In this document: positions 1 to 64,000 of the stretch, in pieces
How the letters are laid out: every line of letters starts with the position of its first letter
How positions within the stretch are numbered: position 1 is the first letter of the stretch
DNA from: Ferruginibacter sp.
GTDB lineage: Bacteria; Bacteroidota; Bacteroidia; Chitinophagales; Chitinophagaceae
Length of the DNA stretch: 64,000 nucleotides
Direction: 5' to 3'
Assembly: GCA_013141115.1 (NCBI GenBank)
Contig: JABFRP010000001.1
Span: 1 to 64,000 of the forward strand
Made by a program: the position numbers and the translations under genes
The notes under the pieces: model-generated
The model's input: the letters and a program-made list of their open reading frames with translations, nothing else
Told to the model about the DNA's origin: nothing
Database searches by the model: none

Positions 1-2
1 CT

Positions 3-416
3 GCCCGATGGTACGCCCCTACCCGATTTTTATATAAACGTGAACAACTGTTAGCAGGTACAAACAGTGCAAACAAAAGAACTGAATGGCACTACATTAT
101 ACACGGCAAATTGCCAGAGTTGCCATCAGTCAAATGGTGAAGGTTTACCTGGCGCATTCCCTCCACTAAAAAGGCAGCCCCGGTTGTTAATGGGGATAAT
201 CTGGAATTATATGTGGGTATCATCATGAACGGCTACAGTGGACGACCAGGCTTTGGCGTGATGCCACCGGTTGGCACAAATGCCAGTTTAGGTTCTGCAG
301 AAGTAACGGCCATTGTGAATCACGAACGCAGCACGTGGGGCAACAATGCAAAAAGGGTAACAGAAGAAGAGATAAAGAAGATCATGGATTTTGTAAAACT
401 ACAGGCTCCTAAATAA
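3..416 (+). pseudogene. c-type cytochrome, partial at left edge and frameshifted
   Basis: This is a class I monoheme cytochrome c domain. The heme motif CQSCH is encoded at 112-126 and the C-terminal half, with the likely axial Met in GVMPP, is at 213-416. The two halves are in different frames: after the Pro-Pro-Leu-Lys near 165 the reading must gain one A in the A run 168-172. Upstream, the frame also changes at the A run 75-78, where one A seems extra; with both repaired a continuous domain beginning ANKELNG results. No start codon is visible, so the protein continues left of the window and may be a fusion. It is probably periplasmic or lipid-anchored and carries electrons for the nitrogen-oxide enzymes nearby. 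The family call is firm; partner and full length are unknown. Confidence 0.7.
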
Positions 417-453
417 AAGCAGCAAATAAGTACATAACATTAAATTGATTATA

Positions 454-714
454 ATGAAAAAGATACTGCTGATCGTTACTATGCTGATAACAGGGTTATT
501 GGCTTTTGCCTGCCCTACTTGTGAAATAGCCCAACCCAGGTATTTAAGGGGCATTACACATGGTACAGGCCCGCAAAGCGATTGGGATTTTCTGATCATC
601 TCGGCAATAGCCGTTATTGTCATCGCCACACTTTTCTTTTCTATTAAGTGGTTGCTAATGCCTGGTGAAAAATCTGATACACACATCAAACATTTGATAT
701 TAAATATTGACTAA
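454..714 (+). CDS. small membrane protein with CPTC motif
   Basis: An 86-residue protein of unknown function. Residues 1-19 form a signal-like hydrophobic segment, followed at once by CPTCEIAQP, a CxxC pair at the membrane surface. A second hydrophobic segment lies at about 46-68, then a short polar tail. I take ATG 454 rather than the TTG upstream. It lies 37 bp after the cytochrome c gene and ends one base before the next start codon, so it is likely co-transcribed. The CxxC next to a cytochrome suggests a redox or metal-handling role, which is inference only. Confidence 0.65.
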   Translation: MKKILLIVTMLITGLLAFACPTCEIAQPRYLRGITHGTGPQSDWDFLIISAIAVIVIATLFFSIKWLLMPGEKSDTHIKHLILNID

Positions 715-715
715 C

Positions 716-1123
716 ATGGAAGATAAAAGCAAAATAGTTGTTTTTATAGATGATGAAGAGCAGCCCGTTGCCGCCTTTACGTCACCGGTAAATTTTGAAC
801 TTGACACCCTTAAACTGGTGGATGGTAAGCATACACTTAAAATTGTAAGCAAAGACCCTACAGGCAAAGAAGGCGTCAGGCTCATTCCCTTTGAAGTAAG
901 AAATGGCCCTGCAATTGATGTGGAAGGCATCCGGGAAAATGCAGTAGTGGATGGAGTATTGCCAATTATGATCAATGCTTACGGTAAAGGTGACCAGAAG
1001 ATGTTTTTAATAGAGGGAAGTGAAACACCTAAAAGCATTCCTTCCTGGGTATGGATATTGATCATTGGTTTTGCGGGGTGGGCATTATATTATCTATTCA
1101 CCTATTTATCACTGAAACCTTAA
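716..1123 (+). CDS. membrane-anchored protein of a cytochrome cluster, unknown function
   Basis: A 135-residue protein with a soluble N-terminal beta-rich domain (about 1-105) and one C-terminal transmembrane helix at about 110-130 (PSWVWILIIGFAGWALYY). The soluble part looks like an immunoglobulin-like fold (LDTLKLVDGKHTLKIVSKD). I recall similar proteins in Bacteroidota beside cytochromes c, annotated loosely as cytochrome C, but no heme motif is present. ATG 716 follows the previous stop by one base, and the next gene's ATG (1123) overlaps this stop, so translational coupling is likely. Confidence 0.65.
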   Translation: MEDKSKIVVFIDDEEQPVAAFTSPVNFELDTLKLVDGKHTLKIVSKDPTGKEGVRLIPFEVRNGPAIDVEGIRENAVVDGVLPIMINAYGKGDQKMFLIEGSETPKSIPSWVWILIIGFAGWALYYLFTYLSLKP

Positions 1124-1516
1124 TGACAATGAGGCAAGATATTCTTACTATAGAAGATGTAAAATTATTGGTTGATCGTTTTTATGAAAAAATAAGGGTG
1201 GATGAATTATTGGGTCCCATCTTTAATGAACGCATTCAAAATCGCTGGCCGGAACACCTTGAAAAAATGTACTGTTTTTGGCAAACTGTTTTACTGGCAG
1301 AACATACTTATTTTGGTAGCCCCTTTCCCCCACATGCCCAATTACCAGTTGGTCACGAACATTTTTTAAAATGGATGGAGTTGTTCGTTCCAACTGTGGA
1401 CGAATTATTTACCGGCGAAAAGCAGCAGAAGCAAAATGGCGTGCCGCAAAATGACAGAAATGTTTGAAATAAAAATAGCGCACTATAAAAAGGTGGGAAT
1501 TAAAAACCTTGTGTAG
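1123..1516 (+). pseudogene. group III truncated hemoglobin, two apparent frameshifts
   Basis: Group 3 truncated hemoglobins bind O2 and NO and are often linked to nitrosative stress. The sequence has the typical FYEKIRVDELLGPIFN start, the W-x-x-HLEKMYCFW segment, the FPPHAQL distal region and HFLKWMELF with the proximal His. The open frame ends at 1467 with an atypical tail. Adding one A in the run 1418-1421 and one A in 1448-1451 restores the expected end (KWRAAK, then MTEMFEIKIAHYKKVG) and a stop at 1514-1516, three bases before the ferredoxin gene. Either the assembly has homopolymer errors or the gene is decaying. The family call is secure. Confidence 0.75.
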
Positions 1517-1518
1517 GA

Positions 1519-1857
1519 ATGAATGATGAAAGAAAAGAAATTTCTATTACCATCATAAAGGCAGGTGAAGTAAATATTGTAAAAACTTATTTGCATCAAT
1601 ACAGGAACCTGATGGTGTTGCTTAACAACAGCATCTACCTGGAAAATTTTGGCGAGTGTGGCGGGCAGGGCCGGTGCGCCACCTGCATGGTTAAAGCAGT
1701 TGGATTAAAAGGCAATGCCACTACGATGGAGCGAAATGAAGCAGCTACTATTGGTAAAGCGAGGTTAGCGGATGAGGCCATCCGTTTATCCTGCCAGTTA
1801 TTGATTAACGAAGACCTCAATGGAGCAGTGATTGAAATTGCGGGAGATGAATTTTAA
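1519..1857 (+). CDS. 2Fe-2S ferredoxin
   Basis: A 112-residue plant-type [2Fe-2S] ferredoxin. Three cluster cysteines lie in ECGGQGRCATC (C-x5-C-x2-C, about residues 47-56) and the fourth in LSCQL near residue 92, the normal arrangement. It would carry electrons in the cytoplasm. It follows the truncated hemoglobin by two bases, suggesting a hemoglobin-ferredoxin pair that could act in NO dioxygenation or reduction; that link is inferred from position only. Confidence 0.85.
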   Translation: MNDERKEISITIIKAGEVNIVKTYLHQYRNLMVLLNNSIYLENFGECGGQGRCATCMVKAVGLKGNATTMERNEAATIGKARLADEAIRLSCQLLINEDLNGAVIEIAGDEF

Positions 1858-1955
1858 TTGCTGTCATTACTACTTTAACAGGATTAATCTGGATTGGTAC
1901 AATAATAGTAGTACTTATAACTATCGTCAGTTCATTTAAACATTTAATACGGTAA
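1857..1955 (+). CDS. possible 32-residue membrane peptide with non-ATG start
   Basis: Directly after the ferredoxin stop there is an open stretch with a strongly hydrophobic translation (ATT 1857, ..., TLTGLIWIGTIIVVLITIV..., stop 1953-1955) ending in a basic tail. It would be a single-helix peptide like the tiny subunits of heme-copper oxidases. The start would be ATT, overlapping the last base of the upstream stop. A single missing or extra T at 1852-1855 could change this: an ATG at 1848 would be in frame after a one-base deletion. The membrane-like composition is clear; the gene is uncertain. Confidence 0.3.
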   Translation: MAVITTLTGLIWIGTIIVVLITIVSSFKHLIR

Positions 1956-1958
1956 CGC

Positions 1959-2267
1959 ATGAAAGAGAGTTATGGTACTTTATCCGAAACAATTAATGGT
2001 TTAAAAAAAGAAGGCTATACGCAGGATTTCAATATAAGGGAGGATTGTATTGTTTGTCATCAATCAAATACCGTATTATCAAATGACGATTTTGAAATTG
2101 ATAAAATATTCCGATTTGAAGGCCAGTCTAATCCCGATGACCAGTCTATTCTGTACGCCATATCCTCTAAAAAGTTCAATGTTAAAGGAACACTGGTAAA
2201 TGGATATGGTATTTACGCTGATGATGTAACCACCGCATTGGTTGCAAAACTACAGCAGCATCATTAA
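1959..2267 (+). CDS. small conserved protein often labelled phosphoribosylpyrophosphate synthetase
   Basis: A 102-residue protein starting with YGTLSETINGLKKEGYT and containing FRFEGQSNPDDQSILYAIS. I recognise this as a Bacteroidota family often annotated as phosphoribosylpyrophosphate synthetase, but at one third the enzyme's size and without a PRPP-synthase signature it cannot be that enzyme. The fold is probably small alpha/beta, and a CxxC (CIVCH) sits near residue 30. Function unknown. It is in the same direction as the redox genes. Confidence 0.7.
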   Translation: MKESYGTLSETINGLKKEGYTQDFNIREDCIVCHQSNTVLSNDDFEIDKIFRFEGQSNPDDQSILYAISSKKFNVKGTLVNGYGIYADDVTTALVAKLQQHH

Positions 2268-2306
2268 GTAATAAAATAAATTATCCCTTTCACAAAACTA
2301 TATACA

Positions 2307-2705
2307 ATGGAAAACAAATCAAATGAAGCAACTCCTCAACGACCCGAAGGCGACCGCATGTTGGATGCTCCGGTGGTGGAGATGGATTTGAATAAGCTAA
2401 TGTTACAAATAAAAAGCGAGGCACCCTGGGAAGAAGCTGACCATAATGCAATCACAATTTTCAAGTCAGATTTAATGCGAATTGTACTGATGGGTATGCA
2501 CGAAAATGCTGAACTGAAAACGCACACCGCAAAGGGAACCATCAGTGTTCAGGTGATAGCGGGAAAAATCAATTTTACGGCCAATGAACATACCGTTGCT
2601 ATGGAAGCAGGGCAAATGCTTGTGTTGCATGAAAAAATTCCTCACAGTGTTCTGGCACTCACGGAAAGTTTCTTTCTGCTTACACTCACGATGAGTAACA
2701 GCTAA
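2307..2705 (+). CDS. cupin-domain protein
   Basis: A 132-residue single-domain cupin. The beta-barrel core at about 60-125 has an H-T-H segment (ELKTHTAKG), the glycine turn VIAGKINF and the second His in LHEKIPHSV. Such small cupins bind a metal or ligand and act as sensors or enzymes; the substrate cannot be told from sequence. It ends the first rightward gene series of the window, with a 40-bp gap from the previous gene. Confidence 0.75.
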   Translation: MENKSNEATPQRPEGDRMLDAPVVEMDLNKLMLQIKSEAPWEEADHNAITIFKSDLMRIVLMGMHENAELKTHTAKGTISVQVIAGKINFTANEHTVAMEAGQMLVLHEKIPHSVLALTESFFLLTLTMSNS

Positions 2706-2896
2706 ATAACTTCTACCCATCCAAATCATTCACCAAATGGATAAGGAAAAAGTTAGCAATTGGACCTCTATTTGCACCTGTTAAATTTACGGCCCGAAGA
2801 AGTATTTTAATTGCAATGCATCACTTTAATAATCGGATAATCCTGTCAAATTATTTCGCCTGATATAACCCGGCATATTGCTATAATTTAAATGGC

Positions 2897-3451
2897 ATGA
2901 ATGTAATTAAAACAGAAAAAATAATTTGGACAATCGGACACTCCACCCACCTGCTGGATGAACTGGCAGCTATGCTTCAATCATTCCAAATTGAAATTGT
3001 AGCTGATATAATAAGTTCTCCAGGCTCAAGAAAATTTCCTCAATTCAATAAAGAAGCGTTGCAAATTTCTTTGCCCGAAAACAACATTCAATACATCCAT
3101 TTAAAAGAGCTTGGTGGAAGAAGAAAAGTAAATCCTTATTCTAAAAATACTGTATGGCGGCACCCGGCATTTAGGGGTTATGCCGATTATATGGAAACGG
3201 GTACTTTTAAAGAAGGTATCCGGGAACTTGAAAAGATGGCAATGAAACATCGCACCGCTTATATGTGTTCAGAGGCAGTGTGGTGGCGTTGTCACCGCTC
3301 CATGGTTTCAGATTATTTAAAAGTAGATGGTTGGAAAGTAATGCACATTATGGGTGTTGGAAAAGAAGAAGAACATCCTTATACGGCTCCGGCCAGGATT
3401 GTAAAAGGGGAACTGACTTATGGAGAAGATTTGAAAGAAAATGAAGGTTGA
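2897..3451 (+). CDS. DUF488 family protein
   Basis: A 184-residue DUF488 protein. Family motifs are the N-terminal WTIGHSTH, the ADIISSPGSRKFPQFN segment, LGGRRKVNP and the C-terminal MCSEAVWWRCHRSMVSDYL with paired Cys and His. The family is widespread and uncharacterised; the conserved Arg, Cys and His suggest a nucleic-acid- or metal-related enzyme. A 190-bp spacer separates it from the cupin gene and it probably has its own promoter. Its presence in a NO island may be incidental. Confidence 0.85.
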   Translation: MNVIKTEKIIWTIGHSTHLLDELAAMLQSFQIEIVADIISSPGSRKFPQFNKEALQISLPENNIQYIHLKELGGRRKVNPYSKNTVWRHPAFRGYADYMETGTFKEGIRELEKMAMKHRTAYMCSEAVWWRCHRSMVSDYLKVDGWKVMHIMGVGKEEEHPYTAPARIVKGELTYGEDLKENEG

Positions 3452-3602
3452 TGGTTAGCTTTCAATGCAGCAATCGCCATATAATTGGTTACAATTGAAA
3501 TAATATATTTAAAAGCATAATTAGGTGATATGGAGTCGCCGGTTACCCTTCAATCTACTTTAGTAATCAATAATAATACTAACCATTTTTGACTATATTA
3601 CC

Positions 3603-4199
3603 TTAGCAAAATACCTTTCCATTCTCTATAAGTACGGCTCCTGCTTCATGCATGTGTCGCATGGCCCTGATTACTGTCTCTACCCGAAGACCTGTCATAT
3701 CAGCTATTTGCTGCCGTGTGAGTTTCAGTTGCCTGGATTCAATACAAAAATTCTTATTTTCCTTTTTAAAATAATTCAGTAATGTTTTTATCCGCTCAAC
3801 TGGATCATGGCAGGCAAACGAGTGTAATAGCATAAATCTAAAACGTATCCGTTGAGCCAGTAATTTGCTAAAATTAAAATGAATAGCTACATTTTCTCTA
3901 ATTAGCTGGTTAAAAACAGGCTTGTATAAACGGATTACTACACTGTCTTCGTCAGCAATTGCTGATTCGCCATAAGGTTCATTATCGAATAAAGGCAACT
4001 CGCCAAAACATTCTCCCGGATCGATTAACATTTGAATAAACTCATTCCTATTATCATTAATGTTCAGCCAGTTAACACGGCCGGTTAATAATTGATAATA
4101 GAATGAGCAGTTATCCCCTTCAGAAAAAATTATATTTCCTTTAGGAACTCTTTTATAGGTTGCTCCATATGAAAGTAAAAGATCAATATCAATCATCAT
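3603..4199 (-). CDS. Crp/Fnr-family transcription regulator (Dnr/NnrR-like by context)
   Basis: A 198-residue regulator: N-terminal cyclic-nucleotide-binding-like beta barrel (about 15-110), long dimer helix, and C-terminal winged helix with the recognition region LTRQQIADMTGLRVETVIRAM at about 158-178. The N-terminal cysteine cluster of Fnr is absent, so it is not an O2-sensing Fnr; by context it resembles heme-dependent NO regulators of the Dnr/NnrR group, but the ligand is not visible. Two adjacent ATGs could start it. It sits 217 bp downstream of the Rrf2 gene and seems transcribed alone. Confidence 0.85.
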   Translation of the reverse strand: MMIDIDLLLSYGATYKRVPKGNIIFSEGDNCSFYYQLLTGRVNWLNINDNRNEFIQMLIDPGECFGELPLFDNEPYGESAIADEDSVVIRLYKPVFNQLIRENVAIHFNFSKLLAQRIRFRFMLLHSFACHDPVERIKTLLNYFKKENKNFCIESRQLKLTRQQIADMTGLRVETVIRAMRHMHEAGAVLIENGKVFC

Positions 4200-4416
4200 G
4201 TGCTGATAATTTAAAGGTTACAGGTTAATCCGGTATCTATTCAATAGCTTAATATCATGAAAATAAAGACAATTGGCAGATCCAACTTCTGCATTTAGTA
4301 TTGTAATTTACCCAAAATATCCGGCAATTTTAAAGTTAAGTAGCCCTACTATTTGTCCGGCTTTATTACTTCGTTCTGCTTTGGAACTAACGACCACTTT
4401 ACCCTCAATTTATAGC

Positions 4417-4860
4417 CTATTTACTTTTGTTGTTAATAAACACAGCACCATTCTTTATATCATCTGCCAGATGCTGAATGGTTTTAGTTTCAAATAATTC
4501 TATCAACTGTTCTTTTATTATTTTGTATTTTGAATGCATAGGACAAGGCTTTGTTTCTGAACATTTTTCCAACCCCAACACACATTTGTCCAGCATTTCA
4601 TTTTCTCCCATTGCTTCAAGTATAGCACGAACGGGTAGCTTTCTCATCTTTTCAGTCATATAAAAACCGCCATTGGGCCCACTGACAGACCTGATAATTT
4701 TATTATTCTTTCTAAGTGCCTGTAATATTTTAGCTGTAAATGATGGAGGTGAATCAATGGCTTTGGAGATTTCTCCGATTCCGATTTTGTTATCCTCCGT
4801 CCCTTTTTGTGCAATGAATATCGTTGCCCTTAATGCATATTCTGTTGCTTTTGAAAACAT
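4417..4860 (-). CDS. Rrf2-family Fe-S transcription regulator (NsrR-like), copy 1
   Basis: A 147-residue Rrf2 protein starting at ATG 4860 (MFSKATEYALRATIFIA); the open frame extends upstream but this is the family's normal start. A winged helix occupies about 1-70 and the sensor region has C-x6-C-x5-C (CVLGLEKC...PCPMH), as in Fe-S NO sensors of the NsrR group. It is the last gene of the leftward series norC - norB-like - queD - rrf2 with gaps of about 35 bp, so it may autoregulate that operon through the palindrome at 7163-7194. A paralogue with identical cysteine spacing lies at 24718. Confidence 0.88.
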   Translation of the reverse strand: MFSKATEYALRATIFIAQKGTEDNKIGIGEISKAIDSPPSFTAKILQALRKNNKIIRSVSGPNGGFYMTEKMRKLPVRAILEAMGENEMLDKCVLGLEKCSETKPCPMHSKYKIIKEQLIELFETKTIQHLADDIKNGAVFINNKSK

Positions 4861-4894
4861 AGAAATTAATTTAAAGGGGAAAGTACATTTTATT

Positions 4895-5341
4895 TTAGTA
4901 ATAGCTAAGTGTTGTGGTATCAATCCATCTTGCAAATGAATCCTTTGTTTCGTATAATTTTAGTTCAACTAGTTTACTACCAGAGGGTAATACCTGCAAT
5001 AGAATTTGTTGAAAATGAATAAGCAGGTTTTCTGCAGTAGGTTCTGCTCCAAGTATAACCAGGTTTTCCTGAGAACTAATGGAGGGATGCTCTGCAATAT
5101 AATCCTGTGACAAAACAAGTTTATGGTCAATCATCCTGATAATAGAGTCAGTTACCAATTGTTTTAATTCTTTAAAATCGATGATAAAGCCCGGTGCCAG
5201 AATATATTCGTCTTTTGTTGTGCATCCGGAAACAGTAACCTCCAATTCATAAGAATGGCCATGTATATTTTTACAGGCTCCTGCATAACCATGAATGGCA
5301 TGTGCCATTTCGAAATAAAAGATTTTAGTGACTAGTAGCAT
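4895..5341 (-). CDS. queD: 6-carboxytetrahydropterin synthase family (QueD/PTPS-like)
   Basis: A 148-residue member of the 6-pyruvoyltetrahydropterin synthase fold. The zinc histidines are in FEMAHAI and NIHGHSY, the catalytic Cys is in GACKNIHGHS, and the C-terminal Glu is in YETKDSFARW. The usual job is turning dihydroneopterin triphosphate into 6-carboxytetrahydropterin for queuosine or other deazapurines. Here it lies between norB-like and an Rrf2 regulator with 35-bp gaps, an odd partner set for queuosine synthesis; no other queuosine gene is visible. A pterin role linked to NO chemistry is possible but unproven. Confidence 0.85.
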   Translation of the reverse strand: MLLVTKIFYFEMAHAIHGYAGACKNIHGHSYELEVTVSGCTTKDEYILAPGFIIDFKELKQLVTDSIIRMIDHKLVLSQDYIAEHPSISSQENLVILGAEPTAENLLIHFQQILLQVLPSGSKLVELKLYETKDSFARWIDTTTLSYY

Positions 5342-5376
5342 GTATAAAAATGATTGAATAAGTTATTTATTGTTCT

Positions 5377-6765
5377 TTAAGCAGCAGGTGAATAATAATG
5401 GGTTTGTATTTTTCCGGTTGTTTTAAATTTGAAATAACAGAGCACATTATTTTTTAACAAAGGATAGATTATACACAGGAAACCTGTCATCATTACTACC
5501 GCGGAAATAAAAAACACAATAAAAAACGGCCTTAATTGAAGCATCATACTGCTAAAAGGTATTTGTGAAGTGCTCAGCTGCCATTTCGCTTTCACTACGC
5601 CTGCCCCAATTAAACTTATCCAAAAGACAAATAGCGAAATATTAGCTAGCCAATATCCTCTGTTGAATAGTTTCTTATAAGGCTCAAAACTCAGGCAGGT
5701 ATCGTTGAGAATATCAAATGCAATTGCCAGTAGCAGAAAACTGTTAATGCCAATTGTTGCCCCCATTGTATGAGCTACTGTAATATGTGTGCCGTGAGTA
5801 TATAGATTGATGCCAGGAACTGATATTATAATTGCCAGCAATAGTGTTAAGAATATCCAGGCATCAGCGGCAACCAGGAAACGATAAGCTGTTTTGTGAA
5901 AATTCTTTTTTGCAGCGCTGACTGAAGCCCTCCAGTTGAAAATAATTCTCCCAAGGATGAAGAGCTCTGTCATGCTGATTGCATAGCTGATGTGCTTAAT
6001 ATAATTATGAGTGGGCAATGTATAAATATGATGCCCCCAGTTGAACATGAGGTTGAATAACCCAATAAAATACAGTAAAAAAGCCATACTTGAATGGCTG
6101 TAGTTTTTGCTGTTGCTTATTTTGTCCATTAGGAATATGCTGCTGCCGTAGATCAGCATATTCCAGGAACCTACCATAGAGCCATACGATTTCCATTGCA
6201 CTGTCATGTCGTTTACCACATTATTTCTGAAATAAGGGAATATCCATAAATAGGATTCGAGAAAGGTGAATAAAAAGAACAGGATACCTGTAAACCACAT
6301 CCACACATAAACAGGCTGGTTTCTAAATGATCCAGCTGATTTTATAAAATTGATTAAAAACAGGATCCAGCCAGCAACAATGGGTAATGCCAGTATTGGA
6401 TGAAATTCCCAATATTCCCTGCCGCCGAAGATACCGGCACAATAGGATATCAAAATCGTAATAACCGAAAGACTAAAAATAATTAATTGAATTTTTATCA
6501 GTAGTTGTGAGTAGATTTTTTTGCCGGTATGTTGCTGTAGATATGTAAAAACAGCACCTGTCGAATTAAAAATTATCCAAAAAACTACAGACGATACATG
6601 GAGGGGTCTGATTTTTTGGAAGGGTAGATATGATTTTAAAAATCCGGGTATAAGGTATTGAAGTCCACCTGTTACTCCCCAAAACATTCCAGTACCCAGC
6701 AACAAAAGTGCGGCAATTACGAATAGTCTGAATGGTGCTTCCTGTTTACTGTTGGATGGTGCCAT
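5377..6765 (-). CDS. norB: divergent NorB-like heme-copper oxidase subunit I
   Basis: A 462-residue membrane protein with about 12 helices, paired with NorC upstream (20-bp overlap using ATG 6765). Conserved: His56 (RPLHVSS, low-spin heme b), His245/His246 (NWGHHIYTLP, FeB pair) and His332 (VAHTMG, heme b3). Deviations: where NorB or CcoN has a metal His on helix VI (followed in NorB by Glu four residues on), this protein has a Y-G-S-M-V stretch (Tyr194, Val198); and Met334 replaces the second heme-b His of the HxH pair. It is therefore not a standard cNOR; it could be a variant NO reductase with His/Met heme b or an NO-binding relative. Family firm, activity uncertain. Confidence 0.8.
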   Translation of the reverse strand: MAPSNSKQEAPFRLFVIAALLLLGTGMFWGVTGGLQYLIPGFLKSYLPFQKIRPLHVSSVVFWIIFNSTGAVFTYLQQHTGKKIYSQLLIKIQLIIFSLSVITILISYCAGIFGGREYWEFHPILALPIVAGWILFLINFIKSAGSFRNQPVYVWMWFTGILFFLFTFLESYLWIFPYFRNNVVNDMTVQWKSYGSMVGSWNMLIYGSSIFLMDKISNSKNYSHSSMAFLLYFIGLFNLMFNWGHHIYTLPTHNYIKHISYAISMTELFILGRIIFNWRASVSAAKKNFHKTAYRFLVAADAWIFLTLLLAIIISVPGINLYTHGTHITVAHTMGATIGINSFLLLAIAFDILNDTCLSFEPYKKLFNRGYWLANISLFVFWISLIGAGVVKAKWQLSTSQIPFSSMMLQLRPFFIVFFISAVVMMTGFLCIIYPLLKNNVLCYFKFKTTGKIQTHYYSPAA

Positions 6766-7147
6766 TATTATTAATTGTAAAAGTTCTTGGGTCACCCTTT
6801 CCGGATGCAGCTATATCTCGTAAATAGGCAAGTAAGGCGTTCACTTCCTTTCCATTTAAATTAAAGTTGGGCATTGTGGCTGTCCCGTTTTGCAAAAAGG
6901 CTTTGATATAAGCAGGCCCCCTGAGCGAATAGGTATTGGTGAGATCCGGGCCAAGATATCCACCTAAACCATACACCTGGTGACAGGCATTGCAATTATA
7001 CTGTTGCCATACTAACTTCCCCTTACTGGTCTCTTTGGATACAGATTTATTCTTTACTGGCAGCGAAAAATACAGGAAGAAGGAATAGGATAAGAAAGCG
7101 ACTATGAGTAATGCAGCTATAATATTTTTTCTCTTTTCAGTAAACAT
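6746..7147 (-). CDS. norC: NorC-like membrane-anchored cytochrome c
   Basis: A 133-residue monoheme cytochrome c with an N-terminal membrane anchor (about 8-29), heme motif CNACH at residues 52-56, the NorC-type YGLGGYLGPDLTN stretch, and axial Met92 in ATMPNF. NorC passes electrons from periplasmic donors to NorB. ATG 7147 is preferred to the TTG at 7177. A -7 box TATTTTTG lies on this strand at 7166-7159, directly beside the central palindrome. It is divergent from the NOD-like gene, with only 72 bp between the start codons. Confidence 0.85.
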   Translation of the reverse strand: MFTEKRKNIIAALLIVAFLSYSFFLYFSLPVKNKSVSKETSKGKLVWQQYNCNACHQVYGLGGYLGPDLTNTYSLRGPAYIKAFLQNGTATMPNFNLNGKEVNALLAYLRDIAASGKGDPRTFTINNNGTIQQ

Positions 7148-7158
7148 GAATACTTGTT

Positions 7159-7166
7159 CAAAAATA
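7159..7166 (-). promoter_or_regulatory. -7 box of the norC operon
   Basis: On the minus strand the octamer TATTTTTG matches the Bacteroidota -7 consensus TAnnTTTG. It overlaps the left arm of the palindrome and lies 12 bases before norC's ATG, giving a very short leader. Confidence 0.5.
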
Positions 7167-7194
7167 ATTAAGGACAAATTTATCCTTAATTATT
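7163..7194. promoter_or_regulatory. palindromic operator between norC and the NOD-like gene
   Basis: Perfect 12-bp inverted arms (AATAATTAAGGA at 7163-7174 and its complement at 7183-7194) flank an 8-bp spacer. The site lies between, and touches, the -7 boxes of both divergent genes, so one bound protein could silence both. Its half-site matches the palindrome before ric at 9 of 14 positions with the same distance to the dyad axis. An Rrf2 protein is the likely binder; this is inferred. Confidence 0.65.
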
Positions 7195-7201
7195 ATATTT
7201 G
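7194..7201 (+). promoter_or_regulatory. -7 box of the NOD-like operon
   Basis: TATATTTG fits the Bacteroidota -7 consensus TAnnTTTG and starts at the last base of the palindrome. The ATG follows 18 bases later. Confidence 0.5.
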
Positions 7202-7219
7202 CCAACAAATATTCATTGT

Positions 7220-9562
7220 ATGGCGAAAAATAATTTCATCAGCTACCTGCTTAATCCTAAAAACTGGTGGCTTCCTTTACTCGTTATTTTTATAATCAGT
7301 ATTGCAGGGGTAACCATGATTGGAGTACACACATACACTGAAGCTCCACCCATTCCATCTTATGTTTCATCAAAAAATGAAACAGTTTTTTCAAAGGAAG
7401 ATGTGCTGGATGGTCAGGCAGTATTTCAGAAGTATGCACTGATGGAGTATGGCAGTATGTTTGGTGATGGTGCTAACCGGGGGCCTGACTATACTGCAGA
7501 AGCTTTGCATTATGTTTCTCAATACATGGATGATTATTATCAATCGAAATTGAAAGCTGAAGCAAATAGTGATTTGCTTAAAAAAGGGATTATTGAACAG
7601 ATAAAAGTAGAAATTAAAAATAATCATTACAGTAAAGAAAAGAATAGTGTAACACTTTCTGATGCACAGGTTTTTGCAGTGGCAGAACTGGTAAAATATT
7701 ATAATCAAAAGTTTACCAACTCGTCTTCACCCGGAGCATTTAAACCGTCCGGTTACATCACTGATGCAAATGAAATAAAATCGTTAACCGCCTTTTTCTT
7801 TTGGGGTTCATGGGTTTGTGGAGTAGAAAGACCGGGAGAACATTACAGTTATACACATAACTGGCCTTACGACCCTTCAGCGGGGAATACGCCGAGTGCT
7901 GCAATTATTTTGTGGAGCATTATTGGTTCACTGGGATTAATATTTGGATTGGGTATCGTGTTGTATTATCATGGCAAACTGGATAAGCTTGATGATGATG
8001 TTTATACAAAAAAAGCTGAACCTTTTATGACAAGGGGCGATATAGAGAAATTTCAACCAGATGCTATACAAAGGTCTACTTATAAATTCTTTTATGTTGC
8101 CATTGTACTATTTGCTGTGCAGGTTTTAGCAGGTATTTTAACCGTTCATGATTTTGTCGGCTTGATTAATTTCTTTGGATTTAATATTTCCGGCGCATTG
8201 CCAATTACCGTAACAAGAAGCTGGCATGTGCAACTATCTATTTTATGGATATCAGCCTGCTGGATAGGCGCTTCATTTTTTATGATGTCGCTTGTATCAC
8301 CCAACCAATCAAAAAAACAGGTTACACTCATCAATACAATTTTTTGGCTTACGGTAATATTAGTGGCCGGCTCCTTTGCAGGAATGTTGCTTGGACCAAA
8401 AGGTGTTTTCGGAAAGTACTGGTATTGGTTTGGCCACCAGGGATGGGAATATGTAGAGCTTGGAAAACTATGGCAGATTATTTTTGGAGTCATATTTATT
8501 ATTTGGGCAACAACCATATACCGGGGCATTAAACCGGTGATGAAACTAAAGCAGCCATGGGCGTTGCCTAATTGGTTAGTGTATACCACCTTCAGTATAA
8601 TTTTATTATTGATCTCTGGTTTTATTGCCACTCCCAAAACTAACTTTGTGATTGCGGATTTCTGGAGATGGATGGTGGTACACATGTGGGCCGAAGCTTT
8701 CTTTGAAGTATTTACCACAGTATTGATTGGATATTTTATGGTGGTAATGGGATTAGTAAGCAGGCAGGCTGTAATTCGTGTGATCTATTTAGCAACCTTA
8801 TTATTCCTTGGTTCCGGCCTGCTCGGAATCTCCCATAATTTTTACTGGAATGCCAAACCTGTTGGTACAATGGCATTGGGTTCAGTGTTCTCCACTTTGC
8901 AGGTAATCCCTTTAGTACTGCTCACATTAGAAGCATGGCGTTTCAGCAAACTTCCAAAATTGCTGGAAACTAATAACCTGGTAAACGGGGATTTAAATAA
9001 ACGGTTTGGATTTTCAGAAGTGTTCCTTTTTTTGGTGGCTGTTAATTTCTGGAATTTCTTTGGCGCAGGTGTACTCGGTTTCATCATCAATTTACCCATT
9101 GCTAATTATTATGAACACGGAACTTATTTAACCGTCAATCATGGCCATGCTGCATTAATGGGTGTGTATGGTAATCTTGCAGTGGCTGCTGTTTTATTTT
9201 GCTGCCAGTTATTATTTAAGGCTGATTGGTGGAAACCAAAACTGATCAAAACAGTTTTCTGGTCCATCAATATAGGTTTGCTGCTGATGGTATTACTTGA
9301 TTTATTTCCTGCCGGCATTTACCAGTTCAAAACCGTAACAGAGCAGGGATTGTGGTATGCCCGTAGCAGTACATTTATTGAAAGCAATGGGTTTCAAACA
9401 CTCACCTGGATGCGTATCATTGGTGGCTCCATATTTACTGTAGGCGGTGTGATACCGCTGGTTTGGTTTGTAACCAGCAGAAGAAAAGGCTTAAAAAAAG
9501 TTGAGCAACTCAATACAATAAAATCAACAACCAATGAAATCATTTCAACAACCCTGGCTTAA
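7220..9562 (+). CDS. nod: putative nitric oxide dismutase (variant quinol NO reductase family)
   Basis: A 780-residue single-chain qNOR-family protein: an N-terminal helix plus periplasmic domain (about 40-230), then a 12-13-helix oxidase core. Heme ligands His336 (RSWHVQL) and His641/His643 (NHGHAALMG) and FeB His488 with Glu492 (VVHMWAE) are kept. Against Geobacillus qNOR numbering (offset 20 in this region), His560 is Asn540 (GISHNFYW) and Glu581 is Gln561 (FSTLQVIP). At the quinol site the HYxVEG segment reads HDFVG, lacking Glu332, and the RIPGD aspartate (Asp746) is Gly736. These are the changes described for putative NO dismutases, which turn 2 NO into N2 and O2 without external electrons. 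ATG 7220 starts it; it heads an operon running to 12158. Family certain, dismutase activity predicted. Confidence 0.82.
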   Translation: MAKNNFISYLLNPKNWWLPLLVIFIISIAGVTMIGVHTYTEAPPIPSYVSSKNETVFSKEDVLDGQAVFQKYALMEYGSMFGDGANRGPDYTAEALHYVSQYMDDYYQSKLKAEANSDLLKKGIIEQIKVEIKNNHYSKEKNSVTLSDAQVFAVAELVKYYNQKFTNSSSPGAFKPSGYITDANEIKSLTAFFFWGSWVCGVERPGEHYSYTHNWPYDPSAGNTPSAAIILWSIIGSLGLIFGLGIVLYYHGKLDKLDDDVYTKKAEPFMTRGDIEKFQPDAIQRSTYKFFYVAIVLFAVQVLAGILTVHDFVGLINFFGFNISGALPITVTRSWHVQLSILWISACWIGASFFMMSLVSPNQSKKQVTLINTIFWLTVILVAGSFAGMLLGPKGVFGKYWYWFGHQGWEYVELGKLWQIIFGVIFIIWATTIYRGIKPVMKLKQPWALPNWLVYTTFSIILLLISGFIATPKTNFVIADFWRWMVVHMWAEAFFEVFTTVLIGYFMVVMGLVSRQAVIRVIYLATLLFLGSGLLGISHNFYWNAKPVGTMALGSVFSTLQVIPLVLLTLEAWRFSKLPKLLETNNLVNGDLNKRFGFSEVFLFLVAVNFWNFFGAGVLGFIINLPIANYYEHGTYLTVNHGHAALMGVYGNLAVAAVLFCCQLLFKADWWKPKLIKTVFWSINIGLLLMVLLDLFPAGIYQFKTVTEQGLWYARSSTFIESNGFQTLTWMRIIGGSIFTVGGVIPLVWFVTSRRKGLKKVEQLNTIKSTTNEIISTTLA

Positions 9563-9662
9563 TATTAAAATCTATTTCCTCTGGCGATTGCAATTCTTGA
9601 TCGGACGTCTGAAAAACCATCTTTATAAAAAACAGCTTTCATACAATGAAAACAAGAACTGA
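9534..9662 (+). CDS. possible 42-residue basic amphipathic protein after nod
   Basis: An open frame with ATG at 9534 overlaps the last 29 bases of the NOD-like gene and the first 17 of the next gene. Its translation has aromatic and basic helices (LWRLQFLIGRLKNHLYKK) and looks like a membrane-surface peptide. Bridging two genes by overlap at both ends fits a translationally coupled small gene. No homology can be tested here. Confidence 0.4.
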   Translation: MKSFQQPWLNIKIYFLWRLQFLIGRLKNHLYKKQLSYNENKN

Positions 9663-10038
9663 TAATAAACCGCTGGTGTATTCCTGCTCCGGCTGTTCCA
9701 GTGCTGCACAAATGGCAAACTATATTGCTGTTCAGCTTGACAGAATGGATGTAGCAGAAATGTCCTGCATTGCTGGTGTTGGAGGTAACGTTAAGAGTCT
9801 TGTGCGTACAGCAACATCTGGCAGAAAAATTATCGTTATTGATGGTTGTCCGCTGGCATGCTCAAAGGCTTGTCTGAGTAATCATTCGGTAGAGCCTGAT
9901 ATTCACATAGACCTGTCCTGCATGGGTGTTCCAAAAAGGCTGCACGAAGATTTTGATATAAAAGACGCTAATGAAATTTTAACAAAAATTGAATCACTCT
10001 CAAATTGCAGTTTTATAAAATATACCTGTGAAATTTAA
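9646..10038 (+). CDS. DGC-domain putative zinc-binding protein
   Basis: A 130-residue DGC-domain protein. The domain signature is present: N-terminal YSCSGCSSAAQMAN, the middle MSCIAGVGG, and IDGCPLACSKACL at about 65-77 that names the family. The many cysteines suggest a metal or thiol role; the function is unknown in the family. It lies second or third in the NOD-like operon, 84 bp after nod, and is followed 3 bp later by the GNAT gene. Confidence 0.85.
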   Translation: MKTRTDNKPLVYSCSGCSSAAQMANYIAVQLDRMDVAEMSCIAGVGGNVKSLVRTATSGRKIIVIDGCPLACSKACLSNHSVEPDIHIDLSCMGVPKRLHEDFDIKDANEILTKIESLSNCSFIKYTCEI

Positions 10039-10040
10039 TT

Positions 10041-11228
10041 ATGCCAGAAACATTATTTTATAATAATGCTCTTTTAAAATCAGCTACTCCTGCTATTGAA
10101 AGCAGGGACATAATTATTACGGAAGTGATCAATAAAAAGCAGCTTAACGAATTCATTAATTTTCCTTACAGGTTGTACAAAGGAAATAAATATTATGTCC
10201 CTCAATTCAAGAAAGACATTGAAGATACTTTAAGCAAAAACAAAAATCCTGCACTTGAGTTTTGCGATGCGAAATATTGGCTTGCTTATAAAGAGAATAA
10301 AGTAGTAGGGCGTATAGCAGCCATTATTAATCACAGGTATATAGAAAAATGGAAAAACAGGTACATACGGTTTGGCTGGATAGATTTTGAACAAGAGGAG
10401 GAAATTGCAAAAAAACTTTTGACACAGGTAGAAATATGGGCAAAGGAAAAAGGGATGAACGCAGTTCATGGCCCAATCGGCTTTACTAATTTTGATTACG
10501 CAGGTTTATTAATTGAAGGCTTTGACCAATTAGGAACTTTTGCAACTATTTATAACTATCCTTATTACCCATTGTTTATTGAAAGGGCTGGCTACCAAAA
10601 AGATGTTGATTGGGTTGAATACAAGATTAAGCTACCAGCGGTGCTGCCGGAAAAGCTGGAGAAAATAGCTGCAATTGTGCAAAAAAGACATCAGTTTTGT
10701 GTAGTAAAGACGGCAACAACGAAAGACATACTATCTTATTCAAAAGACATATTCAGGCTAATAAATTCTGCTTACTCCGGATTATATGGTATGGTTGCAC
10801 TCAGTGAAAAGCAAATTGAATATAGCACAAGAAAATTCTTATCGGTTATACGCCCTGATTTTGTGTCACTGGTATTGGATAAAAACAATGAATTGGCCGC
10901 ATTTGGAATTACCATGCCTTCTTTGTCTCTGGCACTACAAAAAGCAAAAGGCGGCCTTTACCCTTTTGGTTTTATTCATATCCTGAAGGCACTTAAGAAA
11001 AATAATCTTGGGGATTTATGCCTGGTTGCTGTGAGGAAAGATTTACAGGGAAAGGGTGTAAATGCAATTTTAATGAATGAGCTAACAAAGTCATACATCA
11101 AAAACGGAATTGAATATGCAGAATCAAATCCTGAGCTGGAAGAGAACACAAAAGTGCAGTCTATTTGGGAATATTATGATACAATTCAGCATAAACGACG
11201 CAGGTGTTATATAAAATATTTAGAGTAA
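10041..11228 (+). CDS. GNAT-fold N-acetyltransferase-like protein
   Basis: A 395-residue protein of the long GNAT-like type common in Bacteroidota. An N-terminal region (YRLYKGNKYYVPQF, about 38-51) is followed by an acetyltransferase-like core with GPIGFTNFDYAGLLIEGF near 150, and a C-terminal segment with the acyl-CoA-loop-like RKDLQGKGVNAILMNEL near 340. The substrate is unknown. It sits in the NOD-like operon 3 bp after the DGC gene and 8 bp before the thioesterase. Confidence 0.75.
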   Translation: MPETLFYNNALLKSATPAIESRDIIITEVINKKQLNEFINFPYRLYKGNKYYVPQFKKDIEDTLSKNKNPALEFCDAKYWLAYKENKVVGRIAAIINHRYIEKWKNRYIRFGWIDFEQEEEIAKKLLTQVEIWAKEKGMNAVHGPIGFTNFDYAGLLIEGFDQLGTFATIYNYPYYPLFIERAGYQKDVDWVEYKIKLPAVLPEKLEKIAAIVQKRHQFCVVKTATTKDILSYSKDIFRLINSAYSGLYGMVALSEKQIEYSTRKFLSVIRPDFVSLVLDKNNELAAFGITMPSLSLALQKAKGGLYPFGFIHILKALKKNNLGDLCLVAVRKDLQGKGVNAILMNELTKSYIKNGIEYAESNPELEENTKVQSIWEYYDTIQHKRRRCYIKYLE

Positions 11229-11235
11229 TTAAATA

Positions 11236-11718
11236 ATGAAAGTATTAAGCTATAAAACCCCATCTGATTCTGAAACTATCAAAACAGAAGTGGTTTGTCC
11301 TAATGATACAAACCCAATGGGCATATTGCTGGGCGGAAGCTTGGTAGAATGGATGGACATTGCTGCTGCCGTTTGTGCACAAACACATGCCGGAAAAATT
11401 TGTGTTACCGCCTGTATCAATCGTGTTGATTTCACCGCAGCAGCAAAAGTTGGAGATATTATTACCATTTCTGCCAGAATAACCCGTGCCTTTAAAACGT
11501 CACTCGAAATTTTTGTTTTCGCATTCGCAAAAACAGTATTAAATGGGAAAAACTATTTAATCAGTGAAGCGTATTTTACTTTCGTGGCGCTTGATGAAAA
11601 GGGAGAAGTTACGCAGGTAATCGCAGTTAAGCCAGTAACAGCATCTGAAAAGAAATATTACGATGCTGCATTTAAAAGAAAGAAAAAAGATTCACCAATT
11701 AGAAAAAGTAAGGAATAA
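11236..11718 (+). CDS. acyl-CoA thioesterase, hotdog fold
   Basis: A 160-residue single hotdog-fold acyl-CoA hydrolase of the YciA/BACH group. NPMGILLGGSLVEWMDIAAAVCA carries the conserved Asn, the Gly-Gly turn and the catalytic Asp on the hotdog helix; VDFTAAAKVGDIITI is the usual second strand pair. It would release CoA from acyl-CoA in the cytoplasm. Its place in the NOD-like operon has no obvious reason, though the neighbouring GNAT also uses acyl-CoA. Confidence 0.85.
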   Translation: MKVLSYKTPSDSETIKTEVVCPNDTNPMGILLGGSLVEWMDIAAAVCAQTHAGKICVTACINRVDFTAAAKVGDIITISARITRAFKTSLEIFVFAFAKTVLNGKNYLISEAYFTFVALDEKGEVTQVIAVKPVTASEKKYYDAAFKRKKKDSPIRKSKE

Positions 11719-11720
11719 AT

Positions 11721-12158
11721 ATGAGTGTTATGAACGAAATAATCTACCGTTTTATTAAACAACAAACATGCGCCACTATTTGCTGCACAGACGAACAAGG
11801 TATTCCTTATTGTTTCTGTTGCTATTATGTAGTTAAACCTAAGACAGGCTTATTCTATTTCAAATCGTCAGATAACGCATATCATACTTCGCTATTGGCA
11901 ATCAACCCGATTGTCGCCGGTACAATTCTTCCTGATAAACTTAGTAAACTGATAACAAAGGGTATACAGTGGCGAGGGGAATTGCTGGAAGAGCATCACC
12001 CACAAACGAAAGATGCAGATGAAATCTATCACAAAAAAAATCCGTTGGCATTGGTCGTAAAGGGAACAGTATTTACTATTCGTCTGAATATAATAAAGAT
12101 GACAGACAGTCAATTTGGCTTCGGAAAAAAGAATATTTGGAAAAGAGATGAGCAGTGA
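11721..12158 (+). CDS. pyridoxamine-phosphate-oxidase-like flavin-binding protein
   Basis: A 145-residue split-barrel protein of the PNPOx-like group (N-terminal CATICCTDEQGIPYCFCCYYVV, then LFYFKSSDNAYHTSLL, then GIQWRGEL). Members bind FMN, F420 or heme and do varied redox chemistry; the vitamin B6 function needs extra residues not obvious here. A cluster of cysteines at about 14-34 is unusual. It ends the NOD-like operon, 3 bp after the thioesterase. Confidence 0.7.
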   Translation: MSVMNEIIYRFIKQQTCATICCTDEQGIPYCFCCYYVVKPKTGLFYFKSSDNAYHTSLLAINPIVAGTILPDKLSKLITKGIQWRGELLEEHHPQTKDADEIYHKKNPLALVVKGTVFTIRLNIIKMTDSQFGFGKKNIWKRDEQ

Positions 12159-12279
12159 GTAGTTCCAAAATTAAGAATAACAAACATATAAACGTTTTGC
12201 AACTATGGATATCGTCAATTCTATTTGAAAATTTATCAAAGAAAATTCATTTAAAGCTTCAATCAAAATCTTTTTAAAT

Positions 12280-14085
12280 ATGTATCAATCATCTCAACAT
12301 AAATTTCACATTCCTGTAATGGGGCTCGCTTACACCATTGATAGTCCAATTAAAGTTGCCAGGTTTGGCATATCATCTGTTATTTCAATTGTAGAAGACC
12401 GCCTAATAGAAATGATGAGGCAACACTATTATCCATCGGTAAGCCGGGAATATCAGCCCATCTCAACACATGAACCAGATTACAGGGCCAAAAGGATTAC
12501 CGATTATCTCAACCTTGTAAACACAATTGTAGAGGCACAGGTTGAAAAAATCAGGAACGCCGCTTTCGAAGCAGGCTCAGAAATCGTGAAATATTTTGAG
12601 ATGCTGCCGGACGATAATGTGCTAAAACAATTATACAGACAAATGATGAATACGGGCAATCAGCATGAAAAAGAAAAAATAGCATCCCACCTAAGGTCAC
12701 AAATACAACCCGGTAGTATTGATGTAAATATAATGACAAAGGTAGACCGGGAAACTTATAATGATGAAGGAGCTATAGTAGAAAACGGTTCTGATGCAGT
12801 AGCTGCATTGAGAGGTTATGTGAAAAGTAACCTTGCAAATTCTTCAGTAGTTTTTTCTGCCGGCATGAATCCGAGATTGTACAATTATCTTGAAAGTTGT
12901 AAGGAGTTTGATGTAAATGAGGATGGTGGTTTTACAAAAAAGGTAATAGTAAAAGTTAGCGATTACAGATCTGCATTAATACAGGGGAAATACCTTGCAA
13001 AGAAGGGTATATGGGTAAGTGAGTTCAGGATTGAATCGGGATTAAATTGTGGCGGTCATGCATTTGCGACAGAAGGTTATCTGCTGGGCCCCATTCTGGA
13101 AGAATTTAAGATAAAGAAGCAGGAACTTATTGATGCGATTTTTGAAGTGTATAATGCCAGCCTCCGAAAGAAAAATAAGGAGTATTTTATTTATCCGCCG
13201 AAAATGATATTTTCCGTGCAGGGAGGTATTGGAACGCATGAGGAAGATGATTTTTTATTTCGGTATTATAGTGTAGAAAGTACAGGATGGGGTACACCTT
13301 TTTTGCTGGTGCCGGAAGCTACCACGGTAGATGATGAAACACTGAACCTATTATGCAATGCCACAGAGAAAGATGTAGTGCTTAGTCAAAATTCTCCGTT
13401 AGGAGTAAGATTCCACTATCTTAAAGGAACCAGTTCCGAAAATGAAAAATTACTACGCATTAAAAATGGAAAACCGGGCAGCCCTTGTACCGAAAAGCAC
13501 CTGGCATCTAATACAGAGTTTACAAAAGAACCAATTTGTACAGCTTCGCACAAATACCAAAAACTGAAAATCGCACAGTTGCAATCATTGAACCTGCCCG
13601 AAAAGGAATACGGAAAGCAATTAAATGAAGTACTGGATAAAGAATGTTTATGCGTTGGACTGAGCAATGCTGCAGCTGTTAGTTATAAACAAACTTTCAT
13701 TAAGACACTGAAGGCGGTAACTATTTGCCCAGGCCCAAATATTACCAATTTCTCCAAAGTAGTTTCGTTGCAAGCAATGACAGACCATATTTACGGAAGA
13801 ACAAATATTTTGACAAATAACAACAGACCTCATATGTTTATTGCAGAACTGAATTTATATATTGATTACTTTAAAGAAGAGTTGGAAAATGATATCCAGG
13901 CTGAACAATTCTCCAAGAGGAAAAAATATTATACTTCCTTTTATCAAAATCTTTGCAATGGTATTGCCTACTACCGGAATTTACCTGTCGCATCAAATAC
14001 AACAATCCGGCATCAGTTTATTAAAGATCTCGACGATGCCAGGTTAGAAATGGATGTCCTGAATTATCAGTATGCAATTATTTAG
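12280..14085 (+). CDS. 601-residue protein of unknown function
   Basis: I do not recognise a named family. The start (HIPVMGLAYTIDSPIKVARF) and the central glycine-rich stretch (SGLNCGGHAFATEGYL, about residues 248-263) recall flavin TIM barrels such as nitronate monooxygenase or glutamate synthase, with a DYRSALIQGKYLAKKGI segment before it. The C-terminal third has CTASHKYQKL, CLCVGL and a CPGPNI loop, possibly metal ligands. No signal peptide or membrane helix is seen. It stands alone with a 121-bp upstream gap between the NOD-like operon and the histidine kinase gene on the other strand. A role in nitro-compound or NO chemistry is a guess from context. Confidence 0.6.
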   Translation: MYQSSQHKFHIPVMGLAYTIDSPIKVARFGISSVISIVEDRLIEMMRQHYYPSVSREYQPISTHEPDYRAKRITDYLNLVNTIVEAQVEKIRNAAFEAGSEIVKYFEMLPDDNVLKQLYRQMMNTGNQHEKEKIASHLRSQIQPGSIDVNIMTKVDRETYNDEGAIVENGSDAVAALRGYVKSNLANSSVVFSAGMNPRLYNYLESCKEFDVNEDGGFTKKVIVKVSDYRSALIQGKYLAKKGIWVSEFRIESGLNCGGHAFATEGYLLGPILEEFKIKKQELIDAIFEVYNASLRKKNKEYFIYPPKMIFSVQGGIGTHEEDDFLFRYYSVESTGWGTPFLLVPEATTVDDETLNLLCNATEKDVVLSQNSPLGVRFHYLKGTSSENEKLLRIKNGKPGSPCTEKHLASNTEFTKEPICTASHKYQKLKIAQLQSLNLPEKEYGKQLNEVLDKECLCVGLSNAAAVSYKQTFIKTLKAVTICPGPNITNFSKVVSLQAMTDHIYGRTNILTNNNRPHMFIAELNLYIDYFKEELENDIQAEQFSKRKKYYTSFYQNLCNGIAYYRNLPVASNTTIRHQFIKDLDDARLEMDVLNYQYAII

Positions 14086-14260
14086 AGAAGGTTTCTAAAG
14101 GAGTAAAGTAGTGGACACTTAAGTAAAAATAATTTTCTGTATCAATTTAAATCAGCGCTTTATAACTTTTCTTTGAAGAATTTTCTATTTATTAAACGCC
14201 AGAGTGAAATAAAATACTTGCATTTTACCAAAATTTCTTAAAATGAAATTTTGGTAATGC

Positions 14261-15391
14261 CTAATCCTTGTTTTGCCGAAAACCAATCACAAACTCAGTC
14301 CCTTTTTCTAATTCGCTTTTATAATGAATTGTTCCATTCATTAATTCCACATATTTGCTTACAAGGTGAAGTCCCAAGCCTGTGCCCTGTATATTCATTG
14401 CATTAGAAGCTCTGTAAAATTGTTCAAACAAATGTTTACTGTATTCCGGAGGAATTCCAATGCCATGATCTTTAACCGATAATACCAGTCTGCCATTTAT
14501 CCATTTAGTCTTAATTTCAATTGTCGTTTTTTTTGTAGAAAACTTTATGGCATTAGAAAGAACATTTGTTGTGATATGTTTTAACAAGAGAGGATCCAAC
14601 ACAACTAGCTCTTTGCCGCTATGCTTGTATGAAATAAGTTGCCCCCTGTTCTCCTCATTTTTAAATTCTGCGATGATTGTGGCTATATGGTCTTTAATAT
14701 TAAAAAGCACAGGACTGCATGAAATATTTCCTTCCTGCATGTTACCTACCCTAAGAAAATCATTTAATATATCGGTTAAGTGATTTACTGCTGCCACGAT
14801 TCGTTCAATATGTTTATCTATTTTCTCATGCGAATCCAGTTTTGTGTAACTTTTTAATAATTGAACAGATGATAATACTGTTGTGAGCGGAGTGCTAAAT
14901 TCATGAGAGGCCATAGTAATAAAACGAGACTTCAGTTCGCTAAGTTCTCTTTCCTTTTTGAGCGATATTCTTAACTCTCCTTCCGCCTTTTTTAAATGCG
15001 ATATATTCCTGATAACTACTCCAGCATAGGCAATTGCATCTTCACTATCCCTTAAAGGAAAGGCATCCATAATATAAAATTCGCTTTTAACCAGATCGTG
15101 CAGTTCAAATGCTGATATCCTGCCCCCGGCAAACACTTTTTCCAATTGAGCCTGGATAACACATCTTACATTTTCTGGAAATTTGGGGTACATTTTATTA
15201 CCGATTAGTTCAGCAGGGTTTGCAGCCAGGCGTTCATGTAACTCTCCTCCTGTATATATAAAGTTATATTGCTTATCAATAAGGCTGATTACTCCATCAG
15301 GGTAATTATATAGTAATTGTAGAAATAATTCCTGTTCTTTTGTAGATCTTTTATAAGTTCCGTTTGTAGCAGTAGTATCCTGGTTTACCAA
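14261..15391 (-). CDS. PAS-domain sensor histidine kinase
   Basis: A 376-residue soluble histidine kinase: PAS/PAC-like sensor region (about 20-135), coiled linker (GELRISLKKERELSELKSR), HisKA with phospho-accepting His in MASHEFSTPL near 165, and HATPase with N box (NVLSNAIKF), G1 box (KDHGIGIPPEY) and G2 box (GTGLGLHLVSKY). No transmembrane helix is present, so it senses a cytoplasmic cue. No response regulator adjoins it. Its position between the NOD-like and NirK operons suggests a signalling link to nitrogen oxides or redox state, which is inference. Confidence 0.88.
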   Translation of the reverse strand: MVNQDTTATNGTYKRSTKEQELFLQLLYNYPDGVISLIDKQYNFIYTGGELHERLAANPAELIGNKMYPKFPENVRCVIQAQLEKVFAGGRISAFELHDLVKSEFYIMDAFPLRDSEDAIAYAGVVIRNISHLKKAEGELRISLKKERELSELKSRFITMASHEFSTPLTTVLSSVQLLKSYTKLDSHEKIDKHIERIVAAVNHLTDILNDFLRVGNMQEGNISCSPVLFNIKDHIATIIAEFKNEENRGQLISYKHSGKELVVLDPLLLKHITTNVLSNAIKFSTKKTTIEIKTKWINGRLVLSVKDHGIGIPPEYSKHLFEQFYRASNAMNIQGTGLGLHLVSKYVELMNGTIHYKSELEKGTEFVIGFRQNKD

Positions 15392-15997
15392 TTGAGCTGT
15401 ACTCGCATTAACGCTTACTGATTGCTTATTATTTTGTTCTGGGATTGTATTTTTGTAACGACAATCTATTCATACTTCAATTAAATATTCTAAGGATATG
15501 AAAAGTTAGCTGTTATACTATAACTAAGTACTGATAAAAATCAGGATACTATATGATTGAGAACAATTCGGTAGGCTCTGTTATTTACGCTGTATTTAAC
15601 CAGTGTAAATCTTATTTCACAATTGAGGAAAAGGTGAACTTATTTACTATTATTCCTATAAATACCACAGTTTAACAATATGAATCTAGGAAAATTTAAT
15701 CAATCTACTTACTAATACACACCAATATTGTAAAATAAAATTGCAGGATTGAAGAATCAAACAAGATCATTGTTGTTATAATTGGCAAAACGCTTTCTGG
15801 CACCGGTTAATATACCAGTATTTTTACCGCTTCAAATTGAAGGTTAATTTGAAACATCCTTTTTATTAGCAAAAGACTTTACAAATCTTTTATGGTATTA
15901 ATTACTTCTTGCTACTATATCAATAAATATCGTTTCCTATTATTAAAAGTGTGTAGATACTATTTTCGGTAATCAGAATTTAAAAGAAAACTTCCCT
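15392..15997. other. 606-bp region without a recognisable gene
   Basis: AT-rich sequence between the kinase start and the SCO gene end. All frames are broken by stops and no strong hairpin, repeat or RNA gene is seen. It must carry the kinase promoter on its left side, but no clear -7 box was found. Confidence 0.5.
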
Positions 15998-16618
15998 TTA
16001 CCTCTGTTGTATTAATTTTTTTATTGTAGTAATAGTTTCTGTATGCACTGCCCCCAATCCTTCTTTTTGATATTGTAATACGCCATTTTTATCTAATACA
16101 GATACGAGATTACTGTGAGAAAAATTACCTTCGGCATCCTTTTCAAACTGTATATTTAATAATACAGAGAAAGTTCTTACCGCATATTCGCTTCCATGCA
16201 GTAAGATCCAGTTCTTATTCAACCCCTTTTCATCAGCAAATTTTTTTAACCGATCCGGAGTATCCCTTTTCGTATCAAAACTTACCAGCAGAAAATTCAC
16301 TTTTTCTTTTTCGTCTTTTAAGGAGTCAGCAATATTTTTTATATCGGCTGTTAATCGGGGGCATGCATAAGTGCAATTGGTAAATATCATACCAACAACA
16401 GTAGGTTTACCTTTAAGCATAGATAAGGTAAAGGGAATATTTTCCTGAGTTTGAAAACTGTCTGTCAAATGAAAAATGCTTTCAGCAGGCATACTATCTT
16501 TATCAGGTAAGACCGCCTGCCTACCTGATGCAGTTATTTTCTTTTCAGTTTTGTTAGAACTTTGCATACAACCAACCAGGCTTAGGATCAATAAAATCCC
16601 AATATTATATTTTGTCAT
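15998..16618 (-). CDS. SCO1/SenC-family copper chaperone lipoprotein
   Basis: A 206-residue lipoprotein: signal with lipobox LVGC (Cys at about 17), then a thioredoxin-like domain with copper-binding CTYAC (FTNCTYACPRL) and the downstream His in FSHSNLV. SCO proteins deliver copper to CuA sites or act as thiol oxidoreductases outside the inner membrane. Being third in the nirK - nirV - SCO series, it probably helps metallate NirK. It is 70 bp downstream of nirV. Confidence 0.88.
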   Translation of the reverse strand: MTKYNIGILLILSLVGCMQSSNKTEKKITASGRQAVLPDKDSMPAESIFHLTDSFQTQENIPFTLSMLKGKPTVVGMIFTNCTYACPRLTADIKNIADSLKDEKEKVNFLLVSFDTKRDTPDRLKKFADEKGLNKNWILLHGSEYAVRTFSVLLNIQFEKDAEGNFSHSNLVSVLDKNGVLQYQKEGLGAVHTETITTIKKLIQQR

Positions 16619-16687
16619 TTTCTATCTTTTACATTATTAATGTTGTGTTTGCCATAGCAAGGATAAACTTCCAGCGATAATTTACAA

Positions 16688-17479
16688 TTACTCAATAGTT
16701 TTCGCACATCTGAATCCAAGGTTGGCAATACAATAATTTCCTTTTAAACTTCCGCGATAACTAAAGCGGAGAAACCCGGCATAATCAGATTTATCAACAA
16801 CGTTTATAGCACCTGCTGCACAAAATGCTTTTAATTCGTCTTCGGTGTTTCCCCTTGAATCTCCACTACTGATAAAACTGTTGAAATTAAAGGTCCATTC
16901 CCATATCAATCCGTGCATATCGTACAAACCATAAACATTCTGATAAGTGGTTTTAATGTTGGGTAAAACCGGCAGATTTGGCTTTTTATACCACCCTAAA
17001 ATATACTCTGTAAGTGATGTATACTTTATATTTTTAGGAGCAGCATTACCCGCAAGTTCCCATTCAGCAACTGTTGGCAATCTTTTGTTTTTCCATTTAC
17101 AATAAGCCTGGGCTGCGAACCAGGAGACATGCACTACCGGCGAATTGTAAATATTTATATTTTTTTTCCCAATGACTAAATCACTTTCCCAATCCCGGAG
17201 ATAATTACTGTCTGCAAAAAGCCTGTTCACTTTAGATTTCCTCCATTGAGGGTTTGCTGTTACAAAAAGGAGGAATTCGCTATTGGTGATCGCTGATTCA
17301 TCCATTTTAAAAGCAGCAACTTTTATAGGCTTATTACTTTTGGTTACAAAAAAAGGTTTATAATTTCCTGCAGGGATTTTCAGCATTTTCTTTTCAAAAG
17401 AAACGGTTTTTTTTTGCTGGGCGTTTGAAACATCGAAGCATCCGGTTAATAATAATATGGTTAAAATATATTTCATCAA
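16688..17479 (-). CDS. nirV: NirV-like formylglycine-generating-enzyme (SUMF1) family protein
   Basis: A 263-residue protein with signal peptide (1-20) and a SUMF1/FGE fold: N-terminal IPAGNYKPF, middle SPVVHVSWFAAQAYCKW and KRLPTVAEWELAG, then YGLYDMHGLIWEWT and the C-terminal GFRCAK. NirV proteins of this fold are encoded beside nirK in many denitrifiers; their exact role is unknown and probably concerns NirK maturation. It lies 33 bp after nirK in the same direction. The symbol rests on fold plus neighbourhood. Confidence 0.85.
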   Translation of the reverse strand: MMKYILTILLLTGCFDVSNAQQKKTVSFEKKMLKIPAGNYKPFFVTKSNKPIKVAAFKMDESAITNSEFLLFVTANPQWRKSKVNRLFADSNYLRDWESDLVIGKKNINIYNSPVVHVSWFAAQAYCKWKNKRLPTVAEWELAGNAAPKNIKYTSLTEYILGWYKKPNLPVLPNIKTTYQNVYGLYDMHGLIWEWTFNFNSFISSGDSRGNTEDELKAFCAAGAINVVDKSDYAGFLRFSYRGSLKGNYCIANLGFRCAKTIE

Positions 17480-17512
17480 AAAAAGAAATCATCTCTTCAC
17501 AGGTTTCTTTTA

Positions 17513-18550
17513 TTATTTTAGTTTCTGAAAGACAGCCGGGTTTTCATCTCCTGACACTTTTATTTGTGCCAAAGCTCCCTTATTAAATGCACGGAAAATA
17601 GCATGATCAACCAGGTTATATACACCCGGTACTTCCATTTTCATTTCTACCATCGTGGATCCTCCGGCAGGAATTAGCGTAGTCTGCACATTCCTGCTAA
17701 TTTCAGAGCCGGATTCCATATATACTTTATTAAAGATCTCACCGATTACATGAAATGAGGATACAAGGTTCGGACCGCCGTTTCCTACATATAGCCTCAC
17801 CGTCTCTCCAACGTTTGCAGTCAATGCGTTTTTGCCGGTGGTAGAGCGCACTCGTCCATTAAACAATACATAATCTGGATGTTCAGCAATAGCCTTATCC
17901 ATATCAAAATCCTGTAAGCCTGGTGCTTCAAATTTCCCTTTTGTATAAAAGTCTCCCTGCATGATATAATATTCCTTATCAACTTTTGCCATTCCGCTTT
18001 GTGGCTCCACCAATATTAGTCCATACATGCCATTTGCAATATGCATGCCTACAGGACCAGTGGCGCAATGATAAACAAATAGGCCGGGATTCAACGCCCT
18101 AAATTGAAAATGGGATGATTGTCCCGGAGCGGTTGCAGTAGCATCTGCACCACCACCTGGGCCAGTCACAGCATGAAGGTCGATATTATGTGATAGTTTA
18201 CTGTCGGGCATATTATGTAATGTAAAATCAACCAGGTCTCCCTGTCTTACCCGGATGAATTTACCGGGCACATGTCCGCCAAATGTCCAGAAAGTATATT
18301 CTGTACTGTCCGAAATTTTCATCACTTTCTCTATTACATCTAATTGTACTATTACCTTTTTAGGTGAAGTATAATTTAGTTGTTTGGGGACAGCGGGTGC
18401 GTCGGTCAACTCTGCTGTGACGTTTCCTGTTAACACAGTATCTAATTTGTTTTCCACATCGGCATTGCCAGAATTGTTGTTGCAGGATAAAACAATTGAT
18501 ATAGAAGATAATAAAATCAAAAGTGAGAATCCTTGTTTGAAGTGTTTCAT
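17513..18550 (-). CDS. nirK: copper-containing nitrite reductase
   Basis: A 345-residue two-cupredoxin nitrite reductase that reduces nitrite to NO outside the inner membrane. A lipoprotein signal (LSC, Cys23) anchors it. Type 1 copper ligands are His121, Cys162, His170 and Met175; type 2 copper ligands are His126, His161 and His316; the catalytic Asp124 and His267 are present. All sites are intact and the length is normal, with no extra cytochrome domain. It heads nirK - nirV - SCO and is divergent from the ric operon. It is the NO source for the NOD-like and NOR-like proteins here. Confidence 0.95.
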
Positions 18551-19000
18551 ATTTATTCTTTTAGATTAAATTAAATATTTTCATTCTTAAATTATTTTTA
18601 CAATTAGGTAATGAATATATCCAATTCTTACCTGGCCTCATTAAAAACAGTTCATTTTAATTCTTCTTCTTTGTTTTTTGGTGGTTTCTGCTCCCCTATC
18701 TTACAATAATACGGGGTACGGGGTGCAATGAACCTTATAAACTCAGCTTTCGAATAATAGTTTCTTTCTTTTATCCATTACTCTGAATCTGCTCATACAT
18801 CTGCATTCCTAATGTTGCAGGAAAATTATCCCGAGATATACACTAAGAAATTTTAACGTTATCAAATAATTAGTCTTTTCACTCATTAAATCCGACATTT
18901 CAAATCGGAACTAAATGTACATGTTCTGCGTTCAAATTAATGATTGTGATAGTTATTAGTTTTCTATAAGCCCGATTGTCAGGAAAATGTAAAGTTACAA
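18551..19000. promoter_or_regulatory. long divergent intergenic region of nirK and ric
   Basis: The 526-bp nirK-ric spacer holds no gene. Weak dyads are seen, with arms AGGTAA at 18606-18611 and TTACCT at 18628-18633, and TCCGA/TCGGA at 18891-18909. Either could be a regulator site for nirK, but neither matches the palindrome shared by ric and nod. No convincing -7 box for nirK was found. Confidence 0.35.
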
Positions 19001-19028
19001 TAATAAAAGTAAATAAATACTTTTATTA
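19001..19028. promoter_or_regulatory. palindromic operator before ric
   Basis: Perfect 11-bp arms (TAATAAAAGTA at 19001-19011, complement at 19018-19028) around a 6-bp spacer. It covers the expected -33 region, 12 bp before the -7 box. Half-site and spacing agree with the nod/norC palindrome, suggesting one regulator, probably an Rrf2 protein. Confidence 0.65.
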
Positions 19029-19040
19029 AAAATTAGTGTA

Positions 19041-19048
19041 TATCTTTG
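19041..19048 (+). promoter_or_regulatory. -7 box of the ric operon
   Basis: TATCTTTG matches TAnnTTTG and lies 28 bases before the ric ATG and 12 bases after the palindrome. Confidence 0.5.
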
Positions 19049-19076
19049 CTGTATTAAATCATCTAAAAATCAGTAT

Positions 19077-20036
19077 ATGCAAACAACAGCCGAAAATATC
19101 CTCAACGTAACCTTACTGGAACCGAGACAAAAACATCCCACCATTTTTATACGTTTTGATGAACTGGCAGAAGGGGAAAGTTTAACCATTCACAATGACC
19201 ATGATCCTAAGCCATTGTATTATCAATTGCTGGGTGAAAGAGGCAACATCTTTATCTGGGAATACCAGGAGCAAGGACCGGAATGGTGGATAGTGAAAAT
19301 AACAAAACGGATAACAGGGGAAAATGATGAAACCCTGGGTCAAATTGCAGCAAAAGATTTGCGTAAAGCAGAGGTATTTAAAAAATACGGATTGGACTTT
19401 TGTTGCGGTGGAAAGAAAACAGTGAAAGAGGCATGTGCAGAAAAAGGATTGGATGTTACCAAAGTTGAACAGGAGCTACAACAGGCGGATAAGATGCCAT
19501 CCTCCCGTCCGATCCCTTATGGCGATTGGACCCTGGATTTTCTGGCAGATTATATCATTAACACCCATCACAGTTATGTAAGAAAAACCTTACCGGATAT
19601 TACGGCCTATGCAGCTAAAGTAATGCAGGTGCATGGTAAACATCATCCCGAATTAATACGCATCAGTCAATTGGTTAGTGAAGTAAATGCAGAGTTAACG
19701 GGCCACCTGGTTAAGGAAGAAAAGATATTGTTCCCTTATATTAAAGCATTGGTTGCGGCAAAAAATCATACGCAACCATTACAGGCCGCTCATTTCGGAT
19801 CTGTGCAAAGCCCAATTAATATGATGGAGATGGAGCATGAACTGGTTGGTAAAAACCTGGATGAGATCAGGCAGCTCGCCAACAATTATTTATTGCCGGA
19901 AGATGCCTGTGCCAGTTACAGTTTACTGTACAGGATGCTGGATGAATTTGAAGAAGACCTGCATTTGCATATCCATCTTGAAAACAATATTCTGTTTCCA
20001 AAGGCACTGGAAATTGAAAAGCAATTAAACAACTAA
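19077..20036 (+). CDS. ric: iron-sulfur cluster repair protein RIC (ScdA/YtfE/DnrN)
   Basis: A 319-residue di-iron protein that repairs Fe-S clusters after NO damage. An N-terminal DUF2249 domain (about 10-80) is fused to the ScdA N-terminal domain with Cys109-Cys110 (LDFCCGGKKTV), then a hemerythrin-like domain with His/Glu iron ligands (TGHLVKEEKILFP, MEMEHELVG, LHLHIHLENNILFP). Cytoplasmic. It is the first gene of a tight eight-gene operon to 25149 and has the palindromic operator directly upstream. The DUF2249 fusion matches another DUF2249 protein in the same operon. Confidence 0.93.
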   Translation: MQTTAENILNVTLLEPRQKHPTIFIRFDELAEGESLTIHNDHDPKPLYYQLLGERGNIFIWEYQEQGPEWWIVKITKRITGENDETLGQIAAKDLRKAEVFKKYGLDFCCGGKKTVKEACAEKGLDVTKVEQELQQADKMPSSRPIPYGDWTLDFLADYIINTHHSYVRKTLPDITAYAAKVMQVHGKHHPELIRISQLVSEVNAELTGHLVKEEKILFPYIKALVAAKNHTQPLQAAHFGSVQSPINMMEMEHELVGKNLDEIRQLANNYLLPEDACASYSLLYRMLDEFEEDLHLHIHLENNILFPKALEIEKQLNN

Positions 20037-20040
20037 GCAA

Positions 20041-20532
20041 ATGAAAAACCAAGCTCCCATAAAAAGACATCAGGCTATTGTCTCATTTTCCAAAGACCAT
20101 CATTTTGGATTACTGCTGATCTGGAAAATAAGACAAGGCCTGAATAAAGCTGTCAATCCGGAACGGATCAGCAATTATGTAACTTTCTTTTTTAAAGAAG
20201 ACCTTGAAAAACATTTTAAAGAAGAAGAGCAATTACTTTTCAGTAAACTACCGGCTGATGATGTACTAAGGAAACAGGCAGAAGGAGATCACCAGGCAAT
20301 ATACAAGCTGGTAGCTGCTATTGAAAAAAAGAAGGACGATGCAGTTCTGCTCAATCAACTGGCGGATGAACTGGAAAAACACATCCGTTTTGAAGAACGG
20401 GAACTGTTCAATCATCTTCAGGATAATATTAAAGCAGATGACTTAGAAGCAATAGCAAATCGTTTTCCCAACAGTAGCAAAGCAATTGATGAAAAATGGG
20501 AAGATGTTTTTTGGGAAATTAAAAAACAATAA
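20041..20532 (+). CDS. hemerythrin-like domain protein
   Basis: A 163-residue all-helical hemerythrin-like protein with di-iron ligand motifs DHHFGL, LEKHFKEEEQLL, DHQAIYKL and LEKHIRFEERELF. It may bind NO or O2 or assist RIC. It starts 4 bp after ric and its stop is one base before the NDH-2 ATG. Confidence 0.88.
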   Translation: MKNQAPIKRHQAIVSFSKDHHFGLLLIWKIRQGLNKAVNPERISNYVTFFFKEDLEKHFKEEEQLLFSKLPADDVLRKQAEGDHQAIYKLVAAIEKKKDDAVLLNQLADELEKHIRFEERELFNHLQDNIKADDLEAIANRFPNSSKAIDEKWEDVFWEIKKQ

Positions 20533-20533
20533 A

Positions 20534-21877
20534 ATGGACATCCCGGATAAATATGGCAATCAAAAAAGAGTAGTAATAGTAGGTGCAGGTTTTGCCGGCC
20601 TCACATTGGCAAAAAAATTATCGTTGAAATACTTCCAGGTGATTCTGATTGATAAAAATAATTATCATCAGTTTCAACCCTTGTTATACCAGGTAGCTAC
20701 AAGTGGGCTGGAGCCAAGCAGTATCAGTTTTCCGCTTCGGAAAATATTCCAGCAAAAACGAAATATTTTTATCCGCATGACGCAGGTAAACGCTGTTAGT
20801 CCCGAAACAAAAATGGTACATACAGACATAGGTGATGTTGAATATGATTACTTAGTACTTGCGCAGGGAGCAACAACAAATTATTTCAATAATGACCAGT
20901 TACAGAAGAATGCCTATTCCATGAAATCGGTATCTGAGGCATTGCTGTTACGGAACACGTTATTACAGAATTACGAGCTGGCGCTTAATGCTGAAAACAA
21001 GGAGCAGCGGTCTTCATTATTAAATGTAGTAATAGTTGGTGGCGGACCAACAGGTGTTGAGCTGGCAGGAGCGATCGCTGAGATGAAAAAGAAGATTCTG
21101 CCAAAGGATTATGTTGAAATAAATTTTGGGCACATGCATATTCACCTGCTGGAAGCAGCGCCCCGCCTGTTAAATGGCATGAGTACACAATCAGGTAATA
21201 CAGTTGTTGAGTATTTAAATGGTTTGGGAGTGGAAGTACAGACAAACACTGCAGTAAAAGATTATGACGGAGAAACGATATCTCTCAACAATGGAAAAAC
21301 CATACACAGCCGTTGCCTTATTTGGGCGGCAGGTGTAAAAGGCGTTTCTATACCCGGAATTCCCACAGGTTCAACTGCAGCAAACAACAGGATATTGGTA
21401 AATCAATATAATCTGGTAAAAGATTTGCCACGAGTATATGCCATTGGCGATATTGCACTGATGCAGGATAAACTGTTGCCAAAGGGGCATCCACAGGTAG
21501 CACAGGTGGCTATTCAACAGGCAAGACTTTTAGCAAAAAACTTACAGAAAATAGAATCAGGTAAACCGCTCATTGCTTTTCAATATAAAGATAAAGGCAG
21601 CCTCGCAACAGTAGGCAGGAACCTGGCTTTGGCCGAAATTGGGAAACTAAAGTTGAAAGGTTTTGTTGCATGGTTTGTATGGATGCTTGTTCACCTGATG
21701 TCAATCATTGGTATCAAAAACAGGTTGTTTGTACTCATCAACTGGATGTGGCAATACATCACTTATGACCAGTCCTTACGTTTAATTATCAGGCCATCAG
21801 ATAAAAAAAATGAAATCAAATTATATGAAACAAATACTAACCATCTTATTGGCAGCAAATCTCTTGCTGGCTTGTAA
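20534..21877 (+). CDS. ndh: type II NADH:quinone oxidoreductase
   Basis: A 447-residue NDH-2: FAD-binding GAGFAG near 16-21, NADH-binding VVIVGGGPTGVELAG near 164-178, GDIALM for the second FAD contact, and a C-terminal hydrophobic/amphipathic anchor (FVAWFVWMLVHLMSIIGI). It passes electrons from NADH to quinone without pumping protons. The start is ATG 20534, not the upstream in-frame codon inside the hemerythrin gene. In this operon it may reduce quinone or NO-stress proteins when complex I clusters are damaged by NO. Confidence 0.9.
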   Translation: MDIPDKYGNQKRVVIVGAGFAGLTLAKKLSLKYFQVILIDKNNYHQFQPLLYQVATSGLEPSSISFPLRKIFQQKRNIFIRMTQVNAVSPETKMVHTDIGDVEYDYLVLAQGATTNYFNNDQLQKNAYSMKSVSEALLLRNTLLQNYELALNAENKEQRSSLLNVVIVGGGPTGVELAGAIAEMKKKILPKDYVEINFGHMHIHLLEAAPRLLNGMSTQSGNTVVEYLNGLGVEVQTNTAVKDYDGETISLNNGKTIHSRCLIWAAGVKGVSIPGIPTGSTAANNRILVNQYNLVKDLPRVYAIGDIALMQDKLLPKGHPQVAQVAIQQARLLAKNLQKIESGKPLIAFQYKDKGSLATVGRNLALAEIGKLKLKGFVAWFVWMLVHLMSIIGIKNRLFVLINWMWQYITYDQSLRLIIRPSDKKNEIKLYETNTNHLIGSKSLAGL

Positions 21878-22283
21878 TGCAGGAAACGAAAAAGAAAAAA
21901 CTACAACAACAGCACCTGCAGCCGAAACTCATGCGGATCATGGGGAGCAGGCAACGGAGCTTGCTTTGAATAACGGCGAAAAGTGGAAGGCAGATTCAAC
22001 TACCCTACAGAACGTGGCTTTACTGCAAAAAATAGTTTCCGGTACAAAACAAGAAAACCTTGAAAATCATTTAAAAATAGCAGCAAGCTTACAGGATGGT
22101 TTGAATAAAATGGTAAGTGAATGTAAAATGAAAGGAGCCGATCATGAAGCCCTGCACCATTGGCTGGAACCGATTATGGAAAAAACAAAAGAACTTAAAA
22201 ATGCAAACAGTATTGAAACTGCCAGAACAATTTTTGGTGAAATTGAAAAGCAACTCAACCTGTTTACACAATACTTTGAATAA
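21810..22283 (+). CDS. small lipoprotein of unknown function
   Basis: About 157 residues, or 152 if ATG 21825 is used; the latter gives a clean signal peptide (MKQILTILLAANLLLAC) with lipobox LLAC. The mature part is rich in Thr and Ala, then His (THADHGEQ), then helical; it resembles no enzyme I know. It overlaps the NDH-2 gene by 68 bases and shares its stop with the next gene's start, as expected in this operon. Confidence 0.7.
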   Translation: MKSNYMKQILTILLAANLLLACNAGNEKEKTTTTAPAAETHADHGEQATELALNNGEKWKADSTTLQNVALLQKIVSGTKQENLENHLKIAASLQDGLNKMVSECKMKGADHEALHHWLEPIMEKTKELKNANSIETARTIFGEIEKQLNLFTQYFE

Positions 22284-23097
22284 TGATGACTATTAACGCC
22301 AATACAAAAATTTCCAGTTTGCTAAAATATAATGCAGACGCACTTGAAGCTATTGTAAGTATATCGCCGAAATTTACAAAATTGAGAAACCCTATATTAC
22401 GAAAAGTGATCGCAGCAAGAACCAGTATCGCTATGGCTTCCAAATTTGGCGGTTGCAGTGTGGACGATTTTTTAACAAGTTACAGCCATTGGGTTTTGAA
22501 ATTGACACTTCAGCAATTGAAATGGAAAAGCTGATTGAAAACAAACCTGTTCCGGCATTCATGAAAAATATAGCGGCCGATAAAATGATTGAGTTGGATG
22601 TACGTGCGGTTATTGAATCGGGTAAAGATCCGCTTGACATTATTGTAAAAAAAGTAAAGACCTTACAAACTGGAGCTGTACTTAAGATCATCAATAGTTT
22701 TGAGCCTACCCCATTAATGCACCTGCTCGGCAAACAAGGGTTTCAATCTTATTCCGAAACGATCAATGATGATTTAGTAAATACTTATTTTTATAAACAA
22801 AGCGAGATAAATGTTTTAGCCGAAAACAAAGAAACCGATTACTCAAAAGGTTGGGATGAAATATTGAATCGATTTAATGACAAGCTTGAAACCATTGATG
22901 TAAGGGCATTAGAAATGCCTTTACCCATGCATACCATACTGGAAGCGTTAGCAATCTTGCCAACCGATAAAGCCTTGTTTGTTTATCACAAACGCATTCC
23001 TGTATTTCTGTTGCCCGAACTGGAAGAACAGCAGTTTAGTTACCGCATCAAAGAGATCAGTGATGGAGAAGTACAACTAGTGATTTATAAAAACTAA
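22283..23097 (+). CDS. DUF2249 double-domain protein, apparent frameshift
   Basis: Read as one protein of about 270 residues: an N-terminal helical domain of the DUF1858-like type (INANTKISSLLKYNADALEA), then two DUF2249 domains (ELDVRAVIESGKDP... and TIDVRALEMPLPMHTILEA...). The N-terminal frame stops at 22534 and the rest is open from 22453. One added T in the T run 22468-22473 joins them as VDDFFNKLQPLGFEID. DUF2249 proteins accompany NO-stress genes, as in ric here. Sequencing error or true mutation cannot be separated from this sequence. Confidence 0.75.
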
Positions 23098-23098
23098 T

Positions 23099-24391
23099 AT
23101 GTTTTCAACAACCGGAAATACCGAAGCAACAAAGACAACTTCCTGGAAAGTGGTATTGCCTTTTTACGGCTATGCCGCTATCGCTTTTTTAATTGCCACT
23201 ATTCTTTTATTGTTTTCTGCAAGTGATATCACCAGTCATTATTTTCTTCCACATACATTGGCTATTATACATATTATGGCACTTGGCTGGGGTACCATGA
23301 TGATACTAGGGGCCAGCCATCAATTGGTGCCAGTATTGATTGAAGGTAAATTGTACAGCAATAAACTGGCCTATGCCTCCTTTACATTTGCTGCGATTGG
23401 TATCCCCTTATTAGTTAATGGTTTTTATGTTTTTAATATGGGCTTACATACCCAGTGTGGCGGCATATTAATCATCCTATCCGTCATTGCTTATCTGATT
23501 AACCTTGCTGCAAGTATGGTAAAAAGCAAGCAGGAAAATGTACATGCTTTTTTTATTTTTACCGCTGCATTGTGGTTACTGGCAACTGCAATTGTTGGAC
23601 TGTTGCTACTCTACAACTTTACTGAACCGTTACTGCCTAAAGGTTCACTGAATTATCTTCCGGTGCATGCACATATTGGTATTGTTGGCTGGTTTTTATT
23701 GCTGGTAATGGGAGTAGGCTCCCGGTTGATACCCTTGTTTCTTATTTCCAAGTACAACAATACCCGGCAACTCTGGTGGATTTATGGATTAATAAACGGA
23801 GGCCTTTTGTCTTTCGTTTATATCTTTTTATATACCGATAGCAAATCGCTGCTGAGTATCCCATTATTGGCAGTGGCAGCCTCCATTGTATTGTTTGGTG
23901 ATTTTTGCTTCAAGGCTTACCAGCAGCGTATTCGTAAAAAAGTTGATGAGCAAATGAAAGTATCTTTACTATCAGTGCTGATGATGTTATTGCCGGTCAT
24001 TTTTTTGGTTATTATTATTACACTTTTAATACTGTCACCAAAAGAAAATGTCAGCCTCATAATAACTTATGGCTTTATCATTTTTTTTGGATGGATTACT
24101 GCCATCATTTTAGGCATGACATTTAAAACCTTACCTTTTATTGTTTGGAATAAAGTGTATCATCACTTAGCCGGAAAAGGAAAGACACCCAACCCCAAAG
24201 ATTTGTTTAGTAAAAAAGTTTTTAAATGGATGAGCGTCGCTTACATCCTGGGGTTTGTAATGTTTACCGCAGGCATTTTGTTTTATTCCGCCATTGTGTT
24301 ACAAATTGCTGCCGCATTATTATTACTCACTTCCTTATTGTATAACTGGAATGTAATAAAATTGTTAATGCATAAACCTGTTTCTTTATGA
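23099..24391 (+). CDS. NnrS-like polytopic membrane protein
   Basis: A 430-residue protein with about 12 transmembrane helices and oxidase-like histidines: IIHIMALGWGT, GASHQLVPV and LPVHAHIGIVGWF. This pattern is that of NnrS-like or cytochrome-oxidase-like proteins of NO-response operons, thought to bind heme and lower NO toxicity. The His set is not a full heme-copper site. It starts one base after the DUF2249 gene and overlaps the SufT-like gene by 4 bp. Confidence 0.75.
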   Translation: MFSTTGNTEATKTTSWKVVLPFYGYAAIAFLIATILLLFSASDITSHYFLPHTLAIIHIMALGWGTMMILGASHQLVPVLIEGKLYSNKLAYASFTFAAIGIPLLVNGFYVFNMGLHTQCGGILIILSVIAYLINLAASMVKSKQENVHAFFIFTAALWLLATAIVGLLLLYNFTEPLLPKGSLNYLPVHAHIGIVGWFLLLVMGVGSRLIPLFLISKYNNTRQLWWIYGLINGGLLSFVYIFLYTDSKSLLSIPLLAVAASIVLFGDFCFKAYQQRIRKKVDEQMKVSLLSVLMMLLPVIFLVIIITLLILSPKENVSLIITYGFIIFFGWITAIILGMTFKTLPFIVWNKVYHHLAGKGKTPNPKDLFSKKVFKWMSVAYILGFVMFTAGILFYSAIVLQIAAALLLLTSLLYNWNVIKLLMHKPVSL

Positions 24392-24717
24392 CGAATGTAA
24401 TTACAAATGATAACCTGCAATGCACGGTGGCATTGGCAGCCCTGCAAAATGTAATGGACCCTGAAATAGGGTTGAATATTGTAGATTTAGGTTTGGTTTA
24501 TCAATTGGACTTTGATGAAAGTGAAAAGAAAATTTATTGTGCGATGACACTTACCACTCAATTCTGTCCGATGGGAGAATCTATAACGAATGCTGTGAAA
24601 GAAAATTTAAAATTGAGCTTCCCCGAATACGAGGCTGAAATAGATTTAACTTTTGATCCACCCTGGAGCCATGAAATGATTTCAGAAGAAGGCCGTGAAT
24701 TTTTAAATGAACAATAA
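24388..24717 (+). CDS. SufT/MIP18-family iron-sulfur assembly protein (DUF59)
   Basis: A 109-residue DUF59 protein with the family motif DPEIGLNIVDLGLVY and the Cys in LTTQFCPMGESI. Such proteins help insert Fe-S clusters. In an operon with ric it probably maintains Fe-S proteins under NO. It directly abuts the Rrf2 gene. Confidence 0.88.
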   Translation: MTNVITNDNLQCTVALAALQNVMDPEIGLNIVDLGLVYQLDFDESEKKIYCAMTLTTQFCPMGESITNAVKENLKLSFPEYEAEIDLTFDPPWSHEMISEEGREFLNEQ

Positions 24718-25149
24718 ATGCTTAGTCTTACTTGTAAAACAGCCATTAAAGCGGTAATATATCTTGCTTCTAAATTTGAATCTGGAGAAAAGGCCGGTAT
24801 TAAAGAAATAGCTGAATTTATTGATGCCAGTGAACATACGGTTGGAAAAATGCTGCAAACATTGGTTAAAGATGAAGTAATTAATAGTGCCAAAGGCCCA
24901 ACCGGCGGGTTTTTTATTACAGTAAAACAAAAGAACCAGCCAATCATAAATATAATAGATACCATTGATGGAAAAGAGGTTTTTGATCAATGTGGGCTAG
25001 GATTAAGTAAATGCTCTGCCACTCATCCCTGTCCCATCCATAACGATTATAAAATCATCAGGGATAAATTTAAAGCAATGTGCCAGCAAAAGAAGGTAAC
25101 TGATTTATGTGAAACTGTAAACGAGGGGTTAGCTTACCTGATAGGTTGA
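24718..25149 (+). CDS. Rrf2-family Fe-S transcription regulator (NsrR-like), copy 2
   Basis: A 143-residue Rrf2 regulator with winged helix (about 1-70) and C-x6-C-x5-C (CGLGLSKC...PCPIH), the same spacing as the paralogue at 4417-4860. It ends the ric operon, immediately after the SufT-like gene, and likely controls it through the palindrome at 19001-19028. Loss of its Fe-S cluster to NO would relieve repression, by analogy with NsrR. Confidence 0.88.
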   Translation: MLSLTCKTAIKAVIYLASKFESGEKAGIKEIAEFIDASEHTVGKMLQTLVKDEVINSAKGPTGGFFITVKQKNQPIINIIDTIDGKEVFDQCGLGLSKCSATHPCPIHNDYKIIRDKFKAMCQQKKVTDLCETVNEGLAYLIG

Positions 25150-25567
25150 TTATTATGCAAATTTAGAAAGATAATATTTCTAAATGCCATTGCGTTTGAC
25201 GCTGCACAAGCCAATCTCACTGATCAATATATTTACCTCGGCAATTCTCCAGGCTTATTTGCCACTGACGTATAAGAAATAAGAAGGGTTACAAAATCGG
25301 GCCTGTACATTAACTTTACTTAGTTAATAATAGTTCCCGTTAGGGATTGTACCAAAAGTCCTTCTGCCAAAATGATTGGAGATAAAAGCCAGACCAAAAG
25401 GAACGGCATAAGTATTACAGTCACCCTGTAGAATTGTTTAAACCAAAATTATTTTTTGAGGTTTCAACTTTAAACAGCATAGAAAAGACAAAGTTTTATA
25501 TGCCTTTGGGATATTATTCATTTGAAAAAATTAACTTTATAGCCGATTTGATCCACTTGGCTCTACT
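25150..25567. other. 418-bp region without a recognisable gene
   Basis: A weak hairpin (arms ATTTAGAAA 25161-25169 and TTTCTAAAT 25177-25185) just after the Rrf2 stop could end the ric operon. Beyond it I see no gene, RNA or repeat; it may contain decayed upstream parts of the HEPN gene. Confidence 0.4.
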
Positions 25568-26286
25568 TTGATGCAGCAACGCACTGAAAGTGTTTTTATG
25601 ACCGATTCTCCATCATGTCGTAATGCAAGTTATTACTGGTTACTGGTACTGATTGATAAAGATGGCAGCCACAGCGATAGTTATGTGCAAGATAAAATTG
25701 AAAATACCTGCCAGCATTTTATTCCTGTTACGGCTATAGTAGTGGATACAACTCAGTTCAATAACTGGCTAAATGAAGGGCAACGCTTTGCCTGTACAGT
25801 AATGAAGATAGCTGTGCTGCTGCATGACTGCACCAATATACCCTTGGTAATTCACAATGCTATCAATGAAGAGGCTGATAAAAAAGCAATATCAATCTAC
25901 TGCACACAAGGCATCAATAAAGTAAATGAATTTATTGCTGGTGCAGAACTCTTCAGGGTAAGGGAACAAAACAAAATGGCAGCTTTTATGTTGCATCAGG
26001 CTGCAGAGCAGGCATTGCTTACCATCTTTAAAAAAGCAACAGGCTGGCATGTAAACACCCATAATATTGATAAGTTGCTCCGGTATTGTTCCATGGTAAA
26101 TATAAAATACCTGCAATCTTCCCAAGGGATAGCGAAGCGGGTAAAAGGCTGTTTGGATTATAACAGAAAGCCTATATTGATACCCGCTATAAAGACGATT
26201 ATGGTATTAACAGCAGTGAATTAAATACGCTTACCTAAAGAATAAAAATCTTGCAGGAGATAAAGCTGGAAGATATTAGAAATTAG
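25568..26286 (+). pseudogene. HEPN-domain protein remnant
   Basis: The open frame encodes 218 residues with a HEPN domain (GAELFRVREQNKMAAFMLHQ, then AAEQALLTIFKK, then NTHNIDKLL), after a region that may be a degenerate nucleotidyltransferase-like part. Past 26107 the family-like sequence continues in another frame (PAIFPRDSEAGKRLFGL, then QKAYIDTRYKDDYGINSSEL), needing one added A at 26104-26107, and is broken by TAA at 26161 and later stops. With several lesions this is a decaying gene rather than a single sequencing error. HEPN proteins are often toxins or RNases on mobile islands. Confidence 0.65.
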
Positions 26287-26354
26287 CAGAACTTATCTAA
26301 TAATAAATAAAACCCTTTAAGCGGAAAGTTTTTAGTGAAATTCTATTCATCCAG

Positions 26355-27059
26355 TTACTTTAAGGCCTTTATAAATTTATTAATCTGACCTGTTATGCTA
26401 ACTGCATCCAGATTTTTATAATTCTCATTTAGATAGTGGGTAAACAGCGTCTTTATTTTATTATCCTGCCATTCCATTACTGTAAGGCAAAGCACTGGCC
26501 ATTTCTTTATTTGCTGCATGAATCCATATAACGCCGGATAAGGGGGTGCATAATAGAAAGAGTTCGCTATTAGTTCACTATATAAACTTGGTACGAGTGC
26601 TATTTTTAAGTCCCTGACTACTTCGTATGCAATGCGGAATTTAATGCCTTCTTTTATCGTGGTGGCTAATGCAGGTATCCCTTTATCCTGAAAAAAAATA
26701 AACAGGTAATCAATAAAACCAGTTTCCATTTCATCACATAGATCTTTGCAGTAAAAAGTATAATCAGCTTTAAGCTTTTCTAAAGAACAATCGGCCAGAT
26801 TTTTATCAATAATAAAATCAATTAGTTCAGTTTCTTTTTTAATAATTTCCTTGATAGTTGGCCCATGCATACTGCCATTCATAAATATCACGTACCGGGG
26901 TTTAGAGAACAAATCAAAATAGTAGCTCTTGAATACAATCGTCTTGCGGTCAAATGTTAACTGTACATACAAAGGATAAGTAGGTACCCCATGAAAAAAG
27001 ACCTTTTTCAGGCGGTCATTAAAATAGATTTTTTGAGTAACCTTATAAGTTTTTTCCAT
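26355..27059 (-). CDS. unknown protein, 234 residues
   Basis: I do not recognise it. It is soluble, mixed alpha/beta, rich in aromatics (FKSYYFDLFSKPRYVIFMNG), with no signal peptide or membrane helix. The length and codon use look like a real gene. It lies between the HEPN remnant and the recombinase genes, so it is probably cargo of the mobile element. Confidence 0.6.
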   Translation of the reverse strand: MEKTYKVTQKIYFNDRLKKVFFHGVPTYPLYVQLTFDRKTIVFKSYYFDLFSKPRYVIFMNGSMHGPTIKEIIKKETELIDFIIDKNLADCSLEKLKADYTFYCKDLCDEMETGFIDYLFIFFQDKGIPALATTIKEGIKFRIAYEVVRDLKIALVPSLYSELIANSFYYAPPYPALYGFMQQIKKWPVLCLTVMEWQDNKIKTLFTHYLNENYKNLDAVSITGQINKFIKALK

Positions 27060-27295
27060 TTTTTATGATTTTTACTTACCCTGTGGGCAATTAACTTTAT
27101 TAAACTTTAGATAACGATGCCAAGCTTTATCAGGAAGTAGAGTTTCCGTGGCAAACGTCGGTGATTTTATACTAAAATATAAAAGTTTTGGTAAAACTTA
27201 AACTATCGGAACAATTTTTGTACCTTAGTGTGTACAATATTCTCTTGCACAGGGAATGATTCGTGAAGTGTGACTATTAAATGTGGAGGTGTAAG

Positions 27296-27466
27296 ATGGA
27301 AAAATTAAAGCCCGAAAAGGCTGTAGAAATGCTGCGGAATAGAGGTGTGGATATTTCTGTGGAGCAGGCTGCTCAAATGCTTGAATTACTTCGGAAATTT
27401 GCCAATATTGTCGTATCCCAACATTTGGAAAGCCAAAAACAAAATGTACTGCGTAAAGCAATTTGA
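27296..27466 (+). CDS. small protein accompanying serine recombinases
   Basis: A 56-residue helical protein (MEKLKPEKAVEMLRNRGVDI, then QAAQMLELLRKFANIVVSQ). I recall near-identical small proteins just upstream of serine recombinase genes in Bacteroidota mobile elements; their role is unknown, perhaps a directionality or regulatory factor. It ends 20 bp before the recombinase start. Confidence 0.75.
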   Translation: MEKLKPEKAVEMLRNRGVDISVEQAAQMLELLRKFANIVVSQHLESQKQNVLRKAI

Positions 27467-27486
27467 AACTGAGTAAATTTTAGTCT

Positions 27487-28191
27487 ATGAAAATAGCTGA
27501 TTTGTATATCCGTGTAAGTACGGATGAGCAGGCAGATAAGGGGTATTCCCAACGGAGTCAGGAAGAACTCTTGCGTAAATATTGTAGCATCAACAATCTT
27601 TCGGTTCGCTATGTGATTTTTGAAGATCATTCTGCCAAAACTTTTAACCGTCCAGAATGGAAAAAATATTTGTCAGTTTTGAAGAGAAATAAAAATCAGG
27701 CTGATTTGGTATTATTTCTTAAATGGGATCGTTTCAGCCGTAATGCGGGTGATGCTTATCAAATGATCAATACGCTTCGTAAATTGGGCATAGAGCCGCA
27801 AGCAATTGAACAACCCTTAGACTTGTCTATACCTGAGAATAAAATGATGTTGGCTTTTTATTTGGCAGCACCGGAAGTAGAAAATGATAGGAGAGCGCTA
27901 AATGTTATTCACGGAATGCGTAGAGCAAAGAAGGAAGGTCGGTTTATGGGAAAAGCACCCATTGGTTACATGAACAGGACTGATGAATCGGGAAGAAAAT
28001 ATATCGCTCCAAAAGAACCGCAGGCGGATATTTTGCGGTGGTCATTTAACAAAATTGCGGAAGGAGTTTTTAATACGGAACAAATTTATAAAATGGCGAA
28101 GCAAAAGGGATTTGGCAGCACAAAAAGTCCATTTTGGTTTGCCATGCGAAATCCTGTGTACTGCGGTAAAATATTTATTCCAAAAATATAA
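27487..28191 (+). pseudogene. large serine recombinase, N-terminal part (frameshifted)
   Basis: Resolvase catalytic domain with N-terminal YIRVSTDEQADKGYS carrying the nucleophile Ser, then LKWDRFSRNAGDAY, and the start of the recombinase domain (MRRAKKEGRFMGKAPIGY). The frame stops after FIPKI at 28191. Removing one A from the run 28182-28186 gives FIPKYKDEESRFIKG and continues into the C-terminal part. It would integrate or excise the island. Confidence 0.85.
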
Positions 28192-29149
28192 GGATGAAGA
28201 AAGCCGTTTTATAAAAGGTTCACATGAGCCCATTATTTCAGATGAATTGTATTATCAGGTGCAGGATATATTGGATGGAAGAAAGAGGAATTACAGGCTT
28301 AAAGCAGTGTCTAATGAATCGCTTCCTTTACGTGGCTTTCTTCTTTGTCCCAAGTGCCATAAATTATTAACGGGGAGTGCCTCCAGAGGACACACTAAAT
28401 ATTACTCTTACTATCACTGTACAGATGGGTGTTCTTGCCGTTACAGAGCTGATAATGTGAATCAGCTATTTGTTTACGAGATCAAAAAGTATATTCCTAA
28501 ATCAGAAATCATTGACTTGTTCAAACTACTTATTGCCGAAGAATTGAGTGATCAAACCAATAACATCCAGGACGGCAGTAAACAGTTGAGGTTGCAGATA
28601 AAAGAATTACAAGAGAAAATAGCCTATATCAGAGAGCTGCTTTCATCCAAACAAATTGAACCGGCCGACTTTCGGGAAATGAAATCTGAATACAGTGCCA
28701 AACTTGAAAGGTTAGAAGCTAAATTAAATGCCAGTAATGATGATCAGGTGGATATAAAAGGGCTGCTGGATAAGGGAGTAAATAACCTGCTAAAACTGGA
28801 CTATTTATACGAAACAGCTGATACTGAGAAAAAGCGGGATATAATTAGTTCGATGTATCCTGAAAAACTAACATTTGATGGATTTACACTTCGAACTACC
28901 CGGATCAATGAGGTCATTCGAATAATATACAGTGTGGGTGAGGGTTTCAGCGAAAATAAAAACAGGACAAATGACAGTAAAACCAATTTGTCCTGTAATG
29001 TTGGGTTACTAGGATTCGAACCTAGAAAGACAGAATCAAAATCTGTTGTGTTACCATTACACCATAACCCAATCGTGTTCCCTGATGCTTTTCAGAATTG
29101 GGAGTGCAAAAATAAGGTTTCAACCCTTTTAATCCAAAAGGAATTTTAG
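28192..29149 (+). pseudogene. large serine recombinase, C-terminal part (runs into tRNA-Gln)
   Basis: Continuation of the recombinase: zinc-ribbon domain (LLCPKCHKLLTGSAS...YHCTDGCSCRYR) and coiled coil (LQIKELQEKIAYIRELLSSK). The frame then reads through the complement of tRNA-Gln (GLLGFEPRKTESKSVVLPLH is antisense tRNA), so the last 50 or so residues are not ordinary protein. Recombinase genes that end inside a tRNA gene mark the attachment site on that tRNA. Confidence 0.8.
29001..29071 (-). tRNA. tRNA-Gln (anticodon TTG)
   Basis: A 71-nt cloverleaf on the minus strand: acceptor TGGGTTA/TAACCCA, D arm GTGT/ACAC, anticodon arm ACAGA-TTTTGAT-TCTGT with anticodon TTG, T arm CTAGG-TTCGAAT-CCTAG, discriminator A, CCA not encoded. 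Its 3' end faces the recombinase and island, as for tRNA-targeting elements. Confidence 0.92.
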
Positions 29150-30570
29150 GTTAATTGTAAGAAAATATAAAAAAATAGCCATGTGACGAGGATATTACTC
29201 AAAATATTAACCGAATCATTGCTGCACCAGTTGAAACCTTTTACTTTTTGGGAGTTGGGTAAGGCATCATCCGAAAGTATTCCTGCGGCAGTTTGGTATT
29301 TAACCTGCAACCAGCTGCCGAGCACACTATCGGCCAGCATGCCCACAAAACCAGCAATTGCCATTAACATAAATACTCCAAAAGAAAGAGCATAAAAAAG
29401 CCCTGCAGTAAAAGATAATAATATCGCCGCAACTAAACCTGCCAGCGTTCCTTCTACCGAAATACCACCCGAAACACCTGTTGGCATTTTTTTTAAAGAC
29501 AAAATATCATAAGTTTTACCTTTAAAATAAACACCTAATTCGGAGCTGGCACTATCAGCCATACTGATGCAGAATGAAACGATGGCTGTAATAAGATATA
29601 CCTGCTGTTGTGTGATAGCAAATAATAGCATAAATACAATACCGGTAATGCCGTTGGCAAAAACCTGTTTGGCGTTGCGACCATCTTTTTCTTTCTGTAG
29701 TTTATTTAGTTTGGATAACAAGCTGCCACTGACTAAAAAAATACCAGGTGCTATAAAAGCCTTGTACCCTCCGGTGCTGTACAATAGTAATGCCATCCAG
29801 CAGGCAGCAACTGCACCGCTGATGGTTAACCATTTTTTATAAAAAGCAAATATTGCCAGTGCAGCAAAAAATAAAATTGATACCGATAATATCAGCAATT
29901 GGAAATTGTTGATATTAAGGACCAGCAAAACCCAGGCAGCAGTAAATAATGGTACGGTTAAATTATCGCTGCCACGATAGCTGAATAATTCTGTTACTGC
30001 AGGCAATAGTGCCAGCAGCACGCAAAGCAAAATACCCTGCATTGAAAAGTGATGAAAGTAAAATAGCGAAATGATAAAAGCCGAAATGTAAAATGCCGCA
30101 AAGCCAACCCAGGATTTGGTTTCGGAAAGAAATACAATTTTTTGTTTGCCAAAGTATTCTCCGGTAACGCCTGCCAGCGCATCGCTGATGCCCAGTATTA
30201 AAACAGCGTAAACAATTATTGCATTACTAAATGCAGGAATAAACAGCAGCACTGCAAATGCTAATGGAAATAAGGCAATGCCATAAGTTCTATACTCATT
30301 TACCTGCATCCATCCTTTACGAATTATCCAAAGCAACACAAAAAAGAACGCTGCAAAAATAAAAGCCAGTAACAACCTGTTTTCAAAATTACTAATAGCC
30401 CATGCACAGGTGCATATGGCAGAAAGGTGCAATGCTTTTCTGCCTAACAATTTATTAAGCCATTTGTTTTTTACAAAGATTTCAATGCAGATTAATGCCG
30501 CTGCAATTATGCCAACTGCAATAAGCCCGGTATATAAATCATGCTGCGATAAATGCATTATATTGTACAT
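29146..30570 (-). CDS. fused phytol/prenol kinase and DUF92 (phytyl-phosphate kinase-like) membrane protein
   Basis: A 474-residue protein (ATG 30570 or 30558) with many transmembrane helices in two halves. The N-terminal half (about 1-215) is like the phytol kinase/CDP-archaeol synthase group (GRKALHLSAI, ILGISDALAGVTGEYFGK). The C-terminal half is DUF92, the family of plant VTE6 (ADSASSELGVYF, KKMPTGVSGGISVEGTLAGL, ADSVLGSWLQ). In plants VTE5 and VTE6 phosphorylate phytol twice to phytyl diphosphate for tocopherol. A fused form beside a homogentisate-phytyltransferase-like gene suggests isoprenol salvage for a prenylated phenol. Its start is 19 bp from the divergent methyltransferase start. 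Confidence 0.8.
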   Translation of the reverse strand: MYNIMHLSQHDLYTGLIAVGIIAAALICIEIFVKNKWLNKLLGRKALHLSAICTCAWAISNFENRLLLAFIFAAFFFVLLWIIRKGWMQVNEYRTYGIALFPLAFAVLLFIPAFSNAIIVYAVLILGISDALAGVTGEYFGKQKIVFLSETKSWVGFAAFYISAFIISLFYFHHFSMQGILLCVLLALLPAVTELFSYRGSDNLTVPLFTAAWVLLVLNINNFQLLILSVSILFFAALAIFAFYKKWLTISGAVAACWMALLLYSTGGYKAFIAPGIFLVSGSLLSKLNKLQKEKDGRNAKQVFANGITGIVFMLLFAITQQQVYLITAIVSFCISMADSASSELGVYFKGKTYDILSLKKMPTGVSGGISVEGTLAGLVAAILLSFTAGLFYALSFGVFMLMAIAGFVGMLADSVLGSWLQVKYQTAAGILSDDALPNSQKVKGFNWCSNDSVNILSNILVTWLFFYIFLQLT

Positions 30571-30589
30571 TAATGCTGTAATTTAAGCA

Positions 30590-31330
30590 ATGATAAAAGA
30601 ACTGGAAGATTATAGTTGGTTTCCTCAAACATTGCGCCGCTGGCAAATGGAGTTTATCGGCAGCATAGCAGTATGGATAAAACTGTATCAACCTTTGGCA
30701 CCGGTACTGCAACAAATAATTAAGGAAAACAAAATTATTGCTTTACAGGATCTGTGCAGTGGCAGCGGTATTCCTGCAGTTTATATTCATAATGCGCTGA
30801 TCCCAAAAATACCAATGCTGCTTACAGATAAATTTCCTGATACCAGCTTTGTAAATAAACCTGGTATTGCTTATTCATTACATGCAGTTGATGTTTTAGA
30901 GGTAGCAACAGTACAAGATACAGTGTACACTATGTACAATGCATTTCATCATTTTTCTGCAGCGCAGCAAAAAGAACTGGTGCAAAACATGGCCAATAAG
31001 CAGGCAACTTTTTTAATTGCAGAAATTTTAGAGCCGGGGTTGCTCAATTGTATTAAAATATTTTTTACCACTACGTTCATTCAATTACTTACAGCACCAT
31101 TGCTGCAACCCTTCTCTTTTGCAAGATTGTTTTTTACTTACATAGTGCCGGTTAATTTATTTACGGTAACTTATGACGGTATTGTTTCTGTATTGAAATC
31201 AAAAACAGCAAAACAGTATGAGCAACTTTTGAAAAATATTTCAAGCCGGTCGTATACAATTACCGTACATACTGTAAACAATTGGGAGGGAAATTTGGTT
31301 TATATAAAAGGAGTACCAACAAATAAATGA
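30590..31330 (+). CDS. class I SAM-dependent methyltransferase-like protein
   Basis: A 246-residue protein with the SAM-binding motif LQDLCSGSGIPA at about 52-63 and MYNAFHHFS (about 118-126) in the motif IV region. A hydrophobic region at about 155-190 may associate with membrane. It overlaps the prenyltransferase gene by 4 bp (ATGA) and so probably acts in the same pathway, perhaps methylating the prenylated ring. The substrate is inferred only. Confidence 0.7.
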   Translation: MIKELEDYSWFPQTLRRWQMEFIGSIAVWIKLYQPLAPVLQQIIKENKIIALQDLCSGSGIPAVYIHNALIPKIPMLLTDKFPDTSFVNKPGIAYSLHAVDVLEVATVQDTVYTMYNAFHHFSAAQQKELVQNMANKQATFLIAEILEPGLLNCIKIFFTTTFIQLLTAPLLQPFSFARLFFTYIVPVNLFTVTYDGIVSVLKSKTAKQYEQLLKNISSRSYTITVHTVNNWEGNLVYIKGVPTNK

Positions 31331-32214
31331 AAGCATTAAAAATACTCTGGCAGTTTAGCCGGCCACACACCATTATTGGTTCTGTATGCAGCATCAGCGC
31401 TTTGTACATTATTGCCTGCAATGGAACTGGCCTGTTGCAGCACGGCTGGTTATATACCACTACTTTAATTGCGGCATTGGCCTGCAATGTTTTTATTGTG
31501 GGCATTAATCAAATTGCCGATGTGGAAATGGACAAGATCAATAAACCCTATTTGCCATTAGCTGCCCGAACATTATCCCGTAAAAATGCTTTGGCAATTG
31601 TTTACGCATCATTAGCCATGGCATTAGTATTTGCTTTTATGGCTTCGCTGTTTTATTTGGGTTTGATCGTTATCATACTTTTAATTGGCATTGCTTACTC
31701 GTTGCCACCATTGTATTTAAAGCAGCACCATTTGCCTGCGGCATTAGCCATCACTTTGGTAAGAGGATTGTTGGTTAATGTGGGCATTTTTCTTCATTTT
31801 CAAAAAACGATAAACGGCAATTATAATTTACCCGGCCATATCTGGTGCCTGGCATTTTTTATTATGGCTTTCAGTATTGCCATTGCCTGGTTTAAAGATT
31901 TGCCCGATACCGAAGGCGATGAAAAATTTAATGTAAAAACACTCGCCGTTTTATACTCTAAAAAAAATGCTTTAACCGGCGGCACCTTACTGGTTGGCGC
32001 AGCTTATGTTTTGGTATTGCTCTGGAGTTTTTTTTATACAGCAAAAGATCCGTGGTTTTTGATTATTACCCACGGATCGTTATTTGTGTTTTTTCTGTTG
32101 AATTATTTTTCTGTGCAGTTAGAAGATAAAAATTCGGTAAAGAAATTTTACCTGCGCTTTTGGGTGTTCTTTTTTGCAGAGTATATTTTGTTTGCAGTGT
32201 GGGTGATGTTATAA
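31327..32214 (+). CDS. UbiA-family prenyltransferase, homogentisate phytyltransferase-like
   Basis: A 295-residue UbiA enzyme with about nine helices. First aspartate motif: NQIADVEMDKINKPYLPLA (about 61-79), very close to the NQxxDxxxDxxNKPxLPLA of homogentisate phytyltransferases; second motif: FKDLPDTEGDEKF (about 194-206). Such enzymes attach phytyl or related diphosphates to homogentisate. With the kinase fusion and methyltransferase it forms a tocopherol-like gene set. MenA and UbiA proper have different first motifs, so a prenylated-phenol role is the best guess. Confidence 0.82.
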   Translation: MKALKILWQFSRPHTIIGSVCSISALYIIACNGTGLLQHGWLYTTTLIAALACNVFIVGINQIADVEMDKINKPYLPLAARTLSRKNALAIVYASLAMALVFAFMASLFYLGLIVIILLIGIAYSLPPLYLKQHHLPAALAITLVRGLLVNVGIFLHFQKTINGNYNLPGHIWCLAFFIMAFSIAIAWFKDLPDTEGDEKFNVKTLAVLYSKKNALTGGTLLVGAAYVLVLLWSFFYTAKDPWFLIITHGSLFVFFLLNYFSVQLEDKNSVKKFYLRFWVFFFAEYILFAVWVML

Positions 32215-32221
32215 TTTGAAA

Positions 32222-32515
32222 TTATTCTTCCCATAGAGGTTTTCGGCTTGTGTGAAAACCTCTGTACACTATAATTCTTTCCGTATTTAAATCTGGTTCG
32301 TAATGAATGAGGTAAGGGAAGTCTGGAATTAAAGAACATCTTATACTCTCATATCTAATTGGGCAAATGGTTGGAGTTTTTGATAATAAATTAAGTCGGT
32401 TGTCAAGTAAATTAATAAATCTTTCGCCCAAGCCTTTTGACTTTACTTCATACCAATCATAAATCTCCATCAAATCGATTTCGGCATCCGGCATTAAAAC
32501 AATAGAAAATGCCAT
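32222..32515 (-). CDS. RelE/ParE-type toxin
   Basis: A 97-residue RelE/ParE-fold protein (LMPDAEIDLMEIYDWYEVKS, IRCSLIPDFPYLIHYE, HTSRKPLWEE). It is paired with a small upstream gene in antitoxin position, 9 bp away. ParE-type toxins act on gyrase, RelE-type on mRNA; I cannot choose. Confidence 0.82.
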   Translation of the reverse strand: MAFSIVLMPDAEIDLMEIYDWYEVKSKGLGERFINLLDNRLNLLSKTPTICPIRYESIRCSLIPDFPYLIHYEPDLNTERIIVYRGFHTSRKPLWEE

Positions 32516-32524
32516 GTAAGTAAA

Positions 32525-32743
32525 TTAACGTCTACGGATATTTTGTTTAACAGTTTCCCAGTCAATAAGTAAAGAAGGGTTGTCTTTAGCTTTCTTTTTA
32601 GCTTCTAATACTTTATCAATTTGCCATTGAGGGATGGAGATGTTCTCTTCATTAATAAATTCAACAGCATCCATTTTCTGCAAATCTTCAATAATATCCG
32701 CAGCATATTCTTTTTTGATTCGTATAAAATAAGTGTCACCCAT
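32525..32743 (-). CDS. antitoxin-like small protein
   Basis: A 72-residue protein in antitoxin position before the ParE-like gene. Its C-terminus (VLEAKKKAKDNPSLLIDWET) resembles addiction-module components. A DNA-binding N-terminal domain is not obvious. Confidence 0.7.
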   Translation of the reverse strand: MGDTYFIRIKKEYAADIIEDLQKMDAVEFINEENISIPQWQIDKVLEAKKKAKDNPSLLIDWETVKQNIRRR

Positions 32744-32836
32744 GATAATTTATTTAGCGCTCTATAAAATTAAACAAATTAATTTGATTAATTAAAACAT
32801 TAACTGTGTATTTGGGTATTCTTTTTTATAAACTAT

Positions 32837-33889
32837 TTAATTCCATTTTCTAAATTTATCCAATACATTTTCTTTTACTATTGGATTGGCTTCAAAATAA
32901 GCTGTCATTTCTTCAAAAACAATTTCCTTAACTTCTTTGCGGAGTTTTGGCATTCCTAATTGCCTTTTGGTGCTACCGTAAAATACGAGGCCCTCACCTT
33001 TTACTGCAGCAATTAAATTGAGGTCTTCCAGCACAAGTTTTTTTGAAATAGTTATTTCGAAATTTTCTTTTTGAGCCATGTGTTTTATTGCTTTTATCAG
33101 TCCTGCAATAATTCCATCGGGTAATGAACCTCCTAAATAAGTTTCAATATTCCCTGCATAAGATTTTACGACAGCATTATCGATATATAGGTAGGCGTAA
33201 CACATGCCGATCTGGTAGAAAAATTTATCCGTTTGTTTTTCTATATCAAGCCTTAACATTGGCTTCCCATATAATTGTTTTGAAACGATAAAATCAAGTT
33301 GTTTGAAAATGCCCGTAGGGTAATAAAAAATATTTCTTTGTAACTCTTCAGTCATTCTGTCAATACTGATTATTTTAAGTACAGGATTGAGGAAAGCAAA
33401 TTGTCTTAGAAAAATATTTATCTGCTCGTAAGAAAAGTTAAACTCTTTAAAGGTTTCAGTATCAAGTGTATAATCTAAGATAACATTACTTTTCTCAGGG
33501 ACTGATGCTGGTATAATGATTTTGTTGTTGCCATTTTTGCCATATAAAATTATTGAAGTGGGGTGATCAGTAGAAATTGAAATATTTGAATTGAGGGTAA
33601 TAAAGACTGCCAGGCCAAGGCTGCTCTGTGAATTTAGTTGGTCAATTCTTGAAAAAAATTTTGTCGTATCAATATTAATAACCTTTAATTCAAACCTGTT
33701 GTAAGGATAGAACTCAATTTCAAAAATGGGGTCTTTGTAGCAATCTTTTAATAACTCTTCAAAAAATTTTTCCAGCATATAATTAAAGCCAGCAATGTTT
33801 AATCCGCCGATGTACATTGCTGGCCGTTTCCGAATATGTTCGTTCAAGCTAATTTCTTCAATTCTCTGTTCTTCCATAGTTAAGGCCAC
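32837..33889 (-). CDS. gyrase-B-like protein lacking ATPase motifs
   Basis: A 350-residue protein that follows the N-terminal half of GyrB/ParE: EHIRKRPAMYIG at the start, the transducer-type segment FSYEQINIFLRQFAFLNPVLKI, GNIETYLGGSLPDGIIAGL, and NLIAAVKGEGL...YGSTKRQLGMPKL at the end (QTK-loop region). The ATP-site helix that should read as VYEVVDNSIDEA is instead MLEKFFEELLKD, and DGRGIP and GGLHGVG are absent. It has no TOPRIM domain. It lies 38 bp after cphA. It may regulate or mimic gyrase; function unknown. Confidence 0.7.
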   Translation of the reverse strand: MALTMEEQRIEEISLNEHIRKRPAMYIGGLNIAGFNYMLEKFFEELLKDCYKDPIFEIEFYPYNRFELKVINIDTTKFFSRIDQLNSQSSLGLAVFITLNSNISISTDHPTSIILYGKNGNNKIIIPASVPEKSNVILDYTLDTETFKEFNFSYEQINIFLRQFAFLNPVLKIISIDRMTEELQRNIFYYPTGIFKQLDFIVSKQLYGKPMLRLDIEKQTDKFFYQIGMCYAYLYIDNAVVKSYAGNIETYLGGSLPDGIIAGLIKAIKHMAQKENFEITISKKLVLEDLNLIAAVKGEGLVFYGSTKRQLGMPKLRKEVKEIVFEEMTAYFEANPIVKENVLDKFRKWN

Positions 33890-33927
33890 AATTATTGAGA
33901 ATATTGATGTTTAGTTTGTCTATTTCT

Positions 33928-36549
33928 TCATTCCGCATCCTCCTTCTCCTTCAGCCCTTTTATCAAATCCAGCGCTTCAGCTACCACATCGCACATAATG
34001 GTAATTAAGCTACCCGGCTTTGCATTGTCATAAGCAAACATGATGGCTTCTTTTTCATTGTAGATAATGTTAACCGGAATATCTTTTGTTTTGGTTTCAT
34101 TAATACCTTCTACCAAAAGATTTACAATTTCCTCAGCCGTACGGCCACGCAAATGTTTATCCTGCCGTATAATTATCTCATCAAAAGAACGGCCGGAAAT
34201 TCTGCCCAATTCTTTAATATCTTCATCTCTTCTGTCGCCGGTACCGCTGATGATGCCCACTTTAGGTTCTCCATCCATCTTGCCAATAAAATCACAAAGC
34301 AATTCTAAACCTGCAGGGTTGTGTGCAAAATCTACCAAAAATTTAAATTGCTTAAACTGAAACATATTTAACCTGCCGGGTGTTTGTGCAGGCGATGGTA
34401 CAAAGGTTTGCAAGGCCAGTTTAATATCTTCTATAGAAATATCTCTCCAGAAATAAGTAGATAAAACGGCTGGCAGACAGTTCATAATATTATGCGTTGC
34501 CTTACCGCCATAAGTAACCGGCACTTCGGTAACTTTTATTACCCGAATTTTCCAGGTGCCTTTCATGATGCTGATATAGCCATTTTCGTACACTGCCGCA
34601 TATCCGCCTTTTTTACAATGATCAATAATGCGTTTATTATTTTCATCCATGCTAAAAAAAGCAATATTGCAGGTCAACCCATCTTTCATAGCATATACCA
34701 GGTCATCATCGGCATTTAAAATAGCATAACCATGTTTAAAAACAGTTTCAGGCACCACCGCTTTTACTTTCGCCATTTGTTCCATCGAGTCAATGCCACC
34801 CAATCCAATATGATCGGCACTGATGTTGGTAACCACTGCCACATCACAGTTTTGAAATGCCAAACCACTTTTTAAAATACCACCTCTTGCACATTCCAAT
34901 ACTGCAAAATCTACAGTAGGGTCTTTCAATACAAAAGTAGAAGATACCGGCCCGGTACAATCTCCCTTCATCATCATCTGGTTTTGTATATATACGCCAT
35001 CGCTGGTGGTGTACCCAACTTTATACCCAGCCGTTTTTGCAATATGTGCAGTTAAACGTGTGGTAGTGGTTTTACCATTGGTACCTGTAATGGCAATAAT
35101 AGGAATATTGCCTGCGCTGCCTTTTGGAAAAAGCATATCCACCACTGGCTCTGCCACATTACGTGCTAAGCCCACCGAAGGTTCAATATGCATACGGAAA
35201 CCCGGAGCTGCATTTACTTCTAAAATGGCGCCACCATTTTCTGTAACTGGTGTACGCAGGTCGGAAGCCATAATATCAATACCGCAAATATCCAGGCCGA
35301 TAATTTTGGCAATGCGTTCGCACATAAAAATATTGGCAGGGTGTACTTCGTCAGTTACATCTTCACTCGTTCCACCGGTAGAAAGATTGGCGGTTGTTTT
35401 TAATAAAACCAATTCGCCTTTTGGCGGAACGGTTTCCAGGGTGTAATTTTTTTCATCCAGCATTTTCATGGTGCTGCCATCTACAGTAATTTGTGTCAGC
35501 ACTTTTTCATGGCCGTATCCACGCCGTGGGTCTTTATTGGTTTCATCAATTAAATATTGAATGGTATTTACGCCATCACCCACCACGCTGGCCGGTGTAC
35601 GCAATGCCGCACAAATAAATTTATAGTCGATCACTAAAATTCTAAAATCAAAACCAGTAATATATTTTTCAACAATCACACTGCGGCCATAAACCTTAGC
35701 CGCTTCAAAAGCCTTTACTGCCATTTCCCAATCGGTAATATTGGTAGTGTTGCCTTTACCATGATTGCCATCAATGGGTTTTATCACACACGGGTAGCCA
35801 ATGCTGTCAATAGCATCTTTTAATGCTTCTTCTGTTCTTACCACATCGCCTGTAGGAACAGGAATTTCTGCGGCCCCTAATAAATTCTTGGTTTCTTCTT
35901 TATCACAGGCAATGTCCACCGCAATATTTCCTGTAGTACTTGCAATGGTGGCACGTATTCTTTTTTGATGTATACCGTACCCCAGTTGCACCAAACTATG
36001 TTTATTCAAACGAATAAATGGAATACCTCTTTTTGCAGCTTCATCCACAATGCAACCGGTGCTGGGCCCGAGCCTGGTATCTTCTCTTATCTCTCTTAAT
36101 TTTTGAATATCCTCATGTAAATCATAAGGCTCATCAAAAATTAAAGCATGGGCAATACGCACTGCCGCTCTTGCAGCATACACACCGGCATCTTCTTCCA
36201 TATAACTAAAGCATACATAATATTCGCCTTCGTTGCCGGTACCACGGGTGCGGCCAAAGCCAGTGTCCATGCCCGCCAATGTTTGTATTTCCAATGCAAT
36301 ATGTTCAATCACGTGCCCCATCCAGGTGCCTTCGTCCACTCTTTCAAAAAATCCACCACGGTTACCCACACTGCAACGGTGCTCAATTAGCGAAGGCAAT
36401 AAAGCTTCCAGTCTTTCTCTAAAACCGATAATGGCATTGGTAGGCATTTGTTCTTTTTCTTCCAGGTCAAGTTTCATCTGGATGAGTTTGGTGCGGCGTA
36501 CGCTCCAGTAGTTGGGGCCTTTCAATACTTTAATTTCACGAATCTTCAT
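33928..36549 (-). CDS. cphA: cyanophycin synthetase
   Basis: An 873-residue enzyme that polymerises Asp and Arg into cyanophycin using ATP. The N-terminal domain begins IREIKVLKGPNYWS; the ATP-grasp domain spans about 210-480 (PIDGNHGKGNTTNI, EVNAAPGFRMH); the Mur-ligase-like domain follows with P loop ITGTNGKTTTTRL near 490 and DFAHNPAG, GTGDRRDED, RQDKHLRGR near the end. The full-length architecture is intact. Cyanophycinase is nearby on the other strand (38622), giving a complete store-and-use pair. Confidence 0.95.
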   Translation of the reverse strand: MKIREIKVLKGPNYWSVRRTKLIQMKLDLEEKEQMPTNAIIGFRERLEALLPSLIEHRCSVGNRGGFFERVDEGTWMGHVIEHIALEIQTLAGMDTGFGRTRGTGNEGEYYVCFSYMEEDAGVYAARAAVRIAHALIFDEPYDLHEDIQKLREIREDTRLGPSTGCIVDEAAKRGIPFIRLNKHSLVQLGYGIHQKRIRATIASTTGNIAVDIACDKEETKNLLGAAEIPVPTGDVVRTEEALKDAIDSIGYPCVIKPIDGNHGKGNTTNITDWEMAVKAFEAAKVYGRSVIVEKYITGFDFRILVIDYKFICAALRTPASVVGDGVNTIQYLIDETNKDPRRGYGHEKVLTQITVDGSTMKMLDEKNYTLETVPPKGELVLLKTTANLSTGGTSEDVTDEVHPANIFMCERIAKIIGLDICGIDIMASDLRTPVTENGGAILEVNAAPGFRMHIEPSVGLARNVAEPVVDMLFPKGSAGNIPIIAITGTNGKTTTTRLTAHIAKTAGYKVGYTTSDGVYIQNQMMMKGDCTGPVSSTFVLKDPTVDFAVLECARGGILKSGLAFQNCDVAVVTNISADHIGLGGIDSMEQMAKVKAVVPETVFKHGYAILNADDDLVYAMKDGLTCNIAFFSMDENNKRIIDHCKKGGYAAVYENGYISIMKGTWKIRVIKVTEVPVTYGGKATHNIMNCLPAVLSTYFWRDISIEDIKLALQTFVPSPAQTPGRLNMFQFKQFKFLVDFAHNPAGLELLCDFIGKMDGEPKVGIISGTGDRRDEDIKELGRISGRSFDEIIIRQDKHLRGRTAEEIVNLLVEGINETKTKDIPVNIIYNEKEAIMFAYDNAKPGSLITIMCDVVAEALDLIKGLKEKEDAE

Positions 36550-36720
36550 AAATGCAGTTTTGATGCCCCTCCGCCCCTGAAGGGGAACTTTATTATGGAG
36601 AGGATGATGTTATAGTTTTATGCGGAAAATAAATTTCTGTGTTTTTGTGCCTCTATGGCAAAATGGAAATTACCGAAATCATCTTGCTTTACAAAAAACA
36701 AATAAGGGAGGAAGGTTAAA

Positions 36721-36975
36721 TTAGCTGAGCAGCTTATCGTATTCGGCATGTGAGCCGATCCAAAACCATACTATTCCTTCTTCGGCTTCAATGCCCAATG
36801 CCCTGTATCGCAGGCTAACTCTTACTGAATAATACTTTTCAATTTTCTTAAAATGAAGGGAAGGGTGGTTAGGATTTTCTTTCAGCAGGCTGTAATTTTT
36901 ATCGGCATGTTCTTTTATTTCGGCAGGTAGTTTGTCGTAACATTCCCAAAATGAGGGTACTGTAAAATGCTTCAC
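36721..36975 (-). CDS. RelE/HigB-like toxin of a toxin-antitoxin pair
   Basis: An 84-residue RelE-superfamily protein (HPSLHFKKIEKYYSVRVSLRYRALG). Its start overlaps the end of the upstream small gene by 4 bp, typical for antitoxin-toxin operons. This is the second such pair within 5 kb. Confidence 0.78.
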   Translation of the reverse strand: MKHFTVPSFWECYDKLPAEIKEHADKNYSLLKENPNHPSLHFKKIEKYYSVRVSLRYRALGIEAEEGIVWFWIGSHAEYDKLLS

Positions 36976-37172
36976 AGGCTTTTATATTTGCCATTATTAA
37001 AATCATCCAAAGCTTTGTTTGCAAGCCCATCTAATTTTTTATGGGCAATGTCTTTTTCAATTCTAGCATCCCATTTTTCAGTTTCATATTCCCAAAACCA
37101 CTGTCTGAATTTTGCAAAATCATCGTCTGGGAGCTGAGATACTGTCTGCTCTATTTCTGATAAATTTTTCAT
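36972..37172 (-). CDS. antitoxin-like small protein
   Basis: A 66-residue acidic helical protein (EIEQTVSQLPDDDFAKFRQW, then a linker ending FNNGKYKSL) upstream of and overlapping the RelE-like toxin. No clear DNA-binding fold. Confidence 0.72.
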   Translation of the reverse strand: MKNLSEIEQTVSQLPDDDFAKFRQWFWEYETEKWDARIEKDIAHKKLDGLANKALDDFNNGKYKSL

Positions 37173-37242
37173 TTTGTTTTTGTTTATATAAAGATATATT
37201 TTTTTAGGCCTATGTAAAAATTCTTTTGCCTAAATTAGCATT

Positions 37243-38532
37243 ATGGCAAACCGTCGTTCTTTCCTCAATAAAATAGGATTATTATCCGCTTCAGCATTGT
37301 CTGCAAATGTTTTTCAGCCGGCATGGAGCCGTAATTTAAAAGCTGCTTTAAAAGATGCGGAGAATATTGCTCCCGGCGATTTAGCTAGTGATGATGAATT
37401 TTGGTATTATGTACAGCAATCGTATACCATTGCGTCTAATTTTATCAACTTAAATAATGGCGGTGTATCGCCAGCACCTAAAGTAGTAGCTGATGCCATG
37501 AAAAGATATTATGACATCAGCAACGAAGCGCCCAGTTATTTTATGTGGCGGGTTATTGACCAGGGCAGAGAACCCCTAAGGAAAAATTTAGCACAATTAG
37601 CGGGTTGCGATAAAGAAGAAATTGCACTGCTGCGTAATGCATCCGAGGCACTGGAAGCCGTGATATTTGGAATTGATTTAAAGGCAGGCGATGAAGTGGT
37701 GCTGACCAAACAGGATTACCCCAACATGATAGGTGCATGGAAACAAAGAGAAAAAAGAGAAGGCATAAAACTGGTTTGGATAAATTTAGAACTGCCCAGC
37801 GAAGACGAAACTTATTTGGTAAAACAATATACCGATGCCTTTACTACAAAAACCAAAGTAGTGCAAATAACCCACATGATAAACTGGATAGGACAAAAAA
37901 TGCCAGTAAAAAAAATAGCCGATGCGGCAAAGAAAAAAGGTATTGATGTATTGGTAGACGGCGCTCATACTTTTGCACAATTTGAATTTTTAATTCCGGA
38001 ATTGAACTGCGATTATTTTGGCACCAGCTTACACAAATGGCTGGGAGCACCCATTGGTACAGGCTTGTTGTATATCCGCAAAGAAAAGATAAAAGACGTA
38101 TGGCCATTGTTTGGCGGTGTAGAAAAAGAAGAAGATAATATCCGTAAGTTTGAACATACCGGCACCAGGCCATTTTATATTGAACAGGCTACAGATAAAG
38201 CCATCGATTTTTTTGATATGATAGGTGCTAAACGTAAAGAAGAAAGATTGTTGTACTTAAAAAATTACTGGATGGAAAGGGTGCAACATATTCCTAAAGT
38301 AAAGTTGCATACCTCCTTTAAAAAAGAATTTGGTTGTGCTATTGGTTTGGTAAGTGTGGAAGGTAAAACTCCACAGGAATTAGACCGTTATTTATTTGAG
38401 CAATACAAAGTGCATGTAGTAGGTATCAATTGGGAAAATATAAATGGTGTAAGAATTACACCCAATGTATATACCACTACAAAAAATTTAGACCGGCTGG
38501 TGGAAGGGATCAGCAATTTTGCAAAGGGGTAA
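37243..38532 (+). CDS. PLP-dependent class V aminotransferase, isopenicillin-N-epimerase-like
   Basis: A 429-residue exported protein. The N-terminal NRRSFLNKIGLLSASALSAN resembles a twin-arginine signal. The fold-type I core has NLNNGGVSPAP, LLRNASEALEAV, DVLVDGAHTFAQFEF and the PLP lysine in TSLHKWLGAPIGTGLLY. The group includes cysteine-desulfurase-like and epimerase-like enzymes; the substrate is unknown. It lies just before cyanophycinase, which may suggest use of Asp/Arg products. Confidence 0.85.
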   Translation: MANRRSFLNKIGLLSASALSANVFQPAWSRNLKAALKDAENIAPGDLASDDEFWYYVQQSYTIASNFINLNNGGVSPAPKVVADAMKRYYDISNEAPSYFMWRVIDQGREPLRKNLAQLAGCDKEEIALLRNASEALEAVIFGIDLKAGDEVVLTKQDYPNMIGAWKQREKREGIKLVWINLELPSEDETYLVKQYTDAFTTKTKVVQITHMINWIGQKMPVKKIADAAKKKGIDVLVDGAHTFAQFEFLIPELNCDYFGTSLHKWLGAPIGTGLLYIRKEKIKDVWPLFGGVEKEEDNIRKFEHTGTRPFYIEQATDKAIDFFDMIGAKRKEERLLYLKNYWMERVQHIPKVKLHTSFKKEFGCAIGLVSVEGKTPQELDRYLFEQYKVHVVGINWENINGVRITPNVYTTTKNLDRLVEGISNFAKG

Positions 38533-38591
38533 TTGTGCTGTAATCAACAGCAGTTAATAAGTAATACACAAGCATAAAACACGATTTCCCT

Positions 38592-38599
38592 TATTTTTG
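38592..38599 (+). promoter_or_regulatory. -7 box of cphB
   Basis: TATTTTTG matches TAnnTTTG and lies 22 bases before the cyanophycinase ATG. Confidence 0.45.
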
Positions 38600-38621
38600 C
38601 GTTAATATCAAAAAGGACTAA

Positions 38622-39515
38622 ATGCAATTTGCAAAAGGAAAATTAATTGCGATTGGTGGCGCAGAGGATAAAGGGACAGCATTGGATAAAGATGATTTTC
38701 ACCGCCACAACCTCAATTTTTTTGAATTAGGTATACTCCGCAGAATTGTGGAGGAAGCCGGCGGCCCCCTCAGCCGTATAGAAGTGATCACTACAGCCAG
38801 TACCATTCCCTACGAAGTGGGCGATAATTACCTGGATGCTTTTGGTAAAATTGGTTGTACTAATATTGGCCTGATGCATATCCGCAACCGTGCTGATACC
38901 AATGATGCGGATTATTTACAAAGAATTAAAGTATGTGATGCTGTAATGTTTAGCGGTGGTAATCAATTGCGGCTGAGCGTAACTGATGGCGGCACCGAAT
39001 TTTTATCTATTATAAAACGACGTTACCAGGAAGAAAATTTTGTGGTAGCAGGCACTTCAGCCGGTGCAATGGCCATGAGCAATACCATGATATATGAAGG
39101 CAATGCGGCCAGGGCACATTTAAAAGGCGAAGTAAAAATGACCACCGGCCTGGGCTTTCTGGACTCTGTAATAATTGATTCTCATTTTGAAAAACGTGGC
39201 AGGTTTGGCAGATTAGCACAGGCAGTAGCCTGCAATCCCAGTTGTATTGGTATTGGTTTGGGAGAAGATACCGGAATGCTGATAACAGAAGGTAATAAAA
39301 TGGAAGCCATTGGAAGCGGCTGTGTAATTATTATAGATGGCCACGATGTTAGCTTTAGCAATATTGCCGATATACCCGATGGCAACCCTTTTAGCCTGGA
39401 AAACCTTAAAGTGCATATTTGTGAAAAAGGGAATGGTTATTTAGTTAAAGAAAGGAAATTTATTCCCGAAGTAACCGAAGGCGCTGTTATAAAAAAGCAG
39501 GTGCATGTAGAATAA
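38622..39515 (+). CDS. cphB: cyanophycinase
   Basis: A 297-residue serine exopeptidase of family S51 that cleaves cyanophycin to beta-Asp-Arg dipeptides. IAIGGAED begins the core; the nucleophile Ser146 is in VAGTSAGAMAM; DSHFEKRGRFGRL and GLGEDTGMLI are conserved. No signal peptide, so it is cytoplasmic like CphA. A promoter lies just upstream and a strong terminator just after the gene, so it is transcribed alone. Confidence 0.95.
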   Translation: MQFAKGKLIAIGGAEDKGTALDKDDFHRHNLNFFELGILRRIVEEAGGPLSRIEVITTASTIPYEVGDNYLDAFGKIGCTNIGLMHIRNRADTNDADYLQRIKVCDAVMFSGGNQLRLSVTDGGTEFLSIIKRRYQEENFVVAGTSAGAMAMSNTMIYEGNAARAHLKGEVKMTTGLGFLDSVIIDSHFEKRGRFGRLAQAVACNPSCIGIGLGEDTGMLITEGNKMEAIGSGCVIIIDGHDVSFSNIADIPDGNPFSLENLKVHICEKGNGYLVKERKFIPEVTEGAVIKKQVHVE

Positions 39516-39538
39516 AATACCGTTTATATAAAATATTG

Positions 39539-39566
39539 AGCATACCTCATTGGGGTATGCTTTTTT
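39539..39566 (+). terminator. rho-independent terminator after cphB
   Basis: Stem AGCATACC/GGTATGCT with a short loop and six T. Confidence 0.85.
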
Positions 39567-39656
39567 ATTGAAATAAAATATAACTTGTTAGCATCATCGC
39601 ACCCTTTGCAACGCTTCTTCCGCCCCTGCCATTTTTTAAACCTTAAAATACTTGTT

Positions 39657-41597
39657 ATGAAATTTTTTCAAAAAAAATTATTGTATTTGTTTGCTATCTG
39701 CACTGTAACTATTTTTTCCTGTAACAGCAACGATCAAACTGTAGCTACAGAAGAAAAACCACCGCTTATTGCTATAGAAGATTTTTTTAAAAATGCAGAT
39801 AAAAGCAGTTGGCAAATTTCTCCTGATGGCGAATATATTTCTTATCGTTCGCCTTATAAAGGCCACACCAATGTATTTGTAAGAAAAATCAGTGATACCA
39901 ATGCTATGCCGGTTACATTTGACACCGTGAGAAATATCAGCCAGTACCAATGGAAAGGTAACCGCATACTGTATTTGCAGGATATTGGCGGGGATGAAAA
40001 TTTTCAGTTATTTTCTGTATCAATTGATGGGAAAGATCAGAAGGCATTAACCCCTTTTGCAAAAGTACGCACCATGATATTGAACGACCTGCGTTATGTA
40101 CCCGGCAAAGAAAAAGAAGTAATGATTGGTATGAATAAAAGAGATGCCCGTTTTTTTGATCCGTACAGCATTAATATTGAAACCGGCGAAATGAAAGTAC
40201 TGTATCAAAATGATAAGAACTACGATAGCTGGTTTACCGATCATAATGGCATAATCAGGATTGCAACTAAAACGGATGGTGTAAACACAACCTTCTTTCA
40301 CCGGGCTTCCGAAGCAGTTCCATTTGATTCTTTATTAACTACTAATTACAAAGAATCTTTCGCCCCTAATCTTTTCACTTTTGATAATAAAAATATTTAT
40401 GCCACCAGTAATATAGGCAGGGATAAATCAGCCGTGGTGGAATATGATCTTGCCGCTAAGAAAGAAATAAAGGAGATCTATATCAATCCTGATAACGATG
40501 TAGATGGCCTAAGCTATTCACCCAAGAGAAAAGTGCTGGAGTATGCGTACTATACCTCATGGAAAAGTGAAGAGCATTTTTTAGATAAAGAAACGGAAGC
40601 AGATTATAACAAGATGAAAGAAAAATTTAAAGGGTACGAAGTAAGCATTTACGGCAGCAATAATGATGAAGATAAATTTATTGTATGGACGGGTAATGAT
40701 AAGCTACCTGCAAAATTTTATTTCTACGACAAAAAAACAGGTGAAACAAAATTTCTTGCTGCATCAAGGCCATGGTTAAAAGAAGAAGATATGGCTGCAA
40801 TGAAACCCATCGTATACAAATCAAGAGATGGATTAACCATTCATGGCTACCTTACTTTACCCAAAGGAGTGGAAGCAAAAAATTTACCTGTGGTTATCAA
40901 TCCGCATGGCGGGCCATGGGCAAGGGATGGTTGGGGATTTAATAACGAAGCCCAGTTTTTAGTCAACCGTGGTTATGCGGTACTGCAAATGAATTTCAGG
41001 GGTTCTACCGGTTATGGAAAAGAGTTTTGGTTAAAGGGTAGTAAACAATGGGGTAAAACCATGCAGGATGATATTAGCGACGGCGTGCAATATTTAATTA
41101 AAGAAGGTATTGCCGATCCTAAAAGAGTAGCTATTTATGGCGGTAGCTACGGTGGCTATGCAACACTGGCTGGTATAACTTTTACACCCGATCTGTATTG
41201 CTGTGCGGTGGATTATGTAGGGGTATCTAATATGTTTACATTTATGAAAACCATACCACCCTATTGGGAGCCATATAAAGCCATGTTTTACGAATTAGTG
41301 GGAGATCCTAAAAAAGACAGTGCTTTGTTAGCTGCAGCGTCACCGGTTTTTGCAGCAGATAAAATAAAAGTGCCGTTGTTTATTGCACAAGGTGCCAACG
41401 ACCCCCGTGTAAACAAAGCCGAAAGCGACCAGATGGTGGAGGCATTAAAGAAAAGAGGAGTAGAAGTGGAGTATATGGTTAAAAATGATGAAGGGCACGG
41501 TTTTGCCAATGAAAATAACCGGATAGATTTTTACAAGGCCATGGATAAATTTTTTGCAAAACATTTAGCGCCGCCCAAACCGGCAGTAAAACAATAA
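39657..41597 (+). CDS. S9-family prolyl-oligopeptidase-like lipoprotein
   Basis: A 646-residue serine peptidase. Signal with lipobox FSC (about residues 1-21), beta-propeller region (about 40-370), then an alpha/beta hydrolase with HGYLTLPKG, NPHGGPWARDGWG, nucleophile Ser497 (GGSYGGYATL), Asp in QGANDPRVNKAESD and His in DEGHGFANE. It trims peptides in the periplasm or at the surface. ATG 39657 is chosen because the longer frame lacks a signal at its start. Confidence 0.92.
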   Translation: MKFFQKKLLYLFAICTVTIFSCNSNDQTVATEEKPPLIAIEDFFKNADKSSWQISPDGEYISYRSPYKGHTNVFVRKISDTNAMPVTFDTVRNISQYQWKGNRILYLQDIGGDENFQLFSVSIDGKDQKALTPFAKVRTMILNDLRYVPGKEKEVMIGMNKRDARFFDPYSINIETGEMKVLYQNDKNYDSWFTDHNGIIRIATKTDGVNTTFFHRASEAVPFDSLLTTNYKESFAPNLFTFDNKNIYATSNIGRDKSAVVEYDLAAKKEIKEIYINPDNDVDGLSYSPKRKVLEYAYYTSWKSEEHFLDKETEADYNKMKEKFKGYEVSIYGSNNDEDKFIVWTGNDKLPAKFYFYDKKTGETKFLAASRPWLKEEDMAAMKPIVYKSRDGLTIHGYLTLPKGVEAKNLPVVINPHGGPWARDGWGFNNEAQFLVNRGYAVLQMNFRGSTGYGKEFWLKGSKQWGKTMQDDISDGVQYLIKEGIADPKRVAIYGGSYGGYATLAGITFTPDLYCCAVDYVGVSNMFTFMKTIPPYWEPYKAMFYELVGDPKKDSALLAAASPVFAADKIKVPLFIAQGANDPRVNKAESDQMVEALKKRGVEVEYMVKNDEGHGFANENNRIDFYKAMDKFFAKHLAPPKPAVKQ

Positions 41598-41610
41598 TTT
41601 TAAATTTTTA

Positions 41611-41651
41611 TATCAATGCAGCCTGTTAAAAACACGCTGCATTGATATTTT
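41611..41651. terminator. hairpin terminator between convergent genes
   Basis: Perfect 12-bp stem (TATCAATGCAGC 41611-41622 and complement 41636-41647) followed by T-rich sequence. It can serve the peptidase gene and the convergent membrane protein gene. Confidence 0.7.
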
Positions 41652-41665
41652 GATGATTAGCTGGA

Positions 41666-42277
41666 TCAGACATAAACAATTTCAACTGGCCTCAATTGCA
41701 GGTTTTTGTAAATGAAATATGCACACACCAAACCAATACCAATGCCCACTGCTAAAGTACCTTGTGTGCCTAAAGTTTCGGCAAGCCATGCAAACAGTTT
41801 TTTGTACAACGATTTTCTGCCGCTTGTATTTACCTCACCTCCCATTTCAATTATTTGTGCATCTTCATAAACAATAAAGCTTAATAATGCAGTTATTCCT
41901 AAACCTATCAAAGGCGAACTGATTGCCTTAAGCAAACTCACTTGTTGCGAAGTGGCAGTCATCTTTCTGGGTTTTGAAACAGCAATTATAAATTGTTCCT
42001 GCTCAGCCTCTGTTTCAAATACCAATGGCAATTCTGTTACTTTATCTTTTTTAGGATAGGTAATAGTTACTGTTTTGGCTTCTTTTTCGGGGTGTACTAT
42101 CTTGCTGATATCAAGTACGGATATTTCCAACCGCTCTTTCAGCAATCCCTTTTCACTAAATTTTTCTAAAAATTCTTCGGGGCTGTTATAAGATTTATTT
42201 ACCAGCATAATATTGTTGCCGGTAAGTAGTAAGGTTTTCCATGTTTTTTCGTTTTGCAGTTTAAAGAGTTGGTCCAT
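41666..42277 (-). CDS. membrane protein of unknown function
   Basis: A 203-residue protein: a soluble N-terminal part (about 1-105, PH-like in feel) and two C-terminal hydrophobic segments (LLKAISSPLIGLGITALLSF and TLAVGIGIGLVCAYFIY). No family recognised. Confidence 0.7.
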   Translation of the reverse strand: MDQLFKLQNEKTWKTLLLTGNNIMLVNKSYNSPEEFLEKFSEKGLLKERLEISVLDISKIVHPEKEAKTVTITYPKKDKVTELPLVFETEAEQEQFIIAVSKPRKMTATSQQVSLLKAISSPLIGLGITALLSFIVYEDAQIIEMGGEVNTSGRKSLYKKLFAWLAETLGTQGTLAVGIGIGLVCAYFIYKNLQLRPVEIVYV

Positions 42278-42390
42278 AGCTGGTGGTTATTTTTATTTGT
42301 AAATATAAGCGATTCATAAAACGACTGAAATACAAAAGCAGGTTTTTTCTGTTTGCTTTTGTTTTATATTGCAATTCTAATTATTTTTTT

Positions 42391-43059
42391 ATGAAAAAGA
42401 TTACATCACTAATTATACTGGCAACAATGGTATTGGCATTTACTTCGCCCAAAAAAACTAAAGTAATTTTCTTTGGTGATTCTATTACGCAGGCAGGCGT
42501 AAACCCCGGCGGATACATTATGCGGATAGACAGTATGTGTGCTAAAGAAGGCCTGAAGGAGAATTTTGAATTTACCGGAGCTGGTATTGGGGGTAATAAA
42601 ATTTACGATCTGTATTTGCGTATGGAAGAGGATGTACTGGCAAAAAATCCGGATATGGTTTTTATTTATGTGGGTGTAAACGATGTATGGCATAAAGCCA
42701 CATCGGGCACCGGAACTGATGCCGATAAATTTGAAAAATTTTATGCAGCTGTTATAAAAAAATTAAATGACAAAAATATTAAAGTAGTGTTATGTACGCC
42801 GGCAACAATAGGCGAGAAGAATGATTTTAGTAATCAACAGGATGGGGATTTAAATCAGTACAGTAAAATTATACGTGGGCTGGCCGTTAAAAATAATTTG
42901 CCGGTGGTAGATTTAAGAAAAATATTTTTCGAGTACAATCTTAAAAATAATCCTGAAAATAAAACCAAAGGTATTCTTACTACAGATGGAGTGCATTTAA
43001 ATGCAGCCGGTAATCAACTGGTGGCTGATGAAATGTGGAAATTGATAAAAGGAAATTAA
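42391..43059 (+). CDS. SGNH/GDSL-family hydrolase
   Basis: A 222-residue secreted esterase-like protein. ATG 42391 gives a signal peptide (MKKITSLIILATMVLAF). SGNH blocks: nucleophile Ser in FFGDSITQ, Gly in GAGIGGNK, Asn in VGVNDVWH, and Asp/His in TTDGVHLNAAG. Substrates of the family are lipids or acetylated glycans. The upstream in-frame extension is basic and unlikely to be translated. Confidence 0.9.
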   Translation: MKKITSLIILATMVLAFTSPKKTKVIFFGDSITQAGVNPGGYIMRIDSMCAKEGLKENFEFTGAGIGGNKIYDLYLRMEEDVLAKNPDMVFIYVGVNDVWHKATSGTGTDADKFEKFYAAVIKKLNDKNIKVVLCTPATIGEKNDFSNQQDGDLNQYSKIIRGLAVKNNLPVVDLRKIFFEYNLKNNPENKTKGILTTDGVHLNAAGNQLVADEMWKLIKGN

Positions 43060-44192
43060 CTGGTTCGGGTATTGGAGCTGGCCACTGTGGTAAACCGCAT
43101 TTTTATTTTTAAAAATGGCTTTTCCAGATATTGGTAAGATAACCACGAAACTATTATGGTTACGCCGGTTACAAATGAATATACTACGGCATATTTTAGT
43201 ACAGGTGGTAACGCAATATCTTTCAATAGCATAACCGAAAAAAATATTACCAGCGGATGGATAACATACATGCCGTAGGATATCTTACCTAAAAAATCAC
43301 AGATCTTAATATCAAGATTGACCAACCGGTTCTTTACTGTTATCTGTCCAATAATAAGTGCAACAGTCACCACGCTCACAATTTCATGGTCAATTACTGA
43401 TGCAATATGAAAAACATTAGTAAGTAAAAGCAGTACCACCAACCAGCCTGCGGCCTGTGCTATTTTTGAACCGAAGATTTTTAAAAATAATGCATGGCCG
43501 TTGTAATAATAAATAGCCCCCAGGCTGCCAATAAGCATACAATCAAATCGTATTACATTAAAGCTGGCCGCTACAATACTGTGCATAAAGAAAAAGTGAA
43601 AGAAACATTTTAATGCAATAAAAATTACAATAAAGGCAATCACAAAAAAAGCCAGTCTGCGTTTAATTTTCTTTACCACCCATGGCCAGAATAAATAATA
43701 TTGCTCCTCAACACCCAGCGACCAGTAGTGGCGTAAAAAAGGCAATGTAGTTTCGGCTATATGCGGAATGTTTTCCAATATAAACGGCACATTGGCTGCA
43801 AAAAATATATAGCTCAACAGTACTGTGCCATTAAAGCGCATGCCAAAATAAAAAATGATGATGAGTACGGCAATAAGATACAGGTAATACAATGGCCATA
43901 TCCTTAGTATGCGACGGAGATAAAAGTTTTTGATATTTATTTCCTGTTGCTTTTTTTCGGCCAGCAATAAATAGGTAATTAAAAAACCACTTAAACAAAA
44001 AAAGATGGTAACGCCAAAACCTGCCATGGCAAAGCCTTTTGGTGTGCCATCGGCAAGGGTGCCAAAAATAAAGGGGCTTAAATTAAATTCAGCAAAATTC
44101 CGGGTAAGATGAAAAACCACTACCGATAAAGCAGCCAATGCCCGTAAACCGTTTAACCCCGGAAAGTAAATTGGTTTATTGCTGCTGCTCAT
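43056..44192 (-). CDS. acyltransferase 3 family (OafA-like) membrane protein
   Basis: A 378-residue integral membrane O-acyltransferase: LNGLRALAALSVVVFH at the start with the conserved Arg and His, GFGVTIFFCLSGFLIT, RRILRIWPLYYLYL and YWSLGVEEQYYLFWP. About ten helices. It acetylates sugars of surface polymers. A paralogue is at 52147-53280. It overlaps the convergent SGNH hydrolase by 4 bp. Confidence 0.92.
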   Translation of the reverse strand: MSSSNKPIYFPGLNGLRALAALSVVVFHLTRNFAEFNLSPFIFGTLADGTPKGFAMAGFGVTIFFCLSGFLITYLLLAEKKQQEINIKNFYLRRILRIWPLYYLYLIAVLIIIFYFGMRFNGTVLLSYIFFAANVPFILENIPHIAETTLPFLRHYWSLGVEEQYYLFWPWVVKKIKRRLAFFVIAFIVIFIALKCFFHFFFMHSIVAASFNVIRFDCMLIGSLGAIYYYNGHALFLKIFGSKIAQAAGWLVVLLLLTNVFHIASVIDHEIVSVVTVALIIGQITVKNRLVNLDIKICDFLGKISYGMYVIHPLVIFFSVMLLKDIALPPVLKYAVVYSFVTGVTIIVSWLSYQYLEKPFLKIKMRFTTVASSNTRTS

Positions 44193-44253
44193 TAAAATAG
44201 ATTGATGGTTTATGATGCGTTATTAGAAAAGTTGTAAACGACTTTGCATTATT

Positions 44254-45534
44254 TTAATTGCATGTAATTAAATAATAATTCTTTTTGCCCTTTTGCACCA
44301 GTAAATATTTATTATGCAGTAACAATGATGGTTCAATTTTAAATTCCGGTTGCTCTACTTTTTTTCGGTTAATGCTTAGCCCGCCATTTTGTATCATTTT
44401 TCTTGCCTCCCCTTTGCTGGGGAAAATGGCTGTTTCAACTAAAAGGTCAATTACAGCAATGCTTGCTTTAATTTTTTCTGCAGCAAAATTATACTTTACA
44501 ATACCTTCCATATTATTCAAGTCCTCTTCACTTAAGTCTTCGGCTGCGGCAGTATTGTTGGCAAATAATTTTTCTGTGGTTTCTATTGCCTTATTATATT
44601 CTTCCTGGCCATGCACAAAAATGGTAATTTCTTTAGCCAGTGTTTTTTGCAACAACCTCTTTGAGGCATCTGTTTTATGTTCGGCAATTAAAGTGTCAAT
44701 AGTTGGCATATCTAAAAATGTAAAGATCTTTATCCAACCTTCTGCATCAATATCATTGGCATTTAACCAAAATTGGTAAAATTGGTAAGGTGATGTTTTA
44801 CCAGCATCCAGCCATACATTTCCTTTTTCTGTTTTGCCAAACTTACCGCCATCTGCTTTTTTAATTAACGGGCAAGTAAAAGCAAAAGCTTCGCCGCCAT
44901 CTTTTCTTCTTATTAATTCGGTACCGGTAACAATATTGCCCCATTGATCGCTGCCACCCATTTGCAGTTTGCAATTTTTGTTTTTGTACAACCAGTAAAA
45001 ATCAAACCCTTGTACCAACTGATAGGTAAATTCGGTAAAGCTCATGCCTGCTTCGCTATTTAATCTTTTCTTTACACTGTCTTTAGCCATCATGTAGTTA
45101 ACGGTAATGTGTTTGCCGGTATCTCTTATAAAATCTAAAAAAGAAATATTTTTAAACCAATCGTAATTATTGGCCATTTCGGCCGCATTGGGTTTGCTGG
45201 CATCAAAGTTTAAAAATTTTTCCAGTTGAGCTTTTACGCAGGCTACGTTATGGTTTAAAACATCCTCGCTTAATAAATTACGTTCTTCGCTTTTGCCGCT
45301 GGGGTCGCCAACCATACCGGTGGCACCACCAACAAGTGCAATAGGTTTGTGCCCGGCTTTTTGTAAATGAATTAATAGTATAATAGGTACCAGGCTACCA
45401 ATGTGTAAACTATCGGCAGTGGGGTCAAAGCCAATATAGGCCGTGGTCATTTCTTTTTTCAGTTGCTCTTTTGTACCGGGCATAATGTCCTGGATCATGC
45501 CTCTCCATTGTAATTCTTCTATCAGATCTTGCAT
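44254..45534 (-). CDS. tyrS: tyrosyl-tRNA synthetase
   Basis: A 426-residue class I synthetase charging tRNA-Tyr. HIGH-like motif HIGSLVPI near 41, tyrosine site [30 protein letters not shown]-like KFGKTEKGN, and a C-terminal S4-like domain ([21 protein letters not shown]). Complete. Confidence 0.97.
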
Positions 45535-45846
45535 AAAAATTATTTATAAAACTTACGGCTTATTGTTTCCGTATTTAAAAGCGTAATTATTTTGGCAAAA
45601 ATGCTTATAAAAAGTGATAAAACCACAGGTGATATAGGGTTAAGTATAACATTTTTCATTTAGCAAAGCATCCAATTGGTAGTAATAAGGGTCTTTGCTA
45701 AAGAAAAGGAGAGTAAGAAAAATATATTGCATACGATACCCATATAAATCTTAATTTTATTTGGAATATGAACACAATTTACCAAGTAATAATACGTTTT
45801 AGAGGTTAATATCCTTTAAAATTCACGGCTAACCCCCAACAATATT
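45535..45846. other. 312-bp spacer between divergent tyrS and porV-like genes
   Basis: It contains the promoters of both genes. I see no open frame, RNA or strong hairpin, and no exact TAnnTTTG box. Confidence 0.4.
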
Positions 45847-46953
45847 ATGAGATTAAACGCCAAAACTGGTTTGCTATTGATGATTATTTTACCTGCAATA
45901 GGTTTTGCTCAGTTCAGAAAATACTCCAACGAATTTTTAAATATAGGCGCAGGTGCACGGGGCCTTGCAATGGGAAATGCTCAGGTAGCATCAGTTAGTG
46001 ACGCTACCGCCGGCTATTGGAATCCTGCTGGTTTAGTGGGTGTAAAAGATCATCCCAATCTTAATTTAATGCACGCCGAATATTTTGCTGGCATAGCAAA
46101 ATACGATTATGCCGCATTGGCCATCCCTATAAATGATAATAAAAGAACTATAGGTGTTTCTGTTTTGCGTTTTGCAGTAGATGATATTCCCAACACACTT
46201 TATCTTGTAGAGCCAGATGGCAGTATCAACTATAATAACATAAAAACTTTTTCTTCTGCCGATTGGGCATTTCTTTTATCTTTTGCGCAAAATGTAAAAG
46301 TTACCGAAAACAAACGCATCAGTTTTGGCGCCAATGCAAAAGTGATTTATCGCAAAGTAGGCAGCTTTGCTACTGCATGGGGCTTTGGTTTAGATGCAGG
46401 TATACAAATGCACGGCAAAAGAGGTCATTTTGGAATTGTTGCAAGAGACCTGACCACCACATTTAATGCATGGTCATTTAAGTTTACCGAAAAAGAAAAA
46501 GAGGTTTTATATCTTACCAATAACGAAATACCTGTTAAGTCAACTGAGCTTACAGCCCCACGTGTAGTAATTGGTGGAGGATATAATTTCAGGTTAGGTA
46601 AATCGGTTAATCTAATGGCCGAAGCTAATCTTGATATAACATTTGATGGCAAAAGAAATACCGTTTTCAGCAGCGATCCGGTAAGTGTGGATCCTCATCT
46701 TGGTTTAGAGGCCAGTATTAAAGAAGTGTTTTTTGTAAGAGGTGGTATTACTAATTTTCAAAAAGCATTAGCTGATGGAGATACCACCAATCAAAAAAAA
46801 GTATGGATATATCAACCCAGTGTAGGCGCAGGGTTTAAAATAAAAAATGTAATGCTGGATTATGCATTTACCAACCTGGCCAATCAATCTAACCCTTTAT
46901 ACACCCATATATTTTCTTTGCGGATAAATTTGATCAAAAAAGAAAATGATTAA
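45847..46953 (+). CDS. PorV/PorQ-family type IX secretion protein (PorV2-like)
   Basis: A 368-residue outer-membrane beta-barrel protein with signal peptide (1-21) and the family start FLNIGAGARGLAMGNAQVAS, then TAGYWNPAGL. PorV-type proteins shuttle T9SS cargo to the PorU sortase. It lies 17 bp before porU and is surely in the same operon. The PorV2 subtype is a guess from this pairing. Confidence 0.88.
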   Translation: MRLNAKTGLLLMIILPAIGFAQFRKYSNEFLNIGAGARGLAMGNAQVASVSDATAGYWNPAGLVGVKDHPNLNLMHAEYFAGIAKYDYAALAIPINDNKRTIGVSVLRFAVDDIPNTLYLVEPDGSINYNNIKTFSSADWAFLLSFAQNVKVTENKRISFGANAKVIYRKVGSFATAWGFGLDAGIQMHGKRGHFGIVARDLTTTFNAWSFKFTEKEKEVLYLTNNEIPVKSTELTAPRVVIGGGYNFRLGKSVNLMAEANLDITFDGKRNTVFSSDPVSVDPHLGLEASIKEVFFVRGGITNFQKALADGDTTNQKKVWIYQPSVGAGFKIKNVMLDYAFTNLANQSNPLYTHIFSLRINLIKKEND

Positions 46954-46970
46954 AATATAACAGATTTTTT

Positions 46971-49900
46971 ATGAAAAAATTTTTATTTACTACAGTTGTT
47001 TTGTTGCTTGTACTTACAAGCTATTCGCAATTAAACAATAGTTGGATAGACTATAGTAAAACCTATTATAAATTTAAAATTACTAAAGATACCCTTTGCC
47101 GTATTTATCAGCCTGCTTTGGCTGCTGCCGGTTTAGGAAGTGCCGCAGCACAGGATTTTCAGCTTTGGCGCAATGGTAAGCAGGTAAGGGTATACACCTC
47201 TGTAACAAGTGGAACATTGGGCGCATCAGACTTTATTGAGTTTTGGGGAGAGATGAATGATGGTAAGGCAGACAAAACATTGTACAGAGATACCGCTTTT
47301 CAATTAGATGATAAATACAGTTTATTTTCAGATACAGCAACCTACTACCTAACAGTAAATTCAGGCGGAGGAAATTTAAGGTATGTGCAAACCAGTAACC
47401 CTGTTGCAGCAAATGTGCTGCCGGCAGATACTTATTTTATGCGTAGGGTGGAGGGACACTATAAAAGCCGTATTAACCGGGGATATGCAGCTTTATTAGG
47501 AGAGAGTGTATATTCATCGGCTTATGATATTGGAGAAGGCTGGACGAGTAATGATATTAGTGCAAGCGCCCCTTTAAGTAATGTTACTTATGGCCTTAAC
47601 AGATATGCAGCAGGGCCTGCTAATAGTGTGACATTTACAATAGCAGCATTTGGTAATGCTTTATTTACAAGAGACTTGGGTGCAAAGCTTAACGGCACTG
47701 CTGTTTTACCTGCGGTAAACCCAATGCCTTTTTTTAGTTATCGTAAAGATACTGTTAGAAACCTGCCTTTGTCCATACTTACAAGCCCGGCATTTGTTGG
47801 GGTAAGTGTAAGGGGTGAAAATTCTTCCAATGCAGGAAGCGATCGTATTGTTGTTGCAGGTTTTTCTGTTACTTATCCGGCAACATTTAATTTTAACAAT
47901 GAAACAAATTTTCAGTTTGAACTGGCAGCATCTGCAACAGGCAACTATTTAGTAATTAATAATTTTAACAACAATGGCGTTGAGCCCATTTTGTATGATA
48001 TTAATAATGGCCGACGCTACCTGGGAGATATTAGCACAGCCGGGCAAGTAAAGTTTGCACTACCAGCTTCGGCGGATGCTGTAAGAAAGTTTATTTTAAT
48101 TAACCAAAGTGCATCTAACCTGGTTAGCATTGCTGCTTTAGTACCAAAAACATTTTTAAATTTTTCTATAGCTGCCAACCAGGGAGATTATATCATTATC
48201 AGTAATACTGCATTGTATAATAACGGAAGTGGAATAAATTATGTAGATCAGTACCGGCAATACAGAAGTTCGGTAGCAGGAGGTAGCTTTAATGCAAAGG
48301 TTTATAATATAGATGAGCTTATTGAGCAATTTGGATTTGGGATCAATAAGCATCCGGTTGCAATACGTGATTTTGTACGTTATGCCAATCAGCAGTTTGC
48401 CAGCAAGCCTAAGTATGTTTTTTTAATTGGCAGGGCTGTTGTTTATAACGAATATAGGCTTAACGAAGCCAGTGTTGATGCCAATAAACTTAATTTGGTG
48501 CCAACTTTTGGCTGGCCGGCTTCCGATGTGCTACTGGTAAGCAATCCCGGCACGGTGGTGCCCATTGTTCCGATAGGCCGTATTGGAGCAGTAACAGGTA
48601 ACGAGGTGGGGTACTATCTTGAAAAAATGAAACAGTATGAACAAGCACAGCAATCTCCCAACCAAACAGTTGCTGATAAGGCGTGGATGAAAAATATTGT
48701 GCATATTTCAGGCGGTGCTGATAGTTTGGAAACCGCAAGTTTTAAAGATCATTTAAACCAGTATAAAATAACTGCAGAAGATACTTTGTTTGGTGCTCAT
48801 GTAGAAACTTTTGCTAAATCAAGTTCGGGCCCGGTGCAGGAAGCAAGCAGTAGCAGAATAGAACAATTATTTAAGGAAGGATTAAGCTTTATCACTTACT
48901 TCGGGCACTCTTCAGCAAGTACACTGGCATTTAATCTTAGCAATCCCGAAACGTATCAAAATCAGGGTAAATATCCTTTCTTTAATGTAAGCGGTTGCAG
49001 TGCTGGTAATTTTTACAATTTCGATGGCACACGTTTGCTAGGTAATATGTCTCTTTCAGAGAAATATATTTTTGCAAGTCAAAAAGGAAGTATTGGCTTC
49101 TTTGCAGATTCTCATTTTGGTATTGAACCTTTTCTGAATTACTACAACATCAATTTTTATAATGAATTTTGTAAAAATGACTACGGAAGTTCAGTAGGTA
49201 AGCAATTACAAAAAGTAATTGCTACCATAGGCAGTAATCCGCAATCACTGGATTATTATACCAGGATACATCTGGAAGAATTATCACTGCATGGCGATCC
49301 TGCATTAAAAATAAATGCACATGCAAAACCAGATTATATTATCGAACCACAGTTAATAAAAATAAGCCCTTCAATAATTTCAGTTGCCAACACAGATTTT
49401 AATGTTAACGTTAAAATGCTGAACATTGGAATGGCTATTAATGATTCGATAAGAGTAACAGTAAAACGTAAACTGCCTAATGATAGCATTAAGGTTTTAT
49501 TTAACGCTATTGTTCCTGCAATGAAATACAGTGATTCATTAGCTTTTGTAGTGCCCATCAATCCAATTACAGATAAAGGATTAAATAAAATAATAGTAAC
49601 GCTTGATGTAGATAATAAGATAGCCGAGCTTTCGGAAATGAATAATACTACTGAAAAAGAATTTTATATTTATGAAGATGAGTTGCGCCCTGTTTATCCT
49701 TACAATTACTCTATCATCAATCAACAGAATTTAACTTTTACAGCAAGTACCGCTAATCCTTTGGCACCACTCAGGCAATATGTAATGGAAATTGATACCA
49801 CTGAATTTTTTAATTCTTCTTTTAAGAAAAACTATAATGCATCCGGCGTAGGTGGTGTGGTGGAGTTTAAACCAACCAATATTACATTTACAGATAGTAC

Positions 49901-52058
49901 TGTATATTATTGGAGAACTTCAATGGTGCCTGTTAACAATGCCAATATAATCTGGAATAATTCTTCTTTTGTGTATTTGCCTGCTGTTACCAATGGCTGG
50001 AACCAGTCTCACATATTCCAGCATTTTAAATCGGGTTATACCAATATGACATTGGATAGTGCATCAAAAATTTTAAAATTTAATCCAAGAACAACTATCC
50101 TTATTTCAAATAATGGTATGTACCCTATTAGTTTAACCGAAGGGGATGAATTTAATTTGATGGTTAACGGGGCTTCTTATATTTATGATGATTGCGGCGT
50201 AGGTAGAAATTTGGTGTTCTATTTATTTAACCCGGCTTCTTTAGATCCTGTTTTTAATGCTCCCACAAACACACCTGGCAGATATGGCAGTACTATGCCT
50301 TGTGCAGCTGCAACAGAACATCAATTCTCTTTTGATTTTGGTGTTCCCGGAGCTGGGGGTATAGGGGCTCGTAAGTTAATTAAAGATTTTATGGATTCAA
50401 TTCCCTCCGGTTACTATGTAGTTGTAAAAAATACCATGCCTGCTGCAGCTACAGGCCCTATTTGGTCATTTGCTAACGATTGGGTATTGGATGGGCCAGC
50501 GGGTTCTACCTTAACTGATAAATTAAAAAATGTTGGTTTTGCTACTATTGATTCTTTTAACAGAGCCCGGTGTTGGACCTTTGCGTATAAGAAAAATGAT
50601 GCGGCTAATTTTACACCTGTATATAGTATGAGTGCTGGTGTCTTTGATAAAAACTCCCTTGAATTTAATATCTATGGTAAACAGGCAGAGGGTACAATAA
50701 AATCACCTGTATTCGGGCCATCTAAAAAATGGGAAATGTTACACTGGAGAGGTAGTAGTGTGGAAAATCCAACTGCCGATGTAGTAAATATTGGTGTGTA
50801 TGGTATTAACAATGCAGGTACATCAACCTTATTAAAAACTATTACCTCAGCAAAAGATACTACACTAAATTTTGTTGATGCTAACTTATACCCATATATC
50901 CAATTGCAAATGTATAACAGCGATTTTGATGTAGCCACCCCGTATCAACTAAATTACTGGCGTGTTAATGGCCAATTAGTTGCAGAAGGTACCATTGCAC
51001 CCAATGTACTTTTTCAAATGAAAGATACAGTAGAGCAAGGCGAGCTGATCGATTTTAAAGTAGCCTTTAAAAATATCAGCCCTGCTGCATTTGACAGCGC
51101 CATGAATTTCAAGCTTACAATCACAGACAATAATAATTTCCCTAATATTATTACTCTTCCTAAGGGGAAAATTTTAATTGCAGGAGATACACTTTCGGTG
51201 CAATATAAAATTGACACCAAGAATTATCCGGGAAATAATACTTTGTTTTTAGATGTTAACCCTAATAACGACCAGCCCGAACAAACGCATTTTAATAATG
51301 TGTTGTTTAAAGACTTTTATGTAAAACCGGATAATTATAATCCGTTGCTGGATGTTACTTTTGATGGAGTGCATATACTTAATAAAGATATTGTAGCAGC
51401 CAAGCCACATATTTATATTAAGCTTAAAGACGAAAGTAGGTTTTTAGCGTTAAGTGATACTGCATTACTTAAAGTACAGGTAATTTACCCTGATAAAACA
51501 GTGCATACTTATAACTTTGGAGATACTATGCGCTTTAACCCGGCCAGCCTTGGCAGTGGTGAAAATAGTGCCAGTATAGATTTTATGCCTTACTTCCCCG
51601 AAGATGGAGATTATGAATTGGTGGTATCGGGTAAAGATGTGGTGGGCAATAAAGCTGGCGCACTGGAGTATCATGTGATGTTTAGCGTTATCAATAAACC
51701 AATGATCTCCAATTTGCTGAATTATCCAAATCCGTTTACAACATCAACTGCGTTTGTATTTACAGTTACAGGTAGCGAAGTGCCGCAAAATATAAGGATA
51801 CAGATTTTAACCATTAGCGGTAAAGTTGTAAGAGAAATAACTAAAGACGAATTGGGGCCTATACATATTGGAAGAAATATTACCGACTTTAAATGGGATG
51901 GTACAGATATGTATGGCGCAAAATTAGCCAATGGAGTTTACCTGTATAGGGTATTAACTAATCTTAACGGCCAGTCGTTAGACAAGTACAAGGCAACCGG
52001 CGATAAAACAGATAAGTACTTTAATAAAGGGTACGGCAAAATGGTTATTATAAGATAG
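46971..52058 (+). CDS. porU: type IX secretion sortase PorU
   Basis: A 1695-residue cell-surface protein: signal peptide (1-20), large N-terminal domains, gingipain-like C25 peptidase domain with catalytic His646 (YFGHSSAS) and Cys676 (NVSGCSAG), CARDB-like repeats (about 790-900 and 1330-1420), and a C-terminal FlgD-like domain (LNYPNPFTTST, FKWDGTDMYG, LANGVYLYRV). PorU cleaves the C-terminal sorting signal of T9SS cargo and attaches cargo to surface sugar. It is longer than Porphyromonas PorU, as I recall for Chitinophagaceae. Confidence 0.93.
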   Translation: MKKFLFTTVVLLLVLTSYSQLNNSWIDYSKTYYKFKITKDTLCRIYQPALAAAGLGSAAAQDFQLWRNGKQVRVYTSVTSGTLGASDFIEFWGEMNDGKADKTLYRDTAFQLDDKYSLFSDTATYYLTVNSGGGNLRYVQTSNPVAANVLPADTYFMRRVEGHYKSRINRGYAALLGESVYSSAYDIGEGWTSNDISASAPLSNVTYGLNRYAAGPANSVTFTIAAFGNALFTRDLGAKLNGTAVLPAVNPMPFFSYRKDTVRNLPLSILTSPAFVGVSVRGENSSNAGSDRIVVAGFSVTYPATFNFNNETNFQFELAASATGNYLVINNFNNNGVEPILYDINNGRRYLGDISTAGQVKFALPASADAVRKFILINQSASNLVSIAALVPKTFLNFSIAANQGDYIIISNTALYNNGSGINYVDQYRQYRSSVAGGSFNAKVYNIDELIEQFGFGINKHPVAIRDFVRYANQQFASKPKYVFLIGRAVVYNEYRLNEASVDANKLNLVPTFGWPASDVLLVSNPGTVVPIVPIGRIGAVTGNEVGYYLEKMKQYEQAQQSPNQTVADKAWMKNIVHISGGADSLETASFKDHLNQYKITAEDTLFGAHVETFAKSSSGPVQEASSSRIEQLFKEGLSFITYFGHSSASTLAFNLSNPETYQNQGKYPFFNVSGCSAGNFYNFDGTRLLGNMSLSEKYIFASQKGSIGFFADSHFGIEPFLNYYNINFYNEFCKNDYGSSVGKQLQKVIATIGSNPQSLDYYTRIHLEELSLHGDPALKINAHAKPDYIIEPQLIKISPSIISVANTDFNVNVKMLNIGMAINDSIRVTVKRKLPNDSIKVLFNAIVPAMKYSDSLAFVVPINPITDKGLNKIIVTLDVDNKIAELSEMNNTTEKEFYIYEDELRPVYPYNYSIINQQNLTFTASTANPLAPLRQYVMEIDTTEFFNSSFKKNYNASGVGGVVEFKPTNITFTDSTVYYWRTSMVPVNNANIIWNNSSFVYLPAVTNGWNQSHIFQHFKSGYTNMTLDSASKILKFNPRTTILISNNGMYPISLTEGDEFNLMVNGASYIYDDCGVGRNLVFYLFNPASLDPVFNAPTNTPGRYGSTMPCAAATEHQFSFDFGVPGAGGIGARKLIKDFMDSIPSGYYVVVKNTMPAAATGPIWSFANDWVLDGPAGSTLTDKLKNVGFATIDSFNRARCWTFAYKKNDAANFTPVYSMSAGVFDKNSLEFNIYGKQAEGTIKSPVFGPSKKWEMLHWRGSSVENPTADVVNIGVYGINNAGTSTLLKTITSAKDTTLNFVDANLYPYIQLQMYNSDFDVATPYQLNYWRVNGQLVAEGTIAPNVLFQMKDTVEQGELIDFKVAFKNISPAAFDSAMNFKLTITDNNNFPNIITLPKGKILIAGDTLSVQYKIDTKNYPGNNTLFLDVNPNNDQPEQTHFNNVLFKDFYVKPDNYNPLLDVTFDGVHILNKDIVAAKPHIYIKLKDESRFLALSDTALLKVQVIYPDKTVHTYNFGDTMRFNPASLGSGENSASIDFMPYFPEDGDYELVVSGKDVVGNKAGALEYHVMFSVINKPMISNLLNYPNPFTTSTAFVFTVTGSEVPQNIRIQILTISGKVVREITKDELGPIHIGRNITDFKWDGTDMYGAKLANGVYLYRVLTNLNGQSLDKYKATGDKTDKYFNKGYGKMVIIR

Positions 52059-52080
52059 TAATAAAGAAGTAATAAATAGT

Positions 52081-52111
52081 AAGAGGCTGCAATTATTGCA
52101 GCCTCTTTTTT
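52081..52111 (+). terminator. rho-independent terminator after porU
   Basis: Twelve-bp perfect stem (AAGAGGCTGCAA and complement) with a 3-nt loop and a T tract. Confidence 0.9.
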
Positions 52112-52127
52112 ATTAAGTATAAGTAGT

Positions 52128-52135
52128 TATTTTTG
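52128..52135 (+). promoter_or_regulatory. -7 box of the OafA-like gene
   Basis: TATTTTTG fits TAnnTTTG, 11 bases before the ATG, so the mRNA would be nearly leaderless. Confidence 0.4.
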
Positions 52136-52146
52136 AATAATACAAA

Positions 52147-53280
52147 ATGGCAAATAAAATTTATTTTAAAAATCTTAATTCGCTTAGGTTTATCGCTGCA
52201 TTAATTGTTTTGCTAAGCCATGTGGGCCAGTTGGTAAATGTATTTGGTGTTGCAGATAATTTTAAGCCATTTTATTCTTCCCCTGTGCAAGGCGAGTTGG
52301 GGGTTATCTTATTTTTTGCATTAAGTGGGTTTTTAATCACCTGGTTATTATTGGCAGAACAAAAGTTAACTGGCACTATTAATGTAAAAGCGTTTTACAT
52401 CAGAAGGGCTTTAAGAATATGGCCTTTATATTTTTTAACTATCCTACTGGCAATTTTTGTTTTCCCTTTTATTGATTTTTTAGTTTTTAAAGGGTATGAT
52501 GCTGCAGTCATATGGTCAAGATTATCATGGAAGCTTTTTTTCTATTGCATTTTTATGCCCAATATAGTGATGGATTTCTTAGGCTTTATACCTTATGCCG
52601 CACACAGCTGGACGATTGGTGCCGAGGAACAATTTTATTTTCTTTGGCCACTATTGTTTAAAAAGGTTAAAAACAAGATAATGATTTTTGCAGGGGTATT
52701 GATTATTTACCTGGCAGTGTATTATTTTTTGCGTTATTTCCCTAACGAAAATAAATACAGCAAAATAGGGTTTTTAATATGGTCACGCTACCCCATAAGT
52801 TGTATGGCCATAGGCGGCTTATATGCATACCTTGCTTTTATAAAAAATGCTGCTACAGAAAAGATAAAAAGAATATTGTTTACAGTATGGGTTCAATTAA
52901 CAATGGTTGGGCTACTATTTACACTGGCTTTTACAGCTTATTATTTTAAGTTTTTTAATAACGAGATATATGCCATATTACTTGGCTACCAGGTTTGTAA
53001 TTTAGCTGTAAACCCAAAGCCCATCTTTAGCCTGGAAAGCAAATTATTGAGCTACCTGGGCAAAATATCCTACGGGATATACATGTTTCATCCGTTGGCA
53101 ATAGTATGTGCAATAAAATTATGTTTACTGCTTCAAGTTACCTATAGCTTCTTGCTTTACCCATTATCTGTAATAATTGCCATAGCATTATCCGCAGTTT
53201 CGTACCGGATTTTAGAAAAATATTTTATTAGAAAAAAAACAAGATACTCTGCAATAATAAGTGGAGACAATGTTAAATAA
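52147..53280 (+). CDS. acyltransferase 3 family (OafA-like) membrane protein
   Basis: A 377-residue paralogue of the protein at 43056: NLNSLRFIAALIVLLSH, GVILFFALSGFLITWLL, IRRALRIWPLYFL, AHSWTIGAEEQFYFLWP, LGKISYGIYMFHPL. About ten transmembrane helices. Likely O-acetylates a surface glycan. It lies between porU and the Hsp70 gene with its own promoter. Confidence 0.92.
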   Translation: MANKIYFKNLNSLRFIAALIVLLSHVGQLVNVFGVADNFKPFYSSPVQGELGVILFFALSGFLITWLLLAEQKLTGTINVKAFYIRRALRIWPLYFLTILLAIFVFPFIDFLVFKGYDAAVIWSRLSWKLFFYCIFMPNIVMDFLGFIPYAAHSWTIGAEEQFYFLWPLLFKKVKNKIMIFAGVLIIYLAVYYFLRYFPNENKYSKIGFLIWSRYPISCMAIGGLYAYLAFIKNAATEKIKRILFTVWVQLTMVGLLFTLAFTAYYFKFFNNEIYAILLGYQVCNLAVNPKPIFSLESKLLSYLGKISYGIYMFHPLAIVCAIKLCLLLQVTYSFLLYPLSVIIAIALSAVSYRILEKYFIRKKTRYSAIISGDNVK

Positions 53281-53332
53281 AATTGTTCCCCTTATCGAAA
53301 TTGCTTTGCAATATTAAACAGGTGTTATTCAT

Positions 53333-53340
53333 TAACTTTG
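53333..53340 (+). promoter_or_regulatory. -7 box of the Hsp70 gene
   Basis: TAACTTTG matches TAnnTTTG and lies 12 bases before the ATG. Confidence 0.45.
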
Positions 53341-53352
53341 CAAAAAAAATAA

Positions 53353-55203
53353 ATGGCTAAAATAGCTATCAATATAACCACCGGCAGTTTGCAGCAAAAC
53401 GAAATGATTGTAGGTATTGATTTAGGCACCACCAATAGTTTAGTGGCAATTATTCACCCCGAAAGTAAAAAGCCAGTTGCGCTAAAGGAACACAACAGCA
53501 GCTCGCTGGTACCCTCCGTTATCCATTTTGGTAATGCTGGCGATTTAGTGGTGGGCAACGAGGCCAAACAATATTTGGTCAGCGATCCGGCACACACCAT
53601 TTTTTCGGCAAAGCGCCTGATGGGAAAAACGTATAAAGACCTAGGTGATCATACAGCTTCCTTTGCCTATAAAGTTATTGATGATGAAGGAAGCTTAGTA
53701 AAGGTACAAGTAGACGATAAGTTTTATTCTCCGGTTGATTTGTCTTCTCTTATTTTAAAAGAATTAAAAACACAGGCTGAACATATTTTAAAAACCACAG
53801 TTAGCAAAGCTGTAATTACTGTGCCGGCTTATTTTAATGATGCACAGCGACAGGCAACAAGAGATGCAGGAAGATTGGCTGGGCTGGATGTATTACGCAT
53901 CATCAATGAACCAACAGCGGCCAGCCTGGCTTATGGTTTTGGTATTGATAAAGAAGAGGTGAAAACTATTGCAGTGTACGATTTGGGTGGTGGCACTTTT
54001 GATATCTCTATCTTAACTATTAACAGCGGCATATTTGAAGTGTTATCTACAAACGGAGATACATTTTTAGGTGGAGATGATTTGGATATGGCGATCGTGA
54101 ATTTCTGGATGTCCCAAAACAATTTTTCAGGCAATGAGAATGAAGTAAAGCAGCAGTTGCGTTTAAAAGCGGAGGAAGCAAAAAAATATTTATCGGGTAA
54201 TGATATTTTTACTGCTGAGCATAACAATCAGAAGATAAGTATAACAAAAACAGAATTTGAGGAAATAATACAACCAATTATTGAAAAAACAATTAGCTGC
54301 TGTGCCAATGCGTTAAAAGATTCCGGACTGGCTAAAAAAGAAATTGATGAAGTAATAATGGTGGGGGGCAGTACACGTACGCCATTGGTAAAACAAATGG
54401 TGAGTGGCTTTTTTGGCAAGCAGGTTAACGATACCGTAAATCCTGATGAGGTGGTAGCATTAGGCGCCGCCATACAGGCAGATATTTTAGCAGGCAATAC
54501 AAAAGATCTATTGTTGCTGGATATAACACCACTTTCTTTAGGGTTGGAAACTATGGGAGGTTTAATGGATGTATTGCTGCCACGCAATAGTAAAATACCT
54601 GCAAAAGCAGCAAGGCAATACACCACTTACAAAGATGGACAAAGTGGAATGAAGATAGCTGTTTACCAGGGCGAAAGAGATATGGTGCAGGATAACCGAC
54701 AACTAGCAGCGTTTAATTTATCGGGCATACCGGCAATGCCTGCCGGCCTACCCAAAGTAGAAGTTAGTTTTTTAATAAATACAGATGGTATACTGGTAGT
54801 AAAAGCAAAAGAACTGCGTAGTGGAATTGAACAGGCCATACAGGTAAAACCGCAATACGAACTAACTGACGAAGATGTAGAAAAAATGCTGCTGGATTCT
54901 ATGCAAAATGCTGAAAAGGATATTGCACACAGGGCACTGGTAGAAGCAAAAACAGAAGCGGAGCAGTTGTTGGAAACCACAGAAAAATTTATTCAAAAAA
55001 ATATAACCGGATTAACAGCGCAGGAACTTAATGAAACTTCTTTGGCAATGCAGGCGCTGCAATTATCTCTGCAAATGGAGGATAAAAATTTAATTCAAAC
55101 AAAAACAGAGGAGTTAAATAATATTTCGAGACCCTATGCCGAAAGAATTATGGATACTGCAATAAGTAAATCAATGAGAGGAGAAAGTGTAAATAAATTC
55201 TAG
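53353..55203 (+). CDS. hscA: Hsp70-family chaperone, HscA-like
   Basis: A 616-residue Hsp70: ATPase domain with [60 protein letters not shown] and [10 protein letters not shown]; substrate domain with [14 protein letters not shown]; helical lid to the end. The length and short lid fit HscA, the chaperone for Fe-S scaffold transfer, rather than DnaK. No iscU or hscB is adjacent, so the HscA assignment is moderate. Confidence 0.88.
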
Positions 55204-55219
55204 GAATAATTTAAGGATA

Positions 55220-56428
55220 ATGTTTAACAACTTAATTAAGCTAAAAACTAACCAACGAACAAATCAAATTGCGGCCTTAGTAATTTTTTTATTTTTTACT
55301 GTTTACTATTTCATTATTCTTTACCTGAGGGTTTCTACCGATATTCAGCCCCATGCTGCAGTAGCTTATTCATTTGCTGTAAATGACGATAAGCTTACTC
55401 CTAATTTTTTATATTTTGTTTTAGTAGCGCTATTGTCAGGATTTTCAAATTATTACCCGTTGTATTACGGGGCATCAATATTGCTGCTGGCAGGTGCCAT
55501 TACCGCAAAATTTTTATTAAATAACGGGTACTTAAACAAATATGCCCTGCTCGGCGATAATAAACTGCTTTCTTTTATACTTTCCTTTGCAATGCTATTT
55601 GTATTTGCATTGCCGGGTTTAAATTTTTTCGAGGTAAAGGATTTTTACCTGGGGCAGCTGGCGCCCAATGTATGGCACAATTCCACTGTTATTTTTTTGA
55701 TGCCATTTGCAATGTTGCTTTTCTTTAAGTCGTACGAATTGTTGGTTTTAAGCAAAACAGCGAAAAATAAAAATTTACTTGTTCAGGTTGGGGTATTGAT
55801 TGTTATCAATGTATTAATAAAGCCCAGCTTTCTCTTTACTTTACTGCCTTCCGTCTTTATTTTTTTTGTGTATAATAAATTATTCTCCCAGGGCAGTAGT
55901 AACAGGTTTGCTCATTTGCTGCCTTATATATTTGGACTGCTTTTTATAGCGGTGGAGTATTATATAATTTACCGGCTAGGTTACACCAGCAGCGTAACAT
56001 CAACGCAGGGAGAGACCTCCAAAGTTATTGTAGCCCCTTTTAAAGTATGGCAGCATTTTTCAAGCAATATTGTAATAGCAATAATTACCTCCCTTTTTTT
56101 TCCGTTGGTTTACCTGGCTGTTTCAAAAGGGCAGGTATTGAAAAATAAAATTGTTCAGTTTGCGGTATTAAATTTCGTGATTGGTTTAAGTATTTGGATA
56201 TTATTTGCAGAAGAAGGTGTACGGATGTTTCATGGTAATTTTTTTTGGCAGGTGGTAGTAACCTGTTATTTATTGTTTTTTTCTTTGCTGCTGCATTTTG
56301 CGGAGGATATTAAACTTAATAAAATCAATTATAAAAAACAACTGATAATTGGCGCAGCTTTTTTACTGCATTTTATTTGGGGTGCCTTTTATTGGTTGAA
56401 AATTATTATTTTTAATGGCTACAGCTGA
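55220..56428 (+). CDS. polytopic membrane protein of a glycan cluster
   Basis: A 402-residue protein with about ten hydrophobic helices and few polar loops, of the kind seen in GT-C glycosyltransferases or polysaccharide export genes. An Asp (STDIQPHAAVAYSF) in the first loop would fit a GT-C active site. Enzyme identity not established. It heads the glycan genes up to 60931, but a terminator overlaps its end. Confidence 0.65.
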   Translation: MFNNLIKLKTNQRTNQIAALVIFLFFTVYYFIILYLRVSTDIQPHAAVAYSFAVNDDKLTPNFLYFVLVALLSGFSNYYPLYYGASILLLAGAITAKFLLNNGYLNKYALLGDNKLLSFILSFAMLFVFALPGLNFFEVKDFYLGQLAPNVWHNSTVIFLMPFAMLLFFKSYELLVLSKTAKNKNLLVQVGVLIVINVLIKPSFLFTLLPSVFIFFVYNKLFSQGSSNRFAHLLPYIFGLLFIAVEYYIIYRLGYTSSVTSTQGETSKVIVAPFKVWQHFSSNIVIAIITSLFFPLVYLAVSKGQVLKNKIVQFAVLNFVIGLSIWILFAEEGVRMFHGNFFWQVVVTCYLLFFSLLLHFAEDIKLNKINYKKQLIIGAAFLLHFIWGAFYWLKIIIFNGYS

Positions 56429-56466
56429 TATACTGCAATTCCATTGCAGTATATCAGCTGTTTTTA
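56421..56466 (+). terminator. strong terminator overlapping the end of the membrane-protein gene
   Basis: Perfect 19-bp stem (56421-56439 with 56443-56461) and a 3-nt loop, then T-rich sequence. The stop codon of the preceding gene lies inside the stem. Confidence 0.85.
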
Positions 56467-56488
56467 TCGTAGTATTGAAATTATTTTT

Positions 56489-57409
56489 ATGTTAATCTCC
56501 ATTATTATTCCAGTTTACCAGGCCGAAAATATTCTTGAGGAATTAGTTAGCCGTATAAAAAAGTCTATGAAGTTTGCCCAGGGTGATTATCAATTGGTAC
56601 TGGTAGACGATGGCAGTGCAGACGCTTCTTGGCATCGTATAGAAAATATTTGTGCTACAGAAAAAAATATCAAGGCAATAAAACTCAGCAGAAATTTTGG
56701 ACAACACCATGCTATAACAGCAGGCTTGGATCACTGTACGGGAGAGAGGGTAGTAGTTATGGATTGCGATCTGCAGGATAATCCAGAGGAAATTCAAAGG
56801 CTTTATCAAAAAGCGCAGGAAGGATTTGAAATTGTTTTTGCCAGGCGCATTCATCGAAAGGATTCTTTTTCAAAAAAAATATTGTCTCGGATATTTTATA
56901 AATTGTTTAGTTACTTAACTGGTATAAAGTATGATGGTAAAATAGGGAATTTTGGTATCTATAGTATGAAGGTTATTGATACACTAAAAAGAATGAAAGA
57001 GCCTTTACGGGCATTTTCCCCAATGGTAAGATGGGTTGGGTTTAGTAAAGCTTTTATAGATGTGGAGCATAGTGAACGTTATAAAGGTAAATCAACCTAT
57101 AACTATGGTAAAATTATTACGCTGGCATCCGATATCATTTTATCTTACTCAGATAAACCTTTAAGGTTAATTGTAAGGCTGGGGTTTTTAATTTCATGTA
57201 TTTCTTTTTTTGTAGGTATATATTATTTCATTCAATATCTGGCAGGAAGAATATTTGTTTCGGGTTATACCAGTATAATTATATCAATATGGTTTTTAGG
57301 AGGGTTGATGATTTTGAATTTGGGCGTTTTGGGTTTGTATATCTCAAAAATATTTACAGGTATTAAAGACAGGCCTTTGTATATTATTGACAAAACAATA
57401 AATTTTTAA
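56489..57409 (+). CDS. family 2 glycosyltransferase, polyprenyl-phosphate sugar type
   Basis: A 306-residue GT2 of the DPM1/GtrB/ArnC type: SIIIPVYQAENILEEL, LVDDGSADASWHRI, KLSRNFGQHHAITAGL, VMDCDLQDNPEEI (DxD-like site), then two C-terminal transmembrane helices (LIVRLGFLISCISFFVG and SIWFLGGLMILNLGVLG). It would transfer a sugar to undecaprenyl phosphate. ATG 56489 is the natural start. Confidence 0.9.
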   Translation: MLISIIIPVYQAENILEELVSRIKKSMKFAQGDYQLVLVDDGSADASWHRIENICATEKNIKAIKLSRNFGQHHAITAGLDHCTGERVVVMDCDLQDNPEEIQRLYQKAQEGFEIVFARRIHRKDSFSKKILSRIFYKLFSYLTGIKYDGKIGNFGIYSMKVIDTLKRMKEPLRAFSPMVRWVGFSKAFIDVEHSERYKGKSTYNYGKIITLASDIILSYSDKPLRLIVRLGFLISCISFFVGIYYFIQYLAGRIFVSGYTSIIISIWFLGGLMILNLGVLGLYISKIFTGIKDRPLYIIDKTINF

Positions 57410-58201
57410 ATGTTGTTTACAAATATTAATGCTGAAGAAATTGTGTTAGGCAAAAACGTTGTGATAGAACCAACGGCAAGGATAACCGGTGTAAATGGTA
57501 AAGCAAAAAAAATTATCATAGGTGATAATGTTTACATTGGCCAGGATGTTCAGATCATTTGTAATGAATTTTCTGTACAGGATTACACTAAAATTCATCA
57601 TCACACCAATCTTCATGGTGAACAACCACTTTGTATTGGTTATAATTGCTGGATAGGGCAGTATTCTATTATTGATTCAATGGGAGGGGCTACAATAGGC
57701 AATAATTGTGGCATTGGAGCACATTCGCAACTGTGGTCGCACATAAGGTATGGCGATACTTTAGAAGGTTGTCAGTTTAAGAGCGAAGCTCCATTAGTAG
57801 TTGGCAATGATGTTTGGTTCGTTGGTCATTGTATTGTATCGCCTATAGTTGCAGAAGATAAATCGATGGCACTGGCTGGTTCTGTGATAACGCATAACAT
57901 GAAGTACAATGAAATATATGCAGGTACTCCTGCAAAATCAATATCGGATAAAGTTGGTATGCAGTTTAAGCCTGTTACAATAGAAGAAAAGCTGGAGAAG
58001 ATGAATGCTTACATAAAGGAATGGGGCGGGCCTGTAGAAAAAATTAAGATTATTAGTGAAAGTAAAAGTGAAAATCTGCAGGATGATATTTCATATTTTA
58101 ATGTAACTGAAAGAACGTACACAAAAAAACAAACATTTGAGGAAATAAGTTTTATTAAATTTCTTTTACCGCACAGAGCAAAATTTATTCCCGGCAAATA
58201 A
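57410..58201 (+). CDS. left-handed beta-helix (hexapeptide) acyltransferase
   Basis: A 263-residue protein with hexapeptide repeats (IIIGDNVYIGQDVQI, CIGYNCWIGQYSII, ATIGNNCGIGAHSQL, VVGNDVWFVGHCIV) and the typical YAGTPAKSI end. Likely acetylates an amino-sugar. It starts right after the GT2 stop and precedes the WecE-like aminotransferase, fitting synthesis of an N-acylated deoxy-amino-sugar. Confidence 0.88.
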   Translation: MLFTNINAEEIVLGKNVVIEPTARITGVNGKAKKIIIGDNVYIGQDVQIICNEFSVQDYTKIHHHTNLHGEQPLCIGYNCWIGQYSIIDSMGGATIGNNCGIGAHSQLWSHIRYGDTLEGCQFKSEAPLVVGNDVWFVGHCIVSPIVAEDKSMALAGSVITHNMKYNEIYAGTPAKSISDKVGMQFKPVTIEEKLEKMNAYIKEWGGPVEKIKIISESKSENLQDDISYFNVTERTYTKKQTFEEISFIKFLLPHRAKFIPGK

Positions 58202-58216
58202 AAAATCGTTCGCTTA

Positions 58217-59365
58217 ATGTTAAGTATACCACATAGCAAGCCATACATAACCGGCAACGAATTTCAATACATTGAAAGTGCTATTTCAAATCGGCACCTT
58301 TCCGGCAATGGCAAATACACCAATCTTTGTCAGCATTTTTTTAAAGAAAAATACGGGTTTAAAAAATGTTTGCTCACCACATCATGTACCGATGCTTTGG
58401 AGATGTGTGCTATACTGCTTGATATTAAACCCGGCGATGAAGTAATAATGCCTTCGTTCACTTTTGTTTCTACAGCCAATGCATTTATATTAAGAGGAGC
58501 AAAAATTGTTTTGGCAGATAGCAATTTGCTTAATCCTAATATTGAAGAAAGTGATATTGAAAAACTAATTACAAAAAATACAAAAGCAATTGTGGTGGTA
58601 CATTATGCAGGAATAGCCTGCAATATGGAAGCAATAATGGCAATTGCCAATAAGCATCAAGTATTTGTGATAGAGGATGCAGCACAGGCAATTGATAGTT
58701 TTTTTACTGATTCTGTTGGTGAAAAAAAAATATTGGGAAGTATTGGGCACTTAGCTGCATTTTCTTTTCATGAGTCAAAAAATATTCAATGTGGGGAAGG
58801 GGGATTACTGGTAATTAATGATGAAAGATTTAACGCTCGGTCAGAAATTATTTGGGAAAAGGGTACTAACAGAGCAGCTTTTTTTAGAGGCGAAGTAGAC
58901 AAATATAACTGGGTGGATGTGGGTTCTTCCTTTTTACCTTCAGAAATAACAGCTGCTTTTTTATATGCTCAGTTGTTGGCGTTGGATGATATACAAATGA
59001 AGAGAAAAGAAAATTGGCAATTATATTATGAAGGCTTGTTGCCGCTTCAGGCAAATCAAAAAATTGGGTTGCCCTATATCCCGGATTATGCAACTAATAA
59101 TGCACATATATTTTATGTGCTATGCAAAAGTTTGGAACAACGGGACGAATTGATTTTGTTTTTAAAAAAAGCAGGAGTACAATTAATGTTTCACTATCCG
59201 GGGTTGCATACAAGTCCTTTTTATTTACACAACCAGGAGTATGTGACTGTATTGGAAAATGCAGAACAGTTTTCAGATTGTTTAGTTCGCCTGCCTTTAT
59301 ATGTTGAACTTGATAGTGAGAAAATAAATTTTATTATTCGGTTGATCTACGAATTTTTCGAATAA
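58217..59365 (+). CDS. DegT/DnrJ/EryC1 sugar aminotransferase, WecE/RffA-like
   Basis: A 382-residue PLP aminotransferase of nucleotide-sugar biosynthesis. SFTFVSTANAFILRGA, IEDAAQAIDSFF, PLP lysine in SFHESKNIQCGEGG, and EKGTNRAAFFRGEVDKYNWV as in dTDP-4-amino-4,6-dideoxygalactose transaminase. It provides the amino group later acylated by the hexapeptide enzyme upstream. Confidence 0.9.
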   Translation: MLSIPHSKPYITGNEFQYIESAISNRHLSGNGKYTNLCQHFFKEKYGFKKCLLTTSCTDALEMCAILLDIKPGDEVIMPSFTFVSTANAFILRGAKIVLADSNLLNPNIEESDIEKLITKNTKAIVVVHYAGIACNMEAIMAIANKHQVFVIEDAAQAIDSFFTDSVGEKKILGSIGHLAAFSFHESKNIQCGEGGLLVINDERFNARSEIIWEKGTNRAAFFRGEVDKYNWVDVGSSFLPSEITAAFLYAQLLALDDIQMKRKENWQLYYEGLLPLQANQKIGLPYIPDYATNNAHIFYVLCKSLEQRDELILFLKKAGVQLMFHYPGLHTSPFYLHNQEYVTVLENAEQFSDCLVRLPLYVELDSEKINFIIRLIYEFFE

Positions 59366-59374
59366 ATTTTGTTA

Positions 59375-60931
59375 ATGAAGAACCAGCCCGCCATAAACTA
59401 CCGATATACTTATTTACTTATTCTGGTTATTGCAGCCATTGCGCTTTCGGTGGCTGTTAACGATCTTTTCTTTTTTGACGAGGATGTTTTTGTGATAGGC
59501 GGCAATGGTGTTTTTTTACAAAATTTGTGGCAGCGGTCTGTTATTGTAAAACTTACTTTTATAGCAGATAATTTTATATGGGCTAAAAACCCTGTTGGTT
59601 ACCACTATACAAACCTTATTTTACACCTTGCCAATGCAATACTCGCTTTATCGGTATTAAAGCAATTACTTAAGTTAATTTCAAATTATGTTAGCAAGTT
59701 TCAGCAAATTGCAACTCAATATATATTCTTCATTTTATTTTTAATAAGCCCAGTACATAGTGAGCCCTTGTGTTATATTCTGGCACGAGGAGGTTCTGTG
59801 GTTGCATTTTTTTCATTGTTGTCGGTTTTGTTTTTCTTTAAATCGAATTACACTAATAAATTACTTCTTTTTTTTAGTGTAGTAAGTTTTTTATTCGCAC
59901 TATTTTCTTACGAGGTAAGCTGGATGGTGCCTTTTGTTATTTTAAGTATAGTTGTTTTCAGTAATTATATTAAAGGCGAATCAATTGTTAAAAAAGCATG
60001 GGTTGCTATTCCATATTTTTTAGTGTTTGCAATATGGTTTATTGTTAAGGTTGTTGTTATTGATAAAATGGTGGTTTCAGATTATAAAGATGAAGATCTT
60101 TTTAGTATAGGATTTGCCACTATGGTTAAAAATAGCAGTGTTTTGTTTCTTCGTAATTTTATTCCTCCTTTTAAAAATGCGATTATTTTTTTATCGGTAA
60201 GTATTGTTTTTATCGTAACACTTTTTATTGGATTGTTTTTATTGTATAAAAAACACAGGCAAATATTTTATTTCTCCGTGTTATTAATTATTCTCACTGT
60301 TTTCGGTTACGCAGCTACAGTGGTCTTTGGTATTGATTCTCATGATTCAGAATCAGAAAGATATGTTTACTTCTCCTCTGTATTTGCTTTAATGCTTTTA
60401 TCAGTTTTAATAGCGGCTTTAATTAGAAATAAAGTGGCGTTTTTTGCAGTATTGTTAACTCTATGTTGTTGCTACTGTGCCTCTCTTTTTACAACAATAA
60501 ATAGCTATAGGGCTGCGGGCAATTTTTCAAAAATGTACCTCCAGCAAATTGATAAAAAAATAAATACTAACAGCTCTGTTTTTTTTGTAAATATGCCTTC
60601 CCAGCATAATGGCGCTTTATTATTCAGGGCAAAAAGCAGAATAGGCGGTAATACAAATGATAGTATAAGTGTAATGCAGGAGTACTTAAGTTATTTGTAT
60701 AATAAAAGCAATGTTTGCATTACGCTTTCCTCAAAAGAATTGTGCAAGGTGCCGGAGCGTTTAACCGTATTGGAAAAGCCTGTTGACAGTATCTTCACTT
60801 TCTTTCCTGAAATAAAGTTTAACAAGCAAGATTTAAGAATTACCGCTGAAAAAAGTAATAGCTTCTCTTTTGAAAAGAATAACAGTATTGTAGTAGCGCT
60901 GCAAGATAGTGTGCTGTATTTTTTTAAATAG
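59375..60931 (+). CDS. polytopic membrane protein, GT-C-like
   Basis: A 518-residue protein with about ten hydrophobic helices. NPVGYHYTNLILHLANAILA recalls membrane O-glycosyltransferases of the TMTC/GT-C kind. FFDEDVF in the first loop may be the acidic catalytic motif. The C-terminal 100 residues are soluble. It likely builds or transfers the surface glycan encoded here. It overlaps the convergent riboflavin synthase gene by 8 bp. Confidence 0.7.
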   Translation: MKNQPAINYRYTYLLILVIAAIALSVAVNDLFFFDEDVFVIGGNGVFLQNLWQRSVIVKLTFIADNFIWAKNPVGYHYTNLILHLANAILALSVLKQLLKLISNYVSKFQQIATQYIFFILFLISPVHSEPLCYILARGGSVVAFFSLLSVLFFFKSNYTNKLLLFFSVVSFLFALFSYEVSWMVPFVILSIVVFSNYIKGESIVKKAWVAIPYFLVFAIWFIVKVVVIDKMVVSDYKDEDLFSIGFATMVKNSSVLFLRNFIPPFKNAIIFLSVSIVFIVTLFIGLFLLYKKHRQIFYFSVLLIILTVFGYAATVVFGIDSHDSESERYVYFSSVFALMLLSVLIAALIRNKVAFFAVLLTLCCCYCASLFTTINSYRAAGNFSKMYLQQIDKKINTNSSVFFVNMPSQHNGALLFRAKSRIGGNTNDSISVMQEYLSYLYNKSNVCITLSSKELCKVPERLTVLEKPVDSIFTFFPEIKFNKQDLRITAEKSNSFSFEKNNSIVVALQDSVLYFFK

Positions 60932-61520
60932 CTGTTTGTTGTTGCAGCATACGTTGTACATATTTGCCCAAAATATCAAACTCTACATTTACTTTACTGC
61001 CGGTTTTTAATGTTTTAATGTTCGTATGCTCGTATGTGTAAGGGATAATGGCCACACTGAAACTATTGCTACCAACATTAAAAAGCGTAAGGCTGATTCC
61101 ATTTAAACTGATAGAGCCCTTCTCAATTACTAGTGTGCTGAATGTTGTTGGAAAAGTAAAGCTATATTCCCAGCTGCCTTCTTTTTGAACTACATTAGTG
61201 CATTCGGCAACCGCATCCACATGCCCCTGAACAATATGTCCATCAAGTCTTCCATTCAGCGGCATGCATCTTTCTAAATTTACTATCGAACCTTGTTGCA
61301 GTTGTCCCAAATTTGTTTTTACAAGGGTTTCTTCTATGGCCGTTACCCTGTGAGTGCCATTAGAAATTTCTTCCACAGTAAGGCAAACGCCGCTGTGGCT
61401 AAGGCTTTGGTCAATCTTTAATTCATTGGAAAGAGGAGAAGTGATCCAAAAAATTTTATTGGTTCCGTTACTTATGATCTCTTTTATTGTGCCTGTATTT
61501 TCAATTATCCCTGTAAACAT
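60924..61520 (-). CDS. ribE: riboflavin synthase alpha chain
   Basis: A 198-residue enzyme dismutating two lumazines into riboflavin. Two homologous barrel halves, each with the lumazine-binding pattern: MFTGIIENTGTI and SHSGVCLTVEEI in the first, DGHIVQGHVDAVAEC and EKGSISLNGISLTL in the second. Length and motifs are complete. Confidence 0.96.
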   Translation of the reverse strand: MFTGIIENTGTIKEIISNGTNKIFWITSPLSNELKIDQSLSHSGVCLTVEEISNGTHRVTAIEETLVKTNLGQLQQGSIVNLERCMPLNGRLDGHIVQGHVDAVAECTNVVQKEGSWEYSFTFPTTFSTLVIEKGSISLNGISLTLFNVGSNSFSVAIIPYTYEHTNIKTLKTGSKVNVEFDILGKYVQRMLQQQTAI

Positions 61521-61572
61521 GCCGCAAATTTCGGAATTTGTTACAAGATTTTCGTTTTTTAAATATTTCTGC

Positions 61573-61580
61573 TATCTTTG
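61573..61580 (+). promoter_or_regulatory. -7 box of rpsU
   Basis: TATCTTTG fits TAnnTTTG; it lies 55 bases before the ATG, leaving a leader that carries the Shine-Dalgarno. Confidence 0.5.
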
Positions 61581-61617
61581 CGGCCCTGCTTTAATAAAGG
61601 CAGTATTTAAATCACCT

Positions 61618-61626
61618 AAAGGAGGT
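61618..61626 (+). promoter_or_regulatory. strong Shine-Dalgarno of rpsU
   Basis: AAAGGAGGT is a near-full complement of the 16S tail, 9 bases before ATG 61636. Other genes of this window lack such a site. In Bacteroidota the tail is normally hidden on the ribosome by bS21 and partners, and rpsU keeps a strong site for autoregulation. Confidence 0.85.
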
Positions 61627-61635
61627 ATATATAAT

Positions 61636-61830
61636 ATGTTAATTATCGACTCAAAAGATTGCGAAAACATCGACAAAGCGCTTAAGAAGTACAAAAAGAA
61701 ATTTGAAAAAAGTAAAATTTTGTTACAATTAAGAGACAGGCAGGCTTTCACCAAGCCATCTGTTAGGCGTCGTAAAGAAGTTTTAAAAGCAATTTACAAG
61801 GATCAGGTAACTGCCGGTAAATTCGATTAA
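61636..61830 (+). CDS. rpsU: 30S ribosomal protein S21
   Basis: A 64-residue basic protein (DSKDCENIDKALKKYKKKF..., KPSVRRRKEVLKAIYK) matching bS21. The open frame extends upstream, but ATG 61636 with its Shine-Dalgarno is the clear start. It is followed by a strong terminator. Confidence 0.96.
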   Translation: MLIIDSKDCENIDKALKKYKKKFEKSKILLQLRDRQAFTKPSVRRRKEVLKAIYKDQVTAGKFD

Positions 61831-61853
61831 AAAAGTAATACAACAATATATTC

Positions 61854-61895
61854 AACTGATACCCGGTTATTGTAACTTCGGGTATCAGTTTTTTT
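61854..61895 (+). terminator. terminator after rpsU, abutting the next start codon
   Basis: Perfect 12-bp stem (AACTGATACCCG 61854-61865 and complement 61879-61890) and a T tract ending at 61895. The recombinase ATG is the next base. Confidence 0.88.
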
Positions 61896-62801
61896 ATGTC
61901 CATAACCACCAATCCCAAAGCGCTACAAGGTTTTCTGGATTACCTGAAATTTCAAAAAAGGTATTCGCAGCATACTATCATATCTTATCAAACCGACCTT
62001 ACAGCTTTTTTTGACTTTATACAATTAACATTTGGCAATACGGAACTGTCTGATATAAAGGCCAGCTTTGTTCGTACCTGGCTGGCAAGTTTAAAAGAAC
62101 AAGGGATAGCGGCAAAGTCCATTAACCGAAAAATATCAACACTTAAATCTTTTTTTAAGTACCAGCTTAAAGAAGAAACAGTAGCTGTAAGCCCAATGGC
62201 TACCATTATTTCACCCAAAATGAATAAGCGGTTGCCCCAGTTTGTGGAAAAGGCTGATATCAATACCTTATTTTCTTATGTAGAATTTCCGGATGACTGG
62301 CAGGGAAAAACGGACAGGATTTTACTGCAATTATTGTACAACACCGGCATAAGGCAGGCGGAATTGGTGTCGTTAAAAGAAAGCCAAATAGATAGTTATA
62401 AAACATCAATAAAAGTATTGGGTAAAGGAAATAAGGAAAGAATAATTCCCATAAGTACAGAACTGTTGCTTCAATTAAAAGAATATATAACTTGTAAAAG
62501 AAAAGATTTTGAAAAATACGATGCGGAAGTTTTATTGATTAACGAAAAAGGGAAGAAGCTTTATCCCAAATACGTGTATAATGCGGTAAAAAAATACCTT
62601 AGCAAAATCACTACCATCAGCAAAAAAAGTCCGCATGTGTTACGGCATACTTTTGCAACGCATTTAATGAATAATGGGGCCGATTTAAATGCTGTAAAAG
62701 AATTGTTGGGTCATAGTAGTCTTGCAGCCACACAGATTTATACACATAATTCTATAGAAAAGTTAAAGGATATACATAAAAAAGCACACCCTAAGGCTTG
62801 A
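61896..62801 (+). CDS. xerC: XerC/XerD-type tyrosine recombinase
   Basis: A 301-residue site-specific recombinase for chromosome dimer resolution. SAM-like N-terminal domain (about 1-95), catalytic domain with Arg in YNTGIRQAELV, Lys in VLGKGNKER, HVLRHTFATHL, LLGHSSLAATQ and Tyr in QIYTHNS. XerC and XerD cannot be told apart here. ATG 61896 directly follows the rpsU terminator's T tract, so expression needs read-through or an unseen promoter inside the hairpin region. Confidence 0.9.
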   Translation: MSITTNPKALQGFLDYLKFQKRYSQHTIISYQTDLTAFFDFIQLTFGNTELSDIKASFVRTWLASLKEQGIAAKSINRKISTLKSFFKYQLKEETVAVSPMATIISPKMNKRLPQFVEKADINTLFSYVEFPDDWQGKTDRILLQLLYNTGIRQAELVSLKESQIDSYKTSIKVLGKGNKERIIPISTELLLQLKEYITCKRKDFEKYDAEVLLINEKGKKLYPKYVYNAVKKYLSKITTISKKSPHVLRHTFATHLMNNGADLNAVKELLGHSSLAATQIYTHNSIEKLKDIHKKAHPKA

Positions 62802-62864
62802 TTTTTTTGTACCTGTTTTTAATGATTAAACGCTTTTAAAAATTAACAAGCCGCTTGTAAAATT

Positions 62865-62872
62865 TAATTTTG
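62865..62872 (+). promoter_or_regulatory. -7 box of hpf
   Basis: TAATTTTG fits TAnnTTTG; the leader to the ATG would be about 130 bases. Confidence 0.4.
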
Positions 62873-63003
62873 TAAAGTACGTTTCTATTGTTAACTTCAT
62901 TACAGCAAAATAAAACCAGTATAAACCTCAAAAGATTGCCTATGTTTTAAGTGTACCTAAACAAGTTCTTTCACATAATTTTTCACAGATTAAAATCAGA
63001 AGT

Positions 63004-63303
63004 ATGAACGTAAACATTCAAACTGTGCATTTTGACGCAGATTCAAAGTTGGTATCTTATATAGAGAAAAAAGTGGCCAAGCTAACGCAGTTTCACGACA
63101 GGATTACCAAAGTTGATGTGTATTTAAAGTTGGATAACGTAGTGCACAACATTAAGGACAAGATAGCCGAAATAAAAGTTCACATTCCACGCTACGAGTT
63201 TTTTGTAAAGCAATCGTCCAAATCATTTGAAGAAAGTTTTGATACGGCATTAGATTCAGTCATCACTCAAATAAAAAGAAAAAAAGATAAACAGGCAGCA
63301 TAA
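63004..63303 (+). CDS. hpf: ribosome hibernation-promoting factor (HPF/YfiA)
   Basis: A 99-residue short HPF/YfiA-type protein: N-terminal VNIQTVHFDADSKLVSYIEKK, central VDVYLKLDN, and FEESFDTALDSVITQIKRKKDK at the end. It binds idle ribosomes in stationary phase. It is followed by a terminator and then tRNA genes. Confidence 0.93.
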   Translation: MNVNIQTVHFDADSKLVSYIEKKVAKLTQFHDRITKVDVYLKLDNVVHNIKDKIAEIKVHIPRYEFFVKQSSKSFEESFDTALDSVITQIKRKKDKQAA

Positions 63304-63322
63304 AAAACTTAATAAAACAACA

Positions 63323-63350
63323 AAATCCCGCCACCCGGCGGGATTTTTAT
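63323..63350 (+). terminator. rho-independent terminator after hpf
   Basis: Stem AAATCCCGCC/GGCGGGATTT with loop ACCC and T-rich tail. Confidence 0.9.
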
Positions 63351-63507
63351 TTCCGGGTTATTCACATTTTACAAATCAGTTGTAAAAAATTCCTTTTCAA
63401 AATTTTTGTATTAATCATTTTCACTTACCTTTGCCTTCCGAAAAAATGGAGGGTACATTTTTGTGTCTTCATTGTAAAGGAAGTTCTTAATAAAAGAAAC
63501 ATAATAA

Positions 63508-63580
63508 GCCGAAGTAGCTCAGTTGGTAGAGCAGCTGATTTGTAATCAGCAGGTCGGGGGTTCGACTCCCTTCTTCGGCT
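63508..63580 (+). tRNA. tRNA-Thr (anticodon TGT)
   Basis: A 73-nt cloverleaf: acceptor GCCGAAG/CTTCGGC, D arm GCTC/GAGC, anticodon arm CTGAT-TTGTAA-TCAG region with TGT, T arm with GTTCGAC, discriminator T. CCA is not encoded. Confidence 0.95.
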
Positions 63581-63588
63581 CAGGATGA

Positions 63589-63665
63589 TTAACTGGTTTA
63601 TTGGTTAATTTGTTGCGTAAGTTGGGGGCAATCCTAATAAACTGATCAACCAATAAACCAATTAA
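63589..63665. repeat. inverted repeat in the Thr-Tyr tRNA spacer
   Basis: Arms of 21 nt (63589-63609 and 63645-63665) match with two mismatches around the core CTGGTTTATTGG. It may fold between the two tRNAs as a processing or stability signal. Confidence 0.6.
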
Positions 63666-63674
63666 CTAAAACAA

Positions 63675-63757
<83 letters not shown>

Positions 63758-63872
63758 CTAAGCATAATTAGCTAATTCGATGATGTGCTAATATGCTAAT
63801 TGGAAAGTTCTTTTAAATGTCCTGGGTTTTAATTAGCAAATTGGCTAATCATTACATCAGCAAATTGTATTA
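63758..63872. repeat. imperfect inverted repeats in the Tyr-Gly tRNA spacer
   Basis: The spacer is built of repeated GCTAAT/ATTAGC words: GATGATGTGCTAATATGC near 63778-63800 and its imperfect complement near 63832-63860 could pair into a long stem. It is structurally like the Thr-Tyr spacer but with a different sequence. Confidence 0.5.
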
Positions 63873-63945
63873 GCGGAAGTAGCTCATTTGGTAGAGCGGT
63901 AGCCTTCCAAGCTTCAGGTGGCCGGTTCGAGCCCGGTCTTCCGCT
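63873..63945 (+). tRNA. tRNA-Gly (anticodon TCC), one T-T mismatch in the anticodon stem
   Basis: A 73-nt cloverleaf: acceptor GCGGAAG/CTTCCGC, D arm GCTC/GAGC, anticodon arm GTAGC-CTTCCAA-GCTTC with TCC. The second stem pair is T-T instead of a Watson-Crick pair. T arm GCCGG-TTCGAGC-CCGGT, discriminator T. Confidence 0.9.
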
Positions 63946-63976
63946 CTTTTTTGTACCATAAAGGTGGTGCTTATCA

Positions 63977-64000
63977 GCCGTGGTAGCTCAGGGGTAGAGC
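63977..64000 (+). tRNA. start of a tRNA, cut by the window edge
   Basis: GCCGTGG acceptor strand and D arm GCTCAGGGGTAGAGC are visible. By the usual gene order in Bacteroidota (Thr, Tyr, Gly, Thr before tuf) it is probably tRNA-Thr(GGT), but the anticodon is outside the window. Confidence 0.7.

Follow-up and report, generated by a model that had tools for sequence, protein, structure and literature searches.

The window analyzed here, the whole stretch of 64,000 nucleotides from Ferruginibacter sp., contains an island of nitrogen-oxide genes around nod, which encodes a protein of the quinol-dependent NO reductase (qNOR) family (Table 1). A NorC-like cytochrome and a NorB-like heme-copper protein are encoded divergently from it, with a candidate operator in between.

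Table 1. Features of the window around nod, with positions in the window
Feature	Position	Strand	Remarks
Crp/Fnr-type regulator	3603..4199	-	
Rrf2-family (NsrR/IscR-like) regulator	4417..4860	-	Three Cys, C-x6-C-x5-C; paralogue on contig C2
6-Pyruvoyl tetrahydropterin synthase (PTPS)/QueD-like protein	4895..5341	-	Below cut-offs; paralogue on C2
NorB-like heme-copper protein	5377..6765	-	Overlaps the NorC-like gene
NorC-like c-type cytochrome	6746..7147	-	CNACH; candidate axial Met by eye; divergent from nod
32-bp inverted repeat, candidate operator	7163..7194		Core AAGGACAAATTTATCCTT at 7170-7187
nod, qNOR-family protein	7220..9562	+	Nod signature H488, E492, H539, N540, Q561, G314
DGC-domain protein	9646..10038	+	Downstream of nod; homologue in 16/138 loci tried
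YciA-like hotdog thioesterase	11236..11718	+	Below cut-off; paralogue beside the second operator on C2
YhbP-family protein	11721..12158	+	Below cut-off; paralogue in the C2 cassette
NirK, copper nitrite reductase	17513..18550	-	Probable NO source; TIGR02376; ligand motifs by eye
RIC/YtfE-type iron-sulfur repair protein	19077..20036	+	With DUF2249 domain
Second Rrf2-family regulator	24718..25149	+	61 bits, below the cut-off of 73.3

The nod ORF is intact and encodes 780 amino acids from the ATG at 7220, or 787 from an alternative upstream TTG at 7199. The protein is a qNOR-like single chain comprised of a NorB cytochrome c-like domain (PF22085, 162.7 bits) and a COX1 domain (PF00115, 176.8 bits), both above the Pfam cut-offs. 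A phmmer comparison with the solved qNORs places the Geobacillus enzyme 3AYF (E 4e-160) before the Alcaligenes enzyme 6QQ5 (E 9e-133). By sequence, the window Nod shares with these enzymes the fold family, the heme ligands, the FeB residues His508 and Glu512 (Geobacillus numbering; His488 and Glu492 in the window Nod), and His559 (His539). It differs from them in the catalytic part by the replacement of His560 with Asn540 and of Glu581 with Gln561 and at the quinol site by Gly314 and Gly736 in place of Glu332 and Asp746; the quinol-site residues His328 and Phe336 are retained as His310 and Phe318. The alignment with 3AYF thereby confirms the ligands, the substitutions, and the loss of Glu332 and Asp746 named in the initial annotation, as well as its constant offset of 20 residues in the catalytic part; the offset is 18 at the quinol site. 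In a protein-similarity set of 121 sequences (the window and the best 120 of 2,291 matches, 80 to 100% identical), four sequences, one of them the window itself, are 100% identical to the window Nod. His488, Glu492, His539, Asn540, Gln561, and Gly314 occur in 121/121 of this set, which indicates that these residues are not a product of chance.

To widen the sample, a contig database in which each of 84,980 species is represented by one genome was scanned with a DNA pattern that specifies H559-N560 followed at a fixed distance by Q581. The scan gave at least 114 loci; among those listed, 104 have a Nod match and 10 are chance matches. The latter, L089 from a record titled Methylomirabilis and nine others, were dropped because the Nod match is absent. 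Eighty-seven pattern loci and the window form a set of 88 near-full Nod rows, which was compared with nine qNORs. As the search pattern fixes H559, N560, and Q581 in 87 of these rows, only the remaining positions, which are free, count as a test there; the protein-similarity matches are free of this bias. His508 and Glu512 are invariant across 88/88 Nods, as is His559 (by construction in 87). The position of Asp746 is occupied by Gly or Ala in 87 of the 88 Nods, with one gap, and by Asp in 9/9 qNORs, all of which also have His560 and Glu581. His328 is kept in 38/88 and Phe336 in 35/88 Nods, the window Nod included in both counts, so that the loss of either residue is no rule of the Nod family.

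Phylogenetic analysis used 44 hand-picked rows: the window, 26 of the 87 loci and 3 further Nods (both chosen for spread), and 14 qNORs. In this tree, built by a quick search with the diagnostic columns retained and with the NC10 and HdN1 sequences absent from the rows, one branch with an SH-aLRT of 100 parts 30 Nods from 14 qNORs. Placement inside the ordinary qNORs had been set beforehand as the outcome that speaks against the assignment; the window Nod falls outside them. Five qNORs from its own family, Chitinophagaceae (L155-L159), have the His-His pair and Glu581 and group with the qNORs, and the Muricauda protein L094 shares its tree position with the window Nod among the Nods. By record title, the Nod rows come from Bacteroidota, Pseudomonadota, Acidobacteriota, Planctomycetota, Myxococcota, Bdellovibrionota, Chlorobiota, and Melainabacteria; L119 forms a long branch. 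Eight plasmid qNOR regions were retrieved; L123, split over two frames, was excluded from the rows and the tree. Among the retrieved loci, a Ferruginibacter MAG (L053) has the named protein most similar to the window Nod (97.8%). The strains known by name in which nod was detected include Flavisolibacter ginsengisoli DSM 18119 (L026), Cecembia lonarensis LW9 (L112), Indibacter alkaliphilus LW1 (L100), and Algoriphagus aquaeductus T4 (L027). A Deltaproteobacteria MAG (L003) shows two adjacent Nod-type ORFs on one contig, the second of which aligns over 526 amino acids only. Signature residues and tree position bear out the family assignment of the initial annotation: judged by sequence, the window gene is intact and belongs to the putative NO dismutase family.

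The Nod family was defined on these substitutions by Ettwig et al. (2012; PMC3413370), in agreement with the likeness to putative NO dismutases claimed in the initial annotation, and Muricauda ruestringensis was already included. The Nods of Methylomirabilis, HdN1, and Muricauda share with the window Nod the qNOR architecture, the retained His508, Glu512, and His559, the changes of His560 to Asn and Glu581 to Gln, and a spoiled quinol site, the likeness to the NC10 and HdN1 proteins being taken from published descriptions, as their sequences are not in the alignment. Unlike that family as described, the window Nod retains His328 and Phe336. Ruff et al. (2023; PMC10264387) found nod in groundwater MAGs of Sediminibacterium and Algoriphagus, members of the same phylum; a Sediminibacterium MAG protein (P0036) is 93% identical to the window Nod. 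The portions of that paper drawn on here do not mention an operator, an Rrf2 regulator, a NorBC-like pair, or a nosZ linkage. A survey in mSystems (2026; PMC13386854) reports nod in 66 of 1,362 MAGs, with Bacteroidota second after Pseudomonadota, nsrR at the nod loci of FEN-1191, and mentions NsrR for Cecembia calidifontis. The presence of nod in Bacteroidota (Muricauda, Sediminibacterium, and Algoriphagus) is therefore already known, in print since 2012 and for Sediminibacterium since 2023, and the link of an NsrR-type regulator with nod is as such not new.

The start codons of nod and the NorC-like gene lie 72 bp apart. With the cytochrome cNOR (NorBC, 3O0R), the pair at 5377-7147 shares the combination of a NorC-like cytochrome and a NorB-like subunit, the overlapping genes, and five ligands or residues: H60, H258, H259, E280, and H347 in cNOR numbering. 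It differs from 3O0R in that His207 is replaced by Gly, Glu211 is gapped, Glu215 is replaced by Asn, and His349 is replaced by Met. These changes are found in 30/30 aligned relatives (L160-L189), for which reason the protein is not classed as a cNOR; the FeB residues His207 and Glu211 and the low-spin heme b ligand His349 are present in 6/6 cNORs. An AlphaFold2 model of the NorB-like protein (pLDDT 83) resembles CcoN and NorB most closely (TM ∼0.8). Across 244 Chitinophagaceae genomes, taken as a fixed sample, the closest NorB-like clade (at least 72% identity) occurs in six genomes and lies divergently beside nod in 6/6. NorB-like proteins overall occur in 8 of the 20 nod genomes (beside nod in 6) and likewise in 37 genomes that lack nod, which led to the rejection of the protein as a strict partner of nod. 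In 10 of the 45 NorB-like genomes, a less closely related member shares a contig with nosZ, at a distance of 4 to 12 kb. This distribution points to a wider denitrification gene. nosZ is also enriched with it (37/45 genomes versus 92/199 others), and three genomes carry NorB-like, canonical cNOR, and NirK genes on one contig. The NorB-like protein represents a conserved, denitrification-linked heme-copper family and, going by its ligands, is no cNOR. A literature search of limited reach did not find this family in Bacteroidota, and it may already be in print; as far as searched, the divergent NorC/NorB-like pair with altered ligands flanking nod is new.

The inverted repeat ends 25 bp before the nod ATG, with its core 50 to 33 bp before it. 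The core was searched as AAGGAYAAANTTRTCCTT, a query derived from the first sites seen, in upstream regions from 130 loci, 24 of which were unusable and 9 of which were merged as duplicates. With at most two mismatches, it is present upstream of Nods with 70% identity or more in 17 of 21 unique regions (window included), 16 times at positions -48 to -51. It is found in 0/8 regions at 60 to 70% Nod identity, four of which show three to four mismatches at -40 to -56, and in 0/68 below 60%, giving 0/76 below 70% overall. The background rate is 44 matches in 2,800 random 150-bp pieces of such loci. Exact matches to the core occur twice in the genome: besides the site in front of nod, there is one at C2:64189, flanked by a second Rrf2-PTPS pair and a thioesterase gene. 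Genomic sites with two mismatches are noise, as allowing up to two gives 7 and 9 matches where the reversed control gives 8 and 9. The second cassette (C2, ∼62,700-68,200; L194 and L201) has the order Rrf2-PTPS-thioesterase, with a YhbP gene further on, and its products are paralogues of those encoded at 4417-4860 (71% identity), 4895-5341 (61%), 11236-11718 (70%), and 11721-12158 (52%).

The regulator at 4417-4860 belongs to the Rrf2 family (TIGR00738, 79.5 bits; cut-off 73.3). It resembles the NsrR/IscR branch in its superfamily score, its three cysteines, and a palindrome before the neighboring gene, and differs from it in scoring below the IscR equivalog cut-off. We know of no NsrR palindrome that matches the one in the window. 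The regulator likely binds this candidate operator, and its three cysteines fit a putative Fe-S cluster. In a survey of 25 window genes across 138 loci, among them the 10 chance loci and some duplicated ones, the commonest neighbor of nod is an Rrf2 homologue (38 loci); the gene at 20530 has no valid count in this survey. New as far as the search reached is the palindrome before nod, common to 17/21 close relatives, with its second exact copy in a paralogous Rrf2 cassette.

Three further genes of the window, all on the plus strand, are recorded here. The 601-residue protein encoded at 12280-14085 matches no Pfam or NCBIfam model and has homologues in 17/138 loci, including the Deltaproteobacteria MAG L003. 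A membrane protein with a weak COX1 match below the cut-off (22 bits) is encoded at 23099-24391, which we take, by eye, to resemble NnrS. A serine-recombinase-like protein at 27487-29149 is apparently split across two overlapping frames (by eye).

The genome measures 5.44 Mb and is 96.9% complete. It encodes four PF00115 proteins: an aa3 type (by eye), a ccoNO fusion of the cbb3 type (1,260 bits; cut-off 1,080), Nod, and the NorB-like protein; a canonical NOR was not found among these four. The NirK called in the initial annotation scores 363 bits with TIGR02376 (cut-off 296.3), and a search of the rest of the genome for nosZ, as proposed there, returned a clade II, Sec-type NosZ (935 bits; cut-off 625). 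The single PF00384 protein (998 amino acids scanned) is nearest to the formate dehydrogenase alpha subunit and the assimilatory nitrate reductase NasC without reaching either cut-off, and it includes an FAD domain resembling that of NirB; a second PF00384 protein, and hence a separate NarG or NapA, was not seen in the genome. A genome with NirK, clade II NosZ, and a PF00115 set made up of aa3, cbb3, Nod, and an odd NorB-like protein is new within the reach of the search. It also sets the window apart from Methylomirabilis: nod is accompanied here by nirK and an Rrf2 regulator in a genome with nosZ, whereas Methylomirabilis has no identifiable NosZ.

Within the 244-genome sample, in which not every first-look candidate was scored in some genomes, Nod is present in 20, 19 of them with Asn and Gln verified and one a fragment without that region. 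qNOR occurs in 5 genomes, cNOR in 7 (E 1e-60), NosZ in 129 (E 1e-100; 125 above the cut-off), a NirK match in 38 (E 1e-40), and NorB-like in 45 (at least 38% identity). nosZ is present in 19/20 nod genomes versus 110/224 without nod (Fisher p 3e-5) and, by genus, in 14/14 nod genera versus 50/87 (p 0.0017); NirK is present in 7/20 versus 31/224 (p 0.02). As the sampled genomes are related, these p-values overstate the strength of the associations. cNOR (E 1e-60) or qNOR (E 1e-50) matches are found in 0/20 nod genomes versus 12/224 others, which is not significant (p 0.61), and 8 of the 12 have NosZ. A Chitinophagaceae MAG (X1_MetaBAT.39, L076) carries a nod 93% identical to that of the window and a canonical cNOR (HLWVEGVWEL) on the same 8-kb piece, showing that the two can coexist; strict exclusion of nod and NOR was accordingly rejected. 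Among the 32 genomes with nirK and nosZ, 5 carry a NOR, 7 carry Nod, and 15 lack NOR, Nod, and NorB-like alike; nod thus occurs in 7 of the 27 that lack a cNOR or qNOR match. Thirteen of the 20 nod genomes have no NirK match at E 1e-40, and a NirK homologue adjoins nod in 0/138 loci tried (up to 8 kb each), so the supply of NO by NirK is what we infer for this genome. A NirS search with PF02239 gave 0/244 family genomes and likewise 0 matches in control genomes, so that the zero for the family carries no information. In the order sample, Nod occurs in 7/149 genomes, and it is absent from four other genomes of the window's genus. The presence of nosZ in 19/20 nod genomes, with cNOR or qNOR seen in none, is new as far as could be searched. 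The link fits poorly with, and argues against, a pathway that simply skips N2O. Of the conversion of nitrite to O2 and N2 through Nod, as interpreted in the initial annotation, the family and NirK thus stand, and a simple bypass of N2O is less likely.

We give about an even chance to the proposal that the window Nod, as a family member, dismutates NO, probably supplied by NirK, to N2 and O2 at the inner membrane and that it is probably induced by NO via the NsrR-like Rrf2 repressor. Two NO molecules would bind at heme b3 and at the metal ligated by His, Asn, and Glu. The lost Glu581, Glu332, and Asp746 would stop electron and proton supply, and N-N bond formation followed by O2 release would then take place, with water not being formed. 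The cbb3 oxidase would take up the O2, the Rrf2 protein on the palindrome would release nod upon NO, and NosZ would serve external N2O or N2O from a side reaction. This proposal is favored by the signature (121/121 in the window and the best 120 of 2,291 matches, 19/20 family-sample Nods, and 88 Nods versus 9 qNORs), the tree split, the NirK and both O2 reductases of the genome, and the palindrome. It is also favored by Methylomirabilis, which formed labeled O2 from 18O-nitrite and N2 without significant N2O or an identifiable NosZ (PMC3413370). On the other side stand the nosZ link, the retained His328 and Phe336, the missing NirK matches in 13/20 nod genomes and beside nod, and the statement in PMC13386854 that Nod proteins were never isolated and characterised; O2 formation is something we infer for the whole family.

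Given that nosZ accompanies nod and that a canonical NOR was not found, a protein that is Nod by family and NO reductase by function stays in play as a tentative possibility; it would form N2O, and the cell's own NosZ would complete the NirK-Nod-NosZ chain. Electrons would be donated by a c-type cytochrome, for instance the divergently encoded NorC-like protein, or enter through a weak quinol site, in line with the retained His328, the pair beside nod in 6/6 genomes with the closest NorB-like clade, and nod in 7/27 NOR-less nirK and nosZ genomes. The loss of Glu581, Glu332, and Asp746, the N2-forming Methylomirabilis with its Nod, and the nonsignificant nod/NOR separation with its counterexample in L076 speak against such a function. 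Its extended form, in which the Chitinophagaceae Nod removes NO in this chain under the NsrR-like repressor and works with the NorC/NorB-like complex, with no bypass of N2O, is rather doubtful. A role for Nod outside energy metabolism, as a membrane heme protein that detoxifies or binds NO and is induced by NO through the Rrf2 regulator, is unlikely. The Rrf2 homologues in 38/138 loci, the operator-like palindrome, and the RIC repair protein in the island would suit this role; NO-responsive control, however, is equally usual for respiratory NO enzymes, and the retention of H508, E512, and H559 in 88/88 Nods (H559 by construction in 87) indicates a metal center under selection. An ordinary quinol-dependent NO reductase has next to no probability and is refuted as a placement: plasmid records match with ∼32 to 37% identity over 88 to 97% of the Nod query (best 40 of 318 matching records), but the His-His pair, Glu581, and Asp746 are all missing, and the qNORs of Chitinophagaceae fall elsewhere in the tree.

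A bacterium with NirK, Nod, and NosZ, in which a canonical NOR was not found, provides a test case for the disputed formation of O2. Among Bacteroidota genomes with denitrification genes, those with nir and nosZ and without nor make up 9% according to PMC12569097, whose main text does not contain the word dismutase; the family sample has 27 such genomes, 7 of them with nod. If Nod makes N2O in such denitrifiers, genome-based predictions of oxygenic denitrification would need revision; if it makes O2, this would happen in common denitrifiers.
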